Source: Oscillospiraceae bacterium
GTDB lineage: Bacteria; Bacillota; Clostridia; Oscillospirales; Ruminococcaceae
Direction of reading: 5' to 3'
DNA length: 64,000 nt
Assembly: GCA_017847885.1 (NCBI GenBank)
Contig: JAGAUA010000020.1
Coordinates: forward strand, 124,001-188,000
In this document: positions 1 through 64,000 of the stretch, in pieces
Numbering within the stretch: the stretch's first letter is position 1
How the letters are laid out: the number at the start of each line of letters is the position of its first letter
The notes under the pieces: model-generated
Told to the model about the DNA's origin: nothing
Seen by the model: the letters and a program-made list of their open reading frames with translations, nothing else
Databases searched by the model: none
Position numbers and translations under genes: made by a program

Positions 1-883
1 CCTCCGAAAGACAGCTTTGCGCTTCTTTTATTTCGTATTCATAGCCGTTGCAAAGGTGGGGAGTAACGCTTTCCTCAAGGAGCTTGCCGTTTTTGTCGAA
101 AAGGCGAACGGTGTCCGTGCAGAAAAACCACGGGTCAAAGGCTATCCTGCCCTCCGTGCCGACGATGACAGCGCGGTTCTCGTTTTCCATGTCAAAGCCC
201 GAGGTAATGCTTGCAAAGGCGTTCGGGTACTTCATAATGACAGCCTCGTCCATGTCAACGCCGAGACCGCCCACGTATGCCGAGGAGTTTATTTCGCAAG
301 GCTCAAAGCCGAGAAAAGCCGTAACAAAGCTGATTGGGTATACACCCAAATCAAGGAGCGAGCCGCCGCCCAGCTCGGGACGGAAAAGCCTGTCCGTGGG
401 GTCGAAGTCAACGGGGTTGGAAAAGTCCGCGCGTATAGCCCGTATTTCGCCTATCCTGCCCTCGGAAGCCCACTTCTTAGCCGTAAGAAACGCAGGCTGG
501 CACTTCATCCACATTGCCTCCATGAAAAAAAGTTTTTTCTCCCTTGCATTGGAAATAAGCTCTTCAAGCTGTGCGGAATTGAGGGTTATACTCTTTTCGC
601 AAAGCACGTTTTTCCCGTGCTCAAAGCAAAGCTTCACATTTTCATAGTGGCAGCTCATTGGCGAGGCAACATAAATGATATCCACGTTGGGGTCGGCGGC
701 AAGCTCCTCATAGCTTCCGTAAAAGCGTTCCGCGCCGTATAAACTGCCGAATTCCGCAGCTTTTTCCCCACTTCTCGAAGCGCAGGCGTAAAGCCTTGCG
801 TCGGAAACGGAATTCACAGCCTTTGCAAAGGTGTGAGCAATTTTTCCCGTGGCAAGAATACCCCAGTTGGTAATTTCAGACAT
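1..883 (-). CDS. Gfo/Idh/MocA-family oxidoreductase (3' end outside window)
   Basis: Open frame from ATG at 883 (AAAGGAG upstream) running off the left edge without a stop; about 294 codons are visible. The N-terminus has a Rossmann-type NAD(P) segment (NWGILATGKIAHTFAKAV), then VASPMSCHYENV, an EKS version of the family EKP motif, and FMEAMWMKC, a pattern typical of dihydrodiol dehydrogenase-like members. The C-terminal alpha/beta domain carries GGGSLLDLGVYP. These proteins oxidise or reduce sugars and cyclic alcohols with NAD(P); the substrate cannot be read here. It is followed upstream on the same strand by the 113-aa gene at 902-1243 with only 18 bp between them, so the two are probably co-transcribed. 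Confidence 0.88.
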   Translation of the reverse strand, partial: MSEITNWGILATGKIAHTFAKAVNSVSDARLYACASRSGEKAAEFGSLYGAERFYGSYEELAADPNVDIIYVASPMSCHYENVKLCFEHGKNVLCEKSITLNSAQLEELISNAREKKLFFMEAMWMKCQPAFLTAKKWASEGRIGEIRAIRADFSNPVDFDPTDRLFRPELGGGSLLDLGVYPISFVTAFLGFEPCEINSSAYVGGLGVDMDEAVIMKYPNAFASITSGFDMENENRAVIVGTEGRIAFDPWFFCTDTVRLFDKNGKLLEESVTPHLCNGYEYEIKEAQSCLSE

Positions 884-901
884 AGCAATGCTCCTTTCCC
901 G

Positions 902-1243
902 TTATTCTTCGGTTTTGTTCCATATTCCCTTTTCGGGTGGGATACTCCAATATCCGCGGCTTTTGGGCAGCAGGGTATGCTCCTTGTGCCAGATGCGGAA
1001 CTGCTCCTCAACCCAATCGCAGGCGGCGTGGTAGCCGTCACGGGTGATGTCGAATTCCGCCTCGGAAACAAGCTCCGACTTTTCAAAGCAGTTTATGCCG
1101 TACCACACCTGCGCAAGCAGCTTTTCCTTTGGCGTAAAGCGGAAGTTGAAGTCGTCCTGCTTGTCGCCTCGCTTGTTGCCGCTGTATTTTCCGCCCATGT
1201 CGAAATATTCGAATTCGGGTATCTTAAACACTCTTTCTTCCAT
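902..1243 (-). CDS. hypothetical protein, 113 aa
   Basis: Starts at ATG 1243 behind AAGGAA and a clear promoter. The product is soluble, rich in Trp and acidic residues (VWYGINCFEKSE, AACDWVEEQFRIWHKEH, GYWSIPPEKGIW), with no signal peptide or membrane segment. I do not recognise the family. It lies 18 bp upstream of the oxidoreductase gene on the same strand, so a shared transcript is likely, which is weak evidence for a related role. Codon use matches the neighbouring chromosomal genes. Confidence 0.75.
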   Translation of the reverse strand: MEERVFKIPEFEYFDMGGKYSGNKRGDKQDDFNFRFTPKEKLLAQVWYGINCFEKSELVSEAEFDITRDGYHAACDWVEEQFRIWHKEHTLLPKSRGYWSIPPEKGIWNKTEE

Positions 1244-1272
1244 ATGATCATTCCTTTTAAGGTAATGCTACA

Positions 1273-1301
1273 ATTATACCACATTTTTCGGTATCATTCA
1301 A
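1273..1301 (-). promoter_or_regulatory. sigma-A-type promoter for the 902-1243 gene
   Basis: On the minus strand: TTGAAT (1296-1301), 17-bp spacer, TATAAT (1273-1278), about 30 nt before the start codon. Confidence 0.65.
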
Positions 1302-1355
1302 GCTTTCTTGCAAGAAGCTGCGGAGAAATCAAAAGTGGCTTTGCATTTTTTGCAA

Positions 1356-1384
1356 TTGACTTTTACTTATGATTTTGTTATAAT
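1356..1384 (+). promoter_or_regulatory. sigma-A-type promoter for the GNAT gene
   Basis: TTGACT (1356-1361), 17-bp spacer, TATAAT (1379-1384), followed by a GGGGAG ribosome site and ATG at 1424. Confidence 0.7.
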
Positions 1385-1423
1385 AAGCAAAGCGATAAAT
1401 CGGAAATGGTGGGGAGATATTAA

Positions 1424-1879
1424 ATGGAAAAAGCAAAATATTGCTTTAAAAAGTTAGACGAAAGTGCAATTTCTATTATCAAAGAATTGTTTGTCAGTGT
1501 TTTTTCAAATGAACCGTGGAATGATGATTGGTCAGATGAAAATCAACTGCATTTGTATATACAAGATTTAATAGGGCAAAGCAACTCCTTGACTTTCGGA
1601 TTGTTTGAAGGAACAGAATTGATTGGCATCTCTATGGGGCATATAAAGCATTGGTATACCGGCACAGAATACCTTATTAATGAATTATGCATCGACAACA
1701 CTAAACAGGGGCAAGGAATCGGTACGATGTTTCTGAATATGATAGAAAGGAATTGCAAGGAGCTTGGATTGACGCATATTTTTTTACTGACGGAAAACGA
1801 TGTTCCGGCATTTGAGTTTTACAAGAAAAATGGATTTTGTGAATTAGAAAATAGTGTGTCATTTGCCAAGGAACTATAA
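1424..1879 (+). CDS. GNAT-family N-acetyltransferase, 151 aa
   Basis: Single GNAT domain: the acetyl-CoA pyrophosphate loop is visible as NTKQGQGIGTMFLNMIE (Q/R-x-x-G-x-G type) after beta-4 LINELCIDN, and the C-terminal beta-alpha unit FLLTENDVPAFEFYKKNGF is typical. The acceptor substrate cannot be inferred; small GNATs of this kind act on amines, antibiotics or protein N-termini. ATG 1424 is preceded by GGGGAG. The coding sequence is clearly more AT-rich than its neighbours (many AAA, TTT and ATT codons) and it sits alone between its own promoter and a terminator, suggesting recent acquisition. Confidence 0.88.
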   Translation: MEKAKYCFKKLDESAISIIKELFVSVFSNEPWNDDWSDENQLHLYIQDLIGQSNSLTFGLFEGTELIGISMGHIKHWYTGTEYLINELCIDNTKQGQGIGTMFLNMIERNCKELGLTHIFLLTENDVPAFEFYKKNGFCELENSVSFAKEL

Positions 1880-1884
1880 AGAAA

Positions 1885-1914
1885 AGCCTGAGAAGATCAC
1901 ATTCTTCTCAGGCT
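1885..1914. terminator. bidirectional rho-independent terminator
   Basis: Perfect 12-bp stem (1885-1896 with 1903-1914), 6-nt loop TCACAT, T-rich on both strands. It separates the converging GNAT gene and the lipoprotein operon. Confidence 0.85.
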
Positions 1915-1940
1915 ATATTTCTTTACGGACTTTTGCGTTT

Positions 1941-3221
1941 TTATTCAAATTCTCTTATGGGAAGCTCCGAAGCGATCTGTATTTTCAGGTAAGTCGGTTT
2001 GCTGTCGATATTATAAACACATTCACAGTAAATATAAACCTCCGCAGGTATCTCCTCGCCGTTGTCAATAAAGCTTTGCTCGTTGTAATATTTTAACGGG
2101 TCAATTTTCAGCTCGGGCAGATACCATCTCGGCGCGTCATTCCTGCGGTAAACCGTTCCGTCTATTTCAGCATAGACCTCATTTATGTATTTCCGCATAT
2201 ATTCGTCAAGCAGGGGAGCTTCGGTGACAGTAAAATCGGCGTATCCGGCGCAGTCTATGTTTTTTCTGAAAAAGGTTTCCTCGAAAAATGCCTGCATTTC
2301 CGCAAGGCTCATTCCAACGTCAGCTTCGGTATATTCAATGCCGTCAACAACCGTTGTAAGCGGTTTTTCGGGAACATTTCCTCCGCCGAGAATTTTGTTC
2401 AGCGTTTCCGTGCGCAGGGTAACGGCGTTGTAAAGCAGAGCCGCTTCATCGCCGAAATATTCCTCATATGAAAGCTCATCGAGCCGCCAGCCGTATTCAT
2501 CAGACTTTTTCAGCGTAATAAAAAATCTTTCCGGGTCGTCGGAAACGCCCTCTGCTTCCACGATAAGCTTGACCGTGGCATCGTTGTATTCGGTAATGAA
2601 AAAATCATCATACACAACAGCAGGCATTACGCCGAGGTACATACTGCGCATACACAGCACGCCGTCAATGGTTTTGTAGTTCGGTATCGGCATATTGTTA
2701 ATACCGACGGTGCTTTCAAAAAGCTCGGCGTACATATCGTCGTCCGAAATATAGTCTTCCGTAAAAACCGACCTGAAATATTCCAGCAGTTCCTTTTCAT
2801 CCTTGGCAAATTCGGGTCTGACAGCATTGTAGCAGTATTCCTCTTCGTCGTTGCGTTCGGGAATATTATTTTCATCAATGTATTCGATATCGCTGTAATT
2901 TGTATTATAAAATCCGGTTTTGTTTGCGTAAAACAAGGCTCTTGCGTCCGAAATTTTCTCGACCGCCGCCGTGATTTCTTTGTACGTTTCATCATCGACC
3001 TTTACCGTGTCGGCAAAGGGGTCGAACACCGCCAGCTCTATCGGCTGGATTTCCTGCACAGGCTCGGTAATAACTTCCGTTGTAAGCGACTCGGTAAGGG
3101 TAAGCGCGGTGGTGGGGACGGTGGTTTCCGCAGCCGCAGAGGTGTACTCGGGCGCAGGATTTTCCGCGGCGCAGGCAGTCAGCATTACCGCCGCAAGGGG
3201 TATGTAAATCAGCTTTTTCAT
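1941..3221 (-). CDS. lipoprotein, IseA-like two-module protein (paralogue 1)
   Basis: Starts at ATG 3221 (AAAGGG upstream; matches the N-terminus of the adjacent paralogue; an in-frame ATG at 3242 is further from a ribosome site). The signal peptide ends in the lipobox LTAC, followed by a Ser/Thr-rich linker to about residue 60, as in surface lipoproteins of gut Firmicutes. The globular part appears to contain two similar modules, each with an L-x3-F-T/I-x2-Y helix-strand and a Y-x-x-I/D-G-x-L/V-Y/C strand pair. This resembles the DL-endopeptidase inhibitor IseA fold, but the assignment is tentative. It is the last gene of a three-gene lipoprotein operon, 13 bp after paralogue 2. Function unknown; a cell-wall or substrate-binding role is inferred only from location. 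Confidence 0.8.
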   Translation of the reverse strand: MKKLIYIPLAAVMLTACAAENPAPEYTSAAAETTVPTTALTLTESLTTEVITEPVQEIQPIELAVFDPFADTVKVDDETYKEITAAVEKISDARALFYANKTGFYNTNYSDIEYIDENNIPERNDEEEYCYNAVRPEFAKDEKELLEYFRSVFTEDYISDDDMYAELFESTVGINNMPIPNYKTIDGVLCMRSMYLGVMPAVVYDDFFITEYNDATVKLIVEAEGVSDDPERFFITLKKSDEYGWRLDELSYEEYFGDEAALLYNAVTLRTETLNKILGGGNVPEKPLTTVVDGIEYTEADVGMSLAEMQAFFEETFFRKNIDCAGYADFTVTEAPLLDEYMRKYINEVYAEIDGTVYRRNDAPRWYLPELKIDPLKYYNEQSFIDNGEEIPAEVYIYCECVYNIDSKPTYLKIQIASELPIREFE

Positions 3222-3234
3222 AACGTCAACCCTT

Positions 3235-4533
3235 TCATTCAAGCTTCGTTATGGGAAGCTCCGAAGCTATATAAAGATAATCAAGCTTTTGATAATTGCC
3301 GCTGTGGTCGTCGGCATAAACAATTGTAAGCTTCGTCCGAAGTTCACTTTCTTTCACATAATCGTAGAACGGCTGGGAAATGATAAAATAGCTGTCAACC
3401 TGATAGCCGCCGCCCGATTGCTCCATTATGCCATACGGGTCAATTTTCAGCTCGGGAAGATACCATTTGGGCGCGCTGTCTTTGCGGTACAAGACCCCGT
3501 CCTGCTCACAGTAAACATCGTAAATGTACTTTTCAATGTATTTGCCGCGGAGGGAAGCGCCGTCCGTCCAATCGGGGTTGAACTCGTACTCGCGGAAGGT
3601 TATTTCAAAAAATCCGCACATTTCCTCAAGAGTCATACCCGTGTCGGTTTCGGTGTAAGCCTCGCCGTCAACGGTTATTTTTCTTGCATTTTCGGGAACA
3701 TTTCCTCCGCCCAGCACGGCGTTTAGCGCGTCCTCCCTAAGCGATACGGCATTGTAAAGCAGCTGTGCTTCATTTTCATAATATTCCTTTGCATCAACGG
3801 AATCAAGCCGCCAGCCGTATTCCTCCGACTTAACAAGCTTCATTGTGAAACGATACGGCGGATAAGCCACACCGTACCCATAGGCAACAGCTGTGGCGGT
3901 GTTTCCGTCAAATTCGGCAATTGAAACTTCGCTGAAATCAATCCCAGCCATAACTCCGTTGTATTGCTGTTTTATGCAAAGCGTCCCGTCAATGGTTTTG
4001 TAGGACGGCTGACTATCATACTCTGACGGCGTAAAAAGGGCTTCTTCAAGACCTTCGTCGGAGATATAGTCCTCGGTGAAGATACCGCGCAGATATTGTT
4101 TCAGCTCGTTCTCGGTCTTGGCAATCTCGGGATTTATCGGAACAAAAGCGTATTCAAATTCTTCGCTTTTTTCAAGAATATTTTCCGTATCGGAATATAA
4201 TACACATTTTGATTTGCTGTCAAATCCTGAAGGATTTGCAGAAAGTATCGCCCGTCCGTCCGAAATCTTCTCCACCGACACCGCGATTTCTTTGTACGTT
4301 TCATCATCAACCTTTACCGCGTCGGCAAATGGATTGTAAACCGCCAGTTCTATCGGCTGGATTTCCTCCACAGGCTCGGTAATAATTTCCGTGGTGAGCG
4401 ACTCCGTAAGGGTCAGCGCGGTGGTGGGGACGGTGGTTTCCACCACCGTGGTTGTGTTTTCGGGGACGTTGTTTTCCGCGGCGCAGGCGGTGAGCATTAC
4501 CGCCGCAAGGGGTATGTAAATAAGCTTTTTCAC
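3235..4533 (-). CDS. lipoprotein, IseA-like two-module protein (paralogue 2)
   Basis: GTG start at 4533 overlaps the TGA of the upstream gene (GTGA), implying translational coupling. The first 19 residues are identical to paralogue 1 (signal peptide and LTAC lipobox), followed by a Thr-rich linker and the same two-module architecture: FTEDYISDEGLEEALF with YKTIDGTLCIKQQY, and later YIYDVYCEQDGVLYRKDSAPKWYLPELKIDP, whose last part is nearly identical to paralogue 1. The two genes are a tandem duplication that has diverged mostly in the first module. Membrane-anchored and extracytoplasmic. IseA-type inhibitor is the closest family that comes to mind, held with low confidence. Confidence 0.8.
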   Translation of the reverse strand: MKKLIYIPLAAVMLTACAAENNVPENTTTVVETTVPTTALTLTESLTTEIITEPVEEIQPIELAVYNPFADAVKVDDETYKEIAVSVEKISDGRAILSANPSGFDSKSKCVLYSDTENILEKSEEFEYAFVPINPEIAKTENELKQYLRGIFTEDYISDEGLEEALFTPSEYDSQPSYKTIDGTLCIKQQYNGVMAGIDFSEVSIAEFDGNTATAVAYGYGVAYPPYRFTMKLVKSEEYGWRLDSVDAKEYYENEAQLLYNAVSLREDALNAVLGGGNVPENARKITVDGEAYTETDTGMTLEEMCGFFEITFREYEFNPDWTDGASLRGKYIEKYIYDVYCEQDGVLYRKDSAPKWYLPELKIDPYGIMEQSGGGYQVDSYFIISQPFYDYVKESELRTKLTIVYADDHSGNYQKLDYLYIASELPITKLE

Positions 4534-5933
4534 AGAATTTCCCCTGCCTTTTCGTAAAAAATATTTTCAGCAATGTCATATGTTAAGAGGTCGTTGAAAT
4601 AATCCTGCATCGTGTCCGTATAGCAATCGTCAAGCGCCGTATCATAGGGGGTAACATTGCCTGCCGCAACAGCTTCCGCAGCGGACAGATACACTGAAAA
4701 GGTGTCCTGACCGTAAAACTCAGAGTACCCCAAACCGCTCTCGGCAAACATTTTCAGCGCCGAACGGCTGTTGCAGCAATCACCCATTTCCGCGGTAAAT
4801 CTCAACATATTTTCGCTGTCGCAGGTGAGTTTTTTTAACACGTCGCCGCAAAGGTCAAGGTTGTCCGTGCGGCTTGAAATGCAGAGAAACGCTCCGCCCC
4901 AGTAATAGGGCTTGGGCGGTTGGCATACGCCAAATATGCCGACTGCTTCCGAGTCGCTCCACATGGGGATAAGCTGCTCGGAATACCACGAAGCAAGGCA
5001 GAAGCCAAAGGTGTTTCCCTCGGAGTTTTGCTCGCTTATCCATTGGTCGGTCCACATGGGGTAATTGGGACTATAGCCGCTTATAATATCGCGGCGCATA
5101 TCCTCCGTCCACAAGCGGCAGGAATTGTCGATGCAGATATTTCCGCCGCCGTCAACCCACGGAGAAGTGCGGTTTTGCCCGTAAAGCCTATATGTCTCAC
5201 CTGCCGAGGAGACCATATAGTACCCCTTTTCCGCAAGGGCGGAAGCCGTGCCCTCCCAATCGGCGGATATAAGCCCGTGAATGTAGTCGGGGTCGTCATT
5301 GCCGAAAACCTCCAGCGCAATGTCGCGGCGGTATACGAAAACTCCCGGCTCAGCCTGCCAGCTTGCCGCCTTTAAAATGCCGTCGCTTGACGTCCCCAGC
5401 GAAAGGGTGTAGGGAAACATATCGGCAGTATCCGCCTCGGTAATCCCGGCTTCCTGCAAGGGTAGGGTCATGTCCGAATTTATAAACGGAAGAATATAAT
5501 CGGGCTCGGCGAGGAAAATATCTATCGGCTCTTCGTCAGCTGCAAAAGAATTATTCAGCGCACCAACATATTCGTCGGTTTCATTGGGGTAACGAACATA
5601 CTCAAAGCTGACACCCTCGGGAAGATTTTCTGCGCCGTAAAGAAGCTCAAAAACGTTCTGCAATTCCTCATTGCGGCTTGCAACGCGCAGAACAGTTCCG
5701 CTGTTTCGGTATGGGTCTGCCGCTTCCGTGACCGTATCCGTTTCGGAAGTTGTTTCGGTAATTTCCTCTGTTGTATCGTCAATGATAAACGTTTGAACAG
5801 GCTCGTCGGTAATTTCGTCAATCAGTATATCGTCTCCGTTTGCGGTATCATTGCCGCTTGTGCAGCCCGACATTGACGCTGCAAACGCCGCCGCAGAAAC
5901 AAGCGACAGCACCCTTTTTATTCCGTCCCTCAT
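4530..5933 (-). CDS. extracellular solute-binding lipoprotein (ABC importer family 1-like)
   Basis: Starts at ATG 5933, with GGGGG about 9 nt upstream. Signal peptide with lipobox MSGC, then an acidic and Thr-rich linker (about residues 25-75), then a periplasmic-binding-protein fold starting TVLRVASRNEELQNVFELLYG. Later Trp- and Tyr-rich stretches (SPWVDGGGNIC, PPKPYYWGGAFLCIS) fit carbohydrate binding, and SAAEAVAAGNVTPYD near the C-terminus is typical of sugar-binding proteins. It heads an operon with two paralogous lipoproteins. No permease or ATPase lies nearby, so either those are encoded elsewhere or the protein serves as a sensor. Length (467 aa) is normal for the family. Confidence 0.82.
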   Translation of the reverse strand: MRDGIKRVLSLVSAAAFAASMSGCTSGNDTANGDDILIDEITDEPVQTFIIDDTTEEITETTSETDTVTEAADPYRNSGTVLRVASRNEELQNVFELLYGAENLPEGVSFEYVRYPNETDEYVGALNNSFAADEEPIDIFLAEPDYILPFINSDMTLPLQEAGITEADTADMFPYTLSLGTSSDGILKAASWQAEPGVFVYRRDIALEVFGNDDPDYIHGLISADWEGTASALAEKGYYMVSSAGETYRLYGQNRTSPWVDGGGNICIDNSCRLWTEDMRRDIISGYSPNYPMWTDQWISEQNSEGNTFGFCLASWYSEQLIPMWSDSEAVGIFGVCQPPKPYYWGGAFLCISSRTDNLDLCGDVLKKLTCDSENMLRFTAEMGDCCNSRSALKMFAESGLGYSEFYGQDTFSVYLSAAEAVAAGNVTPYDTALDDCYTDTMQDYFNDLLTYDIAENIFYEKAGEIL

Positions 5934-5963
5934 AGCTGAACCCCCATTTTAATTGTTAAGAAA

Positions 5964-5992
5964 ATTATAACATTCCTTATGGGGCAAGGCAA
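5964..5992 (-). promoter_or_regulatory. promoter of the lipoprotein operon
   Basis: Minus strand: TTGCCT (5987-5992), 17-bp spacer, TATAAT (5964-5969); about 30 nt before the start of the solute-binding gene. Confidence 0.6.
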
Positions 5993-6014
5993 CAACAGCG
6001 CCGTTACAGCTTGG

Positions 6015-6404
6015 TTACATTTCGGAAAAACGCCTGTTGAAAAAATCGCTCAGTATGATAACGGTTATCGTCAGGAAAAACCACATCACCGAAAAAGGCA
6101 GGCATATCTGCCCGAAAAGGTTGAACATCATTCCCGAGTAATCCCAGACGTTCCACCCCAGCCACAGGTTGACTATGCACCCTGCGATAAACTCCAGCAG
6201 GGTTATTGTTACCGCCCCGAAAAGACATTTCATAAGCAGCGGCTCATGGGGACGCGCTGTAAATCTGCGGTACAGTATCAGAAAGCATAAGCCCCCCGTA
6301 AGGGTCATGCTCCAATGAGTAAAGCCGCGGAACAGCACCTCGATAAGCGAGTATAGCAGTCCGCCGAAAAGAAAAATTATAAAGCCTTGCTTTGCAGACG
6401 ACAT
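6015..6404 (-). CDS. putative ABC-transporter type IV (CmpB-like) membrane protein
   Basis: 129 aa with four predicted membrane helices. The segment GWNVWDYSGMMFNLFGQICLPFSVMWF is characteristic of the PF06541-like 'putative ABC-transporter type IV' family found in many clostridia; the family has no established function. ATG 6404 is preceded by GGAGGT. It lies upstream of, and in the same direction as, the lipoprotein operon, but that operon has its own promoter. Confidence 0.75.
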   Translation of the reverse strand: MSSAKQGFIIFLFGGLLYSLIEVLFRGFTHWSMTLTGGLCFLILYRRFTARPHEPLLMKCLFGAVTITLLEFIAGCIVNLWLGWNVWDYSGMMFNLFGQICLPFSVMWFFLTITVIILSDFFNRRFSEM

Positions 6405-6492
6405 TCAAGCACCTCCGAAAGTAATTTGTATAGCTTTATTTTTTGTGTATCGCGCCTCGGTATTACGGGTAAGTTATGTTAAAATTAATCAG

Positions 6493-6521
6493 TTGACACT
6501 ATACAAAAAAAGTGGTAAAAT
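6493..6521 (+). promoter_or_regulatory. promoter of the alarmone synthetase gene
   Basis: TTGACA (6493-6498), 17-bp spacer, TAAAAT (6516-6521). Confidence 0.7.
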
Positions 6522-6578
6522 AAAGCTGTTATTACTCAGGCAATGTCGTGTTGCCTTAATATTGAAAGGAACGTAAAA

Positions 6579-7268
6579 ATGCCGCTTGAACTTATGGAAA
6601 AGGCTTTTGCCGAGGTTTTGGGCACCTCCGACAGCGGAGAGACTCTCGAAAAAATGATGAATGATTTTGCCGCAAGAATGCAGCTTTACCGTGCAGGTAT
6701 AAAGGAGATACGAACCAAGCTTGAGATACTGGACGAGGAGTTTCAGACAAAGTATTCCTACAACCCCATACATCACATCGAGTCAAGGCTGAAATCGCCC
6801 AGAAGCATAGTCAAAAAGGTCAAGGCGAAGGGCTTTGCCGTGACGGTTGAGTCCATTTCGGAAAACATTACCGACGTTGCGGGCATACGTGTTATCTGCA
6901 ACTATATCGATGATATTTACCGCGTTGCCGACCTGCTTACGGGTCAGGACGACGTAAAGCTTATCCGCGTCAGGGACTATATCAAAAACCCCAAGCCGTC
7001 GGGATATAAGAGCCTGCACATAATTGTTGAGATACCGATTTTCCTTTCGACAGGGGCAATTCCCATTCCCGTTGAAATTCAGATACGCACCATTGCAATG
7101 GACTTCTGGGCAAGCCTTGAACACAAGCTGAAATACAAGACCGCCAACGATGTTTCTCCCGAGCTTCGTGAGCGGCTCAAGGTGTGTGCCGAGAAAATCT
7201 CCGTTCTTGACACGGAAATGCAGGACATACACTACACTATTCAAGAGCAGAACGGCATAGAGCAATGA
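6579..7268 (+). CDS. relQ: small alarmone synthetase (GTP pyrophosphokinase, RelQ type)
   Basis: Transfers pyrophosphate from ATP to GDP/GTP to make (p)ppGpp. 229 aa from ATG 6579 (GAAAGGAA upstream), the length of single-domain SAS proteins; no hydrolase, TGS or ACT domain. Synthetase motifs in order: SRLKSPRSIVKKVKAKG (ATP-binding basic stretch), DVAGIRVICNYIDDIYRVADLL, RVRDYIKNPKPSGYKSLH and VEIQIRTIAMDFWASLEHKLKYK (catalytic Glu within the Q-x-R-T region). Monocistronic with its own promoter and convergent with birA, with 11 bp between the two stop codons. Confidence 0.92.
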   Translation: MPLELMEKAFAEVLGTSDSGETLEKMMNDFAARMQLYRAGIKEIRTKLEILDEEFQTKYSYNPIHHIESRLKSPRSIVKKVKAKGFAVTVESISENITDVAGIRVICNYIDDIYRVADLLTGQDDVKLIRVRDYIKNPKPSGYKSLHIIVEIPIFLSTGAIPIPVEIQIRTIAMDFWASLEHKLKYKTANDVSPELRERLKVCAEKISVLDTEMQDIHYTIQEQNGIEQ

Positions 7269-7279
7269 TTTTTCGTGAA

Positions 7280-8251
7280 TTATTCTTCCACAAGGCGTAT
7301 CGTGCCCGAGGTAAGCGCCTTTTCCTCGCCGCTGTCAAGGCGGACGAGAAGCCTGCCTGCTTCGTCAATTCCCGTGCAGTCCATATCCTCCGTGATATCA
7401 TTTTGGGTAACGCTTATTCTCTTGCCGATAACGTTGGAGCGGCTGCGGTACTCCGAAAGGAAGCTTTTGTCGGTAATGGTATCCATCCGCTTTTCAAGGC
7501 AGTTGAGTATCTCCGCCGCAAGCCTGCTTCTTGAAATGTCCTTTCCCGACTCAATTTTCACCGATGTTGCAATGTCGGCGATATCCTTTGGGAAGGACGG
7601 GTTGCGGACGTTTACTCCGATGCCCACAATTGCATATTCCAGACCGCCCTGCTCAACATTTATCGAAGCCTCGGTAAGTATTCCGCAGAGCTTTTTTCTG
7701 CCCGAATAGATATCGTTGACCCACTTTATCTTGCAGTTTAGCCCTGCAACATTTTCTATCGCCTCTGCGACCGCCACCGCCGCGCAGGAGGTGATGAGCA
7801 GGGAATGTTCCACGGAAAGCTCGGGACGCAGCACCACGCTCATATAGAGTCCCATTCCGAAGGGAGAGTAGAAGCTTTTGCCCGACCTGCCTTTGCCCTG
7901 AGTCTGGATCTCGGATATAACTGTCGTACCGTTCGGAGCACCCAGCTGCGCAAGGCTTTTTGCAAAATTGTTGGTTGAATCTATGGTTTTGAACACGTCT
8001 ATCTTTCTGCCCAGCTCTTTGGTATGCAGATGAGGAATTATCGACTGCTCGCTTAGAAAGTCGCTTTCCTCCGAAAGACAGTAGCCCTTGTTTGTACCTG
8101 CGCAGATAACGTAGCCGTCCTCGCGGAGACGGTTGACCGCTTTCCATACGGCGCTTCTTGTCATGCCCACGCTTTCGGCTATCTCGCTGCCGGAAACGCT
8201 CTTGCCTTTGTTTTCTTCAAGCACCGCCAAAACTTTATCCTTCAACGGCAC
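7280..8251 (-). CDS. birA: bifunctional biotin-protein ligase / biotin operon repressor
   Basis: Activates biotin as biotinyl-AMP and attaches it to carboxylase lysines; the N-terminal domain can repress biotin genes. GTG start at 8251, 6 nt after GGAGGTG. Residues 1-65 form an HTH_11 winged helix (SGSEIAESVGMTRSAVWKAVNRLREDGY). The catalytic core shows STNNFAKSLA, the biotinyl-AMP loop GKGRSGKSFYSPFGMGLYMS and IKWVNDIY, which has Val where most enzymes have the Pro of KWPND. The C-terminal SH3-like domain ends in GEEKALTSGTIRLVEE. No biotin genes are visible, so autoregulation or regulation of distant genes is inferred. Confidence 0.93.
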   Translation of the reverse strand: MPLKDKVLAVLEENKGKSVSGSEIAESVGMTRSAVWKAVNRLREDGYVICAGTNKGYCLSEESDFLSEQSIIPHLHTKELGRKIDVFKTIDSTNNFAKSLAQLGAPNGTTVISEIQTQGKGRSGKSFYSPFGMGLYMSVVLRPELSVEHSLLITSCAAVAVAEAIENVAGLNCKIKWVNDIYSGRKKLCGILTEASINVEQGGLEYAIVGIGVNVRNPSFPKDIADIATSVKIESGKDISRSRLAAEILNCLEKRMDTITDKSFLSEYRSRSNVIGKRISVTQNDITEDMDCTGIDEAGRLLVRLDSGEEKALTSGTIRLVEE

Positions 8252-8291
8252 AAAGTACACCTCCAATATTAATGATAACTCATACACCTTT

Positions 8292-8320
8292 AGCATAGCA
8301 CAAATGCACGGATTAGTCAA
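8292..8320 (-). promoter_or_regulatory. promoter of birA
   Basis: Minus strand: TTGACT (8315-8320), 17-bp spacer, TATGCT (8292-8297). Confidence 0.65.
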
Positions 8321-8386
8321 TCACATTTTTTAGCTTTAGGCATAAAATATTAGGAAGATACTATACTCGGAGGTTTGTGATCGGCT

Positions 8387-8980
8387 GTGCTGAAAAATAT
8401 TCTTCTCATCGGAGCGTTATGTATAGACGGCTTTGCGGCGGCTGTGGGGATAGGCAGCGCAGGAATAAAGATACCCTTTCGCTCGGCTGTGATAATCAGC
8501 CTTATCGGTACGCTGTTTCTTTCCTGCTCGGTTGCCTTTGCCGGGGTAATAAGCCTTGTCCTGCCGTTGGGGTCATGCAGGGTCATATCCTTTTTGCTGC
8601 TGATTTTTCTGGGAATTTTCAACCTGTTTCAGAATTATTTCAAATCGCTGTTAAACCGCAGGAAAAGGGAGACCGCCCCAAACGACCCCGTCCGCCTGTT
8701 TTTTGACGGAGCAGCTGCGGATACCGACAATTCTAAGAGCATTTCCTGCCGCGAGGCGCTTGCGCTGTCGGTTGCGCTGTCGGCGGACTCTCTTGTTATG
8801 GGCATAAGCGCTGGGCTGGGGGAGATAGACCTGCCCGTCCTTGCCGCAGGAGTGTTTGCCGCAGGACTTCTGTCGGTGCTTATCGGCTGGCGTATCGGCA
8901 GGAAGCTTGCGTCCGCGCTTAACATAAATCTTGGCTGGCTGTGCGGTGCCGTACTTATCATACTTGCGTTTCTTAAATAA
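8387..8980 (+). CDS. YtaF/MntP-like membrane protein
   Basis: 197 aa with about six membrane helices in two LysE/MntP-like repeats: LLIGALCIDGFAAAVGIGSAGIKIP at the N-terminus and EALALSVALSADSLVMGISAGLGEI in the second half, each with the conserved Asp of the DS/DGxxxG helix. The cytoplasmic loop ending DNSKSISCREAL is typical of the sporulation membrane protein YtaF rather than of the manganese exporter MntP. GTG start at 8387 is 13 nt after GGAGG, longer than usual, so the exact start is uncertain. Divergent from birA and closed by a terminator. Confidence 0.75.
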   Translation: MLKNILLIGALCIDGFAAAVGIGSAGIKIPFRSAVIISLIGTLFLSCSVAFAGVISLVLPLGSCRVISFLLLIFLGIFNLFQNYFKSLLNRRKRETAPNDPVRLFFDGAAADTDNSKSISCREALALSVALSADSLVMGISAGLGEIDLPVLAAGVFAAGLLSVLIGWRIGRKLASALNINLGWLCGAVLIILAFLK

Positions 8981-8984
8981 AAAA

Positions 8985-9009
8985 CAGGGGTATCATAGCG
9001 ATACCCCTG
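8985..9009. terminator. bidirectional rho-independent terminator
   Basis: Perfect 10-bp stem CAGGGGTATC / GATACCCCTG with loop ATAGC; T-rich on the minus-strand side (TTTTTTATTT) and weaker on the plus side. It lies between the converging YtaF-like and sugar-binding genes. Confidence 0.8.
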
Positions 9010-9033
9010 CGAGTTTTAAGCGTATAGGCTTTA

Positions 9034-10518
9034 TTAGTTAAATTCTGCAACCTTAGCCTGAAGCTCGGTATTTACCTCGTCAACAAGCATGATGATAGGA
9101 TCTGCGATAGACTCTCTGTTGGAAGCCCAGTCTGTGCCGTGGAATGCAGCTCTGATACCAACCTGTCCGCCGCCTTCTGTTGTGTAGGAAGCGATATCTG
9201 TGGAGCAGCCGGAAGCAAGGTCAACAACAGGATACTCTCTTGCAAGTCTGTTGAACTCCTTAACTCTGTCAATAAGATCCTGGCTCCACTTGCTGTCGTC
9301 CATAGTCTTTCTGTCGGTGATAGCGATCGTAGCGGGATCGTTAACTGCAAGGATAGTACATTCTGCAAAACGTGCTACACCCTCGGGGTTGGTAGCACCC
9401 TTACAGAGAACATAACCCTCTGCTACTGCTGCCTGATACGGGTCGGAGCCTGCAGGAGACGGTGTAGGAGCAAAACCGAGCTTCTCGGGTTCGATCTTGT
9501 GTGTCCATGTTGCCGGGTCACCTTCAGCTTCCCAAGCACCGCCGATCCAGAACAGCTCTCTGCCTTCGCCCATCATCTGAGGCTGGATAGACCAGTTGAA
9601 CTGCTCCATAGGAAGAACAAGACCGCTGTTGTAAAGGTCGTACTGGAAGTTCATAGCCTTCTCAAGGGTAGGATCCTTGAGGTTACATACGAGCTGTCCG
9701 TCAACAGACTCAACAGTAGGAACACCTGCCGAGTAGCAGAGAGCAAGCTCGTTGAACCAGTTATCAAGACCCCACTGGTCATTCTCTTCGTCAACGAATT
9801 CTTCAAGCATACCCTTGAATGTATCCCAGTTCCAGTTGCCTGCCTTGTAAAGCTCCCAAGGATCGTCAAGACCGTTTGCTTCAATTGTATCCATATTGTA
9901 GTATACCCAGTAGTTAGCCTTTACGTTTGTTACGAACATGAAGTGCTTGTCGCCGAATTTGTAAAGCTCCATACCGTTCTTGGTATTCTGCCAGATAGCG
10001 GAATCAAGGTCGATATACTCGTCAACAGGCTGGAACATACCGCTGATGATACGTCCGGGAAGGTTTCCTGAGTCGCTTACATAAAAGTCAATGCCCTCAC
10101 CGCCGAGAACGTATGTAGAAAGGTCGTTATAACGGTTTTCATAAGTAGTCTGATACCACTTGAGGGAGCCGCCGTACTTCTTTTCAAACATTTCAACTTC
10201 AACCTTTTTGGAAGCACCGTTTCCGGAAGGATTGATGTCATAGTGAGCAAGGAACTTTACTTCCTTGTTCTCAAGTTCAACGTCCTGAAGCTGTTCCATA
10301 ACAGTATTAAGAGCGTCTTCTTCGTCCTCCTTAAGTCCTTCTTCGTTAATTGCAACGGTTACTGCGGTTGTGGTTGTTACTTCAGCAGTAGTTGTGGTAT
10401 TCTCGGCTGCATTTCCGCCGCCGCTCTGAGTATCGTCGCTGCCGCAGGCTGTGAGACCTGCTGTCATTGTCAGAGCAAGAACACCTGCAAAGACTTTCTT
10501 TGAGTTTTTCATTTTCAT
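9034..10518 (-). CDS. carbohydrate ABC transporter substrate-binding lipoprotein
   Basis: Signal peptide with lipobox LTAC, then a Thr-rich linker (AENTTTTAEVTTTTAVT), then a sugar-binding-protein fold of about 430 residues (KKVEVEMFEKKYGGSLKWYQ; LGGEGIDFYVSD; NYWVYYNMDTIEANGLDDPWELYKAGNWNWDTFK; AAVAEGYVLCKGATNPEG). The NWNWDTFK and WIGGAWEAEGDPATW stretches resemble sugar-binding proteins of human gut clostridia. AGGAGGAA lies upstream; ATG 10518 or the in-frame ATG 10512 are both possible. It follows an alpha-galactosidase gene on the same strand but has its own promoter. The ligand is probably an oligosaccharide, by context only. No permeases lie nearby. Confidence 0.88.
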   Translation of the reverse strand: MKMKNSKKVFAGVLALTMTAGLTACGSDDTQSGGGNAAENTTTTAEVTTTTAVTVAINEEGLKEDEEDALNTVMEQLQDVELENKEVKFLAHYDINPSGNGASKKVEVEMFEKKYGGSLKWYQTTYENRYNDLSTYVLGGEGIDFYVSDSGNLPGRIISGMFQPVDEYIDLDSAIWQNTKNGMELYKFGDKHFMFVTNVKANYWVYYNMDTIEANGLDDPWELYKAGNWNWDTFKGMLEEFVDEENDQWGLDNWFNELALCYSAGVPTVESVDGQLVCNLKDPTLEKAMNFQYDLYNSGLVLPMEQFNWSIQPQMMGEGRELFWIGGAWEAEGDPATWTHKIEPEKLGFAPTPSPAGSDPYQAAVAEGYVLCKGATNPEGVARFAECTILAVNDPATIAITDRKTMDDSKWSQDLIDRVKEFNRLAREYPVVDLASGCSTDIASYTTEGGGQVGIRAAFHGTDWASNRESIADPIIMLVDEVNTELQAKVAEFN

Positions 10519-10564
10519 AATTCCTCCTAAAAATACTTTAATTTACTTAAAGCTTTACACAAAA

Positions 10565-10594
10565 ATTATAGCAAAAATATTAAATATACGTCAA
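10565..10594 (-). promoter_or_regulatory. promoter of the sugar-binding lipoprotein gene
   Basis: Minus strand: TTGACG (10589-10594), 18-bp spacer, TATAAT (10565-10570), leaving a leader of about 45 nt before the ribosome site. Confidence 0.65.
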
Positions 10595-10682
10595 GGGATA
10601 TTTTATAGATAATTTATAGCTATTATTGTTTATTTTTCACAAAAAACGCTAACGAAAACCTTTAAGTTCGACGAACAATTTA

Positions 10683-12926
10683 TCAAAGCCTTGTAAAATG
10701 TACTACCTTTGAAGCAAAATCGCCATGCACGCTGACAAAAATTCCCGCATTCATAAGCGCCGAACCGCTGTGTACTTCGCCCGTTTCGGAATTTTTATAC
10801 ATAGCGTTCGGGTCAAGACCCTTCAGCTTTATGCGTCTGTTACGGTAATTGGGTCTGCCAAGCACCTGCACAAAGGTGAACACCGCCTCGGATTTGTCCT
10901 TTGCAACGAAAATCCAAGCGTCCCACAAATTGTCCTTGAAAACGTTGCCTATGCGGTACTGGTCGCCCGTCCTGATTATGGGGTTGTACTTGTTGAACTC
11001 GGCTATCTGACCGGGGATAGCGTCTCTGTCCTCCTGGGGAATTCTCGTTACGTCAAGCTCGTAGCCGAATGTACCCACCATAGCCACGTTGCCCCTTGTG
11101 GAGAAGGGTGTTGTTCTTCCGACAGTATGGTTAGGACAGTCGGAAACGTGAGCGCCCATTGCGGAAACGGGGTAGCAGATGGACGTGCCGTGCTGTATCT
11201 TCAAACGCTCAATAGCGTCGGTGTCGTCGGAACACCAGATCTGGGGCGAGTAGTAAAGCATACCCGGGTCAAATCTTGCGCCGCCGCCCGAACAGTTCTC
11301 AAGCAGGATATGGGGATAATCGGTGGTAAGTCTGTTCATCAAGTCGTATACGCCCAGAACGTATCTGTGCCAAAGCTCGCGCTGTCTGTTCTTCGGCAGG
11401 GAGGTCGAGCCTACCTCGGTAAGCTGGCGGTTCATATCCCACTTGATGTACTCGATATTAGCGCTGTCAAGGATATTCTTCATCATGCCGTAAACATAGT
11501 CCCGTACCTCCTTGTTGGAGTAGTCCAGAACGTACTGCTCACGGGACATGGTAAGCTCCCGTCCCTTTACCTGTATCGCCCAGTCGGGGTGAGCCTTGTA
11601 AAGCTCGCTGTCGGGGGATATCATCTCCGGCTCAAACCAAATGCCGAACTTCATGCCAAGCTTGTTTACCTCGTCCACAAGATATTTCAGACCGCCCTTT
11701 ATCTTCTTTTCGTATACGAACCAGTCGCCGAGGGAGCTGTTGTCGGAATCTCTGTGACCGAACCAGCCGTCGTCCATAACAAGCATTTCAATGCCAAGCT
11801 TTGAAGCTTCCTTTGCAATGCCGATAAGCTTGTCGGTATCAAAATTGAAATATGTAGCCTCCCAGTTGTTGATGAGAATGGGACGGCGCTTGTCCTTGTA
11901 TTCGCCGCGGATAAGGTGTTCACGGTAAAGGTCGTGGAAGGTGCGGGACATTGCACCGATACCCTCGCTTGAATATACCATTACCACCTCGGGGGCAACG
12001 AATTCCTCGCCCTCTTCAAGAAGCCAGTTGAAATCAAAGTGGTTGATACCCATTACCGCACGGGTGTACTTGTGCTGTGTGACCTCCGCCTGTGCGAAAA
12101 AGTTTCCGCTGTAAACGAAATTGAAACCGTAAGCCTCGCCCATGTCCTCGTCGGCGTTGTGGGAAACCAGCGCCATAAAGGGGTTGTTCTGGTGTGAGGA
12201 CTCGCCCTTTACCGAGTCGATGCCCTGTTTGCCGTGGTGAAGTCTGCACCGCTCCATAACGCGCTCTCTCGCCCAGCTTCCGTTGAGGGTGATAAAATCG
12301 TACTCATCGTTGTCGAAGTCAACGCAGGCGGAAAGAACTCTCTTCACGTTGAGAGGAGCTTTTCCGTTATTTTTCAGGCGGACGCTTCTTGTGATTACGT
12401 CAAGGTCGTTGAACGCGGTATACACAAGAACAGCTTCAAGTCCCGTGTGCTTGTCGATACAGGTTATCTCAAGGGTCTCCGCCTCGTTTTCCTCTGCAAA
12501 GGTCGCAGGCATACCCTCAAGCTTTGGCTTTCCGCCGTAAACCTTGTGGGAAACATAGCGCAGGTCGGTAGTGGTCATGCCGTCGTCGTCCATTACCATA
12601 AGGCAAGGCTCGCGGTAGTCACCCGTACCGTGGCAGGGGTACTCGAAAGCGTGAGCGTCCATAAATGTACCCTTGTCTCTTGCGTTTGTTTTGAGAGTCC
12701 ATGGGTTTTCCTCCAGACGGAGCAGGTATGTAAGGTCGCCGTCTTCGATTTTCTTTCCGAAATAGCCGTGGATAAGATATCCGTCGTCGGTCGCACCGAA
12801 AATATAGCTGGTGTTTTTAGCGTCCAGCTTAAACATTGTTATGTCCTCGGCATAGCTGATATTGCCATTTATCTGCCACGCCCATCTTTCGTAGTCCTTG
12901 TGAAATTCCTGTACCTTAATGCTCAT
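10683..12926 (-). CDS. alpha-galactosidase, glycoside hydrolase family 36
   Basis: Retaining alpha-galactosidase acting on raffinose-type oligosaccharides or galactomannan side chains. N-terminal beta-sandwich (about 1-330), then a TIM barrel with LINNWEATYFNFD, MLVMDDGWFG, GIWFEPEMI, the nucleophile Asp in EYIKWDMNR (about residue 493) and the acid/base Asp in WCSDDTDAI (about 567), then a C-terminal beta domain. No signal peptide, so cytoplasmic, implying intact import of the oligosaccharide. ATG 12926 is preferred because a hairpin lies between the AGGAGGG ribosome site and this codon; an in-frame ATG at 12938 is inside the hairpin arm. Full length for the family (747 aa). Confidence 0.93.
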   Translation of the reverse strand: MSIKVQEFHKDYERWAWQINGNISYAEDITMFKLDAKNTSYIFGATDDGYLIHGYFGKKIEDGDLTYLLRLEENPWTLKTNARDKGTFMDAHAFEYPCHGTGDYREPCLMVMDDDGMTTTDLRYVSHKVYGGKPKLEGMPATFAEENEAETLEITCIDKHTGLEAVLVYTAFNDLDVITRSVRLKNNGKAPLNVKRVLSACVDFDNDEYDFITLNGSWARERVMERCRLHHGKQGIDSVKGESSHQNNPFMALVSHNADEDMGEAYGFNFVYSGNFFAQAEVTQHKYTRAVMGINHFDFNWLLEEGEEFVAPEVVMVYSSEGIGAMSRTFHDLYREHLIRGEYKDKRRPILINNWEATYFNFDTDKLIGIAKEASKLGIEMLVMDDGWFGHRDSDNSSLGDWFVYEKKIKGGLKYLVDEVNKLGMKFGIWFEPEMISPDSELYKAHPDWAIQVKGRELTMSREQYVLDYSNKEVRDYVYGMMKNILDSANIEYIKWDMNRQLTEVGSTSLPKNRQRELWHRYVLGVYDLMNRLTTDYPHILLENCSGGGARFDPGMLYYSPQIWCSDDTDAIERLKIQHGTSICYPVSAMGAHVSDCPNHTVGRTTPFSTRGNVAMVGTFGYELDVTRIPQEDRDAIPGQIAEFNKYNPIIRTGDQYRIGNVFKDNLWDAWIFVAKDKSEAVFTFVQVLGRPNYRNRRIKLKGLDPNAMYKNSETGEVHSGSALMNAGIFVSVHGDFASKVVHFTRL

Positions 12927-12928
12927 AA

Positions 12929-13045
12929 TTATAACCATTTTTCCGATAGGAAAAATGCCCTCCTTTCGATGTTTTGTGGTTTTGCTTGCAAAATTTCAAG
13001 CGGCAGCTTGAAAAACAAAACTCGTGTTTGAAAATTTATTTTCAA
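12929..13045 (-). CDS. possible 38-aa leader ORF upstream of the GH36 gene
   Basis: TTG start at 13045 follows a near-perfect AAGGAGG five bases earlier. The frame runs 38 codons and stops (TAA) two bases before the alpha-galactosidase ATG at 12926. The product begins LKINFQTRVLFFKLPLEIL and matches nothing I recognise. The arrangement would allow translational coupling. The stretch is also full of inverted repeats (12994-13013; a TTTGAAAAT pair around 13030-13049), so the sequence may be constrained as RNA structure rather than as protein. Low confidence as a protein gene. Confidence 0.3.
   Translation of the reverse strand: MKINFQTRVLFFKLPLEILQAKPQNIERRAFFLSEKWL
12937..12956 (-). promoter_or_regulatory. 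hairpin between Shine-Dalgarno and start codon of the GH36 gene
   Basis: Perfect 8-bp stem ATTTTTCC / GGAAAAAT with a 4-nt loop, directly after the AAAGGAGGG ribosome site. Folding would place the site about 11 nt from ATG 12926 instead of 31 nt. Confidence 0.55.
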
Positions 13046-13069
13046 ATTTACCTCCTTGGTTTTATTGAT

Positions 13070-14500
13070 TTATGATTTTCCGTCCGCCTTTTTCGGCGCG
13101 GTCCTTGCAAGAATTTTCCGCAGCGTGCTGAGCACCGCTTCAAAGTTGAATATGCAGGTTACTATAAACAGCACGACAAGCTGAACGTAGGTAAGCTTTG
13201 GCTCTTTTATTGCCACAAATCCCATGTACCCGATGACCACGATGTTCACGAACATTCTGAAATGATTTACCTTGAACGGGATAAGATTTCTCACGTCGAA
13301 AATGCGTATAGCAAAGCACGCCGCATAAGCCGCCGCCGTGGCAATTGCCGCGCCGTAAGGACCGTATTCGGGTATAAGCAGGAAATTCAGTATTATGTTC
13401 ACCACCGCCGCGATAAGGCTTGTGAGAAGCGAATTTACCGACTTTTTCTTAACGTTGTACACGCTTGAAGTGAACTGGCAGAGACACTGGAAAATCATTG
13501 CCACAACCAAAATCGGCGTGTAGTGGTACGCAAAGGTGAAGTTCTTTGAGGGGTCGTTGTCCACCAGCAGGAAGGTCAGCGGCTTGACAAGCATGATTAT
13601 GCCTGCCGCGGCTATCATAAGCAGCGAGCTGTACGCCCCGTAAATTTTGGTGTAAAACTTTGAAAGTCCGCTGTCGTTTCTGTTCTCAATTGCGGACATC
13701 TGCCACGCTTGATAAAACAGTGTTGTAAACATCAGCAGCAGCGACGGTATCTTATACGCCGCGCTGTAAATTCCGTTTTCGGCTTCTCCACAAAGAGAGA
13801 TAACGAACCATCTGTCCGAAGCTGAGGTTATCCACCACAAAACGTAGGTCGGGATAAGCGGCGCGGAATATTTCAGCATTTCCTTGAAAAGCTTTTTGTT
13901 GAAGTAGGTTATGTCAAGGTACTTGTGAAGCCCTGCTATCGCGGTAAGTCCCATAAAGGAAAGCAGGTCGGAAATGATAAGGGACAGCACGTAGCCCGTT
14001 ACGCCCATGTCCAACACAACGAGGAAAATCACGTTGCATATCACTATGACAAGGGTGGAAAAAATTCCGTCCAGAGCAAACAGCTTAACGTAGCCCCGTG
14101 CGCGGACAAAGCTTGCCGCAAGCTGGCGGAAGCAGGAGCAGTAGCAGAAAACGTACAGCAGAAAGCCGTAATCCTTATACATATCTATAAGGTTGAGTAT
14201 GGGCGATAGCAACGCAAAAACCGCAAGTCCCACAACGGTGGAAACTATTGCCCCGGTGTAAACCTGCCGCCTGTCGCAGCCCTTGTCCATGCCGAAGCGG
14301 ATTATCGCGTCAGCCATGCTGAAGGTCAGGACGGGGTAAAGCACGTTCACCGTCTGGTAAAGCAGGTCGGCGGCGCTGTACTCGTCGCTGGTCATGCAGC
14401 CCGTGTAAAGCCGCATAAGTATGAAGCTCAGGAACTTTGCCCCGAAGCTTCCAATGGCAAAAATTAGTGTGTTGTTTGCAAGCTTTTGATATTTATTCAT
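13070..14500 (-). CDS. polysaccharide/oligosaccharide flippase (MOP superfamily, Wzx/MurJ type)
   Basis: 476 aa with about 14 membrane helices. N-terminus NTLIFAIGSFGAKFLSFILMRLYTGCMTSDEYSAADLL matches the start of Wzx/PST-type flippases (glycolipid export across the inner membrane). Further landmarks: YSAPLIPTYVLWWITSASDRWFV, the family's helix-7 region, and the C-terminal polysaccharide-biosynthesis domain VAAVVNIILNFLLIPEYGPYGAAIAT. No glycosyltransferase genes lie nearby, so its substrate is unknown. It is preceded by a 38-aa membrane peptide gene 30 bp upstream on the same strand and followed by the GH36 gene. Confidence 0.88.
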   Translation of the reverse strand: MNKYQKLANNTLIFAIGSFGAKFLSFILMRLYTGCMTSDEYSAADLLYQTVNVLYPVLTFSMADAIIRFGMDKGCDRRQVYTGAIVSTVVGLAVFALLSPILNLIDMYKDYGFLLYVFCYCSCFRQLAASFVRARGYVKLFALDGIFSTLVIVICNVIFLVVLDMGVTGYVLSLIISDLLSFMGLTAIAGLHKYLDITYFNKKLFKEMLKYSAPLIPTYVLWWITSASDRWFVISLCGEAENGIYSAAYKIPSLLLMFTTLFYQAWQMSAIENRNDSGLSKFYTKIYGAYSSLLMIAAAGIIMLVKPLTFLLVDNDPSKNFTFAYHYTPILVVAMIFQCLCQFTSSVYNVKKKSVNSLLTSLIAAVVNIILNFLLIPEYGPYGAAIATAAAYAACFAIRIFDVRNLIPFKVNHFRMFVNIVVIGYMGFVAIKEPKLTYVQLVVLFIVTCIFNFEAVLSTLRKILARTAPKKADGKS

Positions 14501-14530
14501 AATTATGATATACTCCGTTGTGTCGGAACA

Positions 14531-14647
14531 TCAGACATCAATATATTTTTTGTTTTCCCTGTTCAGTACCTCGATAGCAACGCGCACAAGCGCAACTCCT
14601 CCGAGAGAAACTGCCGCTATCCATACGGCACGCCAGAATTTTTTCAT
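14531..14647 (-). CDS. 38-aa single-span membrane peptide
   Basis: Starts at ATG 14647 after GAAAGGACG. The sequence MKKFWRAVWIAAVSLGGVAL begins a single hydrophobic helix, followed by a basic C-terminal tail (NRENKKYIDV). It could be a short membrane protein or an uncleaved signal-like peptide. It is probably co-transcribed with the flippase that begins 30 bp downstream. I do not recognise it. Confidence 0.55.
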   Translation of the reverse strand: MKKFWRAVWIAAVSLGGVALVRVAIEVLNRENKKYIDV

Positions 14648-14772
14648 ATACACAACCGTCCTTTCGTGAGTATGATAGGTCATACATAAATTTAGTATAT
14701 CACAGTTTTCGCAAAAATGGAATAGGATTTGAGAAAAAATATCGGCAATTGAAATTAATCTTCTGTAACCCA

Positions 14773-14801
14773 TTGACTTTAGAAGCAAAAAGAGGTATTA
14801 T
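14773..14801 (+). promoter_or_regulatory. promoter of ilvBNC
   Basis: TTGACT (14773-14778), 17-bp spacer, TATTAT (14796-14801). The leader to the TTG start is only about 45 nt and shows no T-box or attenuator structure. Confidence 0.6.
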
Positions 14802-14853
14802 TATAAGGTATAATTTTTATACGAAAGATAATTTTTTGATTGGAGTGATTGGA

Positions 14854-16470
14854 TTGATCAAAGCCGCTGAAGCAATGGTAAAATGTCTGGAAAAAGAGGG
14901 GATAAAGGTCGTCTTTGGTTATCCCGGAGCTGCAATCTGCCCCTTTTATGACGAGCTTGCACATTCGGATATCCACCACGTTCTTGTCCGCCATGAGGCT
15001 AATGCAGGTCATGCGGCAAGCGGATATGCACGAATTTCGGGCAAGCCTGCTGTATGTATCGCAACATCGGGTCCCGGCGCGACAAACCTGCTGACAGCTA
15101 TTGCCACCGCATATGCCGACAGTATCCCCATAGTTTGCATAACGGGTCAGGTCTCCACCGACCAGATAGGCTGCGACGTTTTCCAGGAGGTGGACATCAC
15201 CGGTGCTGCCGAGCCTTTCGTAAAGTACAGCTATCTTATCAAGGACGCTGCGGAGCTTCCTCGTATTTTCAAGGAAGCTTTCTATCTTGCGGGAACGGGC
15301 AGAAAGGGTCCCGTACTGATAGATGTTCCCGTGGATATTCAGCAGACAATGATAGACTTTAACTATCCCGAAGCCGTTGAGCTTCGTTCCTATAAGCCCA
15401 CTGTCAAGGGCAATGCGCTTCAGATAAAGAGAGTCTGCGAGGCGCTTAAAAATGCCGAAAGACCACTTATCTGCGCAGGAGGCGGCGTAATCAACTCGGA
15501 CGCCTGCTCGGAGCTGAGAGAGTTTGCGGAGAAAGCAAATATCCCCGTTGTTTCCACGATGATGGGACTTGGCATTTTCCCCACAAAGCACCCCCTCAAC
15601 ATGGGTATGCTGGGTATGCACGGCGTTAAGACCGCAAATGAGGCGGTATCGAAGTGCGATACCATGCTGCTTATCGGCGCAAGAGTTGGCGACAGAGCAG
15701 TCCGCTCGCCGAAATTCCTTGCGGAGACGACTAAAATCATACATATAGATATCGACCCTGCGGAGATAGGCAAGAATATACCCGTTGATATTCCTATCGT
15801 AGGCGACTGCAAAAACATTCTCGGTCAGCTTATCGCTGGCGTTGAGAGCGCAGACCGCAGCGCGTGGATATCCGAGCTTTCGGAGATAAAGAACGCTGTT
15901 CCCGTTGAAAACGAGACGGAGGGCTACATCAACCCGAAAATGTTTATGAGAAAGCTTTCCGCAAAGCTTCCCGAAAACACTATCTGCGTTGCTGATGTTG
16001 GTCAGAACCAGATATGGACCTGCAACAACTTCGAGTTCAAGGGCGGACGCTTCCTCACAAGCGGCGGCATGGGCACTATGGGTTACTCCGTTCCTGCGGC
16101 TGTGGGCGCAAAAATGGCTTCTCCCGATTCGCAGGTGGTAACGGTCTGCGGCGACGGCTCCTTCCAGATGGAGATGATGGAGCTTGCGACTATCGTGCAG
16201 GAAAAGCTGGCGGTAAAGATAATTCTTATGCGCAACAACCGTCTCGGCATGGTAAGAGAGCTTCAGACCAACAATTACGGCGACAATCAGATAGCAGTGC
16301 ATATTGCCGACGGAAATCCCGATTTTGTGGCGCTTGCGCAGTCTTACGGAATAAGAGCCGAGCGTGTCTGCACAATGGACGAGGCGGAAGCGGCGATAGA
16401 GCGTCTTTGCGCTGCGGACGAGCCGTACCTGCTGGAATGTAACGTTTGGAGAAACGAGACCACGCTGTAA
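14854..16470 (+). CDS. ilvB: acetolactate synthase (AHAS) large, catalytic subunit
   Basis: Condenses two pyruvates, or pyruvate and 2-ketobutyrate, in the first common step of valine, leucine and isoleucine synthesis; uses ThDP, FAD and Mg2+. TTG start at 14854, 8 nt after GGAG, gives 538 aa, close to the usual 550-570. ThDP-activating Glu in VRHEANAGHAASGYAR (about residue 48); FAD/central domain PLICAGGGVINSDA; ThDP-binding motif GDGSFQMEMMELATIVQEKLAVKIILMRNN. First gene of an ilvB-ilvN-ilvC cluster. Confidence 0.95.
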   Translation: MIKAAEAMVKCLEKEGIKVVFGYPGAAICPFYDELAHSDIHHVLVRHEANAGHAASGYARISGKPAVCIATSGPGATNLLTAIATAYADSIPIVCITGQVSTDQIGCDVFQEVDITGAAEPFVKYSYLIKDAAELPRIFKEAFYLAGTGRKGPVLIDVPVDIQQTMIDFNYPEAVELRSYKPTVKGNALQIKRVCEALKNAERPLICAGGGVINSDACSELREFAEKANIPVVSTMMGLGIFPTKHPLNMGMLGMHGVKTANEAVSKCDTMLLIGARVGDRAVRSPKFLAETTKIIHIDIDPAEIGKNIPVDIPIVGDCKNILGQLIAGVESADRSAWISELSEIKNAVPVENETEGYINPKMFMRKLSAKLPENTICVADVGQNQIWTCNNFEFKGGRFLTSGGMGTMGYSVPAAVGAKMASPDSQVVTVCGDGSFQMEMMELATIVQEKLAVKIILMRNNRLGMVRELQTNNYGDNQIAVHIADGNPDFVALAQSYGIRAERVCTMDEAEAAIERLCAADEPYLLECNVWRNETTL

Positions 16471-16576
16471 GCGGTATAACAAAAAGATATAGATTTCATA
16501 ACATATATGTTCTTTACTTATAGCGTTTGATGTGGTACACTTATATAAAAGCGTAAAAACGAAAAGGAGTTATCCC

Positions 16577-17068
16577 ATGAAACATACAATATCAATTCTT
16601 GTGGAAAACCACGCAGGTGTGCTGTCAAGAATTTCCGGGCTTTTTTCGCGCCGCGGATTTAACATCGACAGCCTTGCTGTGGGGGAGACCGACGACCCTG
16701 CAATGTCCCGTATAACGATAGTTGCCGACGGTGATGAGCATACCGTTGAGCAGTTGGAAAAACAGCTCAACAAGCTTATAGACACCATAAAGGTCAAGGC
16801 GCTTGCCCCCGAGGAGCTTCTTTCAAGAGAGCTTCAGCTTATCAAGATAAACGCTGCCGCTCCCCAGAGAAGCGAGATACTCACCATATGCGAGATAATG
16901 GGCGCGAAGATAGTGGATATTTCCGCAAGCACCATGACGATAGAGATATCCGATACCACGGCTCACCTTGCACGGTTTGAGGAGCTTATCAAGCCCTACG
17001 GCATAAAGGAGATCGTCCGCACAGGCGTTATCGCCATTCAGAAGGGCGCGGATACCATTAAAAAGTAA
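16577..17068 (+). CDS. ilvN: acetolactate synthase small, regulatory subunit
   Basis: 163 aa from ATG 16577 (AAGGAG upstream). Begins with the ACT domain KHTISILVENHAGVLSRISGLFSRRGFNIDSLAVG, which binds valine for feedback inhibition and activates the large subunit; the C-terminal ALS_ss_C domain follows (RSEILTICEIMGAKIVDISASTMTIE). Lies 106 bp after ilvB and 65 bp before ilvC in the usual order. Confidence 0.95.
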   Translation: MKHTISILVENHAGVLSRISGLFSRRGFNIDSLAVGETDDPAMSRITIVADGDEHTVEQLEKQLNKLIDTIKVKALAPEELLSRELQLIKINAAAPQRSEILTICEIMGAKIVDISASTMTIEISDTTAHLARFEELIKPYGIKEIVRTGVIAIQKGADTIKK

Positions 17069-17091
17069 TTGAACGGGCAACCGTTTGATAA

Positions 17092-18150
<1,059 letters not shown>

Positions 18151-18166
18151 GCTTACATATAAAATC

Positions 18167-18199
18167 GGGTACCGGACTTTATGGTCGGTACCCTTTTTT
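18167..18199 (+). terminator. rho-independent terminator after ilvC
   Basis: 8-bp stem GGGTACCG / CGGTACCC followed by six T. Confidence 0.9.
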
Positions 18200-18223
18200 G
18201 TGGGGATAAATTGCGGAAAAATG

Positions 18224-18252
18224 TTGACAAAAGGGGAAACATAGGGTATGAT
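18224..18252 (+). promoter_or_regulatory. promoter, copy 1 of a duplicated promoter
   Basis: TTGACA (18224-18229), 17-bp spacer, TATGAT (18247-18252). The 43 bases 18211-18253 match 18788-18830 at 34 positions, including spacer bases. Confidence 0.75.
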
Positions 18253-18284
18253 ATTACAAATATAATTTTATTGGGGGAAATATT

Positions 18285-18734
18285 ATGTCAATTAAGTGCA
18301 AATGCGGATGTGAAAATCCTGACAATGCTGTCAAATGCGAAAATTGCGGCGAAAAAATTGGGGTCCGGCAAAATGAGTACAATTCATACCAATCAATTCC
18401 GCAAAATGCTCAGCCGCAGTATTATCAGCAGCCGCAGCAGCAGTATTACCAGCAGCCTCAACAGCCTTATTACCAACAAAATTACGACCGGCTCGAATTG
18501 CCTGTTTCAATAGGCGGATGGATCGGCTATCTCATTCTCTTTTCCATTCCTATTGTGAATATTATTACTTACATTGTTATTCTTTGCGCTTCGCAGAATA
18601 AAACTCTTAAAAATTTTATTCTTGCACAGCTCATTCTTGTTGCAATAGTTGTGGTACTTTTGATTTTGGGTTCAATAGCTTTGGGGGTATCTGTTGCAGA
18701 ATTCTTTGACAGCTTAGCTGTTATTACTGCATAG
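18285..18734 (+). CDS. zinc-ribbon membrane protein with Gln/Tyr/Pro repeats
   Basis: 149 aa. N-terminal zinc ribbon CKCGCENPDNAVKCENCG (four Cys pairs), then a low-complexity segment of QPQQQYYQQPQQPYYQQ type (about residues 40-70), then two membrane helices (GGWIGYLILFSIPIVNIITYIVIL and ILAQLILVAIVVVLLILGSIALG). Such small ribbon plus helix proteins are common in gut Firmicutes and have no known function. Preceded by a promoter nearly identical to that of the next gene. Confidence 0.8.
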   Translation: MSIKCKCGCENPDNAVKCENCGEKIGVRQNEYNSYQSIPQNAQPQYYQQPQQQYYQQPQQPYYQQNYDRLELPVSIGGWIGYLILFSIPIVNIITYIVILCASQNKTLKNFILAQLILVAIVVVLLILGSIALGVSVAEFFDSLAVITA

Positions 18735-18800
18735 TTAAGGAATCGCTCGCTGCACATTGATCGGAATTAGTATAAAATATCAAAATATTGCTGAAAAATG

Positions 18801-18829
18801 TTGACAGATGAGGAAATATGAGGTATAAT
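18801..18829 (+). promoter_or_regulatory. promoter, copy 2 of a duplicated promoter
   Basis: TTGACA (18801-18806), 17-bp spacer, TATAAT (18824-18829); see copy 1 at 18224-18252. Confidence 0.78.
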
Positions 18830-18862
18830 GTTATTATATTATGATTATTGGAGGGTTATTTT

Positions 18863-19138
18863 ATGCCAGGTAAAAATTTAGCAATAGGCTCACTTGTCTG
18901 CGGTATCCTTTCACTTGTTCTCATGTTCTTCGGATACGGCGCACTTGTAGGTCTTATTCTCGGTATCGTTGCAATTATCCTTGCTGTAAATGCTAAGAAG
19001 CAGGGTTATACAGAGGGTATGCAGAAAGCAGGTCTTGTTCTCGGTATCATCGGTACAATTCTCTGCGGTATTACATTTGTTGCTTGCGCACTCTGCGTTG
19101 GCGCTCTCGGTGCTGCTGCATCAAGCATGACATATTAA
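18863..19138 (+). CDS. DUF4190-type small membrane protein, 91 aa
   Basis: ATG 18863 follows GGAGGG by 7 nt. Two hydrophobic hairpins: LAIGSLVCGILSLVLMFFGY...GLILGIVAIILAV, then a short polar loop NAKKQGYTEGMQKAG, then LVLGIIGTILCGITFVACALCVG. The A-x-G-S-L-V-C-G-I-L-S-L start and the G-x-A-G-L-V-L-G-I-I-G repeat fit DUF4190. Function unknown. Codon use (CTC, GTT) suggests good expression. Own promoter and own terminator. Confidence 0.82.
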   Translation: MPGKNLAIGSLVCGILSLVLMFFGYGALVGLILGIVAIILAVNAKKQGYTEGMQKAGLVLGIIGTILCGITFVACALCVGALGAAASSMTY

Positions 19139-19159
19139 TCGGTATTAGCGTAAAACAAG

Positions 19160-19196
19160 ATGCTGTCTTGCCCATGAGGCAGGGCAGCATTTTTTT
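19160..19196 (+). terminator. rho-independent terminator
   Basis: 13-bp stem (19160-19172 with 19178-19190, two G-T pairs), loop CATGA, followed by seven T; ends the DUF4190 transcript. Confidence 0.88.
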
Positions 19197-19209
19197 GAAA
19201 GGATTTACT

Positions 19210-20031
19210 ATGCTCCCGTTCATTGATATATTCGGCAAAACCGTGCCGATGTACGCTGTTATGGCATTTGCCGGCGCGGCGGCGCTCTGCCTTTGGTCGG
19301 TAATGCTTGCAAAAAAGCGCGGCGTTATCTCCTGCGAGGACATTTTTTATATGCTCCTTTACGCAGGAATAGGATGCCTTATCGGTGCAAAGGCGCTGTA
19401 TCTGATAATCAGCGTGGACGTCTATTGGTTCACGGACAAAAGCTTTGCGGACAATATGAGGTACTGGCTCACGCTGCTGATGTCGGGCGGTCTGGTGTTT
19501 TACGGCGGACTTATCGGCGCGTTTTTGGGGGCTTTGCGGTACTGCACCCACTTTAAGATACCTGCATATGAGGCTATCGAAACGGTTATCCCGGGAGTGC
19601 CGCTTTTCCACGCTTTCGGCAGGATAGGTTGCTTTCTGGCAGGGTGCTGTTACGGAATGGAGTACGACGGCGTATTTTCCGTGACCTTTGAAAATTCTCC
19701 CGCCGCACCAAACGGCGTGCCGCTTCTGCCGATACAGCTTATAGAAGCTTTTGGAAATTTCCTGCTGTTTGTGATATTTACGCTGTTATTTCTGCGGAAT
19801 TTTCCCCGTCTGAGCCTTTCGGGGCTGTATCTTTGTTGCTACGCGGTAATGAGGTTCGTGCTGGAATTTTTCCGCGGCGATATTATCCGCGGCAAGGCGC
19901 TGGGGCTTTCAACGTCACAATGGATAAGCATAGCGGTGTTTGCGGCAGGAGTGATACTGCTTGCGGTTGGAAAAAAGCCATACAATTGCACAAAAAAAGC
20001 GAGAATAAATAATAAAAATTCGGAAAAATGA
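19210..20031 (+). CDS. divergent prolipoprotein diacylglyceryl transferase (Lgt) homologue
   Basis: 273 aa, about seven membrane helices, ATG 19210 after GAAAGGA. Lgt landmarks: GGLVFYGGLIGA, HAFGRIGCFLAGCCYG, LPIQLIEA and RFVLEFFRGD. Canonical Lgt has G-G-x-x-F-H-G-G and G-R-x-G-N-F-x-N; here the His is Tyr and the Asn is Cys, and a GCCYG motif appears. The conserved Arg residues of both signatures remain. It may be a lineage variant of Lgt or a paralogue with another acceptor. The genome clearly needs Lgt, since several lipobox proteins lie in this window, but whether this is the main enzyme cannot be told. Confidence 0.8.
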   Translation: MLPFIDIFGKTVPMYAVMAFAGAAALCLWSVMLAKKRGVISCEDIFYMLLYAGIGCLIGAKALYLIISVDVYWFTDKSFADNMRYWLTLLMSGGLVFYGGLIGAFLGALRYCTHFKIPAYEAIETVIPGVPLFHAFGRIGCFLAGCCYGMEYDGVFSVTFENSPAAPNGVPLLPIQLIEAFGNFLLFVIFTLLFLRNFPRLSLSGLYLCCYAVMRFVLEFFRGDIIRGKALGLSTSQWISIAVFAAGVILLAVGKKPYNCTKKARINNKNSEK

Positions 20032-20081
20032 CAATATATAAAATTCCAACACATTTTTTTAGAGAAAATTACAAAAAACAC

Positions 20082-20110
20082 TTGCAAAATGTAATTAAAT
20101 TGTGTATAAT
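20082..20110 (+). promoter_or_regulatory. promoter of the CdaR/PucR-like regulator gene
   Basis: TTGCAA (20082-20087), 17-bp spacer, TATAAT (20105-20110). Confidence 0.65.
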
Positions 20111-20184
20111 TGTTTTATATGAGTGCTGTTTTGATGCAGAACGTTTTTATTACAGCTCATTAATATGAAAGGATGGACGGCTAT

Positions 20185-21270
20185 ATGTCAAACAGACTGT
20201 TCCAGGGATTAATTCATCAAATGAGGGACGCTATGGACTGCGTGATCGGCGTTGTGGATTCCACAGCTACAATTATTGCCTGCAGCGAGCTTTCAAAAAT
20301 CGGTACAACAAACGAATTTGTTTCGCTGGATCTAAGTGATTCTCACGATATTTTTGTCCGCGACGGCTATACATATAAGCCCTTCGGTTCACATATCAAG
20401 CCCGATTATGCTGTTTTTGTCGAGGGTACGGACGAGAATGCCGCTAAGTATGCCAACATCATGTCTATCACCCTTTCTTCTATAAAGCAGTATTACGACG
20501 AAAAATACGACAGGACAAACTTTATCAAGAATGTTGTCCTCGACAACGTTCTTCCGGGGGATATCGTTGTCAAGGCGCGTGAGCTGCACTTCAACAACGA
20601 TGTGAGCCGCGTTGTCCTGCTTATCAGGATCATATCCTCAAACGATGTTTCCGCTTTTGACGTTATACAGAACCTTTTCCCCGACAAGGCTAAGGATTTC
20701 GTCCTTAACATCACCGAGTCGGATATCGTCCTTGTCAAGGAGATAAAGAGCAATGTGGAGTCCAAGGATCTGGAAAAGCTCGCGCGCTCCATTTCCGACA
20801 CGCTTTCCAGCGAGTTCTACACAAGAGTAAACGTTGGTATCGGTACTGTTGTGACGGGTATCAAGGATCTTGCGCGCTCCTTTAAGGAAGCTCAGATCGC
20901 TCTTGAGGTCGGCAAGGTTTTCGACACGGACAAGGTCATCGTTTCCTACGACAATCTGGGTATTGCAAGGCTCATTTACCACCTCCCCACAACTCTTTGC
21001 GAGACATTCCTGCAGGAGGTGTTCAAGAAAGGCTCTATCGAGTCTCTTGACCATGAGACCCTTTTCACGATACAGCGCTTCTTCGAGAACAATCTGAACG
21101 TTTCCGAGACGTCCAGAAAGCTGTTTGTACACAGAAATACCCTTGTATACAGACTTGAAAAGATCAAAAAGCTTACGGGGCTTGACCTGCGTGAATTTGA
21201 CCATGCTATCGTGTTCAAGATCGCGCTTATGGTCAAAAAATATCTTTCGGCAAATCCTGTTAAATTCTAA
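20185..21270 (+). CDS. PucR/CdaR-family transcriptional regulator
   Basis: 361 aa from ATG 20185; an in-frame ATG at 20173 directly abuts AAAGGA and is less likely. The N-terminal half looks like a ligand-sensing domain (DCVIGVVDSTATIIACSE...), the middle like a degenerate GGDEF-like CdaR segment (SEFYTRVNVGIGTVVTGIKDLARSFKEAQIALEVG). The C-terminus is a PucR-type helix-turn-helix (FFENNLNVSETSRKLFVHRNTLVYRLEKIKKLTGLDLREFDHAIVFKIALMV). Family members respond to sugar diacids, purines or other metabolites; the ligand is unknown here. Monocistronic: own promoter and terminator. Confidence 0.85.
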   Translation: MSNRLFQGLIHQMRDAMDCVIGVVDSTATIIACSELSKIGTTNEFVSLDLSDSHDIFVRDGYTYKPFGSHIKPDYAVFVEGTDENAAKYANIMSITLSSIKQYYDEKYDRTNFIKNVVLDNVLPGDIVVKARELHFNNDVSRVVLLIRIISSNDVSAFDVIQNLFPDKAKDFVLNITESDIVLVKEIKSNVESKDLEKLARSISDTLSSEFYTRVNVGIGTVVTGIKDLARSFKEAQIALEVGKVFDTDKVIVSYDNLGIARLIYHLPTTLCETFLQEVFKKGSIESLDHETLFTIQRFFENNLNVSETSRKLFVHRNTLVYRLEKIKKLTGLDLREFDHAIVFKIALMVKKYLSANPVKF

Positions 21271-21292
21271 CGCATAACACAGTTTTTTATGG

Positions 21293-21323
21293 GGGCAGAG
21301 ATAGCATCTTCTGCCCTTTTCTT
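21293..21323 (+). terminator. rho-independent terminator
   Basis: GGGCAGA / TCTGCCC stem (21293-21299, 21310-21316) then TTTTCTT. It ends the regulator transcript and shows that an in-frame ATG at 21289 is not the ftsE start. Confidence 0.75.
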
Positions 21324-21372
21324 GATGTTAAATTTTACCTTTACGGATAATATAGATTGGCGGTGTAAACTC

Positions 21373-22041
21373 TTGGTCGAACTTAGAAATGTCAGCGTTA
21401 CATACTCAAACGGTGTGGACGCGCTTCACGATATAAATTTAAAGATAAACGACGGGGAATTTGCTTTCGTTGTGGGTGATTCGGGTGCGGGAAAAAGTAC
21501 CCTCATAAAGCTGCTTTTGAAGGAAATTACTCCCAATACGGGGCATATTACCGTAAACGGCTTTAACCTTGAAAAGCTGCCCAAAAGCAAGGCTCACAAG
21601 CTTCGCAGGACTATCGGCTTTGTTTTTCAGGACTTCAAGCTTATCAACACCATGAACGTGTACGACAACGTTGCTTTCGTACTCCGAAGCATTGACGCGC
21701 CTATCAAGTACATACGCAACCGCGTTCCCTACGTTATCGGTCTTGTGGGCTTGAAGGACAAGGCAAAGTGCTATCCCAACGAGCTTTCGGGTGGCGAGCA
21801 GCAGCGCGTTGCTCTTGCAAGAGCCCTTGTAAACGACCCCCAGCTTATCATTGCGGACGAGCCTACGGGTAACCTTGACCCCAAGAATAAATTTGAGATT
21901 ATCGAGCTGCTCAAGGGCATAAACGAGTGCGGCACCACCGTGCTTATGGTTACCCACGAGCATGAGCTTGTGCGCTATTTCGGCGGCAGGACTATACGGA
22001 TAAATGCAGGAAAAATCGCTTTTGACGATTATATCGGATGA
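21373..22041 (+). CDS. ftsE: cell-division ATP-binding protein FtsE
   Basis: ABC ATPase that with FtsX activates septal peptidoglycan hydrolases. TTG start at 21373, 7 nt after GGCGGTG, gives the standard N-terminus (VELRNVSVTYSNGVDALHDINLKI) and 222 aa, the usual length. Walker A GDSGAGKSTLIK, Q-loop VFQDFKLI, signature LSGGEQQRVALARAL, Walker B LIIADEPTGNLDP, H-loop VTHEHELV. First gene of ftsE-ftsX-hydrolase activator-ctp-208-aa gene. A 16-nt near-direct repeat (22030-22045, 22047-22062) spans its stop codon. Confidence 0.94.
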   Translation: MVELRNVSVTYSNGVDALHDINLKINDGEFAFVVGDSGAGKSTLIKLLLKEITPNTGHITVNGFNLEKLPKSKAHKLRRTIGFVFQDFKLINTMNVYDNVAFVLRSIDAPIKYIRNRVPYVIGLVGLKDKAKCYPNELSGGEQQRVALARALVNDPQLIIADEPTGNLDPKNKFEIIELLKGINECGTTVLMVTHEHELVRYFGGRTIRINAGKIAFDDYIG

Positions 22042-22085
22042 ATGGCTATATCGGATGAACGGAAGTAGAGAAACGGAGTTATAAA

Positions 22086-22991
22086 ATGAAGCTTAGCAGT
22101 ATGAATTACCTGTTCAAACAGGGCGTCAGAAATATATGGACAAACAGAATAATGTCTGTTGCGTCCTTCTGTATTCTTTTGGTATCGCTGTTGATGATAG
22201 GCTTTACGCTTGTTTTTGTGGCAAACATAAATCAGTTCATCAGCGGTGTCGAGAACAAAAACGAGGTGGTTATTTTCCTTGAGGAGGGCATTGAGGACGC
22301 CGACATTTCCGCCATGGAAAATACCCTTAAATACACCGAAAATGTGGAGAGCGTTACCTTTTACTCCAAGGAGGAAGCGCTGGAGGGCATGAAAGCCGAC
22401 ATGGAAAATGCCGACGAGCTTTTCGGGTACATAGGCGACGATAACCCTCTGCCCGACGCGTTCAGAATACGCATTGCGGATATTTCCCAAATCAGCGGCA
22501 CGCTCATGGAGATAAACCGCATGAAGGGCATCGACACCATCAAGTCCCCCACGGACTTTATTAACATTATGACCAACCTCAAGCATTTTGTGGGAATTGT
22601 TTCCCTTGTTATCCTCTGCGCGCTGGTGCTGGCTTCGCTGGTTATTATATCCAATGCGTCCCGTGCAAGCGTTGACATTAGAAAGCGCGAGATTACCATT
22701 ATGAAATTTGTGGGCGCGACCAACACATTTATCAAGGTGCCCTTCTTTGTTGAGGGTATGCTCATAGGCGTGCTTGCAGGCGTTATTGCGTCGGTCTGCA
22801 CCTATTTCGGCTATGTTGAGCTGGTAAAAATGCTTTCGCAGGATACGACCATTCTCAGCATTTTGTCGGTGAACGGTTTTATTCCCGTGGGAAATATTAT
22901 TTGGAAGCTAAGCTTGGGCTATATTGCGGCAGGCGCGTTTATCAGCGCTGTCGGCACTGTCCTCAGCACGAGAAAATACCTTAAAGTGTGA
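22086..22991 (+). CDS. ftsX: cell-division membrane protein FtsX
   Basis: 301 aa. Four membrane helices: one at about 25-48, then a large extracytoplasmic domain (50-165, NEVVIFLEEGIEDADISAMENTLKYTENVESVTFYSKEEALEGMK) and three C-terminal helices of the FtsX/MacB type (VSLVILCALVLASLVIISNASRASVDIRKREITIMKFVGATNTFI). Couples FtsE ATP hydrolysis to the coiled-coil murein hydrolase or its activator, here very likely the product of the next gene. Confidence 0.94.
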   Translation: MKLSSMNYLFKQGVRNIWTNRIMSVASFCILLVSLLMIGFTLVFVANINQFISGVENKNEVVIFLEEGIEDADISAMENTLKYTENVESVTFYSKEEALEGMKADMENADELFGYIGDDNPLPDAFRIRIADISQISGTLMEINRMKGIDTIKSPTDFINIMTNLKHFVGIVSLVILCALVLASLVIISNASRASVDIRKREITIMKFVGATNTFIKVPFFVEGMLIGVLAGVIASVCTYFGYVELVKMLSQDTTILSILSVNGFIPVGNIIWKLSLGYIAAGAFISAVGTVLSTRKYLKV

Positions 22992-23020
22992 CGTCCCCCT
23001 ATTTAATGAAAGGATATCTT

Positions 23021-24310
23021 ATGGGCAAAAAAGCTTGTATCGTTAAAAAAATCTGCATTTTCGGTATGTCCGCGGTGCTTTCGATGACCTGCCTTTTTTC
23101 GGGAATAAGCGTTACGGCGGACACGATGTCCGAGTTGGAATCAAAGCAGTCGGAGCTTGCAAAGGAGCTTGAAAGCGTTAAATCTTCGCTGTCGGAGTAT
23201 CAGGACAAGGCGGCGGAAAGTCAGGAATATCTTGAAAAATATGACGAAAAAATGAAGCTCCAGGAAAAGCAGATAGACGTTATCAAGGCGCAGATAGCGC
23301 TTTATGAGGAGGACATCGCAGGTCTGGAAAAGGATATTTCCGACAAAGAAGCCGAGATAGACGTGGGCATCGAACAGTTCCGCCAAAGGCTTCGGGCGCT
23401 GTATATGTCGGGAAGCGACAGCCTTGCTTCGGTTGTGGCAGGTTCAACGGATTTCTACGAAATGCTTGCAAGAATGGAGTTTGTGGAAAGGGTCTCCAAG
23501 CACGATAACGAGCTTATCGACGGACTTAATGCGCAGATAGACGAGCTTGAAGCAAGCAAGGCGGAGTATGAAACAAAGCTTGCCGCACTTGAGGAGAAAA
23601 AGGCAGAGCAGGAAGCGGTATACGAGGAGCTGCGCGAGACATACAACAATCACGCGGAAACCAAGAAAATGCACGAAAACATGATTGCCGACTATGCCGA
23701 GCGCGCTGACGAGATAGAGGCGGAGCAGAAGCAGGTTGAGGAAGAACTTCAAGCGGAGATACGCAGGCTTCAAGAGGAAGCCGAGCGCAAGCGCAAGGAA
23801 GAGGAAGAGCGCAAGCGTCAGGAGGAATTAAAGAAAAAGCAGGAAGCCGAGGCTAACGGTACGGAATATGTTCCCCAACCAAGCACCCCCACATACTCCG
23901 AAACAGGCTTTATATGGCCTGTTCCCACCGTGCGCAATATGTCCGACGGCTACGGCAACCGCTGGATAGTTGAGGAGCAGCGCAACAATTTCCACAAGGG
24001 CATCGACATTACAAAGCCGGGCTGCGGCGGTGAGGCTGTTGTGGCTTCTGCGGCAGGTACGGTCATTCAGGCGGGCGACAAGGGCAACGGCTACGGCAAG
24101 TGCGTTATCATCGACCACGGCAACGGAATTGCCACCCTTTACGCTCACAACAGCAGCGTAGCGGTAAGCGTCGGCGATAATGTAAAGCAAGGTCAGACCC
24201 TTGCGTACATAGGTCACACGGGTTACGCTTACGGCGACCACTGTCACTTTGAGGTCCGCGTCGACGGTCAGCATACCAATCCGCTGAATTACGTTAATAT
24301 CAACAATTAA
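23021..24310 (+). CDS. EnvC-like coiled-coil M23 peptidase (murein hydrolase or activator)
   Basis: 429 aa from ATG 23021 (GAAAGGA). Signal peptide ending near VTADT; long coiled coil (about residues 35-275) rich in E, K, Q and A, the FtsX-interacting type; then a LytM/M23 domain. Zinc and catalytic residues are intact: HKGIDI (H-x3-D) and GDHCHFEVR (H-x-H), so unlike E. coli EnvC it may cleave cross-links itself. The gene follows ftsX by 29 bp, matching the FtsEX-PcsB/CwlO/EnvC pattern in other bacteria. Confidence 0.92.
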   Translation: MGKKACIVKKICIFGMSAVLSMTCLFSGISVTADTMSELESKQSELAKELESVKSSLSEYQDKAAESQEYLEKYDEKMKLQEKQIDVIKAQIALYEEDIAGLEKDISDKEAEIDVGIEQFRQRLRALYMSGSDSLASVVAGSTDFYEMLARMEFVERVSKHDNELIDGLNAQIDELEASKAEYETKLAALEEKKAEQEAVYEELRETYNNHAETKKMHENMIADYAERADEIEAEQKQVEEELQAEIRRLQEEAERKRKEEEERKRQEELKKKQEAEANGTEYVPQPSTPTYSETGFIWPVPTVRNMSDGYGNRWIVEEQRNNFHKGIDITKPGCGGEAVVASAAGTVIQAGDKGNGYGKCVIIDHGNGIATLYAHNSSVAVSVGDNVKQGQTLAYIGHTGYAYGDHCHFEVRVDGQHTNPLNYVNINN

Positions 24311-24336
24311 TTGTCAAGGCGAAAGGCTGAAACATT

Positions 24337-25554
24337 ATGAATAAAAAAATTTCTTTGGGAATTGCCATCGGACTTATGGCGCTTGTTGCTGCGGTGACGT
24401 TCATTATCACATATAATTATTCGCTTAACGTGTTTAACTCCAAGGTGAAGAGCGTTTCCGAAAAGGAGGGAATTTACACCAAGCTTTCGGAGATGGACAA
24501 GTACGTCCGCGCAAATTACGTCAACGAGATAAACGAGGATAAGCTTGCAGACAGCATTATGAGCGGTTATGTGGCAGGTCTCGATGACAGGTATGCTGTT
24601 TATTATCCCGCAGATAAATACGCAAAGCAGACTCAAAAGGAGTCGGGCGTAACGGTGGGGCTGGGCTTCAACTATGAAAAGGAAACAAGCGGATACATAA
24701 AAATTACCGGCGTTACCAAAGGCTCTTCTGCGGAAAACGCAGGGCTGCTTGCAGGGGACGTTATCACCGCCGTAAATAACACCGATGTCATTGCTTATGA
24801 AAACGGCTACGACGAGGCTGTTACCCTGTTCAACTGCGACGAGGGAACAAAGGTCAAGCTTCACATAAAAAGAACCGATGAAAACGGCGTTTCGGAATTT
24901 TTTGCGGTGGACGTGGTTTCGGAAAGAACCGAAATAATTTCCGTTACGGGCAGACTTATCGACAACATTGCATACATAAAAATCACGACTTTTCACGAAA
25001 AGACCCCCGAGCAGTTCAGCAACGTGCTTAACAAGCTTATCGGCGAGGGTGCGGAAATGCTGATTTTCGACCTTAGGGAAAATCTCGGCGGTCTTACCGA
25101 CTCGCTTCAAGGCACGCTCGACTGCATTTTAGGGGACTGCGACGTTGTTACGGCTTACTACAATTCTTCTTCCGAGGTGGTGGTGCATACCACAGAGGAG
25201 GAGCAGATAAGAATGCCTATGGCGGTACTCGTCAACGGAAACACGGCTTCCTGCTCCGAGCTTTTCGCCTTTGCGCTTCGTGACGAGGCAGGCGCTCAGA
25301 TAGTGGGTACAACAACTTACGGCAAGGGCGTTATGCAGAAGACCCACAGGCTGACAGGCGGTGCTGCGGTAAAAATCACCGTTGCAACACTTCAAACCGC
25401 TCAAAGCGGCGATTACAACGGCGTGGGCATCAATCCGAATTTTGAGGTAGCTCTGCCTGCGGAGGTTGACCTTGAGACTATTACCGACGAGCAGCAGCTT
25501 GAGGTGGACACCCAGCTTATCAAGGCGATAGAAGTGGTCTCAACAATAAAGTAG
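24337..25554 (+). CDS. C-terminal processing peptidase, S41 family
   Basis: 405 aa. N-terminal membrane anchor or signal (GIAIGLMALVAAVTFIITYNY), a PDZ domain (about 105-190, GLGFNYEKETSGYIKITGVTKGSSAENAGLLAGDVITAVN) and the S41 core. Catalytic Ser in NGNTASCSELFAF (about residue 306) and Lys in TTYGKGVMQ (about 329). Carboxy-terminal proteases trim cell-envelope and sporulation proteins. Its position after ftsE-ftsX-activator, 26 bp downstream, suggests it processes or turns over the septal hydrolase system, as Ctp proteins do for some amidases; this is inference. Confidence 0.92.
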   Translation: MNKKISLGIAIGLMALVAAVTFIITYNYSLNVFNSKVKSVSEKEGIYTKLSEMDKYVRANYVNEINEDKLADSIMSGYVAGLDDRYAVYYPADKYAKQTQKESGVTVGLGFNYEKETSGYIKITGVTKGSSAENAGLLAGDVITAVNNTDVIAYENGYDEAVTLFNCDEGTKVKLHIKRTDENGVSEFFAVDVVSERTEIISVTGRLIDNIAYIKITTFHEKTPEQFSNVLNKLIGEGAEMLIFDLRENLGGLTDSLQGTLDCILGDCDVVTAYYNSSSEVVVHTTEEEQIRMPMAVLVNGNTASCSELFAFALRDEAGAQIVGTTTYGKGVMQKTHRLTGGAAVKITVATLQTAQSGDYNGVGINPNFEVALPAEVDLETITDEQQLEVDTQLIKAIEVVSTIK

Positions 25555-25569
25555 GGCACGGTACTGAAA

Positions 25570-26196
25570 ATGGATTTTTTTAAAAAGAAGTGCGGCTTTG
25601 AAAAATCCCTTGCGGTTTTGGGGGAAAAAGGCTTTTGCGAGGAATACGCCGAGCAGCTGAACCGGGAGCTTGGGGAAGCGGTGCGGAAGCAGGATATTGC
25701 AAGGGGAAAAAGTATGCTTGCAAACGCGCTGCTAATTCTCGGAAGGCTCAGCGAGGCGTACGCTGTTTTTGAGGATACGGAAATAAAGGATTTGGAGCGG
25801 GCTTTGCAGGGAAATCTTGTGGGCAACATGATTTTCTGCAAGTTTGTGCAGGACGATTTCAAGACTGCCGACGAGCTTTACCGCACGTACAACGCGGCTG
25901 TTCTCGGTGAGCGCAGCGATGTTATGAAGCGCAGCCTTGCAATTCACGAGCATATAAGCGGCAGATACGAAAATTCGGTTGAAATTATTGCCAAAATGCT
26001 GGACAGCGAGTGCAGATTTCTCGACATATGTATGGTCAAGTCCATGCTCAGGCTGGATATGTTTGAGCGTGCGGCTGAATTTGCGGCAGGTTTTGACAGA
26101 TACAAGGACTGCGCCCAGCTTTCGGATGAAGTAAGCAAGCTGAAAAGCAAGGTCATGGGCGGCTTGCCGTCGGGAAAAAGGACAAGGAAGCATTGA
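25570..26196 (+). CDS. helical TPR-like protein, 208 aa
   Basis: Starts 15 bp after the ctp stop, so part of the ftsEX operon. No signal peptide or membrane helix. Repeated helix pairs with Ala/Leu/Tyr spacing (LGRLSEAYAVFEDTEI, DFKTADELYRTYNAAV, GRYENSVEIIAKMLD, LDMFERAAEFAAGFD) suggest a short TPR-like solenoid; the C-terminus is basic (GKRTRKH). I do not recognise a named family. A protein-interaction role in the division operon is inference. Confidence 0.75.
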   Translation: MDFFKKKCGFEKSLAVLGEKGFCEEYAEQLNRELGEAVRKQDIARGKSMLANALLILGRLSEAYAVFEDTEIKDLERALQGNLVGNMIFCKFVQDDFKTADELYRTYNAAVLGERSDVMKRSLAIHEHISGRYENSVEIIAKMLDSECRFLDICMVKSMLRLDMFERAAEFAAGFDRYKDCAQLSDEVSKLKSKVMGGLPSGKRTRKH

Positions 26197-26205
26197 TTAC
26201 ATAAA

Positions 26206-26250
26206 TTGGAGTTAAGGCAACGCATATGGACGCCGTAACTCCGATTTTTT
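26206..26250 (+). terminator. rho-independent terminator after the ftsEX operon
   Basis: 13-bp stem with one mismatch (26206-26218 with 26232-26244), then six T. Confidence 0.85.
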
Positions 26251-26273
26251 ATGTTAAAAAACTGAAAAACCCC

Positions 26274-26302
26274 TTGACAAAAAAGAAATTATGGTGTATC
26301 AT
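26274..26302 (+). promoter_or_regulatory. promoter of the gntR-ABC operon
   Basis: TTGACA (26274-26279), 17-bp spacer, TATCAT (26297-26302). Confidence 0.78.
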
Positions 26303-26319
26303 TGTATTAACACCATAAT
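26288..26319 (+). promoter_or_regulatory. predicted operator for the YtrA-type regulator
   Basis: Perfect 10-bp inverted repeat ATTATGGTGT / ACACCATAAT separated by 12 bp, overlapping the -10 box. This is a placement suited to autorepression by the GntR protein encoded just downstream. Confidence 0.7.
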
Positions 26320-26341
26320 ACAAGAGAAAGGGGAGACAGTA

Positions 26342-26701
26342 ATGCCATGGAGTTTTAATTCCACAACTCCCATATATGTCCAGATAATTGAGCATATCAA
26401 GCTTAGAATAGCCGTGGGCGACTATAAGGCAGGGGATAAGCTGCTGTCGGTGCGCGAGCTTGCCGCAGAAGCCGAGGTAAATCCCAACACCATGCAGAAA
26501 GCGCTTTCCGAGCTGGAGAGGGACGGATTGCTTTACACCCAGAGGACGGCAGGCCGCTTTATCACCGAGGACGGCGAGGTCATCGCAAACCTGCGTGAAC
26601 AGCTTGCAGGGGAGCAGCTTGATATGTTCCTGAATAAAATGCAGCAGCTTGGCTATACGCCCAATGAGGCGCTGGAACTGCTGAAAAAACATATCGGATA
26701 A
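26342..26701 (+). CDS. GntR-family regulator, YtrA subfamily
   Basis: 119 aa from ATG 26342 (GGGGAG). Winged helix-turn-helix PIYVQIIEHIKLRIAVGDYKAGDKLLSVRELAAEAEVNPNTMQKALSELERDGLL, then only a short two-helix tail for dimerisation instead of a ligand domain, the hallmark of YtrA proteins. Those repress ABC exporter operons induced by cell-wall-active compounds, and the two following genes are an ABC ATPase and permease. Confidence 0.93.
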   Translation: MPWSFNSTTPIYVQIIEHIKLRIAVGDYKAGDKLLSVRELAAEAEVNPNTMQKALSELERDGLLYTQRTAGRFITEDGEVIANLREQLAGEQLDMFLNKMQQLGYTPNEALELLKKHIG

Positions 26702-26755
26702 CAAATTTTTTTCATTTTGAGGAAATGACAGCAAAATACAGAAAAGGGGTTTACT

Positions 26756-27448
26756 ATGCTTGTAGAGTGTAAAAATTTGTGCAAAAGCTACGGCAGCAAA
26801 ATTGCGCTTAACAATATCAACCTTAATATCGAACGGGGCAGGATAATCGGGCTGCTGGGTCCCAACGGAAGCGGAAAGACCACGCTTATCAAGATACTCA
26901 GCGGAATTCTGACGTCAAGCAGCGGAGAAGCGCTTATTTCCGATAAGCCGATAGGTGTGGAAACCAAGAAGATAGTGTCCTACCTGCCCGAAAGGACGTA
27001 CCTTAGCGAGTGGATGACCGTTAAGCAGGCGGTGGATTTTTTCAAGGACTTTTACTCCGATTTCAGCGAGGAGACCGCCTACGATATGCTGGAAAGGCTT
27101 GACATAAAGCCTGCCGACAGCCTGAAAACAATGTCAAAGGGCACAAAGGAAAAGGTGCAGCTTATCCTTGTTATGAGCCGTCAGGCGGAGCTTTACCTCC
27201 TTGACGAGCCGATAGGCGGCGTTGACCCGGCGGCGCGTGATTACATACTGAAAACCATTCTCACCAACTATAACGAAAACGCTTCCGTTGTTATTTCGAC
27301 ACACCTTATCAGCGATGTTGAAAACGTCCTTGACGAGGTAATTTTTCTCAAGTACGGCTGCCTTATGCTCCACAAATCCGTTGACGAGATTCGTGAGGAA
27401 AACGGCAAATCGGTGGACGCGCTTTTCAGGGAGGTGTTTGCATGCTAA
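26756..27448 (+). CDS. ABC transporter ATP-binding protein
   Basis: 230 aa. Walker A GPNGSGKTTLIK, signature MSKGTKEKVQLILVMS (non-canonical: SKGTKEK replaces LSGGQ, as in the YtrB-like branch), Walker B LYLLDEPIGGVDPAARD, H-loop STHLISDVE. It partners with the membrane protein encoded next, whose start overlaps this stop by 7 bp. The regulator-ATPase-permease order fits a YtrA-controlled exporter; the exported compound is unknown. Confidence 0.92.
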   Translation: MLVECKNLCKSYGSKIALNNINLNIERGRIIGLLGPNGSGKTTLIKILSGILTSSSGEALISDKPIGVETKKIVSYLPERTYLSEWMTVKQAVDFFKDFYSDFSEETAYDMLERLDIKPADSLKTMSKGTKEKVQLILVMSRQAELYLLDEPIGGVDPAARDYILKTILTNYNENASVVISTHLISDVENVLDEVIFLKYGCLMLHKSVDEIREENGKSVDALFREVFAC

Positions 27449-28272
27449 GGAAGCTGATAAAATACGAGATACTTGCGGATTACAAAAAGTACGGTGTAAT
27501 GTTCGCGGCAATGCTGATGGTGAGCTTTCTGCTGCTGTTTTTCGACAAAATGACCTCATGGGTCAACAACAACACCTTCGTGAAGCTTATATTTATGGTG
27601 CTTTCGGCAGTTTTCGGCATACTGGTGGTGCTGGTTTGCGGAATGGTATTGGTTTTTGCAACAAATCGGTTTTACAAAAATCTTGTCCGTGACGAGGGCT
27701 ACCTCATGCACACCCTGCCCGTACCCACATGGAAGCTTATCGTTTCAAAGCTTATTGCGGTGTATATCTGGTCGGCACTTGCGGTCGTCGCGGTGGGAAT
27801 ATGCTCAGGAATTGCTTTCGGAGAACCGTTATGGCTGTTCAGGATGATAGAAGAATTCCCCGAATTTATTGAGGAGTCAAGAGAAGTATTCGGAGGAAAG
27901 GGCTTTGAGACTTTCCTGATAAATATGATAATTATGACGGTGCTTTCACCGGCAATGATAATGGTGCAGATTTATTTCAGCTTGGCGCTTGGCAATCTTT
28001 TCAACCGTCATAAGCTTGGAATGTCGGTGCTGATGTACTTTGCGACTTATATCGGTGAGCAGATACTTTCCTCCATAGGTATGATGTTTATTTCCTCGGA
28101 TATGGTAAAGTTTGTTCTGGAAAGTCAGAACGACTCGACTATTCCCGATGATAAGATATTTGGGTTTATTAACGAGACTTTTGTGTTTACAATAATATTC
28201 TCGGTTGTAATTTCGGTGGGGTACTACATTGCCTCCGAGCGGATATTTGCGAAAAAGCTTAACCTTGAATAA
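27442..28272 (+). CDS. ABC transporter permease, 276 aa
   Basis: Six predicted membrane helices (for example YGVMFAAMLMVSFLLLFFD, LIFMVLSAVFGILVVLVCGMVLVFA, LIAVYIWSALAVVAVGICSGIAF, and a last one at VFTIIFSVVISVGYYIASE). The stretch VRDEGYLMHTLPVPTWKLIVSKLIAV is typical of ABC-2-like permeases in this group. Overlaps the ATPase gene by 7 bp. Ends shortly before a palindromic repeat pair. Confidence 0.87.
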   Translation: MLRKLIKYEILADYKKYGVMFAAMLMVSFLLLFFDKMTSWVNNNTFVKLIFMVLSAVFGILVVLVCGMVLVFATNRFYKNLVRDEGYLMHTLPVPTWKLIVSKLIAVYIWSALAVVAVGICSGIAFGEPLWLFRMIEEFPEFIEESREVFGGKGFETFLINMIIMTVLSPAMIMVQIYFSLALGNLFNRHKLGMSVLMYFATYIGEQILSSIGMMFISSDMVKFVLESQNDSTIPDDKIFGFINETFVFTIIFSVVISVGYYIASERIFAKKLNLE

Positions 28273-28284
28273 GGGTGAAAATTT

Positions 28285-28356
28285 ACGGGCGGATAATATC
28301 CGCCCCTACGAATTAGTTTAAATAATTGCTTTGTAGGGGCGGCTATCAGCCGCCCG
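28285..28356. repeat. palindromic repeat pair (GTAGGGGCGG family), two inverted units
   Basis: Two units, each itself a near-palindrome (GGGCGGATAATATCCGCCC and GGGGCGGCTATCAGCCGCCC), arranged as inverted copies about 23 bp apart so the whole can fold as one nested structure. The same pair occurs in the other orientation at 52446-52513, and single units at 55001-55026 and elsewhere. The second unit is followed by CTTTTTT and may terminate transcription. Confidence 0.85.
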
Positions 28357-28375
28357 CTTTTTTCGATAAAACAAA

Positions 28376-28417
28376 GGAGCAGTTCTAAGGATACACCCCT
28401 TGAACTGCTCCGTTTTT
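28376..28417. terminator. bidirectional rho-independent terminator
   Basis: GGAGCAGTTC (28376-28385) pairs with GAACTGCTCC (28402-28411) plus an inner AAGG/CCTT; T runs on both sides. It separates the ABC operon from the converging glutaredoxin gene. Confidence 0.85.
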
Positions 28418-28647
28418 CATATCTTCAGTATGCTGTCGATTTTCGGCTTGTCGAAGCCCACAACTACCTCGCCGCTGTCGAAAACGGTAACGGGAATACC
28501 CGTCTGCCCCGAGACCTCGATAAGCTTGTCGTAGTTTTCCCTCGACTCCGAAACGTCGATAACGTCGTAGGGGATACGCTTGCTGTCAAAATAAGCTTTA
28601 AGCTTTGTGCAGTAGCCGCAGCTGTCCGATGAAAATACCTTTATCAT
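28417..28647 (-). CDS. glutaredoxin-like protein, 76 aa
   Basis: Thioredoxin fold with redox motif CGYC (residues 10-13), cis-Pro in GIPVTVFD and GFDKPKID at the end, as in NrdH/glutaredoxin-type mini-redoxins. Its ATG overlaps the trxB stop (ATGA), so it is translationally coupled to the reductase, which is probably its electron donor. Confidence 0.88.
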   Translation of the reverse strand: MIKVFSSDSCGYCTKLKAYFDSKRIPYDVIDVSESRENYDKLIEVSGQTGIPVTVFDSGEVVVGFDKPKIDSILKI

Positions 28648-29594
28648 TTTTGCACCATTCCTTTTTTCATACTTACAATATATTTTTCCGCGTTAAGGGC
28701 GGCAATTGCACCGTCCGAAACCGCGGTAACTATCTGCCTGTACCGCTTTGAGCGCACGTCTCCTGCGGCGAAAATGCCGTCAATGTTGGTTTTCATGTCC
28801 TCGTCGGTAACAACATAGCCCCGCTTGTCAAGCTTTATACAGCCCCTCAGAAGCTCCGTCTGGGGCACGCTTCCGATGTACGCAAATATCGCGGACATGG
28901 GTATCTTTCTTTCCTCACGGGTCACAACATCGGTAACAAGGGCATATTCCAGCATATTCTCACCCCCTGCGTCAAGCAGGTCGGTGTTATAGAGAATTTC
29001 GATGTTGGGCGTCTGTTCAGCCTTTGCGATTATGGCTTTTTCGGCATTGAAGCTGCTCTTTCTGCGGATAACGATGACCTTTTCCGCGATGTTTGCAAGG
29101 TACAGCGCTTCTTCAAGAGCAGCGCTTCCTCCGCCCACAACGCCCACGGTTTTGCCCTTGTACGCGGCAGCGTCGCACAGCGCGCAGTAGTGTATGCCCT
29201 TGCCGTGGAAGCGTGCTTCATTGCGGATAAGCAGCGGCTTGTGTACCGCGCCAGTTGCAAAAATCACCGCAGTCGGCTCATAGACCTTGCTTTCGGTAAT
29301 AACGCGCTTTACCTCGCCCGAAAATTCCACGCGCTCTATAAAGTCGAACTCGTCGATGACCGCCCCCAGCGCAAGCACGTGGCTGCGAAGCTTCTCGGAA
29401 AGCTCCATGCCCGTTATGCTCACATATCCGGGGTAATTCTCCACAATGCTGCTTTGAGCTATCTGTCCGCCAACAATGCCTTTTTCAAGCACGACCGTGC
29501 TGAGACCTGCGCGCATGGCGTAAATGGCAGCGGTCATTCCTGCAGGGCCTGCACCTATTATAACAAGATCGGTTTTAACAGTTTTCTTTTCCAT
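28644..29594 (-). CDS. trxB: thioredoxin reductase-like flavoprotein
   Basis: 316 aa from ATG 29594 (GAGGAA). FAD motif IIGAGPAGMTAAIYAMRAG, redox-active CALCD (about residues 136-139), NADPH-domain GGGSAALEEALYLA and C-terminal FAD motif TNIDGIFAAGDVR. Reduces a thioredoxin or glutaredoxin partner with NADPH, here plausibly the coupled CGYC protein. The NADPH motif GGGSAA differs from the usual GGGDSA, so cofactor or partner preference may differ. Downstream of ispH-rpsA, behind a terminator. Confidence 0.9.
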   Translation of the reverse strand: MEKKTVKTDLVIIGAGPAGMTAAIYAMRAGLSTVVLEKGIVGGQIAQSSIVENYPGYVSITGMELSEKLRSHVLALGAVIDEFDFIERVEFSGEVKRVITESKVYEPTAVIFATGAVHKPLLIRNEARFHGKGIHYCALCDAAAYKGKTVGVVGGGSAALEEALYLANIAEKVIVIRRKSSFNAEKAIIAKAEQTPNIEILYNTDLLDAGGENMLEYALVTDVVTREERKIPMSAIFAYIGSVPQTELLRGCIKLDKRGYVVTDEDMKTNIDGIFAAGDVRSKRYRQIVTAVSDGAIAALNAEKYIVSMKKGMVQK

Positions 29595-29632
29595 AAGCAA
29601 TTCCTCAGCAATATTATTTGCATAAAGAGAGA

Positions 29633-29662
29633 AAAAATCCCCCGAAAAAAACGGAGGATTTT
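29633..29662 (-). terminator. rho-independent terminator after ispH-rpsA
   Basis: Minus strand: AAAATCC-x-CCG / CGG-x-GGATTTT stem with a T-only loop and trailing TTTTTT. Confidence 0.7.
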
Positions 29663-29677
29663 CCAAAAAATTCTTAA

Positions 29678-31660
29678 TTATTCAGCATCAGCAGCTTCAG
29701 CGCTGTCGTCGAGAAGCGCACGGATAGACATGCTGATCCTCTTCTTGTCAGCGTCGATCTCGGTGATCTTAGCCTCAACCTCGTCGCCTACGGAGAGAAC
29801 GTCCTTAACGTTTGTAACTCTCTTGTTAGCGATCTGGGAAATGTGGATAAGACCGTCGATGCCGGGAATTATCTGAGCAAATGCGCCAAAAGGAGTGATG
29901 GAAACGACCTTTGCCTTAACAACGTCGTCAACCTTGTACTCGTTAGCGAACTTCACCCAAGGATTGTCCTCTGTCTTCTTGTAGCCGAGAGAAATTCTGT
30001 TAGCGTCCTTATCAAGATCCTTAACGTAAACCTCGATAACATCGCCTACATTTACAACCTCGGAGGGGTGCTTGATCCTGTTCCAGCTAAGCTCGGAAAT
30101 GTGAACCATACCGTCAATGCCGCCGAGATCAACGAATGCGCCGTAGGTTGTGAGGGACTTAACTTCGCCCTTGAATACGTCGCCAACGTTAACGGACTCC
30201 CAGAACTTAGCCTTTGCAGCGTCCTTTTCAGCGTTGAGAACAGCCTTGATAGAGCCGACAGCCTTGCCTCTTGCCTCGTTAACTTCGATGATCTTGAACT
30301 TAACTGTTGTCTTAACCAGTTCCTCGAGCTTGTCATCTCTGCGTGCAGTAGCCTGTGAAGCAGGGATAAACACTCTTGTGCCCTCGTAAAGAACGATAAC
30401 GCCGCCCTTTACAACGCCTGTAACTGTGCCCTCGAGGATAGCGTCCTCTTCCTTAGCCTTAACGATCTTGTCAAAGCCGACCATAGCGTCAACCTTTTTC
30501 TTGGAAAGAGTAACAATACCTTCTGCGTCGTTGACCTTGATAACGATAAGGTCAACCTCATCGCCGGGCTTAACAACATCGGCAGGCTTGAGAGAGGGGT
30601 CGTTTGTAAGCTCGTCCAGGGAAACATAACCTGTGTGCTTTGTTCCGACATCAACAATAGCTTCTGCGTCATTAACAGCAGTTATGTATCCTTTCACCCT
30701 CTGACCGGTATATATTTTTTTGAAAGAAGCGTCAAGTGCCTCCTCAAAGTTAAAGTCCTCTTCCATGTTCTGTAATTTTTCACTCATCTGGTTTTTAACC
30801 TCCTTGATTATATGTGCAGGCGTTGAAGCACCCGCAGTAATACCGACAATAAATTTTTCGCCGGTATTATTTTTCAGCAGATTTTCAATATACTGAAAAT
30901 CAAGCTCGTCCGCATTCTCAATGTGAATACAGGCGTGACAGTATTTGCCGCAAATATCCGCAAGCTTAACTGTGTTGGAACTGTGCCTGCCGCCGATGAC
31001 TATCATCAAGTCGGCTGACATCGCTAAACGCACAGCGCTCTGCTGCCTGTCGGCGGTAGCACTGCAAACGGTGTTGATAACCTCTGCGTCGGGGTAGGCT
31101 GACGCTGCGATATCGGCACACTTATCCCATATAGATATATTATACGTTGTTTGCGCAACAATTGCAACCTTTTTTTTAGCATTTTTATAATTTTTTTTCA
31201 GAAAATCCGATAATTCCGTCTCATTTGAGCAAATAATTGCCATATTACGGCAATGACCGACAATTCCGCGGACTTCGGGGTGGTTTTTGTCGCCCATAAT
31301 AATGACGTCATAGCCCTCCGCCGACTTCTCGTCAACGATTTTCTGAATACGCCTTACATAAGGGCAGGTGCCGTCGCAGTACCCGATACCCTTTCTTTCA
31401 AGTATCTCGAAAATATCCTTTCCGACCCCGTGAGAGCGAATAACCACAGTTTCATCGGTAAGCGCCTCAAGCTCCTCGGGGGTATTGACGACTCTCACGC
31501 CCTTCCGCGCAAGCTCGTCCACCACATCGGGATTATGGATAATTTCTCCATAGGTAACGACTTTTTTACCCTCATTCAATATATTATACACGATTTTTAC
31601 CGCTCTGTCAACACCAAAGCAAAAACCTGCCTTATCCGCAGTAATAATTTCAGCTTTCAT
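29678..31660 (-). CDS. ispH: HMBPP reductase IspH fused to ribosomal-protein-S1-like domains
   Basis: 660 aa. Residues 1-290 are IspH, the last MEP-pathway enzyme: [4Fe-4S] cysteines at C14 (GFCFGV), about C96 (DGTCPYV) and about C198 (NTVCSATADRQ), with SHGVG, GDKNHPEV and GGRHSSNT. Residues about 318-647 hold four S1 RNA-binding repeats; the third and fourth (GDVFKGEVKSLTTYGAFVDLG; DDVVKAKVVSITPFGAFAQI) are most canonical. This fusion is known in Clostridia. It overlaps plsC by 11 bp in a cmk-plsC-ispH/rpsA operon. Cytoplasmic; essential in most relatives. Confidence 0.95.
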   Translation of the reverse strand: MKAEIITADKAGFCFGVDRAVKIVYNILNEGKKVVTYGEIIHNPDVVDELARKGVRVVNTPEELEALTDETVVIRSHGVGKDIFEILERKGIGYCDGTCPYVRRIQKIVDEKSAEGYDVIIMGDKNHPEVRGIVGHCRNMAIICSNETELSDFLKKNYKNAKKKVAIVAQTTYNISIWDKCADIAASAYPDAEVINTVCSATADRQQSAVRLAMSADLMIVIGGRHSSNTVKLADICGKYCHACIHIENADELDFQYIENLLKNNTGEKFIVGITAGASTPAHIIKEVKNQMSEKLQNMEEDFNFEEALDASFKKIYTGQRVKGYITAVNDAEAIVDVGTKHTGYVSLDELTNDPSLKPADVVKPGDEVDLIVIKVNDAEGIVTLSKKKVDAMVGFDKIVKAKEEDAILEGTVTGVVKGGVIVLYEGTRVFIPASQATARRDDKLEELVKTTVKFKIIEVNEARGKAVGSIKAVLNAEKDAAKAKFWESVNVGDVFKGEVKSLTTYGAFVDLGGIDGMVHISELSWNRIKHPSEVVNVGDVIEVYVKDLDKDANRISLGYKKTEDNPWVKFANEYKVDDVVKAKVVSITPFGAFAQIIPGIDGLIHISQIANKRVTNVKDVLSVGDEVEAKITEIDADKKRISMSIRALLDDSAEAADAE

Positions 31661-32273
31661 CGTCGGAAGCGTCCTTTTCCTCGGGTTTTCCCTCTACAAG
31701 CTCGGTTATTGCACCCATAATGCGCTGCTTTACGGCTTTCAGCTTTTTGGGGGAAGCGTCCTCAACCGCAATTTCCTCCGCAGGTATCACGGGACCGAAT
31801 TTCAGCGTCAGCTTTGAGCGGAAATGCAGCTTTTCTCCCTCGAAAACAATGCCGCAGGGGAGAACGTCCGCGCCCGATTTTGCGGCAATAAGCGCAACAC
31901 CCGTCTTGCCCTTGCCCACCTTGCCGTCCTTGGAGCGTGTGCCCTCGGGGAAAATAACAAGGTTTTTGCCCGAATTGAGGATACTTACCGCGTCGTCGAT
32001 GACCTGCATATCTCCCGAGCCGCGCCTTACGGGGAATGCCCCAAGCTTGCGGATAAACCAGCCGAAAAGCTTGTTTTTGAACAGTTCCTCCTTAGCCATA
32101 TATGTCACGGGGAGCTTCATGGGCATGGTGAGAATTACGGGGTCAGCGTAGCTGCGGTGATTTGACGCCATAACAAGGGGTCTGTCCTGGGGGATATTCT
32201 CCGTGCCCTCAATGTGGAAATTATAGAAAAGCTTGTACACGCCCCAAACCGCATAACGGACAAATGCGTTCAT
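31650..32273 (-). CDS. plsC: 1-acyl-sn-glycerol-3-phosphate acyltransferase
   Basis: 207 aa. Acyltransferase motif I NHRSYADP (H and D of H-x4-D, about residues 38-43), motif III FPEGTRSKDG (about 110), and VMASNHR preceding. Makes phosphatidic acid for phospholipid synthesis; membrane-associated through its N-terminal helix. Between cmk (12-bp gap) and ispH-rpsA (11-bp overlap). Confidence 0.93.
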   Translation of the reverse strand: MNAFVRYAVWGVYKLFYNFHIEGTENIPQDRPLVMASNHRSYADPVILTMPMKLPVTYMAKEELFKNKLFGWFIRKLGAFPVRRGSGDMQVIDDAVSILNSGKNLVIFPEGTRSKDGKVGKGKTGVALIAAKSGADVLPCGIVFEGEKLHFRSKLTLKFGPVIPAEEIAVEDASPKKLKAVKQRIMGAITELVEGKPEEKDASDDES

Positions 32274-32285
32274 ATAAACACTCCT

Positions 32286-32966
32286 TTAACTGCGTTCAAC
32301 GCCTGTTTTTTCGGTAATTATCCCGATGACCATGTTAATTGCACTTTGCAGGTCAACGCCTGTGGTATCGCAGAGAACGGCGTCTTCCGCTTGTTTCAGC
32401 GGCGCAATTTCGCGGTGCATATCGTTATAGTCGCGCTGATTTACGTCCGCAAGCACCGAAGCAAAGGTCTCGCAGCCGCCCTTTTCGATTATCTCTGCAT
32501 GGCGGCGGCTTGCACGTTCCTCCGCGGAGGCGGTGAGGTAGATCTTCACGTCAGCGTTCGGAAGCACCACCGTGCCGATGTCGCGACCGTCCATGATAAC
32601 GTTGTTTTCAGCCGCGATTTTTTTCTGCAAATCGAAAAGGAAGCTTCTAACCTCGGGTATTGCCGAGACTGCCGACGCACCCATGGAAATCCGGGGCGTG
32701 CGAATTTTGTCGGATACGTCCTCGCCGTTCACGAAAACGTGCTGAACGCCGTCGATGAATTTAAGTTCGGGGGATATTTCGGGCAGAAGCCTTGTGACCT
32801 CCTCCGCCTTGGAAGGGTCAGCGCCGCGGCTTACAGCATAGTAAGCCACCGAACGGTAAAGCGCTCCCGTGTCAACATAAATGAAGCCCAAAGCCTTTGA
32901 AGCAGCCTTGGCGATGGTGCTTTTTCCTGCGCCTGCAGGACCGTCTATTGCAACGTTTATCGGCAT
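32286..32966 (-). CDS. cmk: cytidylate kinase
   Basis: 226 aa. P-loop IDGPAGAGKSTIAK, GALYRSVAYYA (CMP-binding), DGRDIGTVVLPNADVKIYLTASAEERASRR (LID) and the final helix region. Phosphorylates CMP/dCMP. First of the conserved cmk-plsC-ispH/rpsA trio; the upstream flavoprotein gene ends 23 bp away on the same strand. Confidence 0.95.
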   Translation of the reverse strand: MPINVAIDGPAGAGKSTIAKAASKALGFIYVDTGALYRSVAYYAVSRGADPSKAEEVTRLLPEISPELKFIDGVQHVFVNGEDVSDKIRTPRISMGASAVSAIPEVRSFLFDLQKKIAAENNVIMDGRDIGTVVLPNADVKIYLTASAEERASRRHAEIIEKGGCETFASVLADVNQRDYNDMHREIAPLKQAEDAVLCDTTGVDLQSAINMVIGIITEKTGVERS

Positions 32967-32989
32967 ATGATTACCGCCTTTCTTTTGTA

Positions 32990-34228
32990 TTACATATTAT
33001 TTCCTGCGGCAACTCCCGTAGAAAATGCTATCTGCAAGTTAAATCCGCCCGTGTATGCGTCCACATCAAGGACTTCGCCTGCAAAGAAAATCCCCTGTAC
33101 AAGCTTTGACTCCATTGTTTTGGGGGATACCTCCGAGACCTTTACTCCGCCGCTTGTGACAATTGCCTCGCTTATGGGGCGGAAATCCTTTATCGTTACG
33201 GTCAGGCATTTCAGCAGCTTGACAAGCTCTGTCCGCTCCTGCTTTGTTACCGAGTTGACCTGCTTGTCGGGGTCTATGCCCGAGAGCCTTACAATGACGG
33301 GTATCATTTTTGCAGGAAGAAGCTTCGACAGCGAATTTGCAAAAAGCCTGTTGGGTATCTCACCAAAGTCGCGCTGTATCCGCTTGTCAAGCACGGCATG
33401 GTCAAGGGCAGGCTTTAGGTCGATGCAGAGCTTGTACCGTCCCCGCTCCATGCTGCGTATGTGGCTGGACGCGCTGAGTACCATTGGTCCCGACACGCCG
33501 AAGTGGGTGAACAGCATTTCTCCCGTTTCGCTGTAAAGCGTCTTGCCGCTTTTTGAGTCGATAAGGGAAAGCGCCGTGTTTTTCAGCGAAAGCCCCATCA
33601 TTTCCGCGCAGAAGCTTTCCTCTGTTACGAGGGGAACAAGTGACGGTTTAAGCGGTGCAACGGTATGCCCCAACGCCTCGGCAAAGCGGTAGCCGTCTCC
33701 GTCCGAGCCTGTACCCGGGTAGGATTTTCCACCCGTTGCGATAAGCACACTGACCGCATTGTAGACCTTGCCGCCGCAGTCAACTCCCGTAACAACGCCG
33801 TCCTCGGCAAGAACGCTTTTCACCCGTTCGCCCCGGTGTATCTCCACGCCTCTTTCCTTGCAGGCGTTTTCCAGCGCGGAAACAATGTCGTGTGCGTTGT
33901 CGCTGACGGGAAAAACCCTGTTGCCCCTCTCGGTCTTGAGGGGGACGCCGCAGCGCTCAAAGAAGTCCATGCAGTCGGTGCAGTTAAAACGGCTGTACGC
34001 CGAATAGAGAAAGCGGCTGTTCACGGGGATATTTGCGAAAAATTCCTCGTCGGTGCAGTTGTTGGTGACGTTGCACCTGCCCTTGCCCGTAATGGCAAGC
34101 TTCCTGCCGCACTTGTCGCCGCGCTCGATAAGAAGCACGCTTTTTCCGTTATCCGCGGCAGTTACCGCAGCCATCATTCCTGCCGCGCCGCCGCCGATGA
34201 TAATGCAATCATAGTTACCCTTACCCAT
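32990..34228 (-). CDS. BaiN/HI0933-family FAD-dependent oxidoreductase
   Basis: 412 aa from ATG 34228 (AAGGAA); upstream ATGs in frame lie inside the regulator gene. FAD motif CIIIGGGAAGMMAAVTAAD, then GRKLAITGKGRCNVTNNC, which is diagnostic for the HI0933-like family (YhiN/BaiN), ATGGKSYPGTGSDGDGYRFAEALGH, and C-terminal VTSGGVKVSEV with FFAGEVLDVDAYTGGFNLQIAFSTG. Some relatives take part in bile-acid dehydroxylation, but this family is widespread and the substrate is not predictable. Commonly found next to cmk in Clostridia. Confidence 0.92.
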   Translation of the reverse strand: MGKGNYDCIIIGGGAAGMMAAVTAADNGKSVLLIERGDKCGRKLAITGKGRCNVTNNCTDEEFFANIPVNSRFLYSAYSRFNCTDCMDFFERCGVPLKTERGNRVFPVSDNAHDIVSALENACKERGVEIHRGERVKSVLAEDGVVTGVDCGGKVYNAVSVLIATGGKSYPGTGSDGDGYRFAEALGHTVAPLKPSLVPLVTEESFCAEMMGLSLKNTALSLIDSKSGKTLYSETGEMLFTHFGVSGPMVLSASSHIRSMERGRYKLCIDLKPALDHAVLDKRIQRDFGEIPNRLFANSLSKLLPAKMIPVIVRLSGIDPDKQVNSVTKQERTELVKLLKCLTVTIKDFRPISEAIVTSGGVKVSEVSPKTMESKLVQGIFFAGEVLDVDAYTGGFNLQIAFSTGVAAGNNM

Positions 34229-34238
34229 AAGCTTTTCC

Positions 34239-35150
34239 TTATTGTTTTTCTGCGGCATCGCTGTTTTCGTACTCGCGGTCGTCGGGACTTCCGTAAACCT
34301 CGTATTCGTCGTATATCCTTTCAAGCCGCTCGTAGTTTTTGATAACATAGTCGCTCTTGCGCATACCCACCGCAACGATAAGGGCGTTTATGACGCTCAT
34401 AGGTGCAACGAGAGAGTCTGCAAAGGAAACCATGTCGCTTCGTGCCAAAAGAAGATAGTCCGCATAAGCCGCAAGGGGAGAAGCCTTGCTGTCGGTAATT
34501 CCGATGACCTTTGCGCCGCGGCTTGAAGCGTATCTGAACGCTTTTACCGTGTGCTGAGAGTACCTCGGAAAGCTTATGCCAATCATGATGTCATGCTCGC
34601 CGATACCGAGTATCTGCTCGAACATTTCGCTTGTGGACGTGGTGTGGACAAGCTTCACGTTCTCGAACATCATGTTGAAATAGAACGAGAGAAAACGGGC
34701 AAGCACCGCCGCGGAACGTGCGCCGATAACGTAAATGTTCTTTGCTTGACAAAGAGTATCCACCGTGCGGTAGAACTCATCGCGGTCGCCCTCTTCAAGG
34801 GTCTTGCGTATCTTGTCGATGTCCATGTTCAGGACCTTTTCGTATACGTCGTTGCCGCCAAGCTGGTCGTTCATAACGTCAATGCGCTGGATAGTGGTCA
34901 GCTTGTTGCTGGTGTATTCCTTCAGCGCGCGCTGCAGCTCGGGATACCCCTCAAAGCCGAGTTCCGTTGCAAAGCGGACTACCGTTGATTCGCTTACGCC
35001 AACGATAGTGCCAAGCTTTGAGGCGGTCATAAAGGCAGCCTTGTCGTAGGTGGTGATGATGTACTCGGCAATTTTCTTATGCCCCTTTGAAAGCGTGGGC
35101 ATGATTTCATGAAGCTTGTTAAAAAGATTTGCGTCGGGAGCTGTACTCAT
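34239..35150 (-). CDS. RpiR/MurR-family transcriptional regulator
   Basis: 303 aa. N-terminal HTH_6 (LSKGHKKIAEYIITTYDKAAFMTASKLGTIVGVSESTVVRFATELGFEGYPELQRALKEY) and C-terminal SIS sugar-phosphate isomerase domain (IYVIGARSAAVLARFLSFYFNMM; GISFPRYSQHTVKAFRYASSRGAKVIGITDS). Binds phosphosugars and controls sugar catabolism genes, but the neighbours are housekeeping genes. A MITE-like palindrome ends 22 bp before its start codon, so its leader or promoter is likely to have been affected by the insertion. Confidence 0.92.
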   Translation of the reverse strand: MSTAPDANLFNKLHEIMPTLSKGHKKIAEYIITTYDKAAFMTASKLGTIVGVSESTVVRFATELGFEGYPELQRALKEYTSNKLTTIQRIDVMNDQLGGNDVYEKVLNMDIDKIRKTLEEGDRDEFYRTVDTLCQAKNIYVIGARSAAVLARFLSFYFNMMFENVKLVHTTSTSEMFEQILGIGEHDIMIGISFPRYSQHTVKAFRYASSRGAKVIGITDSKASPLAAYADYLLLARSDMVSFADSLVAPMSVINALIVAVGMRKSDYVIKNYERLERIYDEYEVYGSPDDREYENSDAAEKQ

Positions 35151-35171
35151 AATAAAAATCCCCTTTATATT

Positions 35172-35409
35172 AGGAACCGCTGATTAAATCGCGCCTTACG
35201 GCTTGGCACGCATCTTGCGAAATGAATTGTAAATTCATTTTGCATATATTTCCGTCATATTTCATCAAAATTTCTTGACAGGCGCCAGCCTGTTGATTCT
35301 TGCTTTGCAAGAATTGCAAAATTTTGATTTAATTTGACGAAAAATCTGGCAGTTCAATCTTTGATTGAATTTCGCAATTCATGCGCACCAGATTTAATCA
35401 GCGATTCCT
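35172..35409. mobile_element. MITE-like palindromic element, 238 bp, no ORF
   Basis: Terminal inverted repeats of 19 bp with one mismatch: AGGAACCGCTGATTAAATC (35172-35190) against the complement of 35391-35409. Inner segments also pair across the element: 35215-35229 against about 35373-35387; 35247-35275 against about 35315-35345. Small hairpins such as TTCAATC/GATTGAA lie within. The whole could fold as a long hairpin. It abuts the TAA of the DUF3006 gene and ends 22 bp before the regulator gene. No transposase and no clear target-site duplication. Confidence 0.75.
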
Positions 35410-35616
35410 TTATTCCCAAAGTTCATTTTGCATTTCGATGATTTTCCGCCGCCTTTTTTCGGTTGCGGTCTCATCTTTTATATATACGCCGTTTTCCGAG
35501 ATAACGACGTCGCCCTCTTTTACATCGGGGGCAAGCGCCGCGGCAGGAACATCAAAGTGTATGTCCCCGTCCTCGATAACAGCGATACCTTCCGATATCC
35601 TGTCTATTATCAGCAT
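35410..35616 (-). CDS. DUF3006-domain protein, 68 aa
   Basis: MLIIDRISEGIAVIEDGDIHFDVPAAAL followed by VKEGDVVISENGVYIKD is the DUF3006 pattern; the basic tail follows. These small beta proteins often lie beside ComEC-like metallo-beta-lactamase genes, as here (3 bp gap). Function unknown. The MITE-like element begins immediately after its stop codon. Confidence 0.88.
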   Translation of the reverse strand: MLIIDRISEGIAVIEDGDIHFDVPAAALAPDVKEGDVVISENGVYIKDETATEKRRRKIIEMQNELWE

Positions 35617-35619
35617 GGC

Positions 35620-36615
35620 TTATTCTCCTTTTTCGGTACGCGCAAAAATTTCCCGTCCGTCGGAATATACGACAACAGTTCCGTTTATGTCGGTGCGGTA
35701 AAGCTTTGCGCCGCTGCCTTCAATGGTGTGGATAGTCTCCGCGTGGGGGTGACCGTAGCTGTTGTCCGTGCCGCATTGGATAACGCATATCCTCGGTGAG
35801 ACCGCGTTCCAGAACTCGCCGCAGGTGGAGCTGCTGCTTCCGTGGTGGGCAACTTTCAGCACATCGGCTTTCAAGTCCGCACCCGAGTCGATGATGTCCC
35901 TTTCCGCCTTCTGCTCGATATCCCCCGTAAAAAGATAGGAGGTAGTGCCGTAGGTAAGCTTTAGCGTCACCGAGTAGTTATTAAGGTCGTCGTAATCTGC
36001 GGCAGGAGCAAGAATTTCAAGCTGCGGCGGAGTCTTTCCCGAAGTGGCAGCGGTCTTTCCCGAAAGCTCATACACCGCCCCGGGCTTTGCTGCGGTAAGC
36101 TTTAGCGCCTTTTCTTTAAGCGCCGAAAGAAATCTTTCGTACGTTTTTGTTGTGGGCACTAAATCGTCCTTGACCTTCGGGGCAATTACCTTGCCCACAT
36201 CGGTTTTGGAAATTATGTCGGACATCGACCCCATGTGGTCGGAATGGGGGTGGGTGACGACAACATAGTCAAGCCGCTCAACGCCCTGCTTGTTAAGGTA
36301 GTCCAGCACCTTGTCCGAGTAATCTCTTTCGCCGCTGTCGATAAGCGCGGCAGCGCCCTCCCATTTTATCAGAGCGCAGTCGCCTTGCCCCACGTCGATG
36401 TAGTGTATCTCAAGGTCGGCGTCCTTTGAAATAAAGCTGTCAACAGCCGCCGCAGGCACGCTTGCGCCGCCTGCTTCCAGATATGCGCTGTACGCAATTC
36501 CTGCAAACAAAATCAGCAGTATCGTAAGCAGGACGGGGGATATGTTCAGCGTCCGCGCCGCTTTTGCTGTCCGCCGCGCTGCTGTTTTGGCTGATGTTTT
36601 CCTTTTTGCTGCCAT
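35620..36615 (-). CDS. ComEC/Rec2-like metallo-beta-lactamase-fold protein
   Basis: 331 aa. Basic N-terminus, one membrane helix (about 27-47), then an extracytoplasmic MBL domain: [17 protein letters not shown], metal ligands THPHSDHMG (H-x-H-x-D-H), [23 protein letters not shown] and GHPH. This is the nuclease-like C-terminal domain of ComEC without the channel, a common stand-alone form. ATG 36615 has GAAAGGA 9 nt upstream, so the 70-bp overlap with the preceding ygiQ gene appears genuine. Confidence 0.9.
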
Positions 36616-38456
36616 TTTGAGGTATCCTTTCGCTGCTCGTTTCTCATGCGTTCCTCCGCAAGATATTTTGCGTCGGGCTTAACGAGGCAATCCTTGGTAT
36701 TTCCGATAAGGTCGGTGCGGTGCGCCTTTTGCAGAGCCTCGATGACCTTTCGCTGGTTATCGGGGCGGAAGTATTGCAGAAGCGCACGCTGCATAGCCTT
36801 TTCCTCGGCTGTTTTCGGTACGTACACAGGTTCCATGGTGTACGGGTCAAGCTCGGTGTAGAACATACAAGTGGAAATCGTTCCCGGGGTAGGGTAGAAG
36901 TCCTGAACCTGTTCGGGGCGTATCCGCAGGCTTTTCAGGAAAAGCGCCAGCTCCACGGCTTCCTTTAGTGTGCTGCCGGGGTGGGAGGACATAAGGTACG
37001 GCACAAGGTATTGCTCCTTGCCCACCTGCCCCGTTATGCGGTAAAATTTATCCTGAAATTTCTTGTAAGCTTCAATATGCGGCTTGCCCATTTTGTCCAG
37101 CACAACAGCGGAGCAATGCTCGGGTGCAACTTTAAGCTGACCGCTGACATGATGTTCGATAAGCTCCCGCATGAATTCGTCGTTTTTGTCCTCGATAAGA
37201 TAATCGTAGCGTATGCCGCTGCGGATAAAAACTTTCTTAACCTTCGGCACGGCACGTATCTTCCTAAGCAAATTCAGATACTCCGTGTGATCAACTTCAA
37301 GAGCCTTGCACGGCTCGGGCGCAAGACACTTTTTGCCCTTGCAAAGACCGTGTTCAAGCTGCTTGTGACAGCTGGGCGCACGGAAATTCGCCGTTGGTCC
37401 GCCAACGTCGTGAATGTACCCCTTAAAGTTGGGGAGCGTGGTCAGCAAGCGCGCTTCCGCAAGAATACTTTCCTCGCTGCGGACGGCGATTTTACGTCCC
37501 TGGTGAAGTGCGATAGAGCAGAAATTGCAGTTGCCGAAGCAGCCGCGGTTGTGGGTAATGGAAAATTCCACTTCCTTTATGCCAGGCACGCCGCCCTCTT
37601 TTTCGTAGATAGGGTGATAGGTGCGCATATAAGGCAAGGCGTACACCTTGTCAAGTTCCTCGGTGGTGAGTACGGGTGACGGCGGCAGCTGAACAAGCAT
37701 ATGCTTTTCCTGCCGCTGGATAATCGTTCTGCCGTAGACTTCGTCCTGCCAGTCGTACTGCTGTCTGCACGCCTTTGCGTAGGACTTTTTGTCCTCCCTG
37801 CAAAGCTTCAATGAGGGACACTCGACTGCGCCGTAGGGCGTGTCCTCGGGCTTGCAGAGGTACGCCGTGCCCCGAATATCGGTAAGAGAGTGAACGTCCT
37901 CGCCCTTTGCAAGACGGGTGCAAATCTCGGCAATCTGATGCTCGCCCATGCCGTACATAAGGATATCCGCGCCGCTGTCTTCAAGGATAGAGGGGCGCAC
38001 GGCGTCGTCCCAATAGTCGTAGTGGGCAAAACGCCGCAGGGACGCTTCAAGTCCGCCGATGCCGATAGGGATATCCCCGAACGCCTCCCGAATTTTTTTG
38101 CAGTACACGATAACGGCACGGTCGGGACGCCTGCCTGCTTTCCCTCCTGCGGTGTAAGCGTCGTCGGAGCGCTTTTTCTTTGCGGAGGTGTAGTGGGCAA
38201 CCATGGAGTCGATGTTTCCCGAAGTGACCATAAAGGCGTACTTGGGTCTGCCAAGGCGCATGAAATCCCGTGCAGAGTGCCAATCGGGCTGGGCGATTAT
38301 GCCCACGGTAAACCCAAGGCTTTCGATAACTCTTGAAATTATTGCAATGCCGAAGCTGGGGTGGTCGACGTAGCTGTCACCCGTCACGCAGATGAAGTCA
38401 AATTGTTCGATACCCTGTTCAAGCATTTCCTGTTTTGAGATTGGTAAAAAGGGCAT
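36546..38456 (-). CDS. YgiQ-family radical SAM protein
   Basis: 636 aa. N-terminal domain ([25 protein letters not shown], cobalamin-like fold), radical SAM cluster [16 protein letters not shown] (C-x3-C-x2-C) at about residue 310, and [17 protein letters not shown] near the C-terminus. The basic tail rich in K, Q and R ([13 protein letters not shown]) overlaps the start of the MBL gene. YgiQ proteins are widespread, oxygen-sensitive enzymes of unresolved function. Confidence 0.93.
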
Positions 38457-38470
38457 AAGCTTCTCCTTTT

Positions 38471-38503
38471 TAATGCGGAATTCGTAATGCGGAATTCGGA
38501 ATT
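38471..38503. repeat. AATGCGGAATTC-type intergenic repeat
   Basis: Two tandem AATGCGGAATTCG units followed by GGAATT, just before ygiQ and after the ftsK stop. A related copy in the opposite orientation lies at 52642-52673. Confidence 0.6.
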
Positions 38504-38509
38504 TTCCCG

Positions 38510-41149
38510 TTATTCCTCGGAAACCTCCTCCGTCTCCTCGCCGCCGTCCTCAATATTGTCATTGTTGATAAGCTTGCGCTGTAACCACATTTCCCTCGTC
38601 ACAAGTACGGAGCGAGGCTTTGAGCCTTCGTAAGGACCTACAACGCCCATTTCCTCAAGCTCGTCCATGACCCTCGCTGCACGGGCATAACCCAGCTTTA
38701 GCTTACGCTGGAGATAGGAAACCGAAGCTTGTCCTGCGTCGATAAGCACCTCAACCGCTTGGTCAATCACATCGCCGTCACCGCTTGGCGCGGCAGTATC
38801 GTTACCGCTGGGCTTTTCGCCCTTGGGTACGGGCATATTCTTTTCGATTTCCTCGATAATTTCGTTGGAGTATTCAACCGTACCGCCGCTCTTGATGAAC
38901 TCGACCACCGCTTCCACTTCCTTGGTAGAAGCAAAGCAGCCTTGAATACGAACAGGCTTGGGGATACCCTGCGGATAGTACAGCATATCTCCGTGACCCA
39001 GAAGCTTTTCTGCGCCTGCAACGTCGATAATGGTACGGCTGTCAACCTGGGACGAAACCGTCAGCGCAATTCTTGACGGGATATTCGCCTTGATAAGACC
39101 CGTGATAACGTCAACGGTAGGACGCTGGGTCGCGATGATAAGGTGCATACCTGCCGCACGCGCCATCTGCGCAAGACGGCAGATAGAGTCCTCGACTTCG
39201 TTTGCCGCCGCCATCATAAGGTCGGCAAGCTCGTCGATAACGATAACGATTTTCGGGAGCGGCTCAACGCCGTCTGTCTCGGCAGCCATTTCGTTGTAGC
39301 CTGCGTGGTCGCGGACGTTGTAATCCGCAAAAAGCTTGTAACGTTTCAGCATTTCCTGCACCGCCCAGGACAGCGCACCTGCCGCCTTTCTCGGGTCGGT
39401 AACAACGGGTATGAGCAGGTGAGGTATGCCATCATAAACCTTGAATTCAACCATTTTCGGGTCGATAAGCACAAGCCGCACCTCGTCGGGGGAAGCGTTG
39501 TAAAGGATACTCATGATAATGCTGTTGGTGCAGACGGATTTACCCGAACCTGTAGTACCTGCGATAATGAGGTGGGGCATCTTGCCGATGTCGCCTATCA
39601 TGATGTCGCCGTCGATATTTTTACCCACAACAAAGCTGAGCTTGCTTTTATTTTCGGCAAATTCGGGGCTTTCTATCATCTCGCGGATAGTAACGATATC
39701 CTTGACCCTGTTCGGCACTTCAACGCCCACAGCGGCTTTTCCCGGGATAGGCGCTTCGATACGCACGCCTGCCGCCGCAAGGTTAAGAGCAATATCGTCT
39801 GCAAGTCCCGTAATCTTGGATATCTTCACGCCTGCGCTTGGCTGAAGCTCGTATCGTGTAACGGTTGGACCGCGGTGTATATCCACAATTCGCGTGGATA
39901 CACCGAAGCTTTTCAGCGTGTCAACAAGGGTGTCGGCGTTGTTCTTCATTTCCGCCTCTGCTTCTGCGGCGTTAAGGCTGTTGTCAACGTTTTTCAGCAG
40001 GGAAATGGGGGGGAATTTGTATGTCACCGCAGCAGTTTCCTGCTCGGCAATCTCGTGCTGAATATCCGCAGCCGTGGGCGCGTCGGGCATTTCAAGCTCG
40101 TCCTCGGTCTGTATCTTATTGGACGCAAGGGTAGACTGCTTTTTCGGCTTCTCTGCCGCTTCTTTGGGCGCAAAGATAGAGCGCTTCTTTTCGGGGGCTG
40201 CCGCCGCCTTTTTGATTATGTCGTCCAGCTCGTTTGAAGCAGACTTAGGCTTTTCCTCCGCAGCTTCTGCCGTTTGAACAGGTGCTGCAACGGGGTGTGC
40301 AGGGAGAGTTTCCATAAACTTTTCCTGCTCGGTAAGCTCCTTTTTCGGCTCGTCGGGCTCAAAGGGCAAATCCTCTTTTTTTACCTCGGCAGACTTCTTG
40401 CCCGTGGGAATGGGGATATCCACATTGAAATTCTTCGCCTTTTCCTTTACCACAGCGGCAGGGACGTCCGCGTTGGGAACGCTCTTTGCAGCCTTGTCGG
40501 ACTTGCCCTTCTTTGCTCCGGGAGGGGGAACGAAATCCCCGTCCTCTTCGGGGATATACTCGCCCCTTGCAGCATTTGCCGCGGAAACAGCTTTCTTTAT
40601 AAGCTTAAACAGGTCGATTATCGTCTTGTTTGCGAAAATCATAATAAACACGAAAATCAGCAGTACAATAATTATGGTCGCACCCGTTTTCTTGAACAGC
40701 GCAAGGAGAGGACCTGCAATAAGTATGCTGAATACGCCGCCGCCGCGGAGTTGCTTGCCCTCGGCGTAAAGGGTGGGGATTATCTCCTCGAAAAGGTTTG
40801 TGCCTTTAAGCTCGCCGCTTGACACTATCTGCACGAAGGCAGACAGCAGAAAGATTATCACAAAGCACTGTATGACCTTGCCCTGAACAGCCTGCTGGGT
40901 CTTATCCATGGCAAGCATTACCGAAACGTAAATCAGAATAAACGGCACAAGAAATACCGAAAATCCGAAAAGTCCCAGAAACATATTATGTATGCTGTTC
41001 CATGCCGACTCGCCGGGGATAAGGGTGAACGCGAGTATAAGCACTCCCAGCGCGAAAAGCAGCGTTGACCACAGCACCTTGTCGCCGCTGTTGCGCTCCT
41101 GCTCCTCCTGCTTTGATTTTGACCGCGCCGATGTTTTTTTCGTAGCCAA
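38510..41149 (-). CDS. ftsK: DNA translocase FtsK/SpoIIIE
   Basis: 879 aa. Four N-terminal membrane helices (about 25-190), a long low-complexity linker rich in K, E, A and P (about 195-390), then the motor: [23 protein letters not shown] (alpha), Walker [14 protein letters not shown] (about 533), Walker [16 protein letters not shown], and a gamma winged helix at the C-terminus ([35 protein letters not shown]). Pumps chromosome DNA through the septum in division or into the forespore. The upstream tepA-ylzJ pair is the same context as spoIIIE in Bacillus. Confidence 0.95.
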
Positions 41150-41192
41150 GATGATTTTCCTCCCGATTTGTTGTTATCCTATCATTTGGTTG

Positions 41193-42065
41193 TTATCCAA
41201 TCATAATGCGTGTGCCGCTTATTGTTTCGTAAAGTGCCATGCCAATCACGGCAATGCCCAGCACAAGGGTGTACCAAGCAAAAATGCGGAACTTGTCGTT
41301 CACCACCATAGCCTTGATAAGCCTTATCGCAAAGTATCCTGCCACCGCGGAAACCACAAAGCTTATCGCAAGGGGAATGAGGTTTGCTTTCAGCTCTGCG
41401 GCTGCGGAGTCGGTAAGGTCAAAAAGCTTTACGAACGCTCCTGCAAGAATAACTGGTATGCCGAGAATAAAGCTGTACTCCACGGCGTCCTCGCGCTTCA
41501 TTCCCGTAAACAGCGCCGAGCAGATAGTGGAGCCTGAGCGCGAAATTCCCGGGACAAGGGCAATGCCTTGAAACACGCCTATCGTTAACGCGCTTTTTAC
41601 CGTTGTTTCGCCTGCGGTTTTCGTGCCGTTATTGCACTTCGTACTCATAAACAGCAGCGCCGAGGTGTACAGAAAAGCAAAGCCCTCAACGAGGATATCG
41701 TCGTCGCTGCCCAGCATATCGAAAAAGTCCTTGAATATGTAGAAGCCGAAAAGCGGCAGAATGGAAATAATTATCATCATTATCATTCTGCGTTCGGGGT
41801 TCATGGTTTTCCACTTGAATTTGCCCGTAAAAATGTCGCGGAGCATTCTGAACGCCTCGAAGATAAGCGCCTTTATCTTGCCCCAGAATGCGACGAACAC
41901 CGCAACAAGCGTGCCCAGGTGGAGCAATATGGTCATTGTGACAGCGTTCTCGCCGTCAAGTCCGAAAAAGTGCTGGAAAAGGGAAAGATGTCCCGAGCTT
42001 GACACGGGAAGGAACTCGGTCAAGCCCTGTAAAATGCCCTGTAAAACTGCTTCAAAAATAGTCAT
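41193..42065 (-). CDS. uppP: undecaprenyl-diphosphatase
   Basis: 290 aa, about eight membrane helices. BacA-type motifs: QGLTEFLPVSSSGHL near the N-terminus and GISRSGSTI with the catalytic Arg/Ser. Recycles undecaprenyl diphosphate to the monophosphate carrier for peptidoglycan synthesis and gives bacitracin tolerance. ATG 42065 lies 14 bp inside the ylzJ-like gene, with GGAGAT upstream. Confidence 0.95.
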   Translation of the reverse strand: MTIFEAVLQGILQGLTEFLPVSSSGHLSLFQHFFGLDGENAVTMTILLHLGTLVAVFVAFWGKIKALIFEAFRMLRDIFTGKFKWKTMNPERRMIMMIIISILPLFGFYIFKDFFDMLGSDDDILVEGFAFLYTSALLFMSTKCNNGTKTAGETTVKSALTIGVFQGIALVPGISRSGSTICSALFTGMKREDAVEYSFILGIPVILAGAFVKLFDLTDSAAAELKANLIPLAISFVVSAVAGYFAIRLIKAMVVNDKFRIFAWYTLVLGIAVIGMALYETISGTRIMIG

Positions 42066-42246
42066 GTGAAAAATATCTCCTTGTGGGTTTATCTGTTGTA
42101 TGCCCTACCTCGGGAAGCTTTGTTCCCTCCGTAAAGTCGTGCGGATTTGTGGAGAGAACGCCTTGGGGAATATTCTTTGCATAATCCGCAAGCTCACGCT
42201 CTTGGGCGTACAGTACATCATATTCGTTTATGATCGTGTAAAGCAC
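42052..42246 (-). CDS. YlzJ-like protein, 64 aa
   Basis: Begins MLYTIINEYDVLYAQ, the typical YlzJ start, followed by a variable linker with GVLSTNP and a polar tail. Identification rests mainly on the N-terminal pattern and on position directly after tepA (2 bp) and upstream of the FtsK/SpoIIIE gene, as in Bacillus. Function unknown. Confidence 0.75.
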   Translation of the reverse strand: MLYTIINEYDVLYAQERELADYAKNIPQGVLSTNPHDFTEGTKLPEVGHTTDKPTRRYFSHDYF

Positions 42247-42248
42247 CG

Positions 42249-42995
42249 TCAGCTCATCTCCTCGTTGTCGGGGTATCGCGGCTCTCCCGTTTCTATCAGC
42301 TCATAAAGCGCCTCTATCGCGTCGGAAAGTCCCCCCAGCGAGTCGATGAGACCTTCTTTTACCGCGGTCTCGCCGTCGATTACCGTACCCATATCCATGG
42401 TAAGCTCACCCGTGTTCATCATCAGCTCGCGGAAGCGCTCGGGCTTGATACGGCTGTTTTTGGCAACAAAGTTGATTATCCTGTCCTGCATTTTGTCAAA
42501 GTAGGAAAGGGTCTGGGGCACGCCGAGAACCGTTCCGCTCATTCTTACGGGGTGGATAGTCATAGTCGCGCTTGGCACGATGAAGGATTTTTTCGACGAA
42601 ACTGCAAGGGGCACGCCGATAGAATGTCCTCCGCCCACAACAATGGAGACCGTGGGGGTCTTCATTCCTGCGATAAGCTCGGCAATTGCAAGCCCAGCTT
42701 CAACGTCGCCGCCAACCGTGTTGAGAATGATGACCAGCCCCTCGATAGAGCGGTCCTGCTCAATGGCAACAAGGGCAGGCATAATGTGTTCGTACTTCGT
42801 GGTCTTGTTTTGTGGCGGCAGAATGTAGTGTCCCTCCACCTGCCCAATCACCGTAAGGCAGTGTATAAGGTGCTTTGCGTTCTGGGAGACCACCTCGCCG
42901 TTTTTTTCGATAAGGTCAGCCTTGTCAAGCTGTTCCTCGGTTGGTGACTGTGCTTCGTTTTCTTCGGTATTGGTGTTTTTTTTGTTATCGGGCAT
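42249..42995 (-). CDS. tepA: ClpP-family serine protease, TepA type
   Basis: 248 aa. ClpP/crotonase fold: [26 protein letters not shown], then [13 protein letters not shown] with the catalytic Ser (about residue 124) and [11 protein letters not shown] with the catalytic His (about 147). The N-terminus is polar and probably disordered. TepA is linked to protein export and sporulation in Bacillus. Promoter at 43068-43096 drives tepA-ylzJ-uppP and probably ftsK. Confidence 0.9.
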
Positions 42996-43067
42996 AAAAT
43001 ATCCTCGCCTTGTGATTAATTTTAAGAATATTTTACGCCGTGAAGAAACAATTATTCACAATAAATA

Positions 43068-43096
43068 ATTATACAACACTTCCTGCAAAAAGTCAA
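43068..43096 (-). promoter_or_regulatory. promoter of tepA-ylzJ-uppP
   Basis: Minus strand: TTGACT (43091-43096), 17-bp spacer, TATAAT (43068-43073). Confidence 0.7.
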
Positions 43097-43123
43097 TTGA
43101 TTTCCAAAAATACCCGTAAAAGC

Positions 43124-43152
43124 TTGACAAAAACGAGAATTCGTAATATACT
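43124..43152 (+). promoter_or_regulatory. promoter of the GNAT gene at 43193
   Basis: TTGACA (43124-43129), 17-bp spacer, TATACT (43147-43152); divergent from the tepA promoter 28 bp away. Confidence 0.75.
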
Positions 43153-43192
43153 TACAAAAACCCCAAAAGAGCAGTTTAAGGAGATGTGACAT

Positions 43193-43672
43193 ATGAAAAA
43201 ACAAAAGCTTGACCTTACCGTTGAAAGAATAACCTCCGACGAGGGCATTGAAGCCGCATTTAAGCTTGCGGACAAGGTCTTCATGGAGTTTGAAGCGCCC
43301 GTGTACACGCGCAGGGGAGTGGAAAGCTTCCGCAGCTTTTTGTGGGGAGAACGTGTCCGCGAAATGCTTGCGGAGGGCAGCTATATCGTGTGGGGCTGCT
43401 TTTGCGGCGGCGAGCTTGTTGGCACCCTTGCGATACGTGACGGCGACCACATCAGCCTTGCCTTTGTTTCGGGGGAATATCACCGCCGCGGCATCGGGAG
43501 TATGCTATACGCCGAGGCAAAAAAATACGCCGCTTCCCAAGGAAAGCAGCGTATTACTGTAAATGCAAGTCCCTACGGCATACCCTTTTACCGCTCGGTT
43601 GGCTTTAAGGAAACGGATATGCAGCTTGTTACCGACGGGATAATCTACACCCCAATGGAAGCGGTGCTGTAA
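43193..43672 (+). CDS. GNAT-family N-acetyltransferase, 159 aa
   Basis: ATG 43193 after GGAGAT. GNAT core: LVGTLAIRDGDHISLAFVSGEYHRRGIGSMLYAEAKKYAASQ (acetyl-CoA loop H-R-R-G-I-G) and ITVNASPYGIPFYRSVGFKETD at the C-terminus. Acceptor unknown. Own promoter; convergent with the YdcF gene, 3 bp between stops. Confidence 0.9.
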   Translation: MKKQKLDLTVERITSDEGIEAAFKLADKVFMEFEAPVYTRRGVESFRSFLWGERVREMLAEGSYIVWGCFCGGELVGTLAIRDGDHISLAFVSGEYHRRGIGSMLYAEAKKYAASQGKQRITVNASPYGIPFYRSVGFKETDMQLVTDGIIYTPMEAVL

Positions 43673-43675
43673 ATA

Positions 43676-44449
43676 TTACCCTAACAAAAATTGGTAGGTC
43701 ACCCCGAACCATTCCCTCAGCCAGTAGGTGGGAAGAAGATACCACACCGTTTTTGCCGAAATTGAGCTGCTTTCAAGCCCGTATTTTTCGGCAAGCATTT
43801 TCGCTCTCAGCTGGTGGAATTCGCTTGTGACTACAGTAACATTTTCGGGAAGACCATTCTCCCGTATCTTTTCAAGGGAAAAACGGATATTTTCATCGGT
43901 GCTTTCGGACTTATCCTCCATGATTATCCGATTTTCGGGGATACCGTTTTCCGTCAGCACCCGTTTCATGCACTCTGCTTCGGATATCAGCTCGTCGCTG
44001 CCCTGTCCACCCGATACGATGCAAACGGCTTCGGGGTCGGATTTCAGATAATCGCAGGCAGCCATGATACGCTTGTTAAGCATAACGCTGGGGGTCTCGC
44101 CCTTGACCTTGCAGCCAAGCACGATGACGGTGGTTTTTCCCTTGGGCGGACGGTTTGCTGCAGACACCATTTTTACCGATATCACCGTCCCAAGCACCAT
44201 GAGCAGCAGGGCTGCGATTGCCGCGGCAATAAGGGCGATACGCAAGGCTCCGTACCGCTCAAGCAGCGGCATAAGCCTGCCCCAGAACACGGACAAAAGG
44301 GTCAGCGCCGCGCATACGCACATTCCTGCGGCGTTGCCGATATTCAATATGCCCGTAAAAATCGGCGCAAGGAAAACGAGAAATCCTGCCGTAAAAAATA
44401 CAGCAAGGCACACCCGCAAAAGTGTGCCTTTTGTCATAATATCTGTCAT
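43676..44449 (-). CDS. YdcF/SanA-family (DUF218) membrane protein
   Basis: 257 aa. Three N-terminal membrane helices (about 10-100) followed by a DUF218 domain: TVIVLGCKVKGETPSVMLNKRIMAACDYL, IVSGGQGSDELISEAECMKRVLTENGIPENRI and VTVVTSEFHQLRAKMLAEKYG. Family members (ElyC, SanA) affect envelope integrity at the outer face of the membrane. Start overlaps the TSCPD gene stop (ATGA); another ATG four codons on is possible. Confidence 0.9.
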   Translation of the reverse strand: MTDIMTKGTLLRVCLAVFFTAGFLVFLAPIFTGILNIGNAAGMCVCAALTLLSVFWGRLMPLLERYGALRIALIAAAIAALLLMVLGTVISVKMVSAANRPPKGKTTVIVLGCKVKGETPSVMLNKRIMAACDYLKSDPEAVCIVSGGQGSDELISEAECMKRVLTENGIPENRIIMEDKSESTDENIRFSLEKIRENGLPENVTVVTSEFHQLRAKMLAEKYGLESSSISAKTVWYLLPTYWLREWFGVTYQFLLG

Positions 44450-44688
44450 AAAGCCTGTTTGAGAGCCTTTGCAAGCTGGTCGGGGCAGGAAGTACCTCTG
44501 CCGTTGCAGTTGATGCCCTCAAGCCGCGCGATAGCGTCCTCGACTTTCATGCCGCGGACAAGTGAGGAAATACCCTGAGTGTTTCCGTTGCAGCCGCCCA
44601 TGAACGCAACGCTTTCGATAATTCCGTTGTTTACCTCAATGTTAATCTGCCGTGAGCAAACTCCTCTCGGCGTGTAGTTGATAGTCAT
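44446..44688 (-). CDS. TSCPD-domain protein, 80 aa
   Basis: ATG 44688 follows AAGGAG. INYTPRGVCSRQINIEVNNGIIESVAFMGGCNGNTQGISSLVRGM and CNGRGTSCPDQLAKAL match the small TSCPD (TIGR03905-like) family, related to the C-terminal domain of adenosylcobalamin-dependent ribonucleotide reductases. Conserved Cys residues suggest metal binding. Function unknown. Coupled to the YdcF gene downstream. Confidence 0.9.
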   Translation of the reverse strand: MTINYTPRGVCSRQINIEVNNGIIESVAFMGGCNGNTQGISSLVRGMKVEDAIARLEGINCNGRGTSCPDQLAKALKQAL

Positions 44689-44743
44689 GCTAATTCTCCT
44701 TTTCAACATCTTTCGGCAGTACCGCAAAGGCGCGTTACTGCTT

Positions 44744-45583
44744 TTATTTTTCCTTTTTGTGTGCAAGCTTGATTATCCTGTCGATGTTCTGCTTGTCGGT
44801 GGTATTGCTTCCGATATGGGTGGGGTAAGCGTTGTAAAGCCCGTGGAAATCCGAGCCGCCCGTTACGATAAGACCGTACTTTTCGGCAATTTCAAGCATC
44901 TGCTTTTTCTGCTCCTCGTTTGCGGAATAGTGGTAAACCTCCGCGCCGTCAATCTTGCCCTTTGCAGCAAGCTCCTCAAGAAGCTCCAGCGAGTCGTAGA
45001 AAACGGGGTGCGCCATAACTGCAACGCCGTGCGCCGAATGGATAAGGTCAAGAACGAAGTTCACGTCGGGGTATTCCCGCTCAACGATACACGAGCCTGT
45101 TTTCAGGTCGAAAAGCTCGTCGCTGAGCTGTCCGTAAAATTCGGTGGTGTAGCCGTAATCTATCAAAGCGTGCATGATATGCTGCTTAAAAATACTTTTT
45201 GAGCCTGTGGCATATTTCATAACGCTTTCAGCCGTAATGGGGTAAATCTTCATTACGTTTTCAACCATTTCCTTTGCGCACGCCTTGCGTATCTCGCACG
45301 CCTTCTTGCACACGCCTTCAAGACGGTCGGGCTTTTGGGGAGCATAGCAAAGAATATGTACCTTTCTTCCTCTGGACTTGTCCCATGCGGAAAGCTCAAC
45401 GCCCGGAAGTATCTGGATACCGTAACGCTCGCCGAGAATTTTTGCCCTTGAAATGGAAGACATTGTATCATGGTCGGTAATGGAAATGAAATCTATACCT
45501 GTCCTTTTAGCCTGAACGATGATGTCCTCTATACCGAGAGAACCGTCCGAAAGCTTGGTATGACAATGGAGGTCGCCTATCAT
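44744..45583 (-). CDS. PHP-domain phosphoesterase
   Basis: 279 aa from ATG 45583 (GGAGATGAGG). Metal motifs of the PHP superfamily: DLHCHTKLSDG, SITDHDTMS, GVELSAWD, VAVMAHPVFYD and VTGGSDFHG. Resembles the 5'-3' exonuclease/nucleotide phosphatase (TrpH/RNase AM) branch. The TSCPD gene starts 55 bp downstream. Confidence 0.92.
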   Translation of the reverse strand: MIGDLHCHTKLSDGSLGIEDIIVQAKRTGIDFISITDHDTMSSISRAKILGERYGIQILPGVELSAWDKSRGRKVHILCYAPQKPDRLEGVCKKACEIRKACAKEMVENVMKIYPITAESVMKYATGSKSIFKQHIMHALIDYGYTTEFYGQLSDELFDLKTGSCIVEREYPDVNFVLDLIHSAHGVAVMAHPVFYDSLELLEELAAKGKIDGAEVYHYSANEEQKKQMLEIAEKYGLIVTGGSDFHGLYNAYPTHIGSNTTDKQNIDRIIKLAHKKEK

Positions 45584-45660
45584 ATCCTCATCTCCTCTGA
45601 ATAGCTTTATTTGAGGCAATAACGCACAACTATTGCCAAACAGATGTACGGCATTATCTT

Positions 45661-45690
45661 ATTATACCACAAACATATGTTGAATTGCAA
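45661..45690 (-). promoter_or_regulatory. promoter of the PHP-TSCPD-YdcF genes
   Basis: Minus strand: TTGCAA (45685-45690), 18-bp spacer, TATAAT (45661-45666). Confidence 0.6.
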
Positions 45691-45750
45691 GCTTTTTTTG
45701 TGAAAAACATCAAAAAATGACGTAAAATGCAATTTAAAGGCAAAAATTGC

Positions 45751-46698
45751 TTAAAGGAATTTATCAGCAAACCAAACATCCTTGACCGAAAACTCCCTGC
45801 CGTTGAGATATTCCAGACAGCCGCCGTCTGTGGCAAACGCAAATTTCAGCTTGTACGAATACAAAGCCTGCGTCTTTATTTTATATTCCTTATTTATCCG
45901 ATTTATGCCATATTTTCCGTCGCCAAGCAGGGGACAGCCTATATAAGCCATGTGGGCGCGTATCTGGTGGGTGCGGCCCGTGTCCAGCTTTACCTCAACA
46001 AGAGCAAGGCTGCCGTTTGATTTCAGCACCTCATATGTGGTGATTATGGTTTTGTTGGACGGGGTTTTCTTTCCCGTTACCCTGACGGTGTTTTCGTCGG
46101 AATTCTTTTCAAGATAGGCGGTAATCGTGTCCTTTTTTTTCGGCGGAACTCCTGCGGTTATACAAAGATAACGCTTTTCAAGCTCTCTGTCCTTGATTTT
46201 CTGATTAAGTATACGCAGCGACTCGGCATTTTTTGCCGCAATGACGATACCCCCCGTGTTCCTGTCAAGGCGGTTGCACAAGGCAGGCGCAAAGCTGTTC
46301 TCGCTTTCGGGGTCATACTCCCCCTTGTCGTAAAGGTAATGCTTTATTCTGTTGATGAGGGTATCGGCGGTGTTGCTGTCGTCCTCATGCACCACAAGCC
46401 CGTTCTTTTTGTCGATGAGAAGAATATTTTCGTCCTCATAGACTATGTCCAGCACCGCAGGCGCCGCAAGGAACTCGTTTTCCGCAGCCGTATCGAAAAA
46501 CTCGTCGTTGATATACATCTGCACCGTGTCCCCAACTTGGAGCCGCGAGGATATTTCCGCACGCTTTCCGTTCAGCTTGATACGCTTGTTCCGTATCGCC
46601 TTGTACATCATGCTCTGGGGAAGCCGCGGAACTGCTTTCTGTATAAATTTGTCAAGGCGCTGACCTGCATCGTTGGCATTTATTGCAAATTCTTTCAC
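45751..46698 (-). CDS. RluA-family pseudouridine synthase
   Basis: 315 aa; GTG start at 46698 with AAGGAA upstream. N-terminal S4 RNA-binding domain (AGQRLDKFIQKAVPRLPQSMMYKAIRNKRIKLNGKRA), catalytic motif NRLDRNTGGIVIAAKN with the essential Asp, and C-terminal LDTGRTHQIRAHMAYIGCPLLGDGKYG. Modifies uridines in 23S rRNA (RluC/D-like); the exact sites are not predictable. Confidence 0.93.
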   Translation of the reverse strand: MKEFAINANDAGQRLDKFIQKAVPRLPQSMMYKAIRNKRIKLNGKRAEISSRLQVGDTVQMYINDEFFDTAAENEFLAAPAVLDIVYEDENILLIDKKNGLVVHEDDSNTADTLINRIKHYLYDKGEYDPESENSFAPALCNRLDRNTGGIVIAAKNAESLRILNQKIKDRELEKRYLCITAGVPPKKKDTITAYLEKNSDENTVRVTGKKTPSNKTIITTYEVLKSNGSLALVEVKLDTGRTHQIRAHMAYIGCPLLGDGKYGINRINKEYKIKTQALYSYKLKFAFATDGGCLEYLNGREFSVKDVWFADKFL

Positions 46699-46861
46699 TA
46701 ATAACCATTCCTTATTTTGTATAAAATATGTTTAATTGCACTAATTATCATTATAACATAAATTTTTTTAAAAAACATCTTTTCAAACTAAATTTTTTGT
46801 AGTATAATAGAAGAAACGTTTGTTTTATAATTATTACCGCAAAAAAGGAATGACCGAAAAT

Positions 46862-47551
46862 ATGGAAAACAACAACGTCCATGAGGGACACCGCATAAGA
46901 ATGAGAAAGCGCTTCCGCGAGACGGGCTTCAATGGCTTTGAGGAGCATCAGATAATCGAGCTGCTGCTTTTCTATACCTGCCCCAGAAGGGATACCAACG
47001 GGCTTGCCCATGAGCTGATAAATAAGTTCGGCAGCATTTCGGGTGTCATGGACGCTTCATTTGAGGAGCTGACCGCGGTAAAGGGCGTTTCCGAGGCGAC
47101 GGCGACCCTTTTCAAGATAATCCCGAAGTTCCTGCCCGTGTACTACAACTCACGCTCCTGCGGACGGGTCTATGACGACAGCGACAAGCTGAAAGAGCTT
47201 TTCGAGCCGTACTTTGTGGGACTTACCCATGAGGAGTTCAGGCTTGCCTGCTTTGACAACAATCTGCGGCTGGTGTCGAATATACTGATAGACACGGGAA
47301 GTCCCTCGGGTGCACCCGTGAATATGAGGAAGCTTACCGAGGAGGTTTTCCGCGCAAAATCGGTGAATATCGCAATTGCACACAACCACCCGAAAGGCGT
47401 TCCCGTTCCGTCGGAAAGCGACATTTGCGCCACAAGAACAATAAGCACGACAATGCGCTCGCTGGGAGTAAAGCTGCTTGACCATATTATTGTGGGGGAG
47501 CTTTCAAGCGCTTCAATGCGCGACTGTGCGGTCATGAATATATTTGATTGA
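46862..47551 (+). CDS. radC: RadC-family (JAB/MPN domain) protein
   Basis: 229 aa; ATG 46862 is 11 nt after AAGGA, while an upstream ATG at 46850 touches it. N-terminal UPF0758 helix-hairpin region (GFEEHQIIELLLFYTCPRRDTNGLAHELINKFGSISGVMDA; VKGVSEATATLFK), C-terminal JAMM metalloprotease-like fold with intact HNHPKGVPVPSESD. Named for radiation sensitivity but of unclear role. Upstream of uvrB-uvrA on the same strand; TATAAT at 46803-46808 is a likely -10 box. Confidence 0.92.
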   Translation: MENNNVHEGHRIRMRKRFRETGFNGFEEHQIIELLLFYTCPRRDTNGLAHELINKFGSISGVMDASFEELTAVKGVSEATATLFKIIPKFLPVYYNSRSCGRVYDDSDKLKELFEPYFVGLTHEEFRLACFDNNLRLVSNILIDTGSPSGAPVNMRKLTEEVFRAKSVNIAIAHNHPKGVPVPSESDICATRTISTTMRSLGVKLLDHIIVGELSSASMRDCAVMNIFD

Positions 47552-47559
47552 GGAGGGAA

Positions 47560-47580
47560 GTTCGTTCGCGGCGAATGAAC
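47560..47580 (+). promoter_or_regulatory. hairpin between Shine-Dalgarno and start codon of uvrB
   Basis: AGGAGGG (47551-47557) is 30 nt before the uvrB ATG. The 8-bp stem GTTCGTTC / GAATGAAC (one G-T pair, loop GCGGC) lies in between; folding leaves about 9 nt of effective spacing. Confidence 0.6.
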
Positions 47581-47587
47581 GCTTGAT

Positions 47588-49576
47588 ATGGATAGATTTA
47601 AACTGGTTTCGGAGTACAAGCCCTCGGGCGACCAGCCCAAGGCTATCGACAAGCTTGTGGAGGGTCTCAACGGCGGTTTAAAGGAGCAGACCCTGCTTGG
47701 CGTAACAGGCTCGGGCAAGACCTTCACCATGGCGAACGTTATTGCACGGGTGAACCGTCCCACGCTTATTCTTGCCCACAACAAAATTCTTGCCGCACAG
47801 CTTTGCTCGGAGTTCAAGGAGTTCTTCCCCGAAAATGCGGTGGAATACTTTGTTTCCTACTATGATTATTACCAGCCCGAGGCGTATATACCCTCCACCG
47901 ACAGCTATATCGAAAAGGACTCCGCCATCAACGACGAGATAGACAAGCTTCGCCACTCGGCTACCCTTGCCCTTGCGGAGCGGCGCGATGTTATAATCGT
48001 TGCGTCGGTATCTTGCATCTACTCTCTCGGCTCGCCGATAGACTACCGCACCATGGTAATTTCTCTGCGGCAGGGCATGGAAATGTCCCGTGACGTTCTG
48101 CTTGCGCGGCTTGTGTCCATTCAGTATGAGCGGAACGACATAAATTTTGTCCGCAACAAATTCCGTGTAAGGGGAGATGTTGTGGAGATATTCCCGGCAG
48201 GCTCGTCCGAAAACGCCGTGAGGGTGGAATTTTTCGGGGACGAGATAGACCGCATTACAGAGTTCAAGGCGCTTACGGGAGAGGTCATTGCCACACTTGC
48301 CCACGTGGCGATATATCCTGCGTCACACTATGTTACCTCCAAGGAAAAGATACAGGAGGCTGTCGCCGAGATAGAGCAGGAGCTTGACGAGCGCGTGAAG
48401 TATTTCAAGGAACGGGATATGCTGGTCGAGGCGCAGAGGATTGCCCAGCGTACCATGTACGACATTGAAATGCTCCAAGAGATAGGCTTCTGCAAGGGTA
48501 TCGAGAACTATTCCCGTATACTTTCAAGGCGTGCGCCGGGAAGTATCCCCCACACGCTCCTTGACCACTTTCCCGAGGATTTTCTGCTTATCGTGGACGA
48601 GAGCCATGTTTCGCTGCCCCAGGTGCGCGCCATGAGTGCAGGCGACCGCGGCAGAAAGACGACCCTTATCGACTACGGCTTCCGACTTCCCTCGGCGTAT
48701 GACAACCGCCCACTTACCTTTGACGAGTTTTACGATAAGATAAATCAAGCGATATTTGTTTCCGCAACCCCAGGACCTATCGAGCGCGAAAAATCGGCAC
48801 AGATAGTGGAGCAGGTTATCCGTCCTACGGGACTTGTTGACCCCGAAATTATCGTCAAGCCAGTTGAGGGACAGATAGACGACCTGCTTCTTGAAATAAA
48901 TGCGCGGACGGCTAAAAACGAGCGCGTGCTGGTTACGACCCTTACCAAGAAAATGGCGGAGGACCTGACGGCATACCTTGAAAAAATGGGCGTAAAGGTG
49001 CGGTATCTGCACTACGACATTGACACGATAGAGCGTATGGAAATTATCCGCGACCTGCGTCTGGGCGAGTTTGACGTTCTTGTGGGAATAAACCTGCTGC
49101 GTGAGGGTCTTGACCTGCCCGAGGTATCCCTTGTGGCGATACTTGACGCGGACAAGGAGGGCTTCCTGCGCTCCGAAAGCTCCCTTATCCAGACCATAGG
49201 ACGTGCCGCGAGAAATGCAAACGGACAGGTAATCATGTACGCCGACTCGGTAACGAAGTCCATGGAAAACGCTATCATGGAGACCGAGCGCCGCCGCAAG
49301 CTGCAAATGGATTACAACGAGGAGCATGGTATCGTGCCCAAGACTATCATCAAGGACATTCGGGACGTTATCGAGATATCCACAAAGGCGGAGACCGACG
49401 AAAAGACCTCCAAGGCAAAGCAGAAGCGGCTTACTCCCGAGGAGCGTGAGGCGATGATAAAGAAGCTTACCGAGGAGATGAAGAACGCGGCTAAGATACT
49501 TGAATTCGAGCACGCGGCATACCTGCGTGACAAGATAAACGAATTGAAGGGAACTTCGAACAAGGGAAAAAAGTAA
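47588..49576 (+). CDS. uvrB: excinuclease ABC subunit B
   Basis: 662 aa. Damage-verifying helicase-like subunit of nucleotide excision repair. Walker [16 protein letters not shown], beta-hairpin [16 protein letters not shown] box [12 protein letters not shown], helicase motifs [38 protein letters not shown] and QTIGRAARN, and the C-terminal UVR motif ([22 protein letters not shown]) that binds UvrC. 18 bp upstream of uvrA. Confidence 0.97.
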
Positions 49577-49594
49577 TTCGAAAGGATAATCAAA

Positions 49595-52423
49595 ATGGCA
49601 AAGGATAAAATCATCATAAAAGGCGCACGGGAGCATAATCTGAAAAATATCGACATTGAGCTGCCCCGTGACAAGCTTATCGTTATGACGGGTCTGTCGG
49701 GGTCGGGAAAGTCCTCACTTGCTTTCGACACCATTTACGCGGACGGTCAGAGACGGTATATGGAGAGCCTTTCCTCCTACGCGAGAATGTTTCTCGGTCA
49801 GATGGAAAAGCCCGATGTTGACAGCATTGAGGGGCTTTCCCCCGCAATTTCAATCGACCAGAAAACCACGTCAAAAAACCCACGTTCAACGGTGGGTACG
49901 GTCACGGAAATTTACGACTATCTCCGTTTGCTTTACGCAAGGATAGGCATACCCCACTGTCCCGTGTGCGGACGTGAGATAAAGCAGCAGACCGTTGACC
50001 AAATCGCAGACCGTATCATGGAGCTGCCCGAGGGGACGAAGATACAGCTTCTTGCGCCTGTTATAAGAGGGCGCAAGGGCGAGCATACCAAGGAGATAGA
50101 GCACGCGCGGAAGTCGGGATATGTGCGTATCCGCGCGGACGGGATAATATATGATGTTTCCGAGGAAATAAAGCTTGAAAAAAACAAGAAGCACGATATC
50201 GAAATAGTCATTGACCGCCTTGTGATAAAGGAGGGAATAGCTTCCCGTCTCACCGACAGCATCGAGACCGTTTTTTCCATTTCGGGGGGACTGCTGATAG
50301 TCGATGTCATTGACGGCGAGGAAATGCTTTTTTCCCAGAATTATGCCTGCCCCGAGCATAACGTTTCCATTGAGGAGCTTTCTCCGAGAATGTTTTCCTT
50401 CAACAACCCATTTGGCGCTTGCGGAAAGTGTACGGGTCTCGGCGTGTTCCGAAAAGTCGACCCCGACCTGATAATCCCCAACAAGGAGCTGTCCATAAGG
50501 CAGGGCGCTATAAAGGCAATGGGCTGGGCGACTACCGATGAAAGCTCTATCGCGATGATGTATTTCAAGGGCATTGCACAGTTTTACGGAGTATCGCTGG
50601 ATACCCCCGTAAAGGACCTGCCCGAGGAGGTCATCGACGCGATAATGTACGGCACAAACGGCGTGAAGCTGAAGCTGCACCGCTCCACGGAGTACGGCGG
50701 AGGGGTCTATTACCAGCCCTTTGAGGGAATTATCCCCAACATGGAAAGGCGCTACCGTGAGACCAACTCCGAGTTCAGCAAGGACGAGATAGAGCAGTGC
50801 ATGACGGAAAGCCCATGCCCCGACTGCCACGGTCAGAGGCTTAAAAAGGAAAGCCTTTCCGTGACCGTGGGCGGCAAAAATATCTCCGAGCTTTGCGATA
50901 TGTCGGTGGTGGACTGCATAAATTTCATAAGCGGTCTGGAGCTTTCCGAGCGCGAAAAAATGATAAGCGGACAGATCGTCAAGGAGATAAACTCGCGCCT
51001 TGGCTTCCTGCAAAGCGTGGGTCTGGAGTATCTCACACTTTCACGTTCGGCAGGCACTCTCAGCGGCGGTGAAAGCCAGCGTATACGCCTTGCGACACAG
51101 ATAGGCTCGTCCCTTATGGGCGTGCTGTATATCCTTGACGAGCCGTCCATAGGTCTGCACCAGCGCGACAACGACAAGCTTATCGCAACGCTGAAAAATC
51201 TCCGCGACATCGGCAACACCCTTATCGTTGTTGAGCATGACGAGGATACCATGTACAGCGCGGATTACATCGTGGATATAGGTCCTTATGCAGGTGTGAA
51301 CGGCGGCGAGGTGGTCTGCGCAGGAACGGTGGAGGACATAAAGGCCTGCGAGCGCTCCATTACGGGTCAGTACCTCAGCGGAAAGCGGTTTATTCCCGTG
51401 CCCGAGGTGCGCAGGAAGGGCAACGGGCTTACCCTTGATATTATCGGTGCGACCGAGCATAACCTGAAAAACATAAACGTGTCGATACCTCTCGGCACGT
51501 TCACCTGCGTAACGGGCGTTTCCGGCTCGGGAAAATCCTCACTTGTCAACGAGATAATCTACAAAAATCTTGCAGGAAAGCTGAACCGTGCAAAGATACG
51601 TCCCGGCAAATTCAAGCGCATGGACGGCATTGAAAATCTGGACAAGGTCATCAACATCGACCAGTCACCCATTGGCAGGACGCCGCGCTCAAATCCTGCA
51701 ACATACACGGGACTTTTCACCGATATCCGCGAGCTTTTTGCAGAGACAAACGAAGCAAAGATGAAGGGTTACACAAGCGGAAGATTTTCCTTCAACACCA
51801 AGGGCGGACGCTGCGAAGCCTGCGAGGGCGACGGCATAATCAAGATAGAAATGCACTTCCTGCCCGATATTTACGTGCCCTGCGAGGTCTGCAAGGGACA
51901 CCGCTACAACCGCGAGACCCTGGATATCCACTACAAGGGCAAGTCCATTTACGACGTGCTGGAAATGACCGTTGACGAGGGCGTGGAGTTTTTTGCAAAT
52001 ATCCCGAAGCTTGCGCGGAAGCTGAAAACCTTGCAGGACGTGGGTCTGGGGTATATCAAGATAGGTCAGCCTGCAACGACCCTTTCGGGCGGCGAGGCGC
52101 AGAGAGTCAAGCTTGCAACGGAGCTTTCAAAGCGCTCAACGGGCAAGACGATATACATTCTGGACGAGCCTACCACGGGTCTGCACACCGCGGACGTACA
52201 CAAGCTGACGGGCATTTTGCAGAAGCTTGTGGACAGCGGAAATACGGTGCTTGTTATCGAGCATAACCTTGACGTGATAAAGAGCGCGGACCACCTCATT
52301 GACCTTGGTCCCGAGGGCGGCGACAAGGGCGGCACTATTGTGAAGTGCGGCACTCCCGAGGAGATAGCGAAGTGTAAGGAGTCTTACACGGGGCAGTATC
52401 TGAAAAAGCTGCTGAAAAAATAA
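49595..52423 (+). CDS. uvrA: excinuclease ABC subunit A
   Basis: 942 aa. Two ABC ATPase modules: Walker [11 protein letters not shown] (about 32-41) and [10 protein letters not shown] (about 640); signatures [14 protein letters not shown] and [14 protein letters not shown]; zinc-finger pairs [25 protein letters not shown] and CEVCKGHRY. Recognises bulky DNA lesions and loads UvrB. A palindromic-repeat cluster and a strong terminator follow. Confidence 0.97.
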
Positions 52424-52445
52424 TGTGTAAATGCGTAATTATACA

Positions 52446-52513
52446 GTAGGGGCGGCTATCAGCCGCCCGAAAAAAATATGACTGTGTTACGGGCGGATAA
52501 TATCCGCCCCTAC
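52446..52513. repeat. palindromic repeat pair (GTAGGGGCGG family)
   Basis: Two inverted units, GTAGGGGCGGCTATCAGCCG... and its near-complement ending ...CCGCCCCTAC, separated by about 20 bp. Same composition as 28285-28356 in the other orientation. Confidence 0.85.
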
Positions 52514-52538
52514 AAAATGGTTAAAAAGTCATTTCAAG

Positions 52539-52570
52539 GTAGGGGACGGTTTTCCTGTCCCGTTAACGTT
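52539..52570. repeat. palindromic repeat, GTAGGGGACGG variant
   Basis: GTAGGGGACGG, a short AT-rich centre, then CTGTCCCGTTAACG. A matching unit in the opposite orientation lies at 55083-55110. Confidence 0.75.
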
Positions 52571-52585
52571 TTTTGTCGACACAAT

Positions 52586-52622
52586 AAGCCTGAGAAGCAG
52601 AATTGCTTTTCAGGCTTTTTTA
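52586..52622 (+). terminator. rho-independent terminator
   Basis: AAGCCTGAGAAGC / GCTTTTCAGGCTT stem (52586-52598, 52605-52617) then a T run; ends the uvrBA transcript. Confidence 0.85.
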
Positions 52623-52641
52623 ATTTGGGGGATAAATAAAT

Positions 52642-52673
52642 AATTCCGCATTACGCATTACGAATTCCGCATT
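52642..52673. repeat. AATGCGGAATTC-type intergenic repeat (inverted copy)
   Basis: AATTCCGCATTACGCATTAC followed by GAATTCCGCATT; related in the opposite sense to 38471-38503. It abuts the stop of the phosphoesterase gene. Confidence 0.6.
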
Positions 52674-52675
52674 GA

Positions 52676-53158
52676 TCAAAACCCTACATCAATAATGTTC
52701 AGAAAAATGCCGTTTTCCGTCACGTCCACAAAGGCGTAGGACGGCTTGTTTCCGTCTCTCGGAAAGGCGCAGCTTCCCGGATTAAGAATGTCGATACCGT
52801 CCTCAAGGGCAAGATAACGCTCGTGGGTATGCCCGAAAAATACCGCGCTGCAGCCGTTATCCCGTGCAATTGAACGGATAAGCTCCGTGCCGCCCTTTAC
52901 GCCGTACCTATGCCCGTGGGTGCAGAAAATTCTCGCTTTTCCCCACTCGATTATCTGAAAGTCGGGGGAGTCTTTGCCGAAATCGCAGTTGCCCCGAACG
53001 CTTCTCAAATCTATGTCGGGGTACTTCATTCTCATCTCGGATATCTCACGTTCCCCGTCACCGAGGTGGACGAACATATCCGCCTCGGGATTTGCACGAA
53101 TAATTTTTTCAACCTGCACGCTTTGCCCGTGAGAGTCGGACATGACAATTATTCTCAC
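52676..53158 (-). CDS. YfcE/MJ0936-type metallophosphoesterase
   Basis: About 160 aa. GTG at 53158 sits 11 nt after GAAAGG; a GTG at 53167 is only 2 nt away from it. Calcineurin-like motifs: VMSDSHGQ, VHLGDGEREI, VRGNCDF, FCTHGHRYG and FFGHTHERYL. A small phosphodiesterase of unknown physiological substrate. An inverted repeat TTACAGC/GCTGTAA (53196-53202, 53216-53222) spans its TATAAT-like -10 (53204-53209). Confidence 0.9.
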   Translation of the reverse strand: MRIIVMSDSHGQSVQVEKIIRANPEADMFVHLGDGEREISEMRMKYPDIDLRSVRGNCDFGKDSPDFQIIEWGKARIFCTHGHRYGVKGGTELIRSIARDNGCSAVFFGHTHERYLALEDGIDILNPGSCAFPRDGNKPSYAFVDVTENGIFLNIIDVGF

Positions 53159-53263
53159 AAATTTCACTGCCTTTCATATAATGGTATAGTTCTGTTTACA
53201 GCTATTATAACATATGCTGTAAGAGAATAAAAGAGCTGAACTTAATTTTACGGAGGTTTTTTT

Positions 53264-53515
53264 ATGGCTAATCTTAACATGGACCCCAAACAAATGGACC
53301 AGCTTCTGGACATTGTCAGCGTTAAGCTGGGCGTATCCGCGTCAAAGCTGAAACAGGAGCTTCAGCAGGGAAAATTCGACTCGGCGTTAAACAACATGAA
53401 GTCTGACGAGGCGGCAACCTTCAACAAAATTGTACGCAGCCCTCAGATGCTGGAAAAATTCATGTCCACACCTCAGGCTCAGGCTCTTTACAAAAAGCTT
53501 ACGGAAGGAAAATAA
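53264..53515 (+). CDS. small helical protein, 83 aa, first gene of the bofA operon
   Basis: ATG 53264 after GGAGG. Entirely helical and polar: MDPKQMDQLLDIVSVKLGVSASKLKQELQQGKFDSAL, then SPQMLEKFMSTPQAQALYKKLTEGK. No signal or membrane segment. I do not recognise the family. It starts a same-strand run of five genes ending in yaaL-bofA homologues, suggesting a role linked to sporulation or cell differentiation; this is inference from context. Confidence 0.78.
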   Translation: MANLNMDPKQMDQLLDIVSVKLGVSASKLKQELQQGKFDSALNNMKSDEAATFNKIVRSPQMLEKFMSTPQAQALYKKLTEGK

Positions 53516-53553
53516 CATACCTTTTTTACCTTTGAACATAAAAGAAACGGGCG

Positions 53554-53934
53554 GTGAGCATTCTGGACGATATTGCCGAAAAAATTCAATCTCTTCTGTC
53601 CGACGAGGAGAGCATGAAGCAGATACAGGAGCTTGCCGCCATGTTTTCTTCGGGAGGAAGCACGGGCGAAAACGGCTCCGCGCCTGCTGCGGAGGACGCT
53701 CAAAGCGGTCAGGGCGGAGGCTTGCCCGATTTTAACCCTCTTGCCATAATGCAGCTTATCGGCGCAGCTTCGGCTCAGGACAAAAACTGCGACCTGCTCA
53801 TGGCGCTGAGACCGCACCTTTCCCCCGAAAAGCAGCAAAAGCTTGACAAGGCAGTCAAGCTTTTGAAGCTGTACAATATCTTTATTACCATGCGTGAAAA
53901 CGGTATGCTGAACGACTTTGAAAAAATGCTTTAG
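53554..53934 (+). CDS. hypothetical helical protein, 126 aa
   Basis: GTG start at 53554 (weak ribosome site). Two helical ends (LDDIAEKIQSLLSDEESMKQIQELAAMF; KQQKLDKAVKLLKLYNIFITMRENGMLNDFEKML) flank a Gly/Ser/Ala-rich linker (SSGGSTGENGSAPAAEDAQS). Soluble. Not recognised. Part of the five-gene run ending in bofA. Confidence 0.75.
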   Translation: MSILDDIAEKIQSLLSDEESMKQIQELAAMFSSGGSTGENGSAPAAEDAQSGQGGGLPDFNPLAIMQLIGAASAQDKNCDLLMALRPHLSPEKQQKLDKAVKLLKLYNIFITMRENGMLNDFEKML

Positions 53935-53945
53935 GGGGTGTCCCT

Positions 53946-54443
53946 GTGAACGATGACGGTATTCTTGAAGCAGAAAGGCGCGTAAGGGAGATGAACAACA
54001 TGACGCGGCAGTATTCCATGCAGGGCAACAGATTTTTGCAGAATATGCAAAATATGCAGAACTCGCAGAATGGGCAGAATACGCAAAGCACGCAAAATCA
54101 GCAGAATATGCAGGGTATACATAATACGCTAAAGCCCCGTTTCGAGCCTGCCCCAAACAGCCGCGTTATGCAGGAAAACCGTACATTTCGCGGAAACGGT
54201 GCGCCGCGGTTTGAAACGGGAAATCAGCAGAAGCAGGGTGCGCAGAACCATGCCCCAAACCGCGAAAGCAAGCCCGACAGACAGACGCCCGTGCAGCAAA
54301 GTGATACGCGGCAGACAGGCTTTGACCTGTCAAAATTTAATCTTGACAGCGAAAAGCTGATGATAATCGCGCTTATGTATCTTTTGATAAAGGAAAAGGC
54401 GGATATCAAGCTGGTGCTTGCACTGGGGTATCTGCTGTTTTAG
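53946..54443 (+). CDS. Gln/Asn/Met-rich hypothetical protein, 165 aa
   Basis: Starts 11 bp after the previous stop. Residues about 28-57 are a tandem QNM/QNS/QNT-type repeat built from CAG-AAT-ATG-like codons, followed by a long disordered polar region, and a conserved-looking hydrophobic C-terminal helix pair (FDLSKFNLDSEKLMIIALMYLLIKEKADIKLVLALGYLLF). The end could insert in membrane or pack against a partner. Not recognised; the repeat tract may vary in length between strains. Confidence 0.72.
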   Translation: MNDDGILEAERRVREMNNMTRQYSMQGNRFLQNMQNMQNSQNGQNTQSTQNQQNMQGIHNTLKPRFEPAPNSRVMQENRTFRGNGAPRFETGNQQKQGAQNHAPNRESKPDRQTPVQQSDTRQTGFDLSKFNLDSEKLMIIALMYLLIKEKADIKLVLALGYLLF

Positions 54444-54455
54444 GAGGGACGGCTG

Positions 54456-54704
54456 ATGAAGCTTTTTAACATAAAAAAAGCCGCAGACGAGGCGGAGGAG
54501 GACTTCCGCCGCAGGCTTTTCGAGGATATTGATTTTGTTACCGAGCGGCTCAGGCAGATACGGGAAAGCTATGACATGACCGCCGAGCCGGAGCTTGTGG
54601 ACGCGCTTATTTACGAGGAGCTTGCCATGAAGGCGCGGCTGGATTTTCTGATACGAACAGCAAAGGAGAGGAAAATAACATGCAGGATAGCATTGTCGGA
54701 ATAG
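54456..54704 (+). CDS. YaaL-like (DUF2508) protein, 82 aa
   Basis: Helical protein starting MKLFNIKKAADEAEEDFRRR and including ALIYEELAMKARLDFLIRTAKERK, which matches the K/A-x-x-K/A-x-x-F-L-x-x-A-K-x-R end of the YaaL family. In Bacillus yaaL lies directly before bofA, as here. Its last codons overlap the bofA-like start by 25 bp. Function unknown. Confidence 0.78.
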   Translation: MKLFNIKKAADEAEEDFRRRLFEDIDFVTERLRQIRESYDMTAEPELVDALIYEELAMKARLDFLIRTAKERKITCRIALSE

Positions 54705-54970
54705 CAGGGCTTTCTCTGCCCGAAATGATTTTTTACGGCGCACTTGCCCTATGCGCGCTTGTTATGGCAATTCACTATATGCGCTCGGAAAAGCCTGTAA
54801 AGACCGCGCTTTGGGGTATGCTGACCGGAGCGGCGGCGCTTATTGCGGTGCATTTTTTCGGCGGAAAGATAGGACTTGCCCTGCCCCTTAACGGGTTTAC
54901 CTCGTTTGTGGCGGTAACTCTCGGCGCGCCGGGAGTTGCGTTTATGAGCATAATAGAGCTTATCATGTGA
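54680..54970 (+). CDS. bofA: BofA-family protein (pro-sigma-K processing inhibitor type)
   Basis: 96 aa, about three hydrophobic segments (MIFYGALALCALVMAIHYM; ALWGMLTGAAALIAVHFFGG; NGFTSFVAVTLGAPGVAFMSIIELIM). The C-terminal LPLNGFTSFVAVTLGAPGVA is the BofA signature (N-x-x-T-x-x-x-x-x-x-L-G-x-P-G). BofA restrains the SpoIVFB protease in the mother cell. ATG 54680 has GAGAGG upstream. Confidence 0.88.
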   Translation: MQDSIVGIAGLSLPEMIFYGALALCALVMAIHYMRSEKPVKTALWGMLTGAAALIAVHFFGGKIGLALPLNGFTSFVAVTLGAPGVAFMSIIELIM

Positions 54971-55000
54971 AAATAATTTAGTGAATAGTGAATAGTTTTT

Positions 55001-55026
55001 GTAGGGGCGGATTCCATATCCGCCCG
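55001..55026. repeat. palindromic repeat unit (GTAGGGGCGG family)
   Basis: Single unit GTAGGGGCGGATTCCATATC with closing CGCCCG; same family as 28285-28356 and 52446-52513. Confidence 0.8.
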
Positions 55027-55034
55027 AAAAAATT

Positions 55035-55061
55035 GAGACCTTCGGAAAAACCGAAAGTCTC
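55035..55061 (-). terminator. rho-independent terminator of htpG
   Basis: Minus strand: GAGACTTTCGG / CCGAAGGTCTC stem (one mismatch), followed by AATTTTTT. Confidence 0.75.
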
Positions 55062-55082
55062 AAAGCTTTGACAAAAATGAAA

Positions 55083-55110
55083 TTAACGGGACGGGAGACC
55101 CGTCCCCTAC
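55083..55110. repeat. palindromic repeat, GTAGGGGACGG variant (inverted)
   Basis: TTAACGGGACGGGAGACCCG then TCCCCTAC; inverse of the 52539-52570 unit. Confidence 0.78.
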
Positions 55111-55128
55111 GATAATAGGACGGCGCTG

Positions 55129-57039
55129 TTATTGCTTTTCTATCATCAAGTCGCAGACAAGATTTGAGAACGCAAGGGGGTCGTCGATAGGCATACCCTC
55201 GATAAGCAGAGCCTGAGTGTACAGTATCTTGCTGTAATCGGCAAGCTTTTTCTTGTCGGTCTCGTAAAGCTTCTGCAAGGTCTTGAACATCTCATGGTTC
55301 GGGTTAAGCTCAAGCACCTTTTCAGCCTTTACGGTATGCTCGTTATTGGGCATAGCGGCAAAGGTCTTTTCCATATCAAGCGATATCTGACCCTCGTTGG
55401 TAAGGCAGCAGGGGTGGGACTTAAGACGCTCGGAAAGACGTGCTTCCTTGATCTTGTCGCCCAGAGCTTCCTTGATCGAAGCAAACAGATCCTTGTTGTC
55501 CTCGGCAAGCTTCTTGAACTCTTCCTTTTCCTCGGGAGTCTCAATGTCAAGGTCGGAAGCGGATACCGACTTGAACGGCTTATCCGAATAGTTCATGAGC
55601 ATCTGGATAGCAAACTCGTCAACGCTGTCGGTAAGGTAAAGTATCTCGTAGCCCTTATCCTTAACGACCTCTGTCTGTGGCAGGCAGTCTATCTTTGCAA
55701 CGCTTTCGCCTGCCGCATAGTAGATATACTTCTGATCCTCTTTCATTCTTGAAACGTACTCGTCAAGAGTTACAAGCTTTTTCTCGAAGGAGCTGTTGAA
55801 CAGAAGCAGATCCTTGAGCAGATCCTTGTTTGCGCCGTAGCCGTTGTAGATGCCGAACTTTATCTGCAAGCCGAATGCTTTCCAGAATTCCTCGTACTTT
55901 GCGCGGTCGTTGGTGAGCATTTTTTTCAACTCGTTCTTTATGGTGCGCTCAAGAGATTTTGCGATAAGCTTGAGCTGTCTGTCGTGCTGGAGCATCTCAC
56001 GGGAAATGTTCAGCGACAGATCCTGGGAGTCAACAAGACCCTTTACAAAGGAGAAGTGGTCGGGGAGCAGGTCCTCGCACTTATCCATGATAAGCACGCC
56101 GCTGGAGAAAAGCTGCAAGCCTTTGGTATACTCCTTGGTGTAATAGTCCATGGGTGCCTGTGAGGGAATGTACAGCAGCGCGTCGTAGGTCGCAGTACCC
56201 TCAGCCTTTGCGTGGATATGGCAAAGCGGCTCGTTGTAGTCATAGAACTTTTCGCGGTAGAACTTGTTGTACTCCTCATCGGTGATTTCGGACTTGTTCT
56301 TTCTCCAAAGAGGTACCATGCTGTTGAGGGTCTCTATCTCGCTGTGGGTCTCATACTCGGGGGGAACATCGTCTGTGCCCGTGCCCTCTTTGAGGTGGTC
56401 GTGCTCCATTTCCATCTTGATGGGGAAGCGGATATAGTCGGAGTATTTCTTTACCAGAGACTTTATCTTCCACTGTATGAGATAGTCGTCGTAGCTTTCG
56501 TCGTCGGTGTTGTCTTTAAGTACAAGGCGAATTTCCGTACCCACGCCGTCCTTTTCACATTCTTCTATCGTATACCCCTCAACGCCCTCGGATTTCCACA
56601 GGTAAGCCTGGTCGGAGCCGTATGCCTTGGAGCGCACTTCAACTTCCTTTGCAACCATAAACGCGGAATAGAAGCCAACGCCGAACTGACCGATGATGTC
56701 GATATCCTCTGCGCCGCCGTTTTCGGTCTTGAACGCAAGAGAGCCGCTGTTTGCGATAGTACCCAAATTGTTTTCAAGCTCGTCCTTGGTCATGCCTATG
56801 CCGTTATCGGAAATGATAAGCACGCCGTTATCCTTGTCGGCGGTGATATTGATACAGAAATCCTCTTTCTTCATGCCAACCTTGTCGTCGGTGAGGGACT
56901 TGAAATACAGCTTGTCGATAGCGTCGCTGGCGTTGGAAATAAGCTCGCGGAGGAATATCTCCTTGTGCGTGTAGATAGAGTTGATCATCATGTCAAGCAG
57001 ACGTTTGGATTCTGCTTTGAACTGTTTTGTTTCTGCCAT
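55129..57039 (-). CDS. htpG: Hsp90-family chaperone HtpG
   Basis: 636 aa, full length. N-terminal GHKL ATPase: [32 protein letters not shown] and [15 protein letters not shown] (lid and catalytic Glu region). Middle domain with [42 protein letters not shown], and the C-terminal dimerisation domain. ATG 57039 after GGAAAGGAAA. Its leader carries two overlapping CIRCE operators, so HrcA repression with release on heat shock is predicted; in B. subtilis htpG is not an HrcA target. Confidence 0.97.
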
Positions 57040-57070
57040 TTAAAACATTTCCTTTCCAAATATATTGTTA

Positions 57071-57085
57071 CTCGTTTCAAACGAG
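57071..57085 (-). promoter_or_regulatory. palindrome in the htpG 5' leader
   Basis: CTCGTTT-C-AAACGAG, a perfect 7-bp inverted repeat about 32 nt before the htpG start, just downstream of the operators in the transcript. Confidence 0.45.
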
Positions 57086-57087
57086 TC

Positions 57088-57114
57088 TTAGCACTTTAAC
57101 CCCAAAAGTGTTAG
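57088..57114 (-). promoter_or_regulatory. second, degenerate CIRCE-like operator
   Basis: TTAGCACTT-N9-AAGTGTTAG; arms pair at 7 of 9 positions and the 9-bp spacing is that of CIRCE. It shares its last four bases with the perfect CIRCE. Confidence 0.6.
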
Positions 57115-57137
57115 CACTCAATCTCTTTGAGTGCTAA
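57111..57137 (-). promoter_or_regulatory. CIRCE element (HrcA operator)
   Basis: TTAGCACTC-N9-GAGTGCTAA, an exact match to the CIRCE consensus, immediately downstream of the -10 box of htpG. Confidence 0.95.
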
Positions 57138-57141
57138 TGTT

Positions 57142-57170
57142 AGTATAAACCAATCTTATCGTAAATTCAA
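57142..57170 (-). promoter_or_regulatory. htpG promoter
   Basis: Minus strand: TTGAAT (57165-57170), 17-bp spacer, TATACT (57142-57147). Confidence 0.75.
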
Positions 57171-57204
57171 GGGGATATCGGAAATATTTACAATTTGTAC
57201 ATAT

Positions 57205-57405
57205 TTAAGCATTGTCCTGTTTATTTGAAGAACAGTCCGTATCGGTTTCATCGAGATTATCAATTGCGTAATTCAAGCATTGAACTACAAGCTGATTTAG
57301 TGACAAATTATATTTATAAGCAAGTGAGTCAAGCTGTTCAACAAGTTCAATAGGCAAGCGAAAAGTCTTGCTTACAGTGTCATAACCCTTTTGAATTTTA
57401 AACAT
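57205..57405 (-). CDS. ribbon-helix-helix DNA-binding protein, 66 aa
   Basis: ATG 57405 after GGAGAT. SKTFRLPIELVEQLDSLAYKYNLSLNQLVVQCLNYAIDNLDE has the RHH pattern: an R-L-P beta strand, then two helices joined by a turn at Y-N-L-S. The tail is acidic and polar. RHH proteins of this size act as antitoxins, plasmid copy regulators or repressors of small operons. It is divergent from the three-gene cluster at 57578-58306, with a perfect 21-bp inverted repeat between them, so autoregulation and control of that cluster are likely. Confidence 0.85.
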   Translation of the reverse strand: MFKIQKGYDTVSKTFRLPIELVEQLDSLAYKYNLSLNQLVVQCLNYAIDNLDETDTDCSSNKQDNA

Positions 57406-57477
57406 AAAATATCTCCATTTCATAAAATACTATATTTTATATTAATTATTTATGATTTATTGTGAAAAATATACAAG

Positions 57478-57529
57478 ACATTTAAATTATTTTTGCAAGA
57501 TAAATTAATTGCAAAAATAATTTAAATGT
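57478..57529. promoter_or_regulatory. perfect 21-bp inverted repeat, divergent promoter/operator
   Basis: Arms 57478-57498 and 57509-57529 are exact reverse complements, separated by 10 bp. The inner end of each arm is TTGCAA, serving as a -35 box in each direction. To the right a TATAAT lies 17 bp further (57532-57537); to the left TGTATA lies 17 bp further on the minus strand (57470-57475). The likely operator of the RHH protein. Confidence 0.8.
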
Positions 57530-57537
57530 GTTATAAT
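57509..57537 (+). promoter_or_regulatory. promoter of the DUF697-like cluster
   Basis: TTGCAA (57509-57514, inside the right arm of the inverted repeat), 17-bp spacer, TATAAT (57532-57537). Confidence 0.72.
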
Positions 57538-57577
57538 ATTAAATAATAGGTCGAAAAATATTTAAGGAGCTGATATA

Positions 57578-57940
57578 ATGACGAAAGAGCAAAAAACTAA
57601 ATGTCATGCAATTATTCACCCTGCCGCAACAGCCGCAGGTGCTGTCGGTGCAGGTTTGGCTCAATTGCCCTGTTCGGACAATGTTATATTGGTACCGATT
57701 CAAATAGGAATGATAGTTGCATTAGGGCAAGTATTCGGACTTGAAATACTTGAATCGGCAGCACAATCAATGCTTGCTACAGCATTAACCTCTACTGTAG
57801 GAAGAGGTATTTCTCAAGCTTTAATAGGATGGATTCCCGGAATTGGAAATGCTATTAATGCTTCTACCGCCGCTGGTCTGACAGAAACCATAGGATGGAT
57901 TATTGCTAAAACTTTTGATGAGCAAACGCAAGAATTATAA
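57578..57940 (+). CDS. DUF697-like small membrane-associated protein, 120 aa
   Basis: ATG 57578 after AAGGAG. Gly/Ala-rich hydrophobic helices: HAIIHPAATAAGAVGAGLAQLP, VPIQIGMIVALGQVFGLEIL, AQSMLATALTSTVGRGISQALIGWIPGIGNAINASTAAGLTETIGWIIAKTF. The P-x-x-x-x-x-x-x-x-I-Q-x-x-M-I...G-R-x-x-S-Q...G-W-I-P-G-x-G motifs resemble DUF697, which occurs fused to GTPases or alone. No GTPase is present here. First gene of an AT-rich three-gene cluster; role unknown. Confidence 0.78.
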   Translation: MTKEQKTKCHAIIHPAATAAGAVGAGLAQLPCSDNVILVPIQIGMIVALGQVFGLEILESAAQSMLATALTSTVGRGISQALIGWIPGIGNAINASTAAGLTETIGWIIAKTFDEQTQEL

Positions 57941-57952
57941 GGAGGAATACTT

Positions 57953-58105
57953 GTGGCAAGAAAAGTTAGAAAAGATTGTAAAGTTGGTAATTTTGAAAAA
58001 AAGCATGGTATTGAAGGAGCAATAAAGCATGCAAATGGAAAAAAAGTTCGCAAAGATATGAAAATAGGCAATTTCAGAAAAGAACTTGAAAAAAATAAAA
58101 AATAG
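57953..58105 (+). CDS. 50-aa lysine-rich protein with internal repeat
   Basis: GTG start at 57953, 7 nt after AAGGAGG, stop TAG 58103-58105. The product contains RKVRKDCKVGNFEKKHG and, 30 residues later, KKVRKDMKIGNFRKELE: an internal duplication of V-R-K-D-x-K-x-G-N-F. About one third Lys/Arg, so nucleic-acid or membrane-phosphate binding is plausible. Falls below usual length cut-offs. Between the DUF697-like gene (12 bp) and the 62-aa gene (12 bp), each with its own good ribosome site. Not recognised. Confidence 0.7.
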   Translation: MARKVRKDCKVGNFEKKHGIEGAIKHANGKKVRKDMKIGNFRKELEKNKK

Positions 58106-58117
58106 AGGTGTTTTTAA

Positions 58118-58306
58118 ATGGCTCAAAGTAAAGAAACCTTGATAAAAAGATTTAACTCAACAGCCGACACATATGAAGAAAAAGGTAAGCGTGAATGGGC
58201 TTATGCTAAAAACGGTCTTGGAGGCGAACACTATGCCTATGCAAGAGATGCATTTGAACGTGCAAAACGTAATCGTGAAAAAGCAGAAAAATTAAGACAG
58301 GAATGA
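58118..58306 (+). CDS. 62-aa charged helical protein
   Basis: ATG 58118 after AGAGGTG. Strongly helical and charged: SKETLIKRFNSTADTYEEKGKREWAYAKN, a short GLGGEHYAYARD turn, FERAKRNREKAEKLRQE. No signal or membrane segment. Last gene of the accessory cluster and followed by a strong terminator. Not recognised. Confidence 0.75.
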   Translation: MAQSKETLIKRFNSTADTYEEKGKREWAYAKNGLGGEHYAYARDAFERAKRNREKAEKLRQE

Positions 58307-58313
58307 ATAACAC

Positions 58314-58341
58314 CCCCGTATCACACGATACGGGGATTTTT
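58314..58341 (+). terminator. rho-independent terminator of the accessory cluster
   Basis: 9-bp stem CCCCGTATC / GATACGGGG, loop ACAC, then ATTTTT. Confidence 0.88.
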
Positions 58342-58352
58342 GCGTTTTCCCG

Positions 58353-58381
58353 TTGCAGTTACTCTGAAAATGTGATATAAT
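58353..58381 (+). promoter_or_regulatory. folC promoter
   Basis: TTGCAG (58353-58358), 17-bp spacer, TATAAT (58376-58381). Confidence 0.7.
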
Positions 58382-58414
58382 AACAATAATTGTTTGTAAA
58401 ATAAAGGTGATATT

Positions 58415-59668
58415 TTGGATATTTACGGCGCAATGAACTATATAAACAGCTTTTCAAAGCTTGGAAAGCCCGTGAACAACCTGCTGAGATTTGCACGTAT
58501 AATGCGCGCGCTGGGCAATCCCCAGCAGCATCTCCGCTTCGTTCACGTTGCAGGAACTAACGGCAAGGGCTCGACCGTCCGCATGATAGCAAGCTCCCTG
58601 ACAAAGTCGGGGTACAGAACGGGTGAGTTCACCTCCCCGTTTATAAGGGTATACAACGACAGGATACGCATTGACGGGATAAACATCTCCGACATGGAGC
58701 TTGCCGACATCGTTACGCGGATAAGACCCGTTATCGACGGCTTATGCACCGACTGCTCACAATTTGAGATAACCACGGCGATAGCGTTCATATACTTTGC
58801 TGAGAAAAAGTGCGACATCGTTGTTCTGGAAGCAGGTCTGGGGGGACTTCTCGACTGCACCAACATTATCGAAAATCCCTGCGTTTCGGTCATTACCTCA
58901 ATTTCCCTCGACCACACCGCCGTGCTTGGGGATACAATTGAAACAATCGCACGCCAAAAGGCTGGCATTATCAAGCAGGACTGTCCCGTTGTGCTTGCGC
59001 CCTCACAAAAGCGTGAGGTGTACGCGCTGGTGTACCGAACTGCAACGCAGTTCAACTCCCTGTTTATTACCCCAAACACGGGCAGGCTTAAGATAGAAAA
59101 GTGCGGCTGCACGGGCAACCGCTTTTCCTACAAGGGCATGACCTACATCACCGCCATGGCGGGCAGGCATCAGATAGACAACGCTCTCACCGCGATAGAG
59201 ACGTTATACACGCTGAAAAAAAGCGGCTTTAACAGGATATCCTACGTGCATATTTACGACGGGATAAAAACCGCGGAGGTGCCCAGCAGGTGTCAGATAA
59301 TCCGCGAGGACAAGCCCTTTGTGATAATAGACGGCGCTCATAATCCCGACGGCATGAGGGCGCTTGCGGACTTTATAAGGACCGTGCCCAAAGCGCCGAA
59401 GATAATGGTCTGCGGCATGATGGAGGACAAGGATTGGCAGACGGCGATAGGCTATATCAGCCGCTATATTGACAGGGCGGTGTGCCTTGACGGTTTTGCT
59501 CCGAAAACGGTTTTTGCGCCGCGGCTTGCGGAGATGTTCCGCGAGGCGGAGGTATCCAGCATCAACGACGCGGTAGCAAGAGCGGTGACCCTTGCAGGCA
59601 CGGACGGAATGGTAGTTGTGGCAGGCTCGCTTTATCTTGCGGCTGCGCTCCAGAAGCATACAAAATAA
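58415..59668 (+). CDS. folC: bifunctional dihydrofolate synthase / folylpolyglutamate synthase
   Basis: 417 aa from TTG 58415 (AAAGGTGA upstream; ATG 58433 is an alternative). Mur-ligase-type fold: P-loop VAGTNGKGSTVRMIASSL, FTSPFIRVYNDRIRIDG, ISLDHTAVLGDTIETIARQKAGIIK with the metal-binding His, and DGAHNPDGMRAL in the C-terminal domain. Adds glutamate to dihydropteroate and to folates. Followed 17 bp later by the PIN/NYN-like gene. Confidence 0.95.
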   Translation: MDIYGAMNYINSFSKLGKPVNNLLRFARIMRALGNPQQHLRFVHVAGTNGKGSTVRMIASSLTKSGYRTGEFTSPFIRVYNDRIRIDGINISDMELADIVTRIRPVIDGLCTDCSQFEITTAIAFIYFAEKKCDIVVLEAGLGGLLDCTNIIENPCVSVITSISLDHTAVLGDTIETIARQKAGIIKQDCPVVLAPSQKREVYALVYRTATQFNSLFITPNTGRLKIEKCGCTGNRFSYKGMTYITAMAGRHQIDNALTAIETLYTLKKSGFNRISYVHIYDGIKTAEVPSRCQIIREDKPFVIIDGAHNPDGMRALADFIRTVPKAPKIMVCGMMEDKDWQTAIGYISRYIDRAVCLDGFAPKTVFAPRLAEMFREAEVSSINDAVARAVTLAGTDGMVVVAGSLYLAAALQKHTK

Positions 59669-59685
59669 ATTTGGGAAGTGATAGT

Positions 59686-60489
59686 ATGGCAGTATATTTA
59701 GTTGATTTTGAAAATGTTACATCGGCAGGAATTTCGGGTATCCAGCGGCTTACAAAGGAGGATAAGGTCTACATTTTTTATACGGCAAACGCGGCGAATA
59801 TGTCCTTTTCGGCGCACCTTAACCTGCTCTCAAGTCCTGCGGAGATAACCTATTACAGCGTTGCCAGCGGCGGCAAAAACGCTCTCGATTTTCAGCTTGC
59901 AAGCTTTCTCGGATACCTTATCAGCAAGGGCGAGGATAAGCAGTTCTGCATAATCAGCAACGACCGGGGCTATGAATATGTACGGGATTTTTGGGAAAGA
60001 AGCGGCATACCCGTTAATATTTCCATAAACAGCGCGTCGTCGGTGAACAAGGCGCTGATGATGTTTGAGTCGCCGTTTATGGCTAAGATACAGCAAAACG
60101 ATGCTCCTGCGGTGTCTCTCGATACCGTGGCGGCGGAAAAAAGTGCAGACGTGCAGGAACAGCCTGCACCCGAAAAGGAAGCAAAGCCCGTGCCGAAAAA
60201 GCGTGGCAGAAAGCCGAATGTTACGGAAAAAGCGGCTGCACCCCAAAAGAAGCAGAATGTTCCCAAAAAGGCGGAGGGCGTTCCTGACATACTGAAAAAT
60301 GCACTTGCCAAAGCCGATGTGACCTCGGAGCAGGAGACGGCAGAGGTGCTGGAGCTTGTGAAAACTGCCGACGGAAAGCAGCAGTTTTACCGCGGCATAC
60401 TGAAAATTTTCGGCATGGAAAAGGGCGTTTCGGTATATAAGGCGGTGCGCCCCGAATATACTAATCTTGTGAAAACCGTAAAGCAATAA
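59686..60489 (+). CDS. PIN/NYN-like domain protein with basic AT-hook-like linker
   Basis: 267 aa from ATG 59686 (GGGAAGTGA). The N-terminal ~130 residues look like a PIN/NYN fold: VYLVDFENVTSAGISG, a D-rich centre (KNALDFQLASFLGYLI) and CIISNDRGYEYVRDFW, placing acidic residues as in metal-dependent ribonucleases. Then an acidic/basic linker with VPKKRGRKPN (AT-hook type) and a C-terminal helical part (VLELVKTADGKQQFYRGILKIFGMEKGVSVYKAVRPEY). Nuclease activity is inferred from fold resemblance only. Probably co-transcribed with folC. Confidence 0.75.
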   Translation: MAVYLVDFENVTSAGISGIQRLTKEDKVYIFYTANAANMSFSAHLNLLSSPAEITYYSVASGGKNALDFQLASFLGYLISKGEDKQFCIISNDRGYEYVRDFWERSGIPVNISINSASSVNKALMMFESPFMAKIQQNDAPAVSLDTVAAEKSADVQEQPAPEKEAKPVPKKRGRKPNVTEKAAAPQKKQNVPKKAEGVPDILKNALAKADVTSEQETAEVLELVKTADGKQQFYRGILKIFGMEKGVSVYKAVRPEYTNLVKTVKQ

Positions 60490-60581
60490 AAATTCGGGAC
60501 AAGCACTCGAATTTGTATAAATAGACGGAAAAACTGCGAAAAATTTGTTATATAATTTTGTTGCAAAATTTTAACGTTCTC

Positions 60582-60610
60582 TTGATATTAAACGTTTAAC
60601 ATGGTATAAT
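60582..60610 (+). promoter_or_regulatory. promoter of the GH94 gene
   Basis: TTGATA (60582-60587), 17-bp spacer, TATAAT (60605-60610); leader of about 110 nt. Confidence 0.75.
60588..60599 (+). promoter_or_regulatory. LacI-family-type operator in the GH94 promoter spacer
   Basis: Perfect palindrome TTAAACGTTTAA with a central CG, filling most of the -35/-10 spacer. This is the usual form and site of LacI/GalR-type operators in Firmicutes; the cognate repressor is not in the window. Confidence 0.6.
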
Positions 60611-60730
60611 GGCTATAATAGTGCAGACAGGTTTCGACTTTGTCTGCGGTCGCTATTGTCATTAAATATATCTGCGGCAGAGCAGAATTGACCGTGATAA
60701 CACGGTATAGCAGAAAGGATGGTTTTTCAG

Positions 60731-63205
60731 ATGAAATTCGGCTTCTACGACGACGCAAACAAAGAGTATGTCATTACCTCGCCAAAGACTCCTTACCCTT
60801 GGATAAACTACCTGGGTACACAGGATTTCTTTGCGCTTATCTCCAACACGGCAGGCGGCTACCACTTCTACAAGGACGCTCGTCTTGCTCGTATCACACG
60901 TTACCGCTACAACAACGTTCCTGCTGACGCAGGCGGACGTTACTTCTACATAAACGACAACGGCACTGTCTGGAATCCCGGCTGGTCTCCCGTAAAGACA
61001 GAGCTTGACGAGTACAAGTGCCGCCACGGTATGGGCTACACTGTTATCAGCGGCAAGAAGAACGGTCTTTCCGCAGAGGTAACATTCTTCGTTCCCCAGA
61101 ACTTCACGGGTGAGGTTCAGAAGGTCGTTCTCAAAAACGAGAGCGGCGCTCCCAAGAGCTTCAAGCTGTTCTCCTTTATCGAGTGGTGTCTTTGGGACGC
61201 TCAGGACGACTCCACAAACTTCCAGAGAAACTTCAACACAGGCGAGGTAGAGCTTGAAAAGAACGGCGCTGTTATCTACCACAAGACCGAATACAAGGAA
61301 AGAAGAAACCACTTCGCTTTCTATGCTGTAAACGATACTGTTGACGGCTTCGATACCGACCGCGAGACCTTTATGGGCGATATCTACCACGATTTCCACA
61401 ATCCTCAGACGGTTATGGACGGCAAGCCTGCAAACTCCGTTGCTGACGGCTGGTCGCCTATCGCTTCCCACTGCAAGAACATCACTCTTGCGGCAGGCGA
61501 GGAAAAGACTCTCGTATTCATGCTTGGCTATGTTGAAAATCCGTACCCCGAAAAGTTCAATGCTGACGGCACAATGAACAAGTCCAAGGCTTACGAGATG
61601 ATGGCTAAGTACGACACCGCAGAAAAGGTTGACGCTGCACTTGCAGAGCTTAAGAAGACATGGGACGAGCTGCTTGCTAAGTATACCCTCACTTCTCCCG
61701 ACGAAAAGCTCAACAGACAGGTCAACATCTGGAACCAGTACCAGTGTATGGTCACATTCAATATGTCCCGTTCCGCTTCTTACTTTGAAAGCGGTATCGG
61801 ACGCGGCATGGGCTTCCGTGACTCCAACCAGGACCTTCTCGGCTTCGTTCACCAGATACCCGAAAGAGCAAGAGAGAGAATTCTCGATATTGCCGCAACA
61901 CAGCTTGAAGACGGCGGCAACTACCATCAGTACCAGCCTCTTACCAAGAAGGGCAACGACGCTGCAGGTACAAACTTCAACGATGACCCCCTGTGGATGA
62001 TCCTTTCCACAGCCGCTTATATCAAGGAAACAGGCGACTACGATATCCTCAAGGAAATGGTTGACTACAAGAATGACCCTGCTCTTGCACAGCCCCTCCT
62101 CGACCACCTGAAGAGAAGCTTCTATCACGTTGTAAACAACAAGGGTCCTCACGGTCTGCCCCTTATCGGACGTGCTGACTGGAACGACTGCCTCAACCTT
62201 AACTGCTTCTCCCGTGTACCCGGCGAAAGCTTCCAGAACACGGCTTCCAACATTGCAAAGGAAGTTGACCCCGAGACAGGCAAGCCGCTGAACGAAGAAA
62301 CTGCTGAGTCTGTAATGATCGCAGGTATGTTCACATACATCGGACCTGAGTACGTTGAGCTTTGCCGCAGAATGGGCGACAATGCCGAGGCTGACAAGGC
62401 ACAGGCTGAGATCGACAAGATGAAGGAAGCTATCGTTAAGTACGGCTGGGACGGCGAATGGTTTCTCCGTGCATACGACGCTTACGGCAAGAAGGTCGGC
62501 TCTCACGAAAACGAAGAGGGCAAGATATTCATCGAACCCCAGGGCTTCTGCGTAATGTCCGACATCGGCGGCAAGGAGTTCACAGAAAAGACTATGGCAA
62601 GCATCGACAAGTACCTGGGCACAGAGCATGGTCTTGTTCTTAACAACCCTGCATTTACAAAGTACGTTGTAGAGTACGGCGAGATCTCCACATACCCCGG
62701 CGGATACAAGGAGAACGCAGGTATCTTCTGCCACAACAACGCATGGATCATGTGCGCTGCTGCTCACGCTGGCATGGGCGACCTTGCATTTGACTACTAC
62801 ACAAGAATTGCTCCTGCATATCAGGAGGACGAAAAGCTCCACAGAACCGAGCCTTATGTTTACGCTCAGATGATCGCAGGCAAGGACGCTAAGCGTTTCG
62901 GTGAGGCTAAGAACAGCTGGCTTACCGGTACTGCTGCTTGGAACTTCGTGGCTATCTCCCAGTACATTCTGGGTATCATTCCCGATTACAGCGGTCTGAA
63001 GATCGACCCGTCCATTCCTAAGGCTTGGGACGGCTACACCGTTTCACGTTTCTATCGCGGCGCTACATACAACATCAAGATAGAAAACCCCAACCATGTT
63101 TCAAAGGGTATCAAGTCTGTAACTGTTGACGGCAAGGCTATCGAGGGCAATGTTCTCCCGAACTTTGACGGCGGCGTTCACGAGGTTGTAGCTGTAATGG
63201 GCTGA
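60731..63205 (+). CDS. cellobiose phosphorylase, glycoside hydrolase family 94
   Basis: Phosphorolyses cellobiose to glucose 1-phosphate and glucose, saving ATP in cellodextrin use. 824 aa from ATG 60731 (GAAAGGATGG). The start [20 protein letters not shown] resembles Ruminococcus/Clostridium enzymes; N-terminal beta-sandwich, then the (alpha/alpha)6 barrel with [16 protein letters not shown], catalytic Asp in [14 protein letters not shown] (about residue 485) and [18 protein letters not shown]. No signal peptide: cytoplasmic. Strong codon bias suggests high expression. Cellobiose rather than chitobiose specificity is inferred from overall resemblance. Confidence 0.94.
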
Positions 63206-63507
63206 TTACTTAGCTAAAGTTTATTGTGTCTCTCCCTGTCTGACGGGGAGGGACATAATAGTATTACTAATTTCCAATAAAGTAAAAAATCGCTGAAAGT
63301 CGTTTTAAGTTTTTTGTTGGGGCGGATATTATCCTCCCGATATCGAAACTCATTTAAGCTTTTACTTGATTTTTTATACACTTTAATTGGATATAAGGAG
63401 AATATGTATGAAAAATAATAAAACATCAGAAAAGGCTATTGCAGGCTGACCGGGAGGTTAAGCATTGCAGCCTCCCAAAAGGTATTTTACTTTTAGGAGG
63501 AATAGTC
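63206..63507 (+). other. 302-bp intergenic region after GH94
   Basis: Holds a 3' hairpin (63227-63236 with 63245-63255, TGTCTCTCCC / GGGAGGGACA) without a clear T tract, a degenerate GTTGGGGCGGATATT-type repeat unit at 63316-63340, a 13-codon leader ORF (63408-63449) and a GGGAGG/CCTCCC hairpin (63452-63457, 63471-63476) before the RNHCP gene. Confidence 0.6.
63408..63449 (+). CDS. possible 13-aa leader peptide
   Basis: ATG 63408 after AAGGAG, product MKNNKTSEKAIAG. It is followed directly by a GGGAGG/CCTCCC hairpin and then by the ribosome site of the RNHCP gene. The arrangement is that of a translated leader, but no amino-acid bias points to a signal. Confidence 0.3.
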   Translation: MKNNKTSEKAIAG

Positions 63508-63960
63508 TTGAACAGAGAAAACAAAAGGAAATCTTTTGAAAAGGGTTACTATAAAAATCACAGCTGCATGGAAGTTTTTACATGCAAAGTATGCGGACGG
63601 CAGGTCGTACCCGAGGGCGCAGGAAGTGAACACCGAAATCATTGCCCCAATTGCCTGTCAAGTCTGCACGTTGACAACGAGCCGGGAGACCGCGAATCGG
63701 AATGTGGCGGAATTATGGAGCCTGTTGCCGTATGGATAAAGAAAAACGGCGAATGGTCGATAATACACCGCTGTCGTCGCTGCGGAAAGCTTTCTTCAAA
63801 CCGCACCGCCGCTGACGACAATCCTATGAAGCTTATGTCAATTGCGATGAAGCCTATTGCAAATCCGCCTTTCCCGATTGAATATATCGAGGAACTTACT
63901 AAAACAACAGGGTGTGATTCGGATTTTAGCTGTTTTGACTTTACGGTAACAAAAAAATAA
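63508..63960 (+). CDS. RNHCP-domain zinc-binding protein, 150 aa
   Basis: TTG start at 63508 with AGGAGG upstream. FTCKVCGRQVVPEG, then RNHCPNCLSSLHVDNEPGDR (the motif that names the family), CGGIMEPVAVWIKKNGEWSIIHRCRRCGKLSSNRTAADDN: at least six Cys plus His, so a zinc-ribbon fold is likely. The family is widespread in Firmicutes, of unknown function. The downstream end reaches the window edge with the start of a GATACCG/CGGTATC hairpin (63973-64000), probably its terminator. Confidence 0.88.
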   Translation: MNRENKRKSFEKGYYKNHSCMEVFTCKVCGRQVVPEGAGSEHRNHCPNCLSSLHVDNEPGDRESECGGIMEPVAVWIKKNGEWSIIHRCRRCGKLSSNRTAADDNPMKLMSIAMKPIANPPFPIEYIEELTKTTGCDSDFSCFDFTVTKK

Positions 63961-63972
63961 TAATTTTTTCGG

Positions 63973-64000
63973 GATACCGTTGGGCACTGTCTGCGGTATC
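63973..64000 (+). terminator. possible terminator, cut by window end
   Basis: GATACCG / CGGTATC arms; the expected T tract lies beyond the window. Confidence 0.4.

What the first reader, a model, noticed from the sequence alone, without database searches (positions are those of the whole stretch)
57205..58306. AT-rich accessory islet: RHH regulator divergent from a three-gene micro-operon across a perfect 21-bp inverted repeat
Seen: a 66-aa ribbon-helix-helix gene on the minus strand and three tiny plus-strand genes (DUF697-like 120 aa, Lys-rich 50 aa, charged 62 aa), all with good ribosome sites. The islet has a clearly lower GC content than htpG and folC on either side and its own terminator. 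Between the two units lies a perfect inverted repeat (57478-57498/57509-57529) whose arms end in TTGCAA, each 17 bp from a -10-like box. Established: RHH proteins bind short inverted repeats and often autoregulate toxin-antitoxin, plasmid or phage-derived modules. Inference: a self-regulated mobile or defence-like module in which a membrane protein, a polycation and a charged helical protein act together.
Basis: partly seen in the sequence, partly recalled or inferred. Interest (0 to 1): 0.78.

Follow-up and report, generated by a model that had tools for sequence, protein, structure and literature searches.

The report
Self-regulated islet of tiny membrane genes
A short, horizontally acquired gene islet in a gut-type Clostridia bacterium carries a small DNA-binding protein that very probably switches itself and three tiny genes through one shared DNA motif; relatives keep the same switch but attach different, mostly membrane-linked, small genes to it, one of whose protein families also occurs inside anti-virus defence operons.

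Summary
The islet (57207 to about 58335; GC 30-36% against about 50%) has four genes and the only perfect inverted repeat of 14 bp or more in the window; 0 of 1000 shuffles of the intergenic reach 21 bp. Homologous htpG-folC intervals in three genus relatives hold unrelated genes with matching flanks.

Comparative evidence refines the reading. The conserved operator is TTGCAA-N10-TTGCAA, overlapping both -35 boxes; the outer arms of the repeat are not conserved. Twenty-three RHH relatives carry 27 TTGCAA boxes where 3.6 are expected, at 16- and 11-bp spacings, and several close ones face different cargo (TM2, bPH_2, small membrane proteins). The core occurs once in this genome, so regulation is local.

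The 120-aa protein is a stand-alone relative of the DUF697 domain of P-loop GTPases, spread across phyla, under purifying selection, and in two genomes fused into operons with a Bunzi BnzB-like protein. The 50- and 62-aa proteins are undescribed families, each beside a 120-aa homologue in other genomes.

Best reading: a transferable RHH-repressed cassette with exchangeable membrane-linked cargo. A defence or membrane-stress role is plausible but untested; toxin-antitoxin is weak. The four-gene set as such was seen only here.

The parts
57207..58335 (.). the islet as defined by alignment with the homologous htpG-folC interval of three genus relatives, which there holds other genes
57205..57405 (-). 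RHH regulator, 66 aa, autorepressor candidate (a longer 72-aa frame starts at 57423, but homologues start at MFKIQKGY)
   Evidence: pN/pS 0.08-0.22
57470..57498 (-). promoter of the RHH gene: -35 TTGCAA (57498-57493), 17 bp, weak -10 TGTATA (57475-57470); TATAC block conserved in relatives
57478..57529 (.). perfect 21-bp inverted repeat with 10-nt spacer
57493..57514 (.). conserved operator core TTGCAA-N10-TTGCAA; only copy in the whole genome
57509..57537 (+). promoter of the three-gene operon: -35 TTGCAA, 17 bp, -10 TATAAT
   Evidence: conserved in L006, L071, L072
57578..57940 (+). 120-aa stand-alone DUF697-like helical membrane-type protein (M120)
57953..58105 (+). 50-aa Lys/Arg-rich protein with two copies of a VRxDxKxGNxxK motif (K50); undescribed family
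58118..58306 (+). 62-aa charged helical protein (C62); undescribed family
58314..58335 (+). intrinsic terminator, probably part of the slot and not of the islet

Best explanation
The islet is a transferable accessory cassette. A 66-aa RHH protein binds TTGCAA boxes that overlap the -35 elements of two back-to-back promoters, so that it represses both its own gene and a three-gene operon. The operon encodes a small helical membrane-type protein (a stand-alone relative of the C-terminal DUF697 domain of dynamin/IRG-like P-loop GTPases), a polycationic peptide and a charged helical peptide. When repression is lifted by an unknown signal, the 120-aa protein would insert in or associate with the membrane, helped by the two charged partners, as a membrane-stress or anti-phage accessory. 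Shown by sequence comparison: the RHH fold, operator conservation, exchange of cargo behind the same switch, horizontal spread, selection. Inferred: repression rather than activation, membrane association, joint action of the three products, the inducer and the benefit.
For: RHH fold: Foldseek top matches of the model are almost all RHH proteins (CdbA, Arc, CopG, AmrZ), probability near 1. Operator: 23 RHH loci with at least 55% identity carry 27 TTGCAA against 3.6 in shuffles (maximum 10 of 300 sets), box spacing 16 bp (8 times) and 11 bp (7 times); TTGCAA sits at both -35 positions in the window and in G191, G248 and G239; the core occurs once in the whole genome. Cargo exchange: the close RHH clade (98/92 support) faces the window genes, a TM2/zinc-ribbon protein, a bPH_2 protein, or a 60-aa membrane peptide plus a CxxCxG peptide; wider relatives face DUF4190, DUF2752, DUF4352 and lipoprotein genes. 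Linkage: RHH-120aa-50aa is kept divergent in G191, RHH-120aa in Lachnospiraceae L020, 120aa-62aa in G103 and L026. Membrane role: the DUF697-like domain of GTPases is found by the family HMM (E to 3e-18), with a hydrophobic segment at residues 36-54. In L007 and L027 the 120-aa domain is joined to a coiled tail that in L160 follows a Gly/Ala-rich putative membrane hairpin, all beside the same BnzB-like subfamily. Islet and slot. Selection.
Against: No binding or expression data. TTGCAA may be conserved partly because it is the -35 element itself, although homologues also carry extra boxes 11 bp away from it. Membrane insertion of the 120-aa protein is not shown, and its hydropathy is moderate (maximum 2.06). 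The three-gene operon as such has no second example. The direction of control (repression) is inferred from box position.
Confidence: 0.6

Rival explanations
1. Type II toxin-antitoxin module: the RHH protein is the antitoxin of one of the small proteins.
For: RHH antitoxins (VapB, TacA, AtaR) are among the fold matches; tiny genes; autoregulation; accessory location.
Against: The RHH gene is monocistronic and divergent from the candidates, unlike the usual antitoxin-toxin operon. The same RHH family faces TM2, bPH_2, DUF4190, DUF4352 and lipoprotein genes, so it has no fixed partner. No PADLOC hit and no toxin family hit.
Confidence: 0.1
2. Membrane-stress or envelope accessory without any anti-phage role: cargo proteins modulate the envelope, and the islet sits near htpG by chance or shares stress induction with it.
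For: Cargo across relatives is dominated by membrane or exported proteins (TM2, bPH_2, DUF4190, DUF2752, lipoproteins). An HrcA (CIRCE) operator lies at 57111-57137 just beside the islet.
Against: CIRCE points to htpG and is also found in relatives without the islet. Homologues of the 120-aa protein are patchy and cross phyla, unlike core stress genes.
Confidence: 0.3
3. Anti-phage accessory or effector: the 120-aa protein is the membrane component of a minimal defence module related in its working to Bunzi.
For: The same domain is fused to a BnzA-like N-terminus beside BnzB in G177 (E 3.6e-15 and 2.7e-26) and lies between BrxA (E 1.3e-41) and BnzB (E 7.8e-19) in Pelotomaculum. It can replace a membrane hairpin there. 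Homologues also lie beside WYL-type regulators.
Against: The genome has no BnzB. Among 248 family genomes only G177 has both BnzB and a 120-aa homologue, with about 0.8 expected by chance. No defence gene flanks the window islet.
Confidence: 0.25
4. The inverted repeat is only a bidirectional promoter accident or a transcript structure, and the RHH gene has another target.
For: The outer arms of the repeat are not conserved in G191, G248 or G239.
Against: TTGCAA boxes with fixed 16- and 11-bp spacing recur with the RHH gene in unrelated contexts, and the core is unique in this genome. No Rfam match.
Confidence: 0.08

Closest known systems
RHH autorepressors (CopG of plasmid pMV158, Arc of phage P22, omega, AmrZ)
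   Same: Small RHH fold, short paired operator boxes over a -35 region, inferred autoregulation.
   Different: Stand-alone chromosomal family with no clear NCBIfam or Pfam assignment (weak YlcI_YnfO_N and HicB hits only), tied to exchangeable small membrane-linked cargo across a bacterial family.
DUF697 (PF05128) domain of YcjF-like and IRG-like P-loop GTPases
   Same: Homologous helical domain by family HMM with the conserved I-P-G-x-G segment.
   Different: Here it stands alone, about 120 aa, without a GTPase domain, with its own invariant residues (I13 H14 P31 M45 I86 P87 E103 G106 W107).
Bunzi defence system (BnzA/BnzB, PADLOC PDLC03833/PDLC03834)
   Same: In G177 and Pelotomaculum the same domain is part of BnzB-containing operons.
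   Different: The window islet has neither BnzA nor BnzB.
Type II toxin-antitoxin modules with RHH antitoxins
   Same: Small genes, RHH regulator, autoregulation.
   Different: Divergent arrangement, several cargo genes, cargo not fixed, no known toxin family.

Membership tests
RHH DNA-binding superfamily | strand-helix-helix fold matching solved RHH proteins | tested here: met
   AlphaFold2 model pLDDT 92-96 over the core; Foldseek matches almost all RHH, probability 0.9-1.0, TM to 0.86 of target, though E-values are above 0.05 as expected for 45 residues
RHH DNA-binding superfamily | binding to a short repeated operator | not testable with these tools
   comparative support only
DUF697 (PF05128) | match above the curated score | tested here: not met
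   window protein 16.2 bits against 27.7; 13 of 22 family members match at E up to 0.01, best 1.3e-5
DUF697 superfamily (homology, not the curated family) | profile similarity to GTPase C-terminal domains that are themselves DUF697 | tested here: met
Bunzi | presence of BnzA and BnzB | tested here: not met
   no BnzA or BnzB match in the islet; no BnzB in the whole genome
Type II toxin-antitoxin | known toxin family in the operon | tested here: not met
Type II toxin-antitoxin | toxicity of one gene neutralised by the RHH protein | not testable with these tools
   needs expression experiments
Prophage or plasmid remnant | phage or plasmid relatives of the four genes, or mobility genes nearby | tested here: inconclusive
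   none in IMG/VR; 120-aa relatives on Butyrivibrio and Enterococcus plasmids; one 50-aa relative on an unverified gut phage contig; flanks are htpG and folC

The most novel reading that the evidence does not exclude
The RHH gene and its TTGCAA operator form a reusable 'switch cassette' that spreads in this family and captures different small membrane-linked cargo, and the 120-aa stand-alone DUF697-like protein with its two charged partners is an undescribed minimal membrane-acting defence module.
Probability: 0.2. Interest if true: 0.72.

Novelty: new variant of a known kind. Interest (0 to 1): 0.45.

Why it matters
It gives a clear regulatory unit (one RHH family, one motif, defined spacing) that can be tested in one gel shift. 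It also joins several undescribed tiny-gene families, of the kind that annotation passes over, to a domain that recurs in dynamin/IRG-like GTPases and in Bunzi-type defence operons. If the cargo is protective, it would be among the smallest membrane-acting accessory modules, and the operator motif would let one list its relatives across Clostridia.

Tried and rejected
Direct repeats or att-like borders of the islet: none. RNA family or riboswitch in the intergenic: none. Known defence families for the four genes: none in PADLOC. Solved-structure relatives by sequence: none for the RHH or 120-aa proteins. Fold search of the 120-aa model: no significant Foldseek match; the VIA second look puts the MxB and MxA stalks on top (Z 8.4 and 7.9), which would fit dynamin-type helical domains but lies within the noise for helical bundles, so it is not used as evidence. 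Genome-level association of BnzB with the 120-aa family: not above chance. Operator elsewhere in the genome (a regulon): none. The original Bunzi paper is not held; PMC10952713 lists a TerB domain for Bunzi. Literature searches for this kind of cassette gave nothing relevant.

Full report
Observation. The four ORFs, the low GC content and the inverted repeat are as described. The repeat is the only perfect one of 14 bp or more with a loop up to 20 in the 64-kb window, and none of 1000 dinucleotide shuffles of the intergenic reaches 21 bp (maximum 17). With mismatches the arms extend to 27 nt at 93%. The plus-side promoter TTGCAA-17-TATAAT scores 10 of 12. The minus-side -10 (TGTATA) is weak but its TATAC block is kept in relatives.

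Islet borders. The window lies in genome G000 (2.7 Mb). In three genomes of the same genus (G248, G256, G239) htpG and folC flank an interval of similar size that holds an XRE regulator facing another ORF. Alignment shows homologous flanks up to 57206 on the left and from about 58336 on the right. So the htpG-folC slot carries different regulator-plus-cargo islets in different species. The terminator at 58314-58335 has a counterpart in the other species.

RHH protein. Homologues occur in 35 of 298 family genomes at E 1e-8 and in 6 of 21 genus genomes at E 1e-5. The model and its fold matches are RHH. Most of the closest homologues are divergent from another gene. In the close relatives G191, G248, G239 and G238 the sequence between the two genes keeps TTGCAA-N10-TTGCAA with the two boxes at the -35 positions. 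Over 23 distinct loci with at least 55% RHH identity there are 27 TTGCAA against 3.6 expected (shuffle maximum 10), and TTGCA boxes prefer spacings of 16, 11 and 27 bp. The rest of the 21-bp arms is not kept, so the long perfect repeat of the window is a local elaboration. In this genome the core pattern occurs once, so it serves only this islet.

Cargo exchange. Close RHH relatives face a TM2 plus zinc-ribbon protein (G239), a bPH_2 protein (G238), or a 60-aa membrane peptide plus a CxxCxG peptide (G248). G191 faces the same 120-aa and 50-aa genes as the window. The RHH tree joins the window to G238, G239 and G248 with 98/92 support; the place of G191 just outside is weak (few columns). Wider relatives face lipoproteins, DUF4190, DUF2752, DUF4352 or XRE genes. 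The shared theme is membrane or export.

The 120-aa protein. Relatives with 46-69% identity occur in family genomes and in Lachnospiraceae, Puniceicoccales, Synergistaceae, Pelotomaculum, Enterococcus and, in MAGs that may be impure, Thermoanaerobaculum and Leptolyngbyaceae, and at 44-50% on Butyrivibrio and Enterococcus plasmids. Twelve columns are invariant in 22 sequences. The family HMM finds the C-terminal part of P-loop GTPases that themselves match DUF697. The model is four helices, pLDDT 83. pN/pS is 0.29-0.38. In G177 this domain is fused behind a BnzA-like N-terminus and lies beside BnzB. In Pelotomaculum it lies between BrxA and BnzB. Both carry a coiled tail that, in the BnzB locus L160 of a third genome, is attached to a Gly/Ala-rich putative membrane hairpin instead (51% identity over 64 aa). 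This suggests that the domain acts as a membrane module. It does not make the window islet a Bunzi system, because BnzB is absent from the genome.

The 50-aa and 62-aa proteins. Neither has a Pfam, NCBIfam or PADLOC family; PHROG hits are weak. The 50-aa protein has relatives in G191 (70%, beside the 120-aa gene), G527, G489, a Paenibacillus plasmid and an unverified gut phage contig; pN/pS is 0.32-0.51. The 62-aa protein has relatives beside 120-aa homologues in G103 and Neglectibacter X58, and a probably broken one in G139 without a 120-aa neighbour. The pairs recur; the full set does not.

Mechanism. Most likely an RHH dimer pair occupies the two TTGCAA boxes, covers both -35 elements and silences both directions. 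Cargo is released by a signal not visible in sequence. Shown: motif, fold, selection, recurrence. Inferred: repression, membrane action, joint function, benefit. A toxin-antitoxin reading is weak because the partner is not fixed and the genes are divergent. A defence reading is possible but rests on neighbours of homologues in two genomes; at genome level BnzB and the 120-aa family do not co-occur above chance.

Verdict. A real and well-supported accessory regulatory cassette of a known kind in a new form, with undescribed tiny-gene families. Moderate interest.

Noticed in passing
window 57111-57137: CIRCE element (TTAGCACTC-N9-GAGTGCTAA, HrcA operator) upstream of htpG on the minus strand, conserved upstream of htpG in genus relatives; htpG under HrcA differs from the B. 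subtilis arrangement (own knowledge).
   Followed up: partly
L067, L068, L069 (htpG-folC slot of G248, G256, G239): The same slot holds an XRE regulator of about 77 aa facing unrelated ORFs of 133-225 aa, so it looks like a small exchange site for regulator-plus-cargo islets.
   Followed up: partly
L026, L031, L033: Homologues of the 120-aa gene lie beside 355-360-aa proteins that match WYL/WCX regulators (tested for L026 and L033) and, in L026 and L033, beside 60-70-aa Gly-rich peptides.
   Followed up: partly
L008, L139, L015: Stand-alone 120-aa homologues and GTPase-DUF697 genes share neighbours: a small HNH protein (NYGWYTC..CGKKFRK) and a 68-72-aa Cys-rich protein.
   Followed up: no
L116-L120 (G074): Five RHH paralogues in one genome, three of them facing small XRE genes.
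   Followed up: no
L160 and L148: BnzB-like genes with small Gly/Ala-rich membrane-hairpin plus coiled-coil genes beside them, two copies in tandem in each locus.
   Followed up: partly
L025 1457-2739: Two diverged 120-aa homologues in one Synergistales contig, separated by a gene of about 76 aa whose N-terminus resembles that of the second.
   Followed up: no
L009 2828-3238 and L031 60-185: ORF translations with repeated VPVRGV/PREGCEAHL-like words near 120-aa homologues suggest CRISPR arrays close by; not verified.
   Followed up: no
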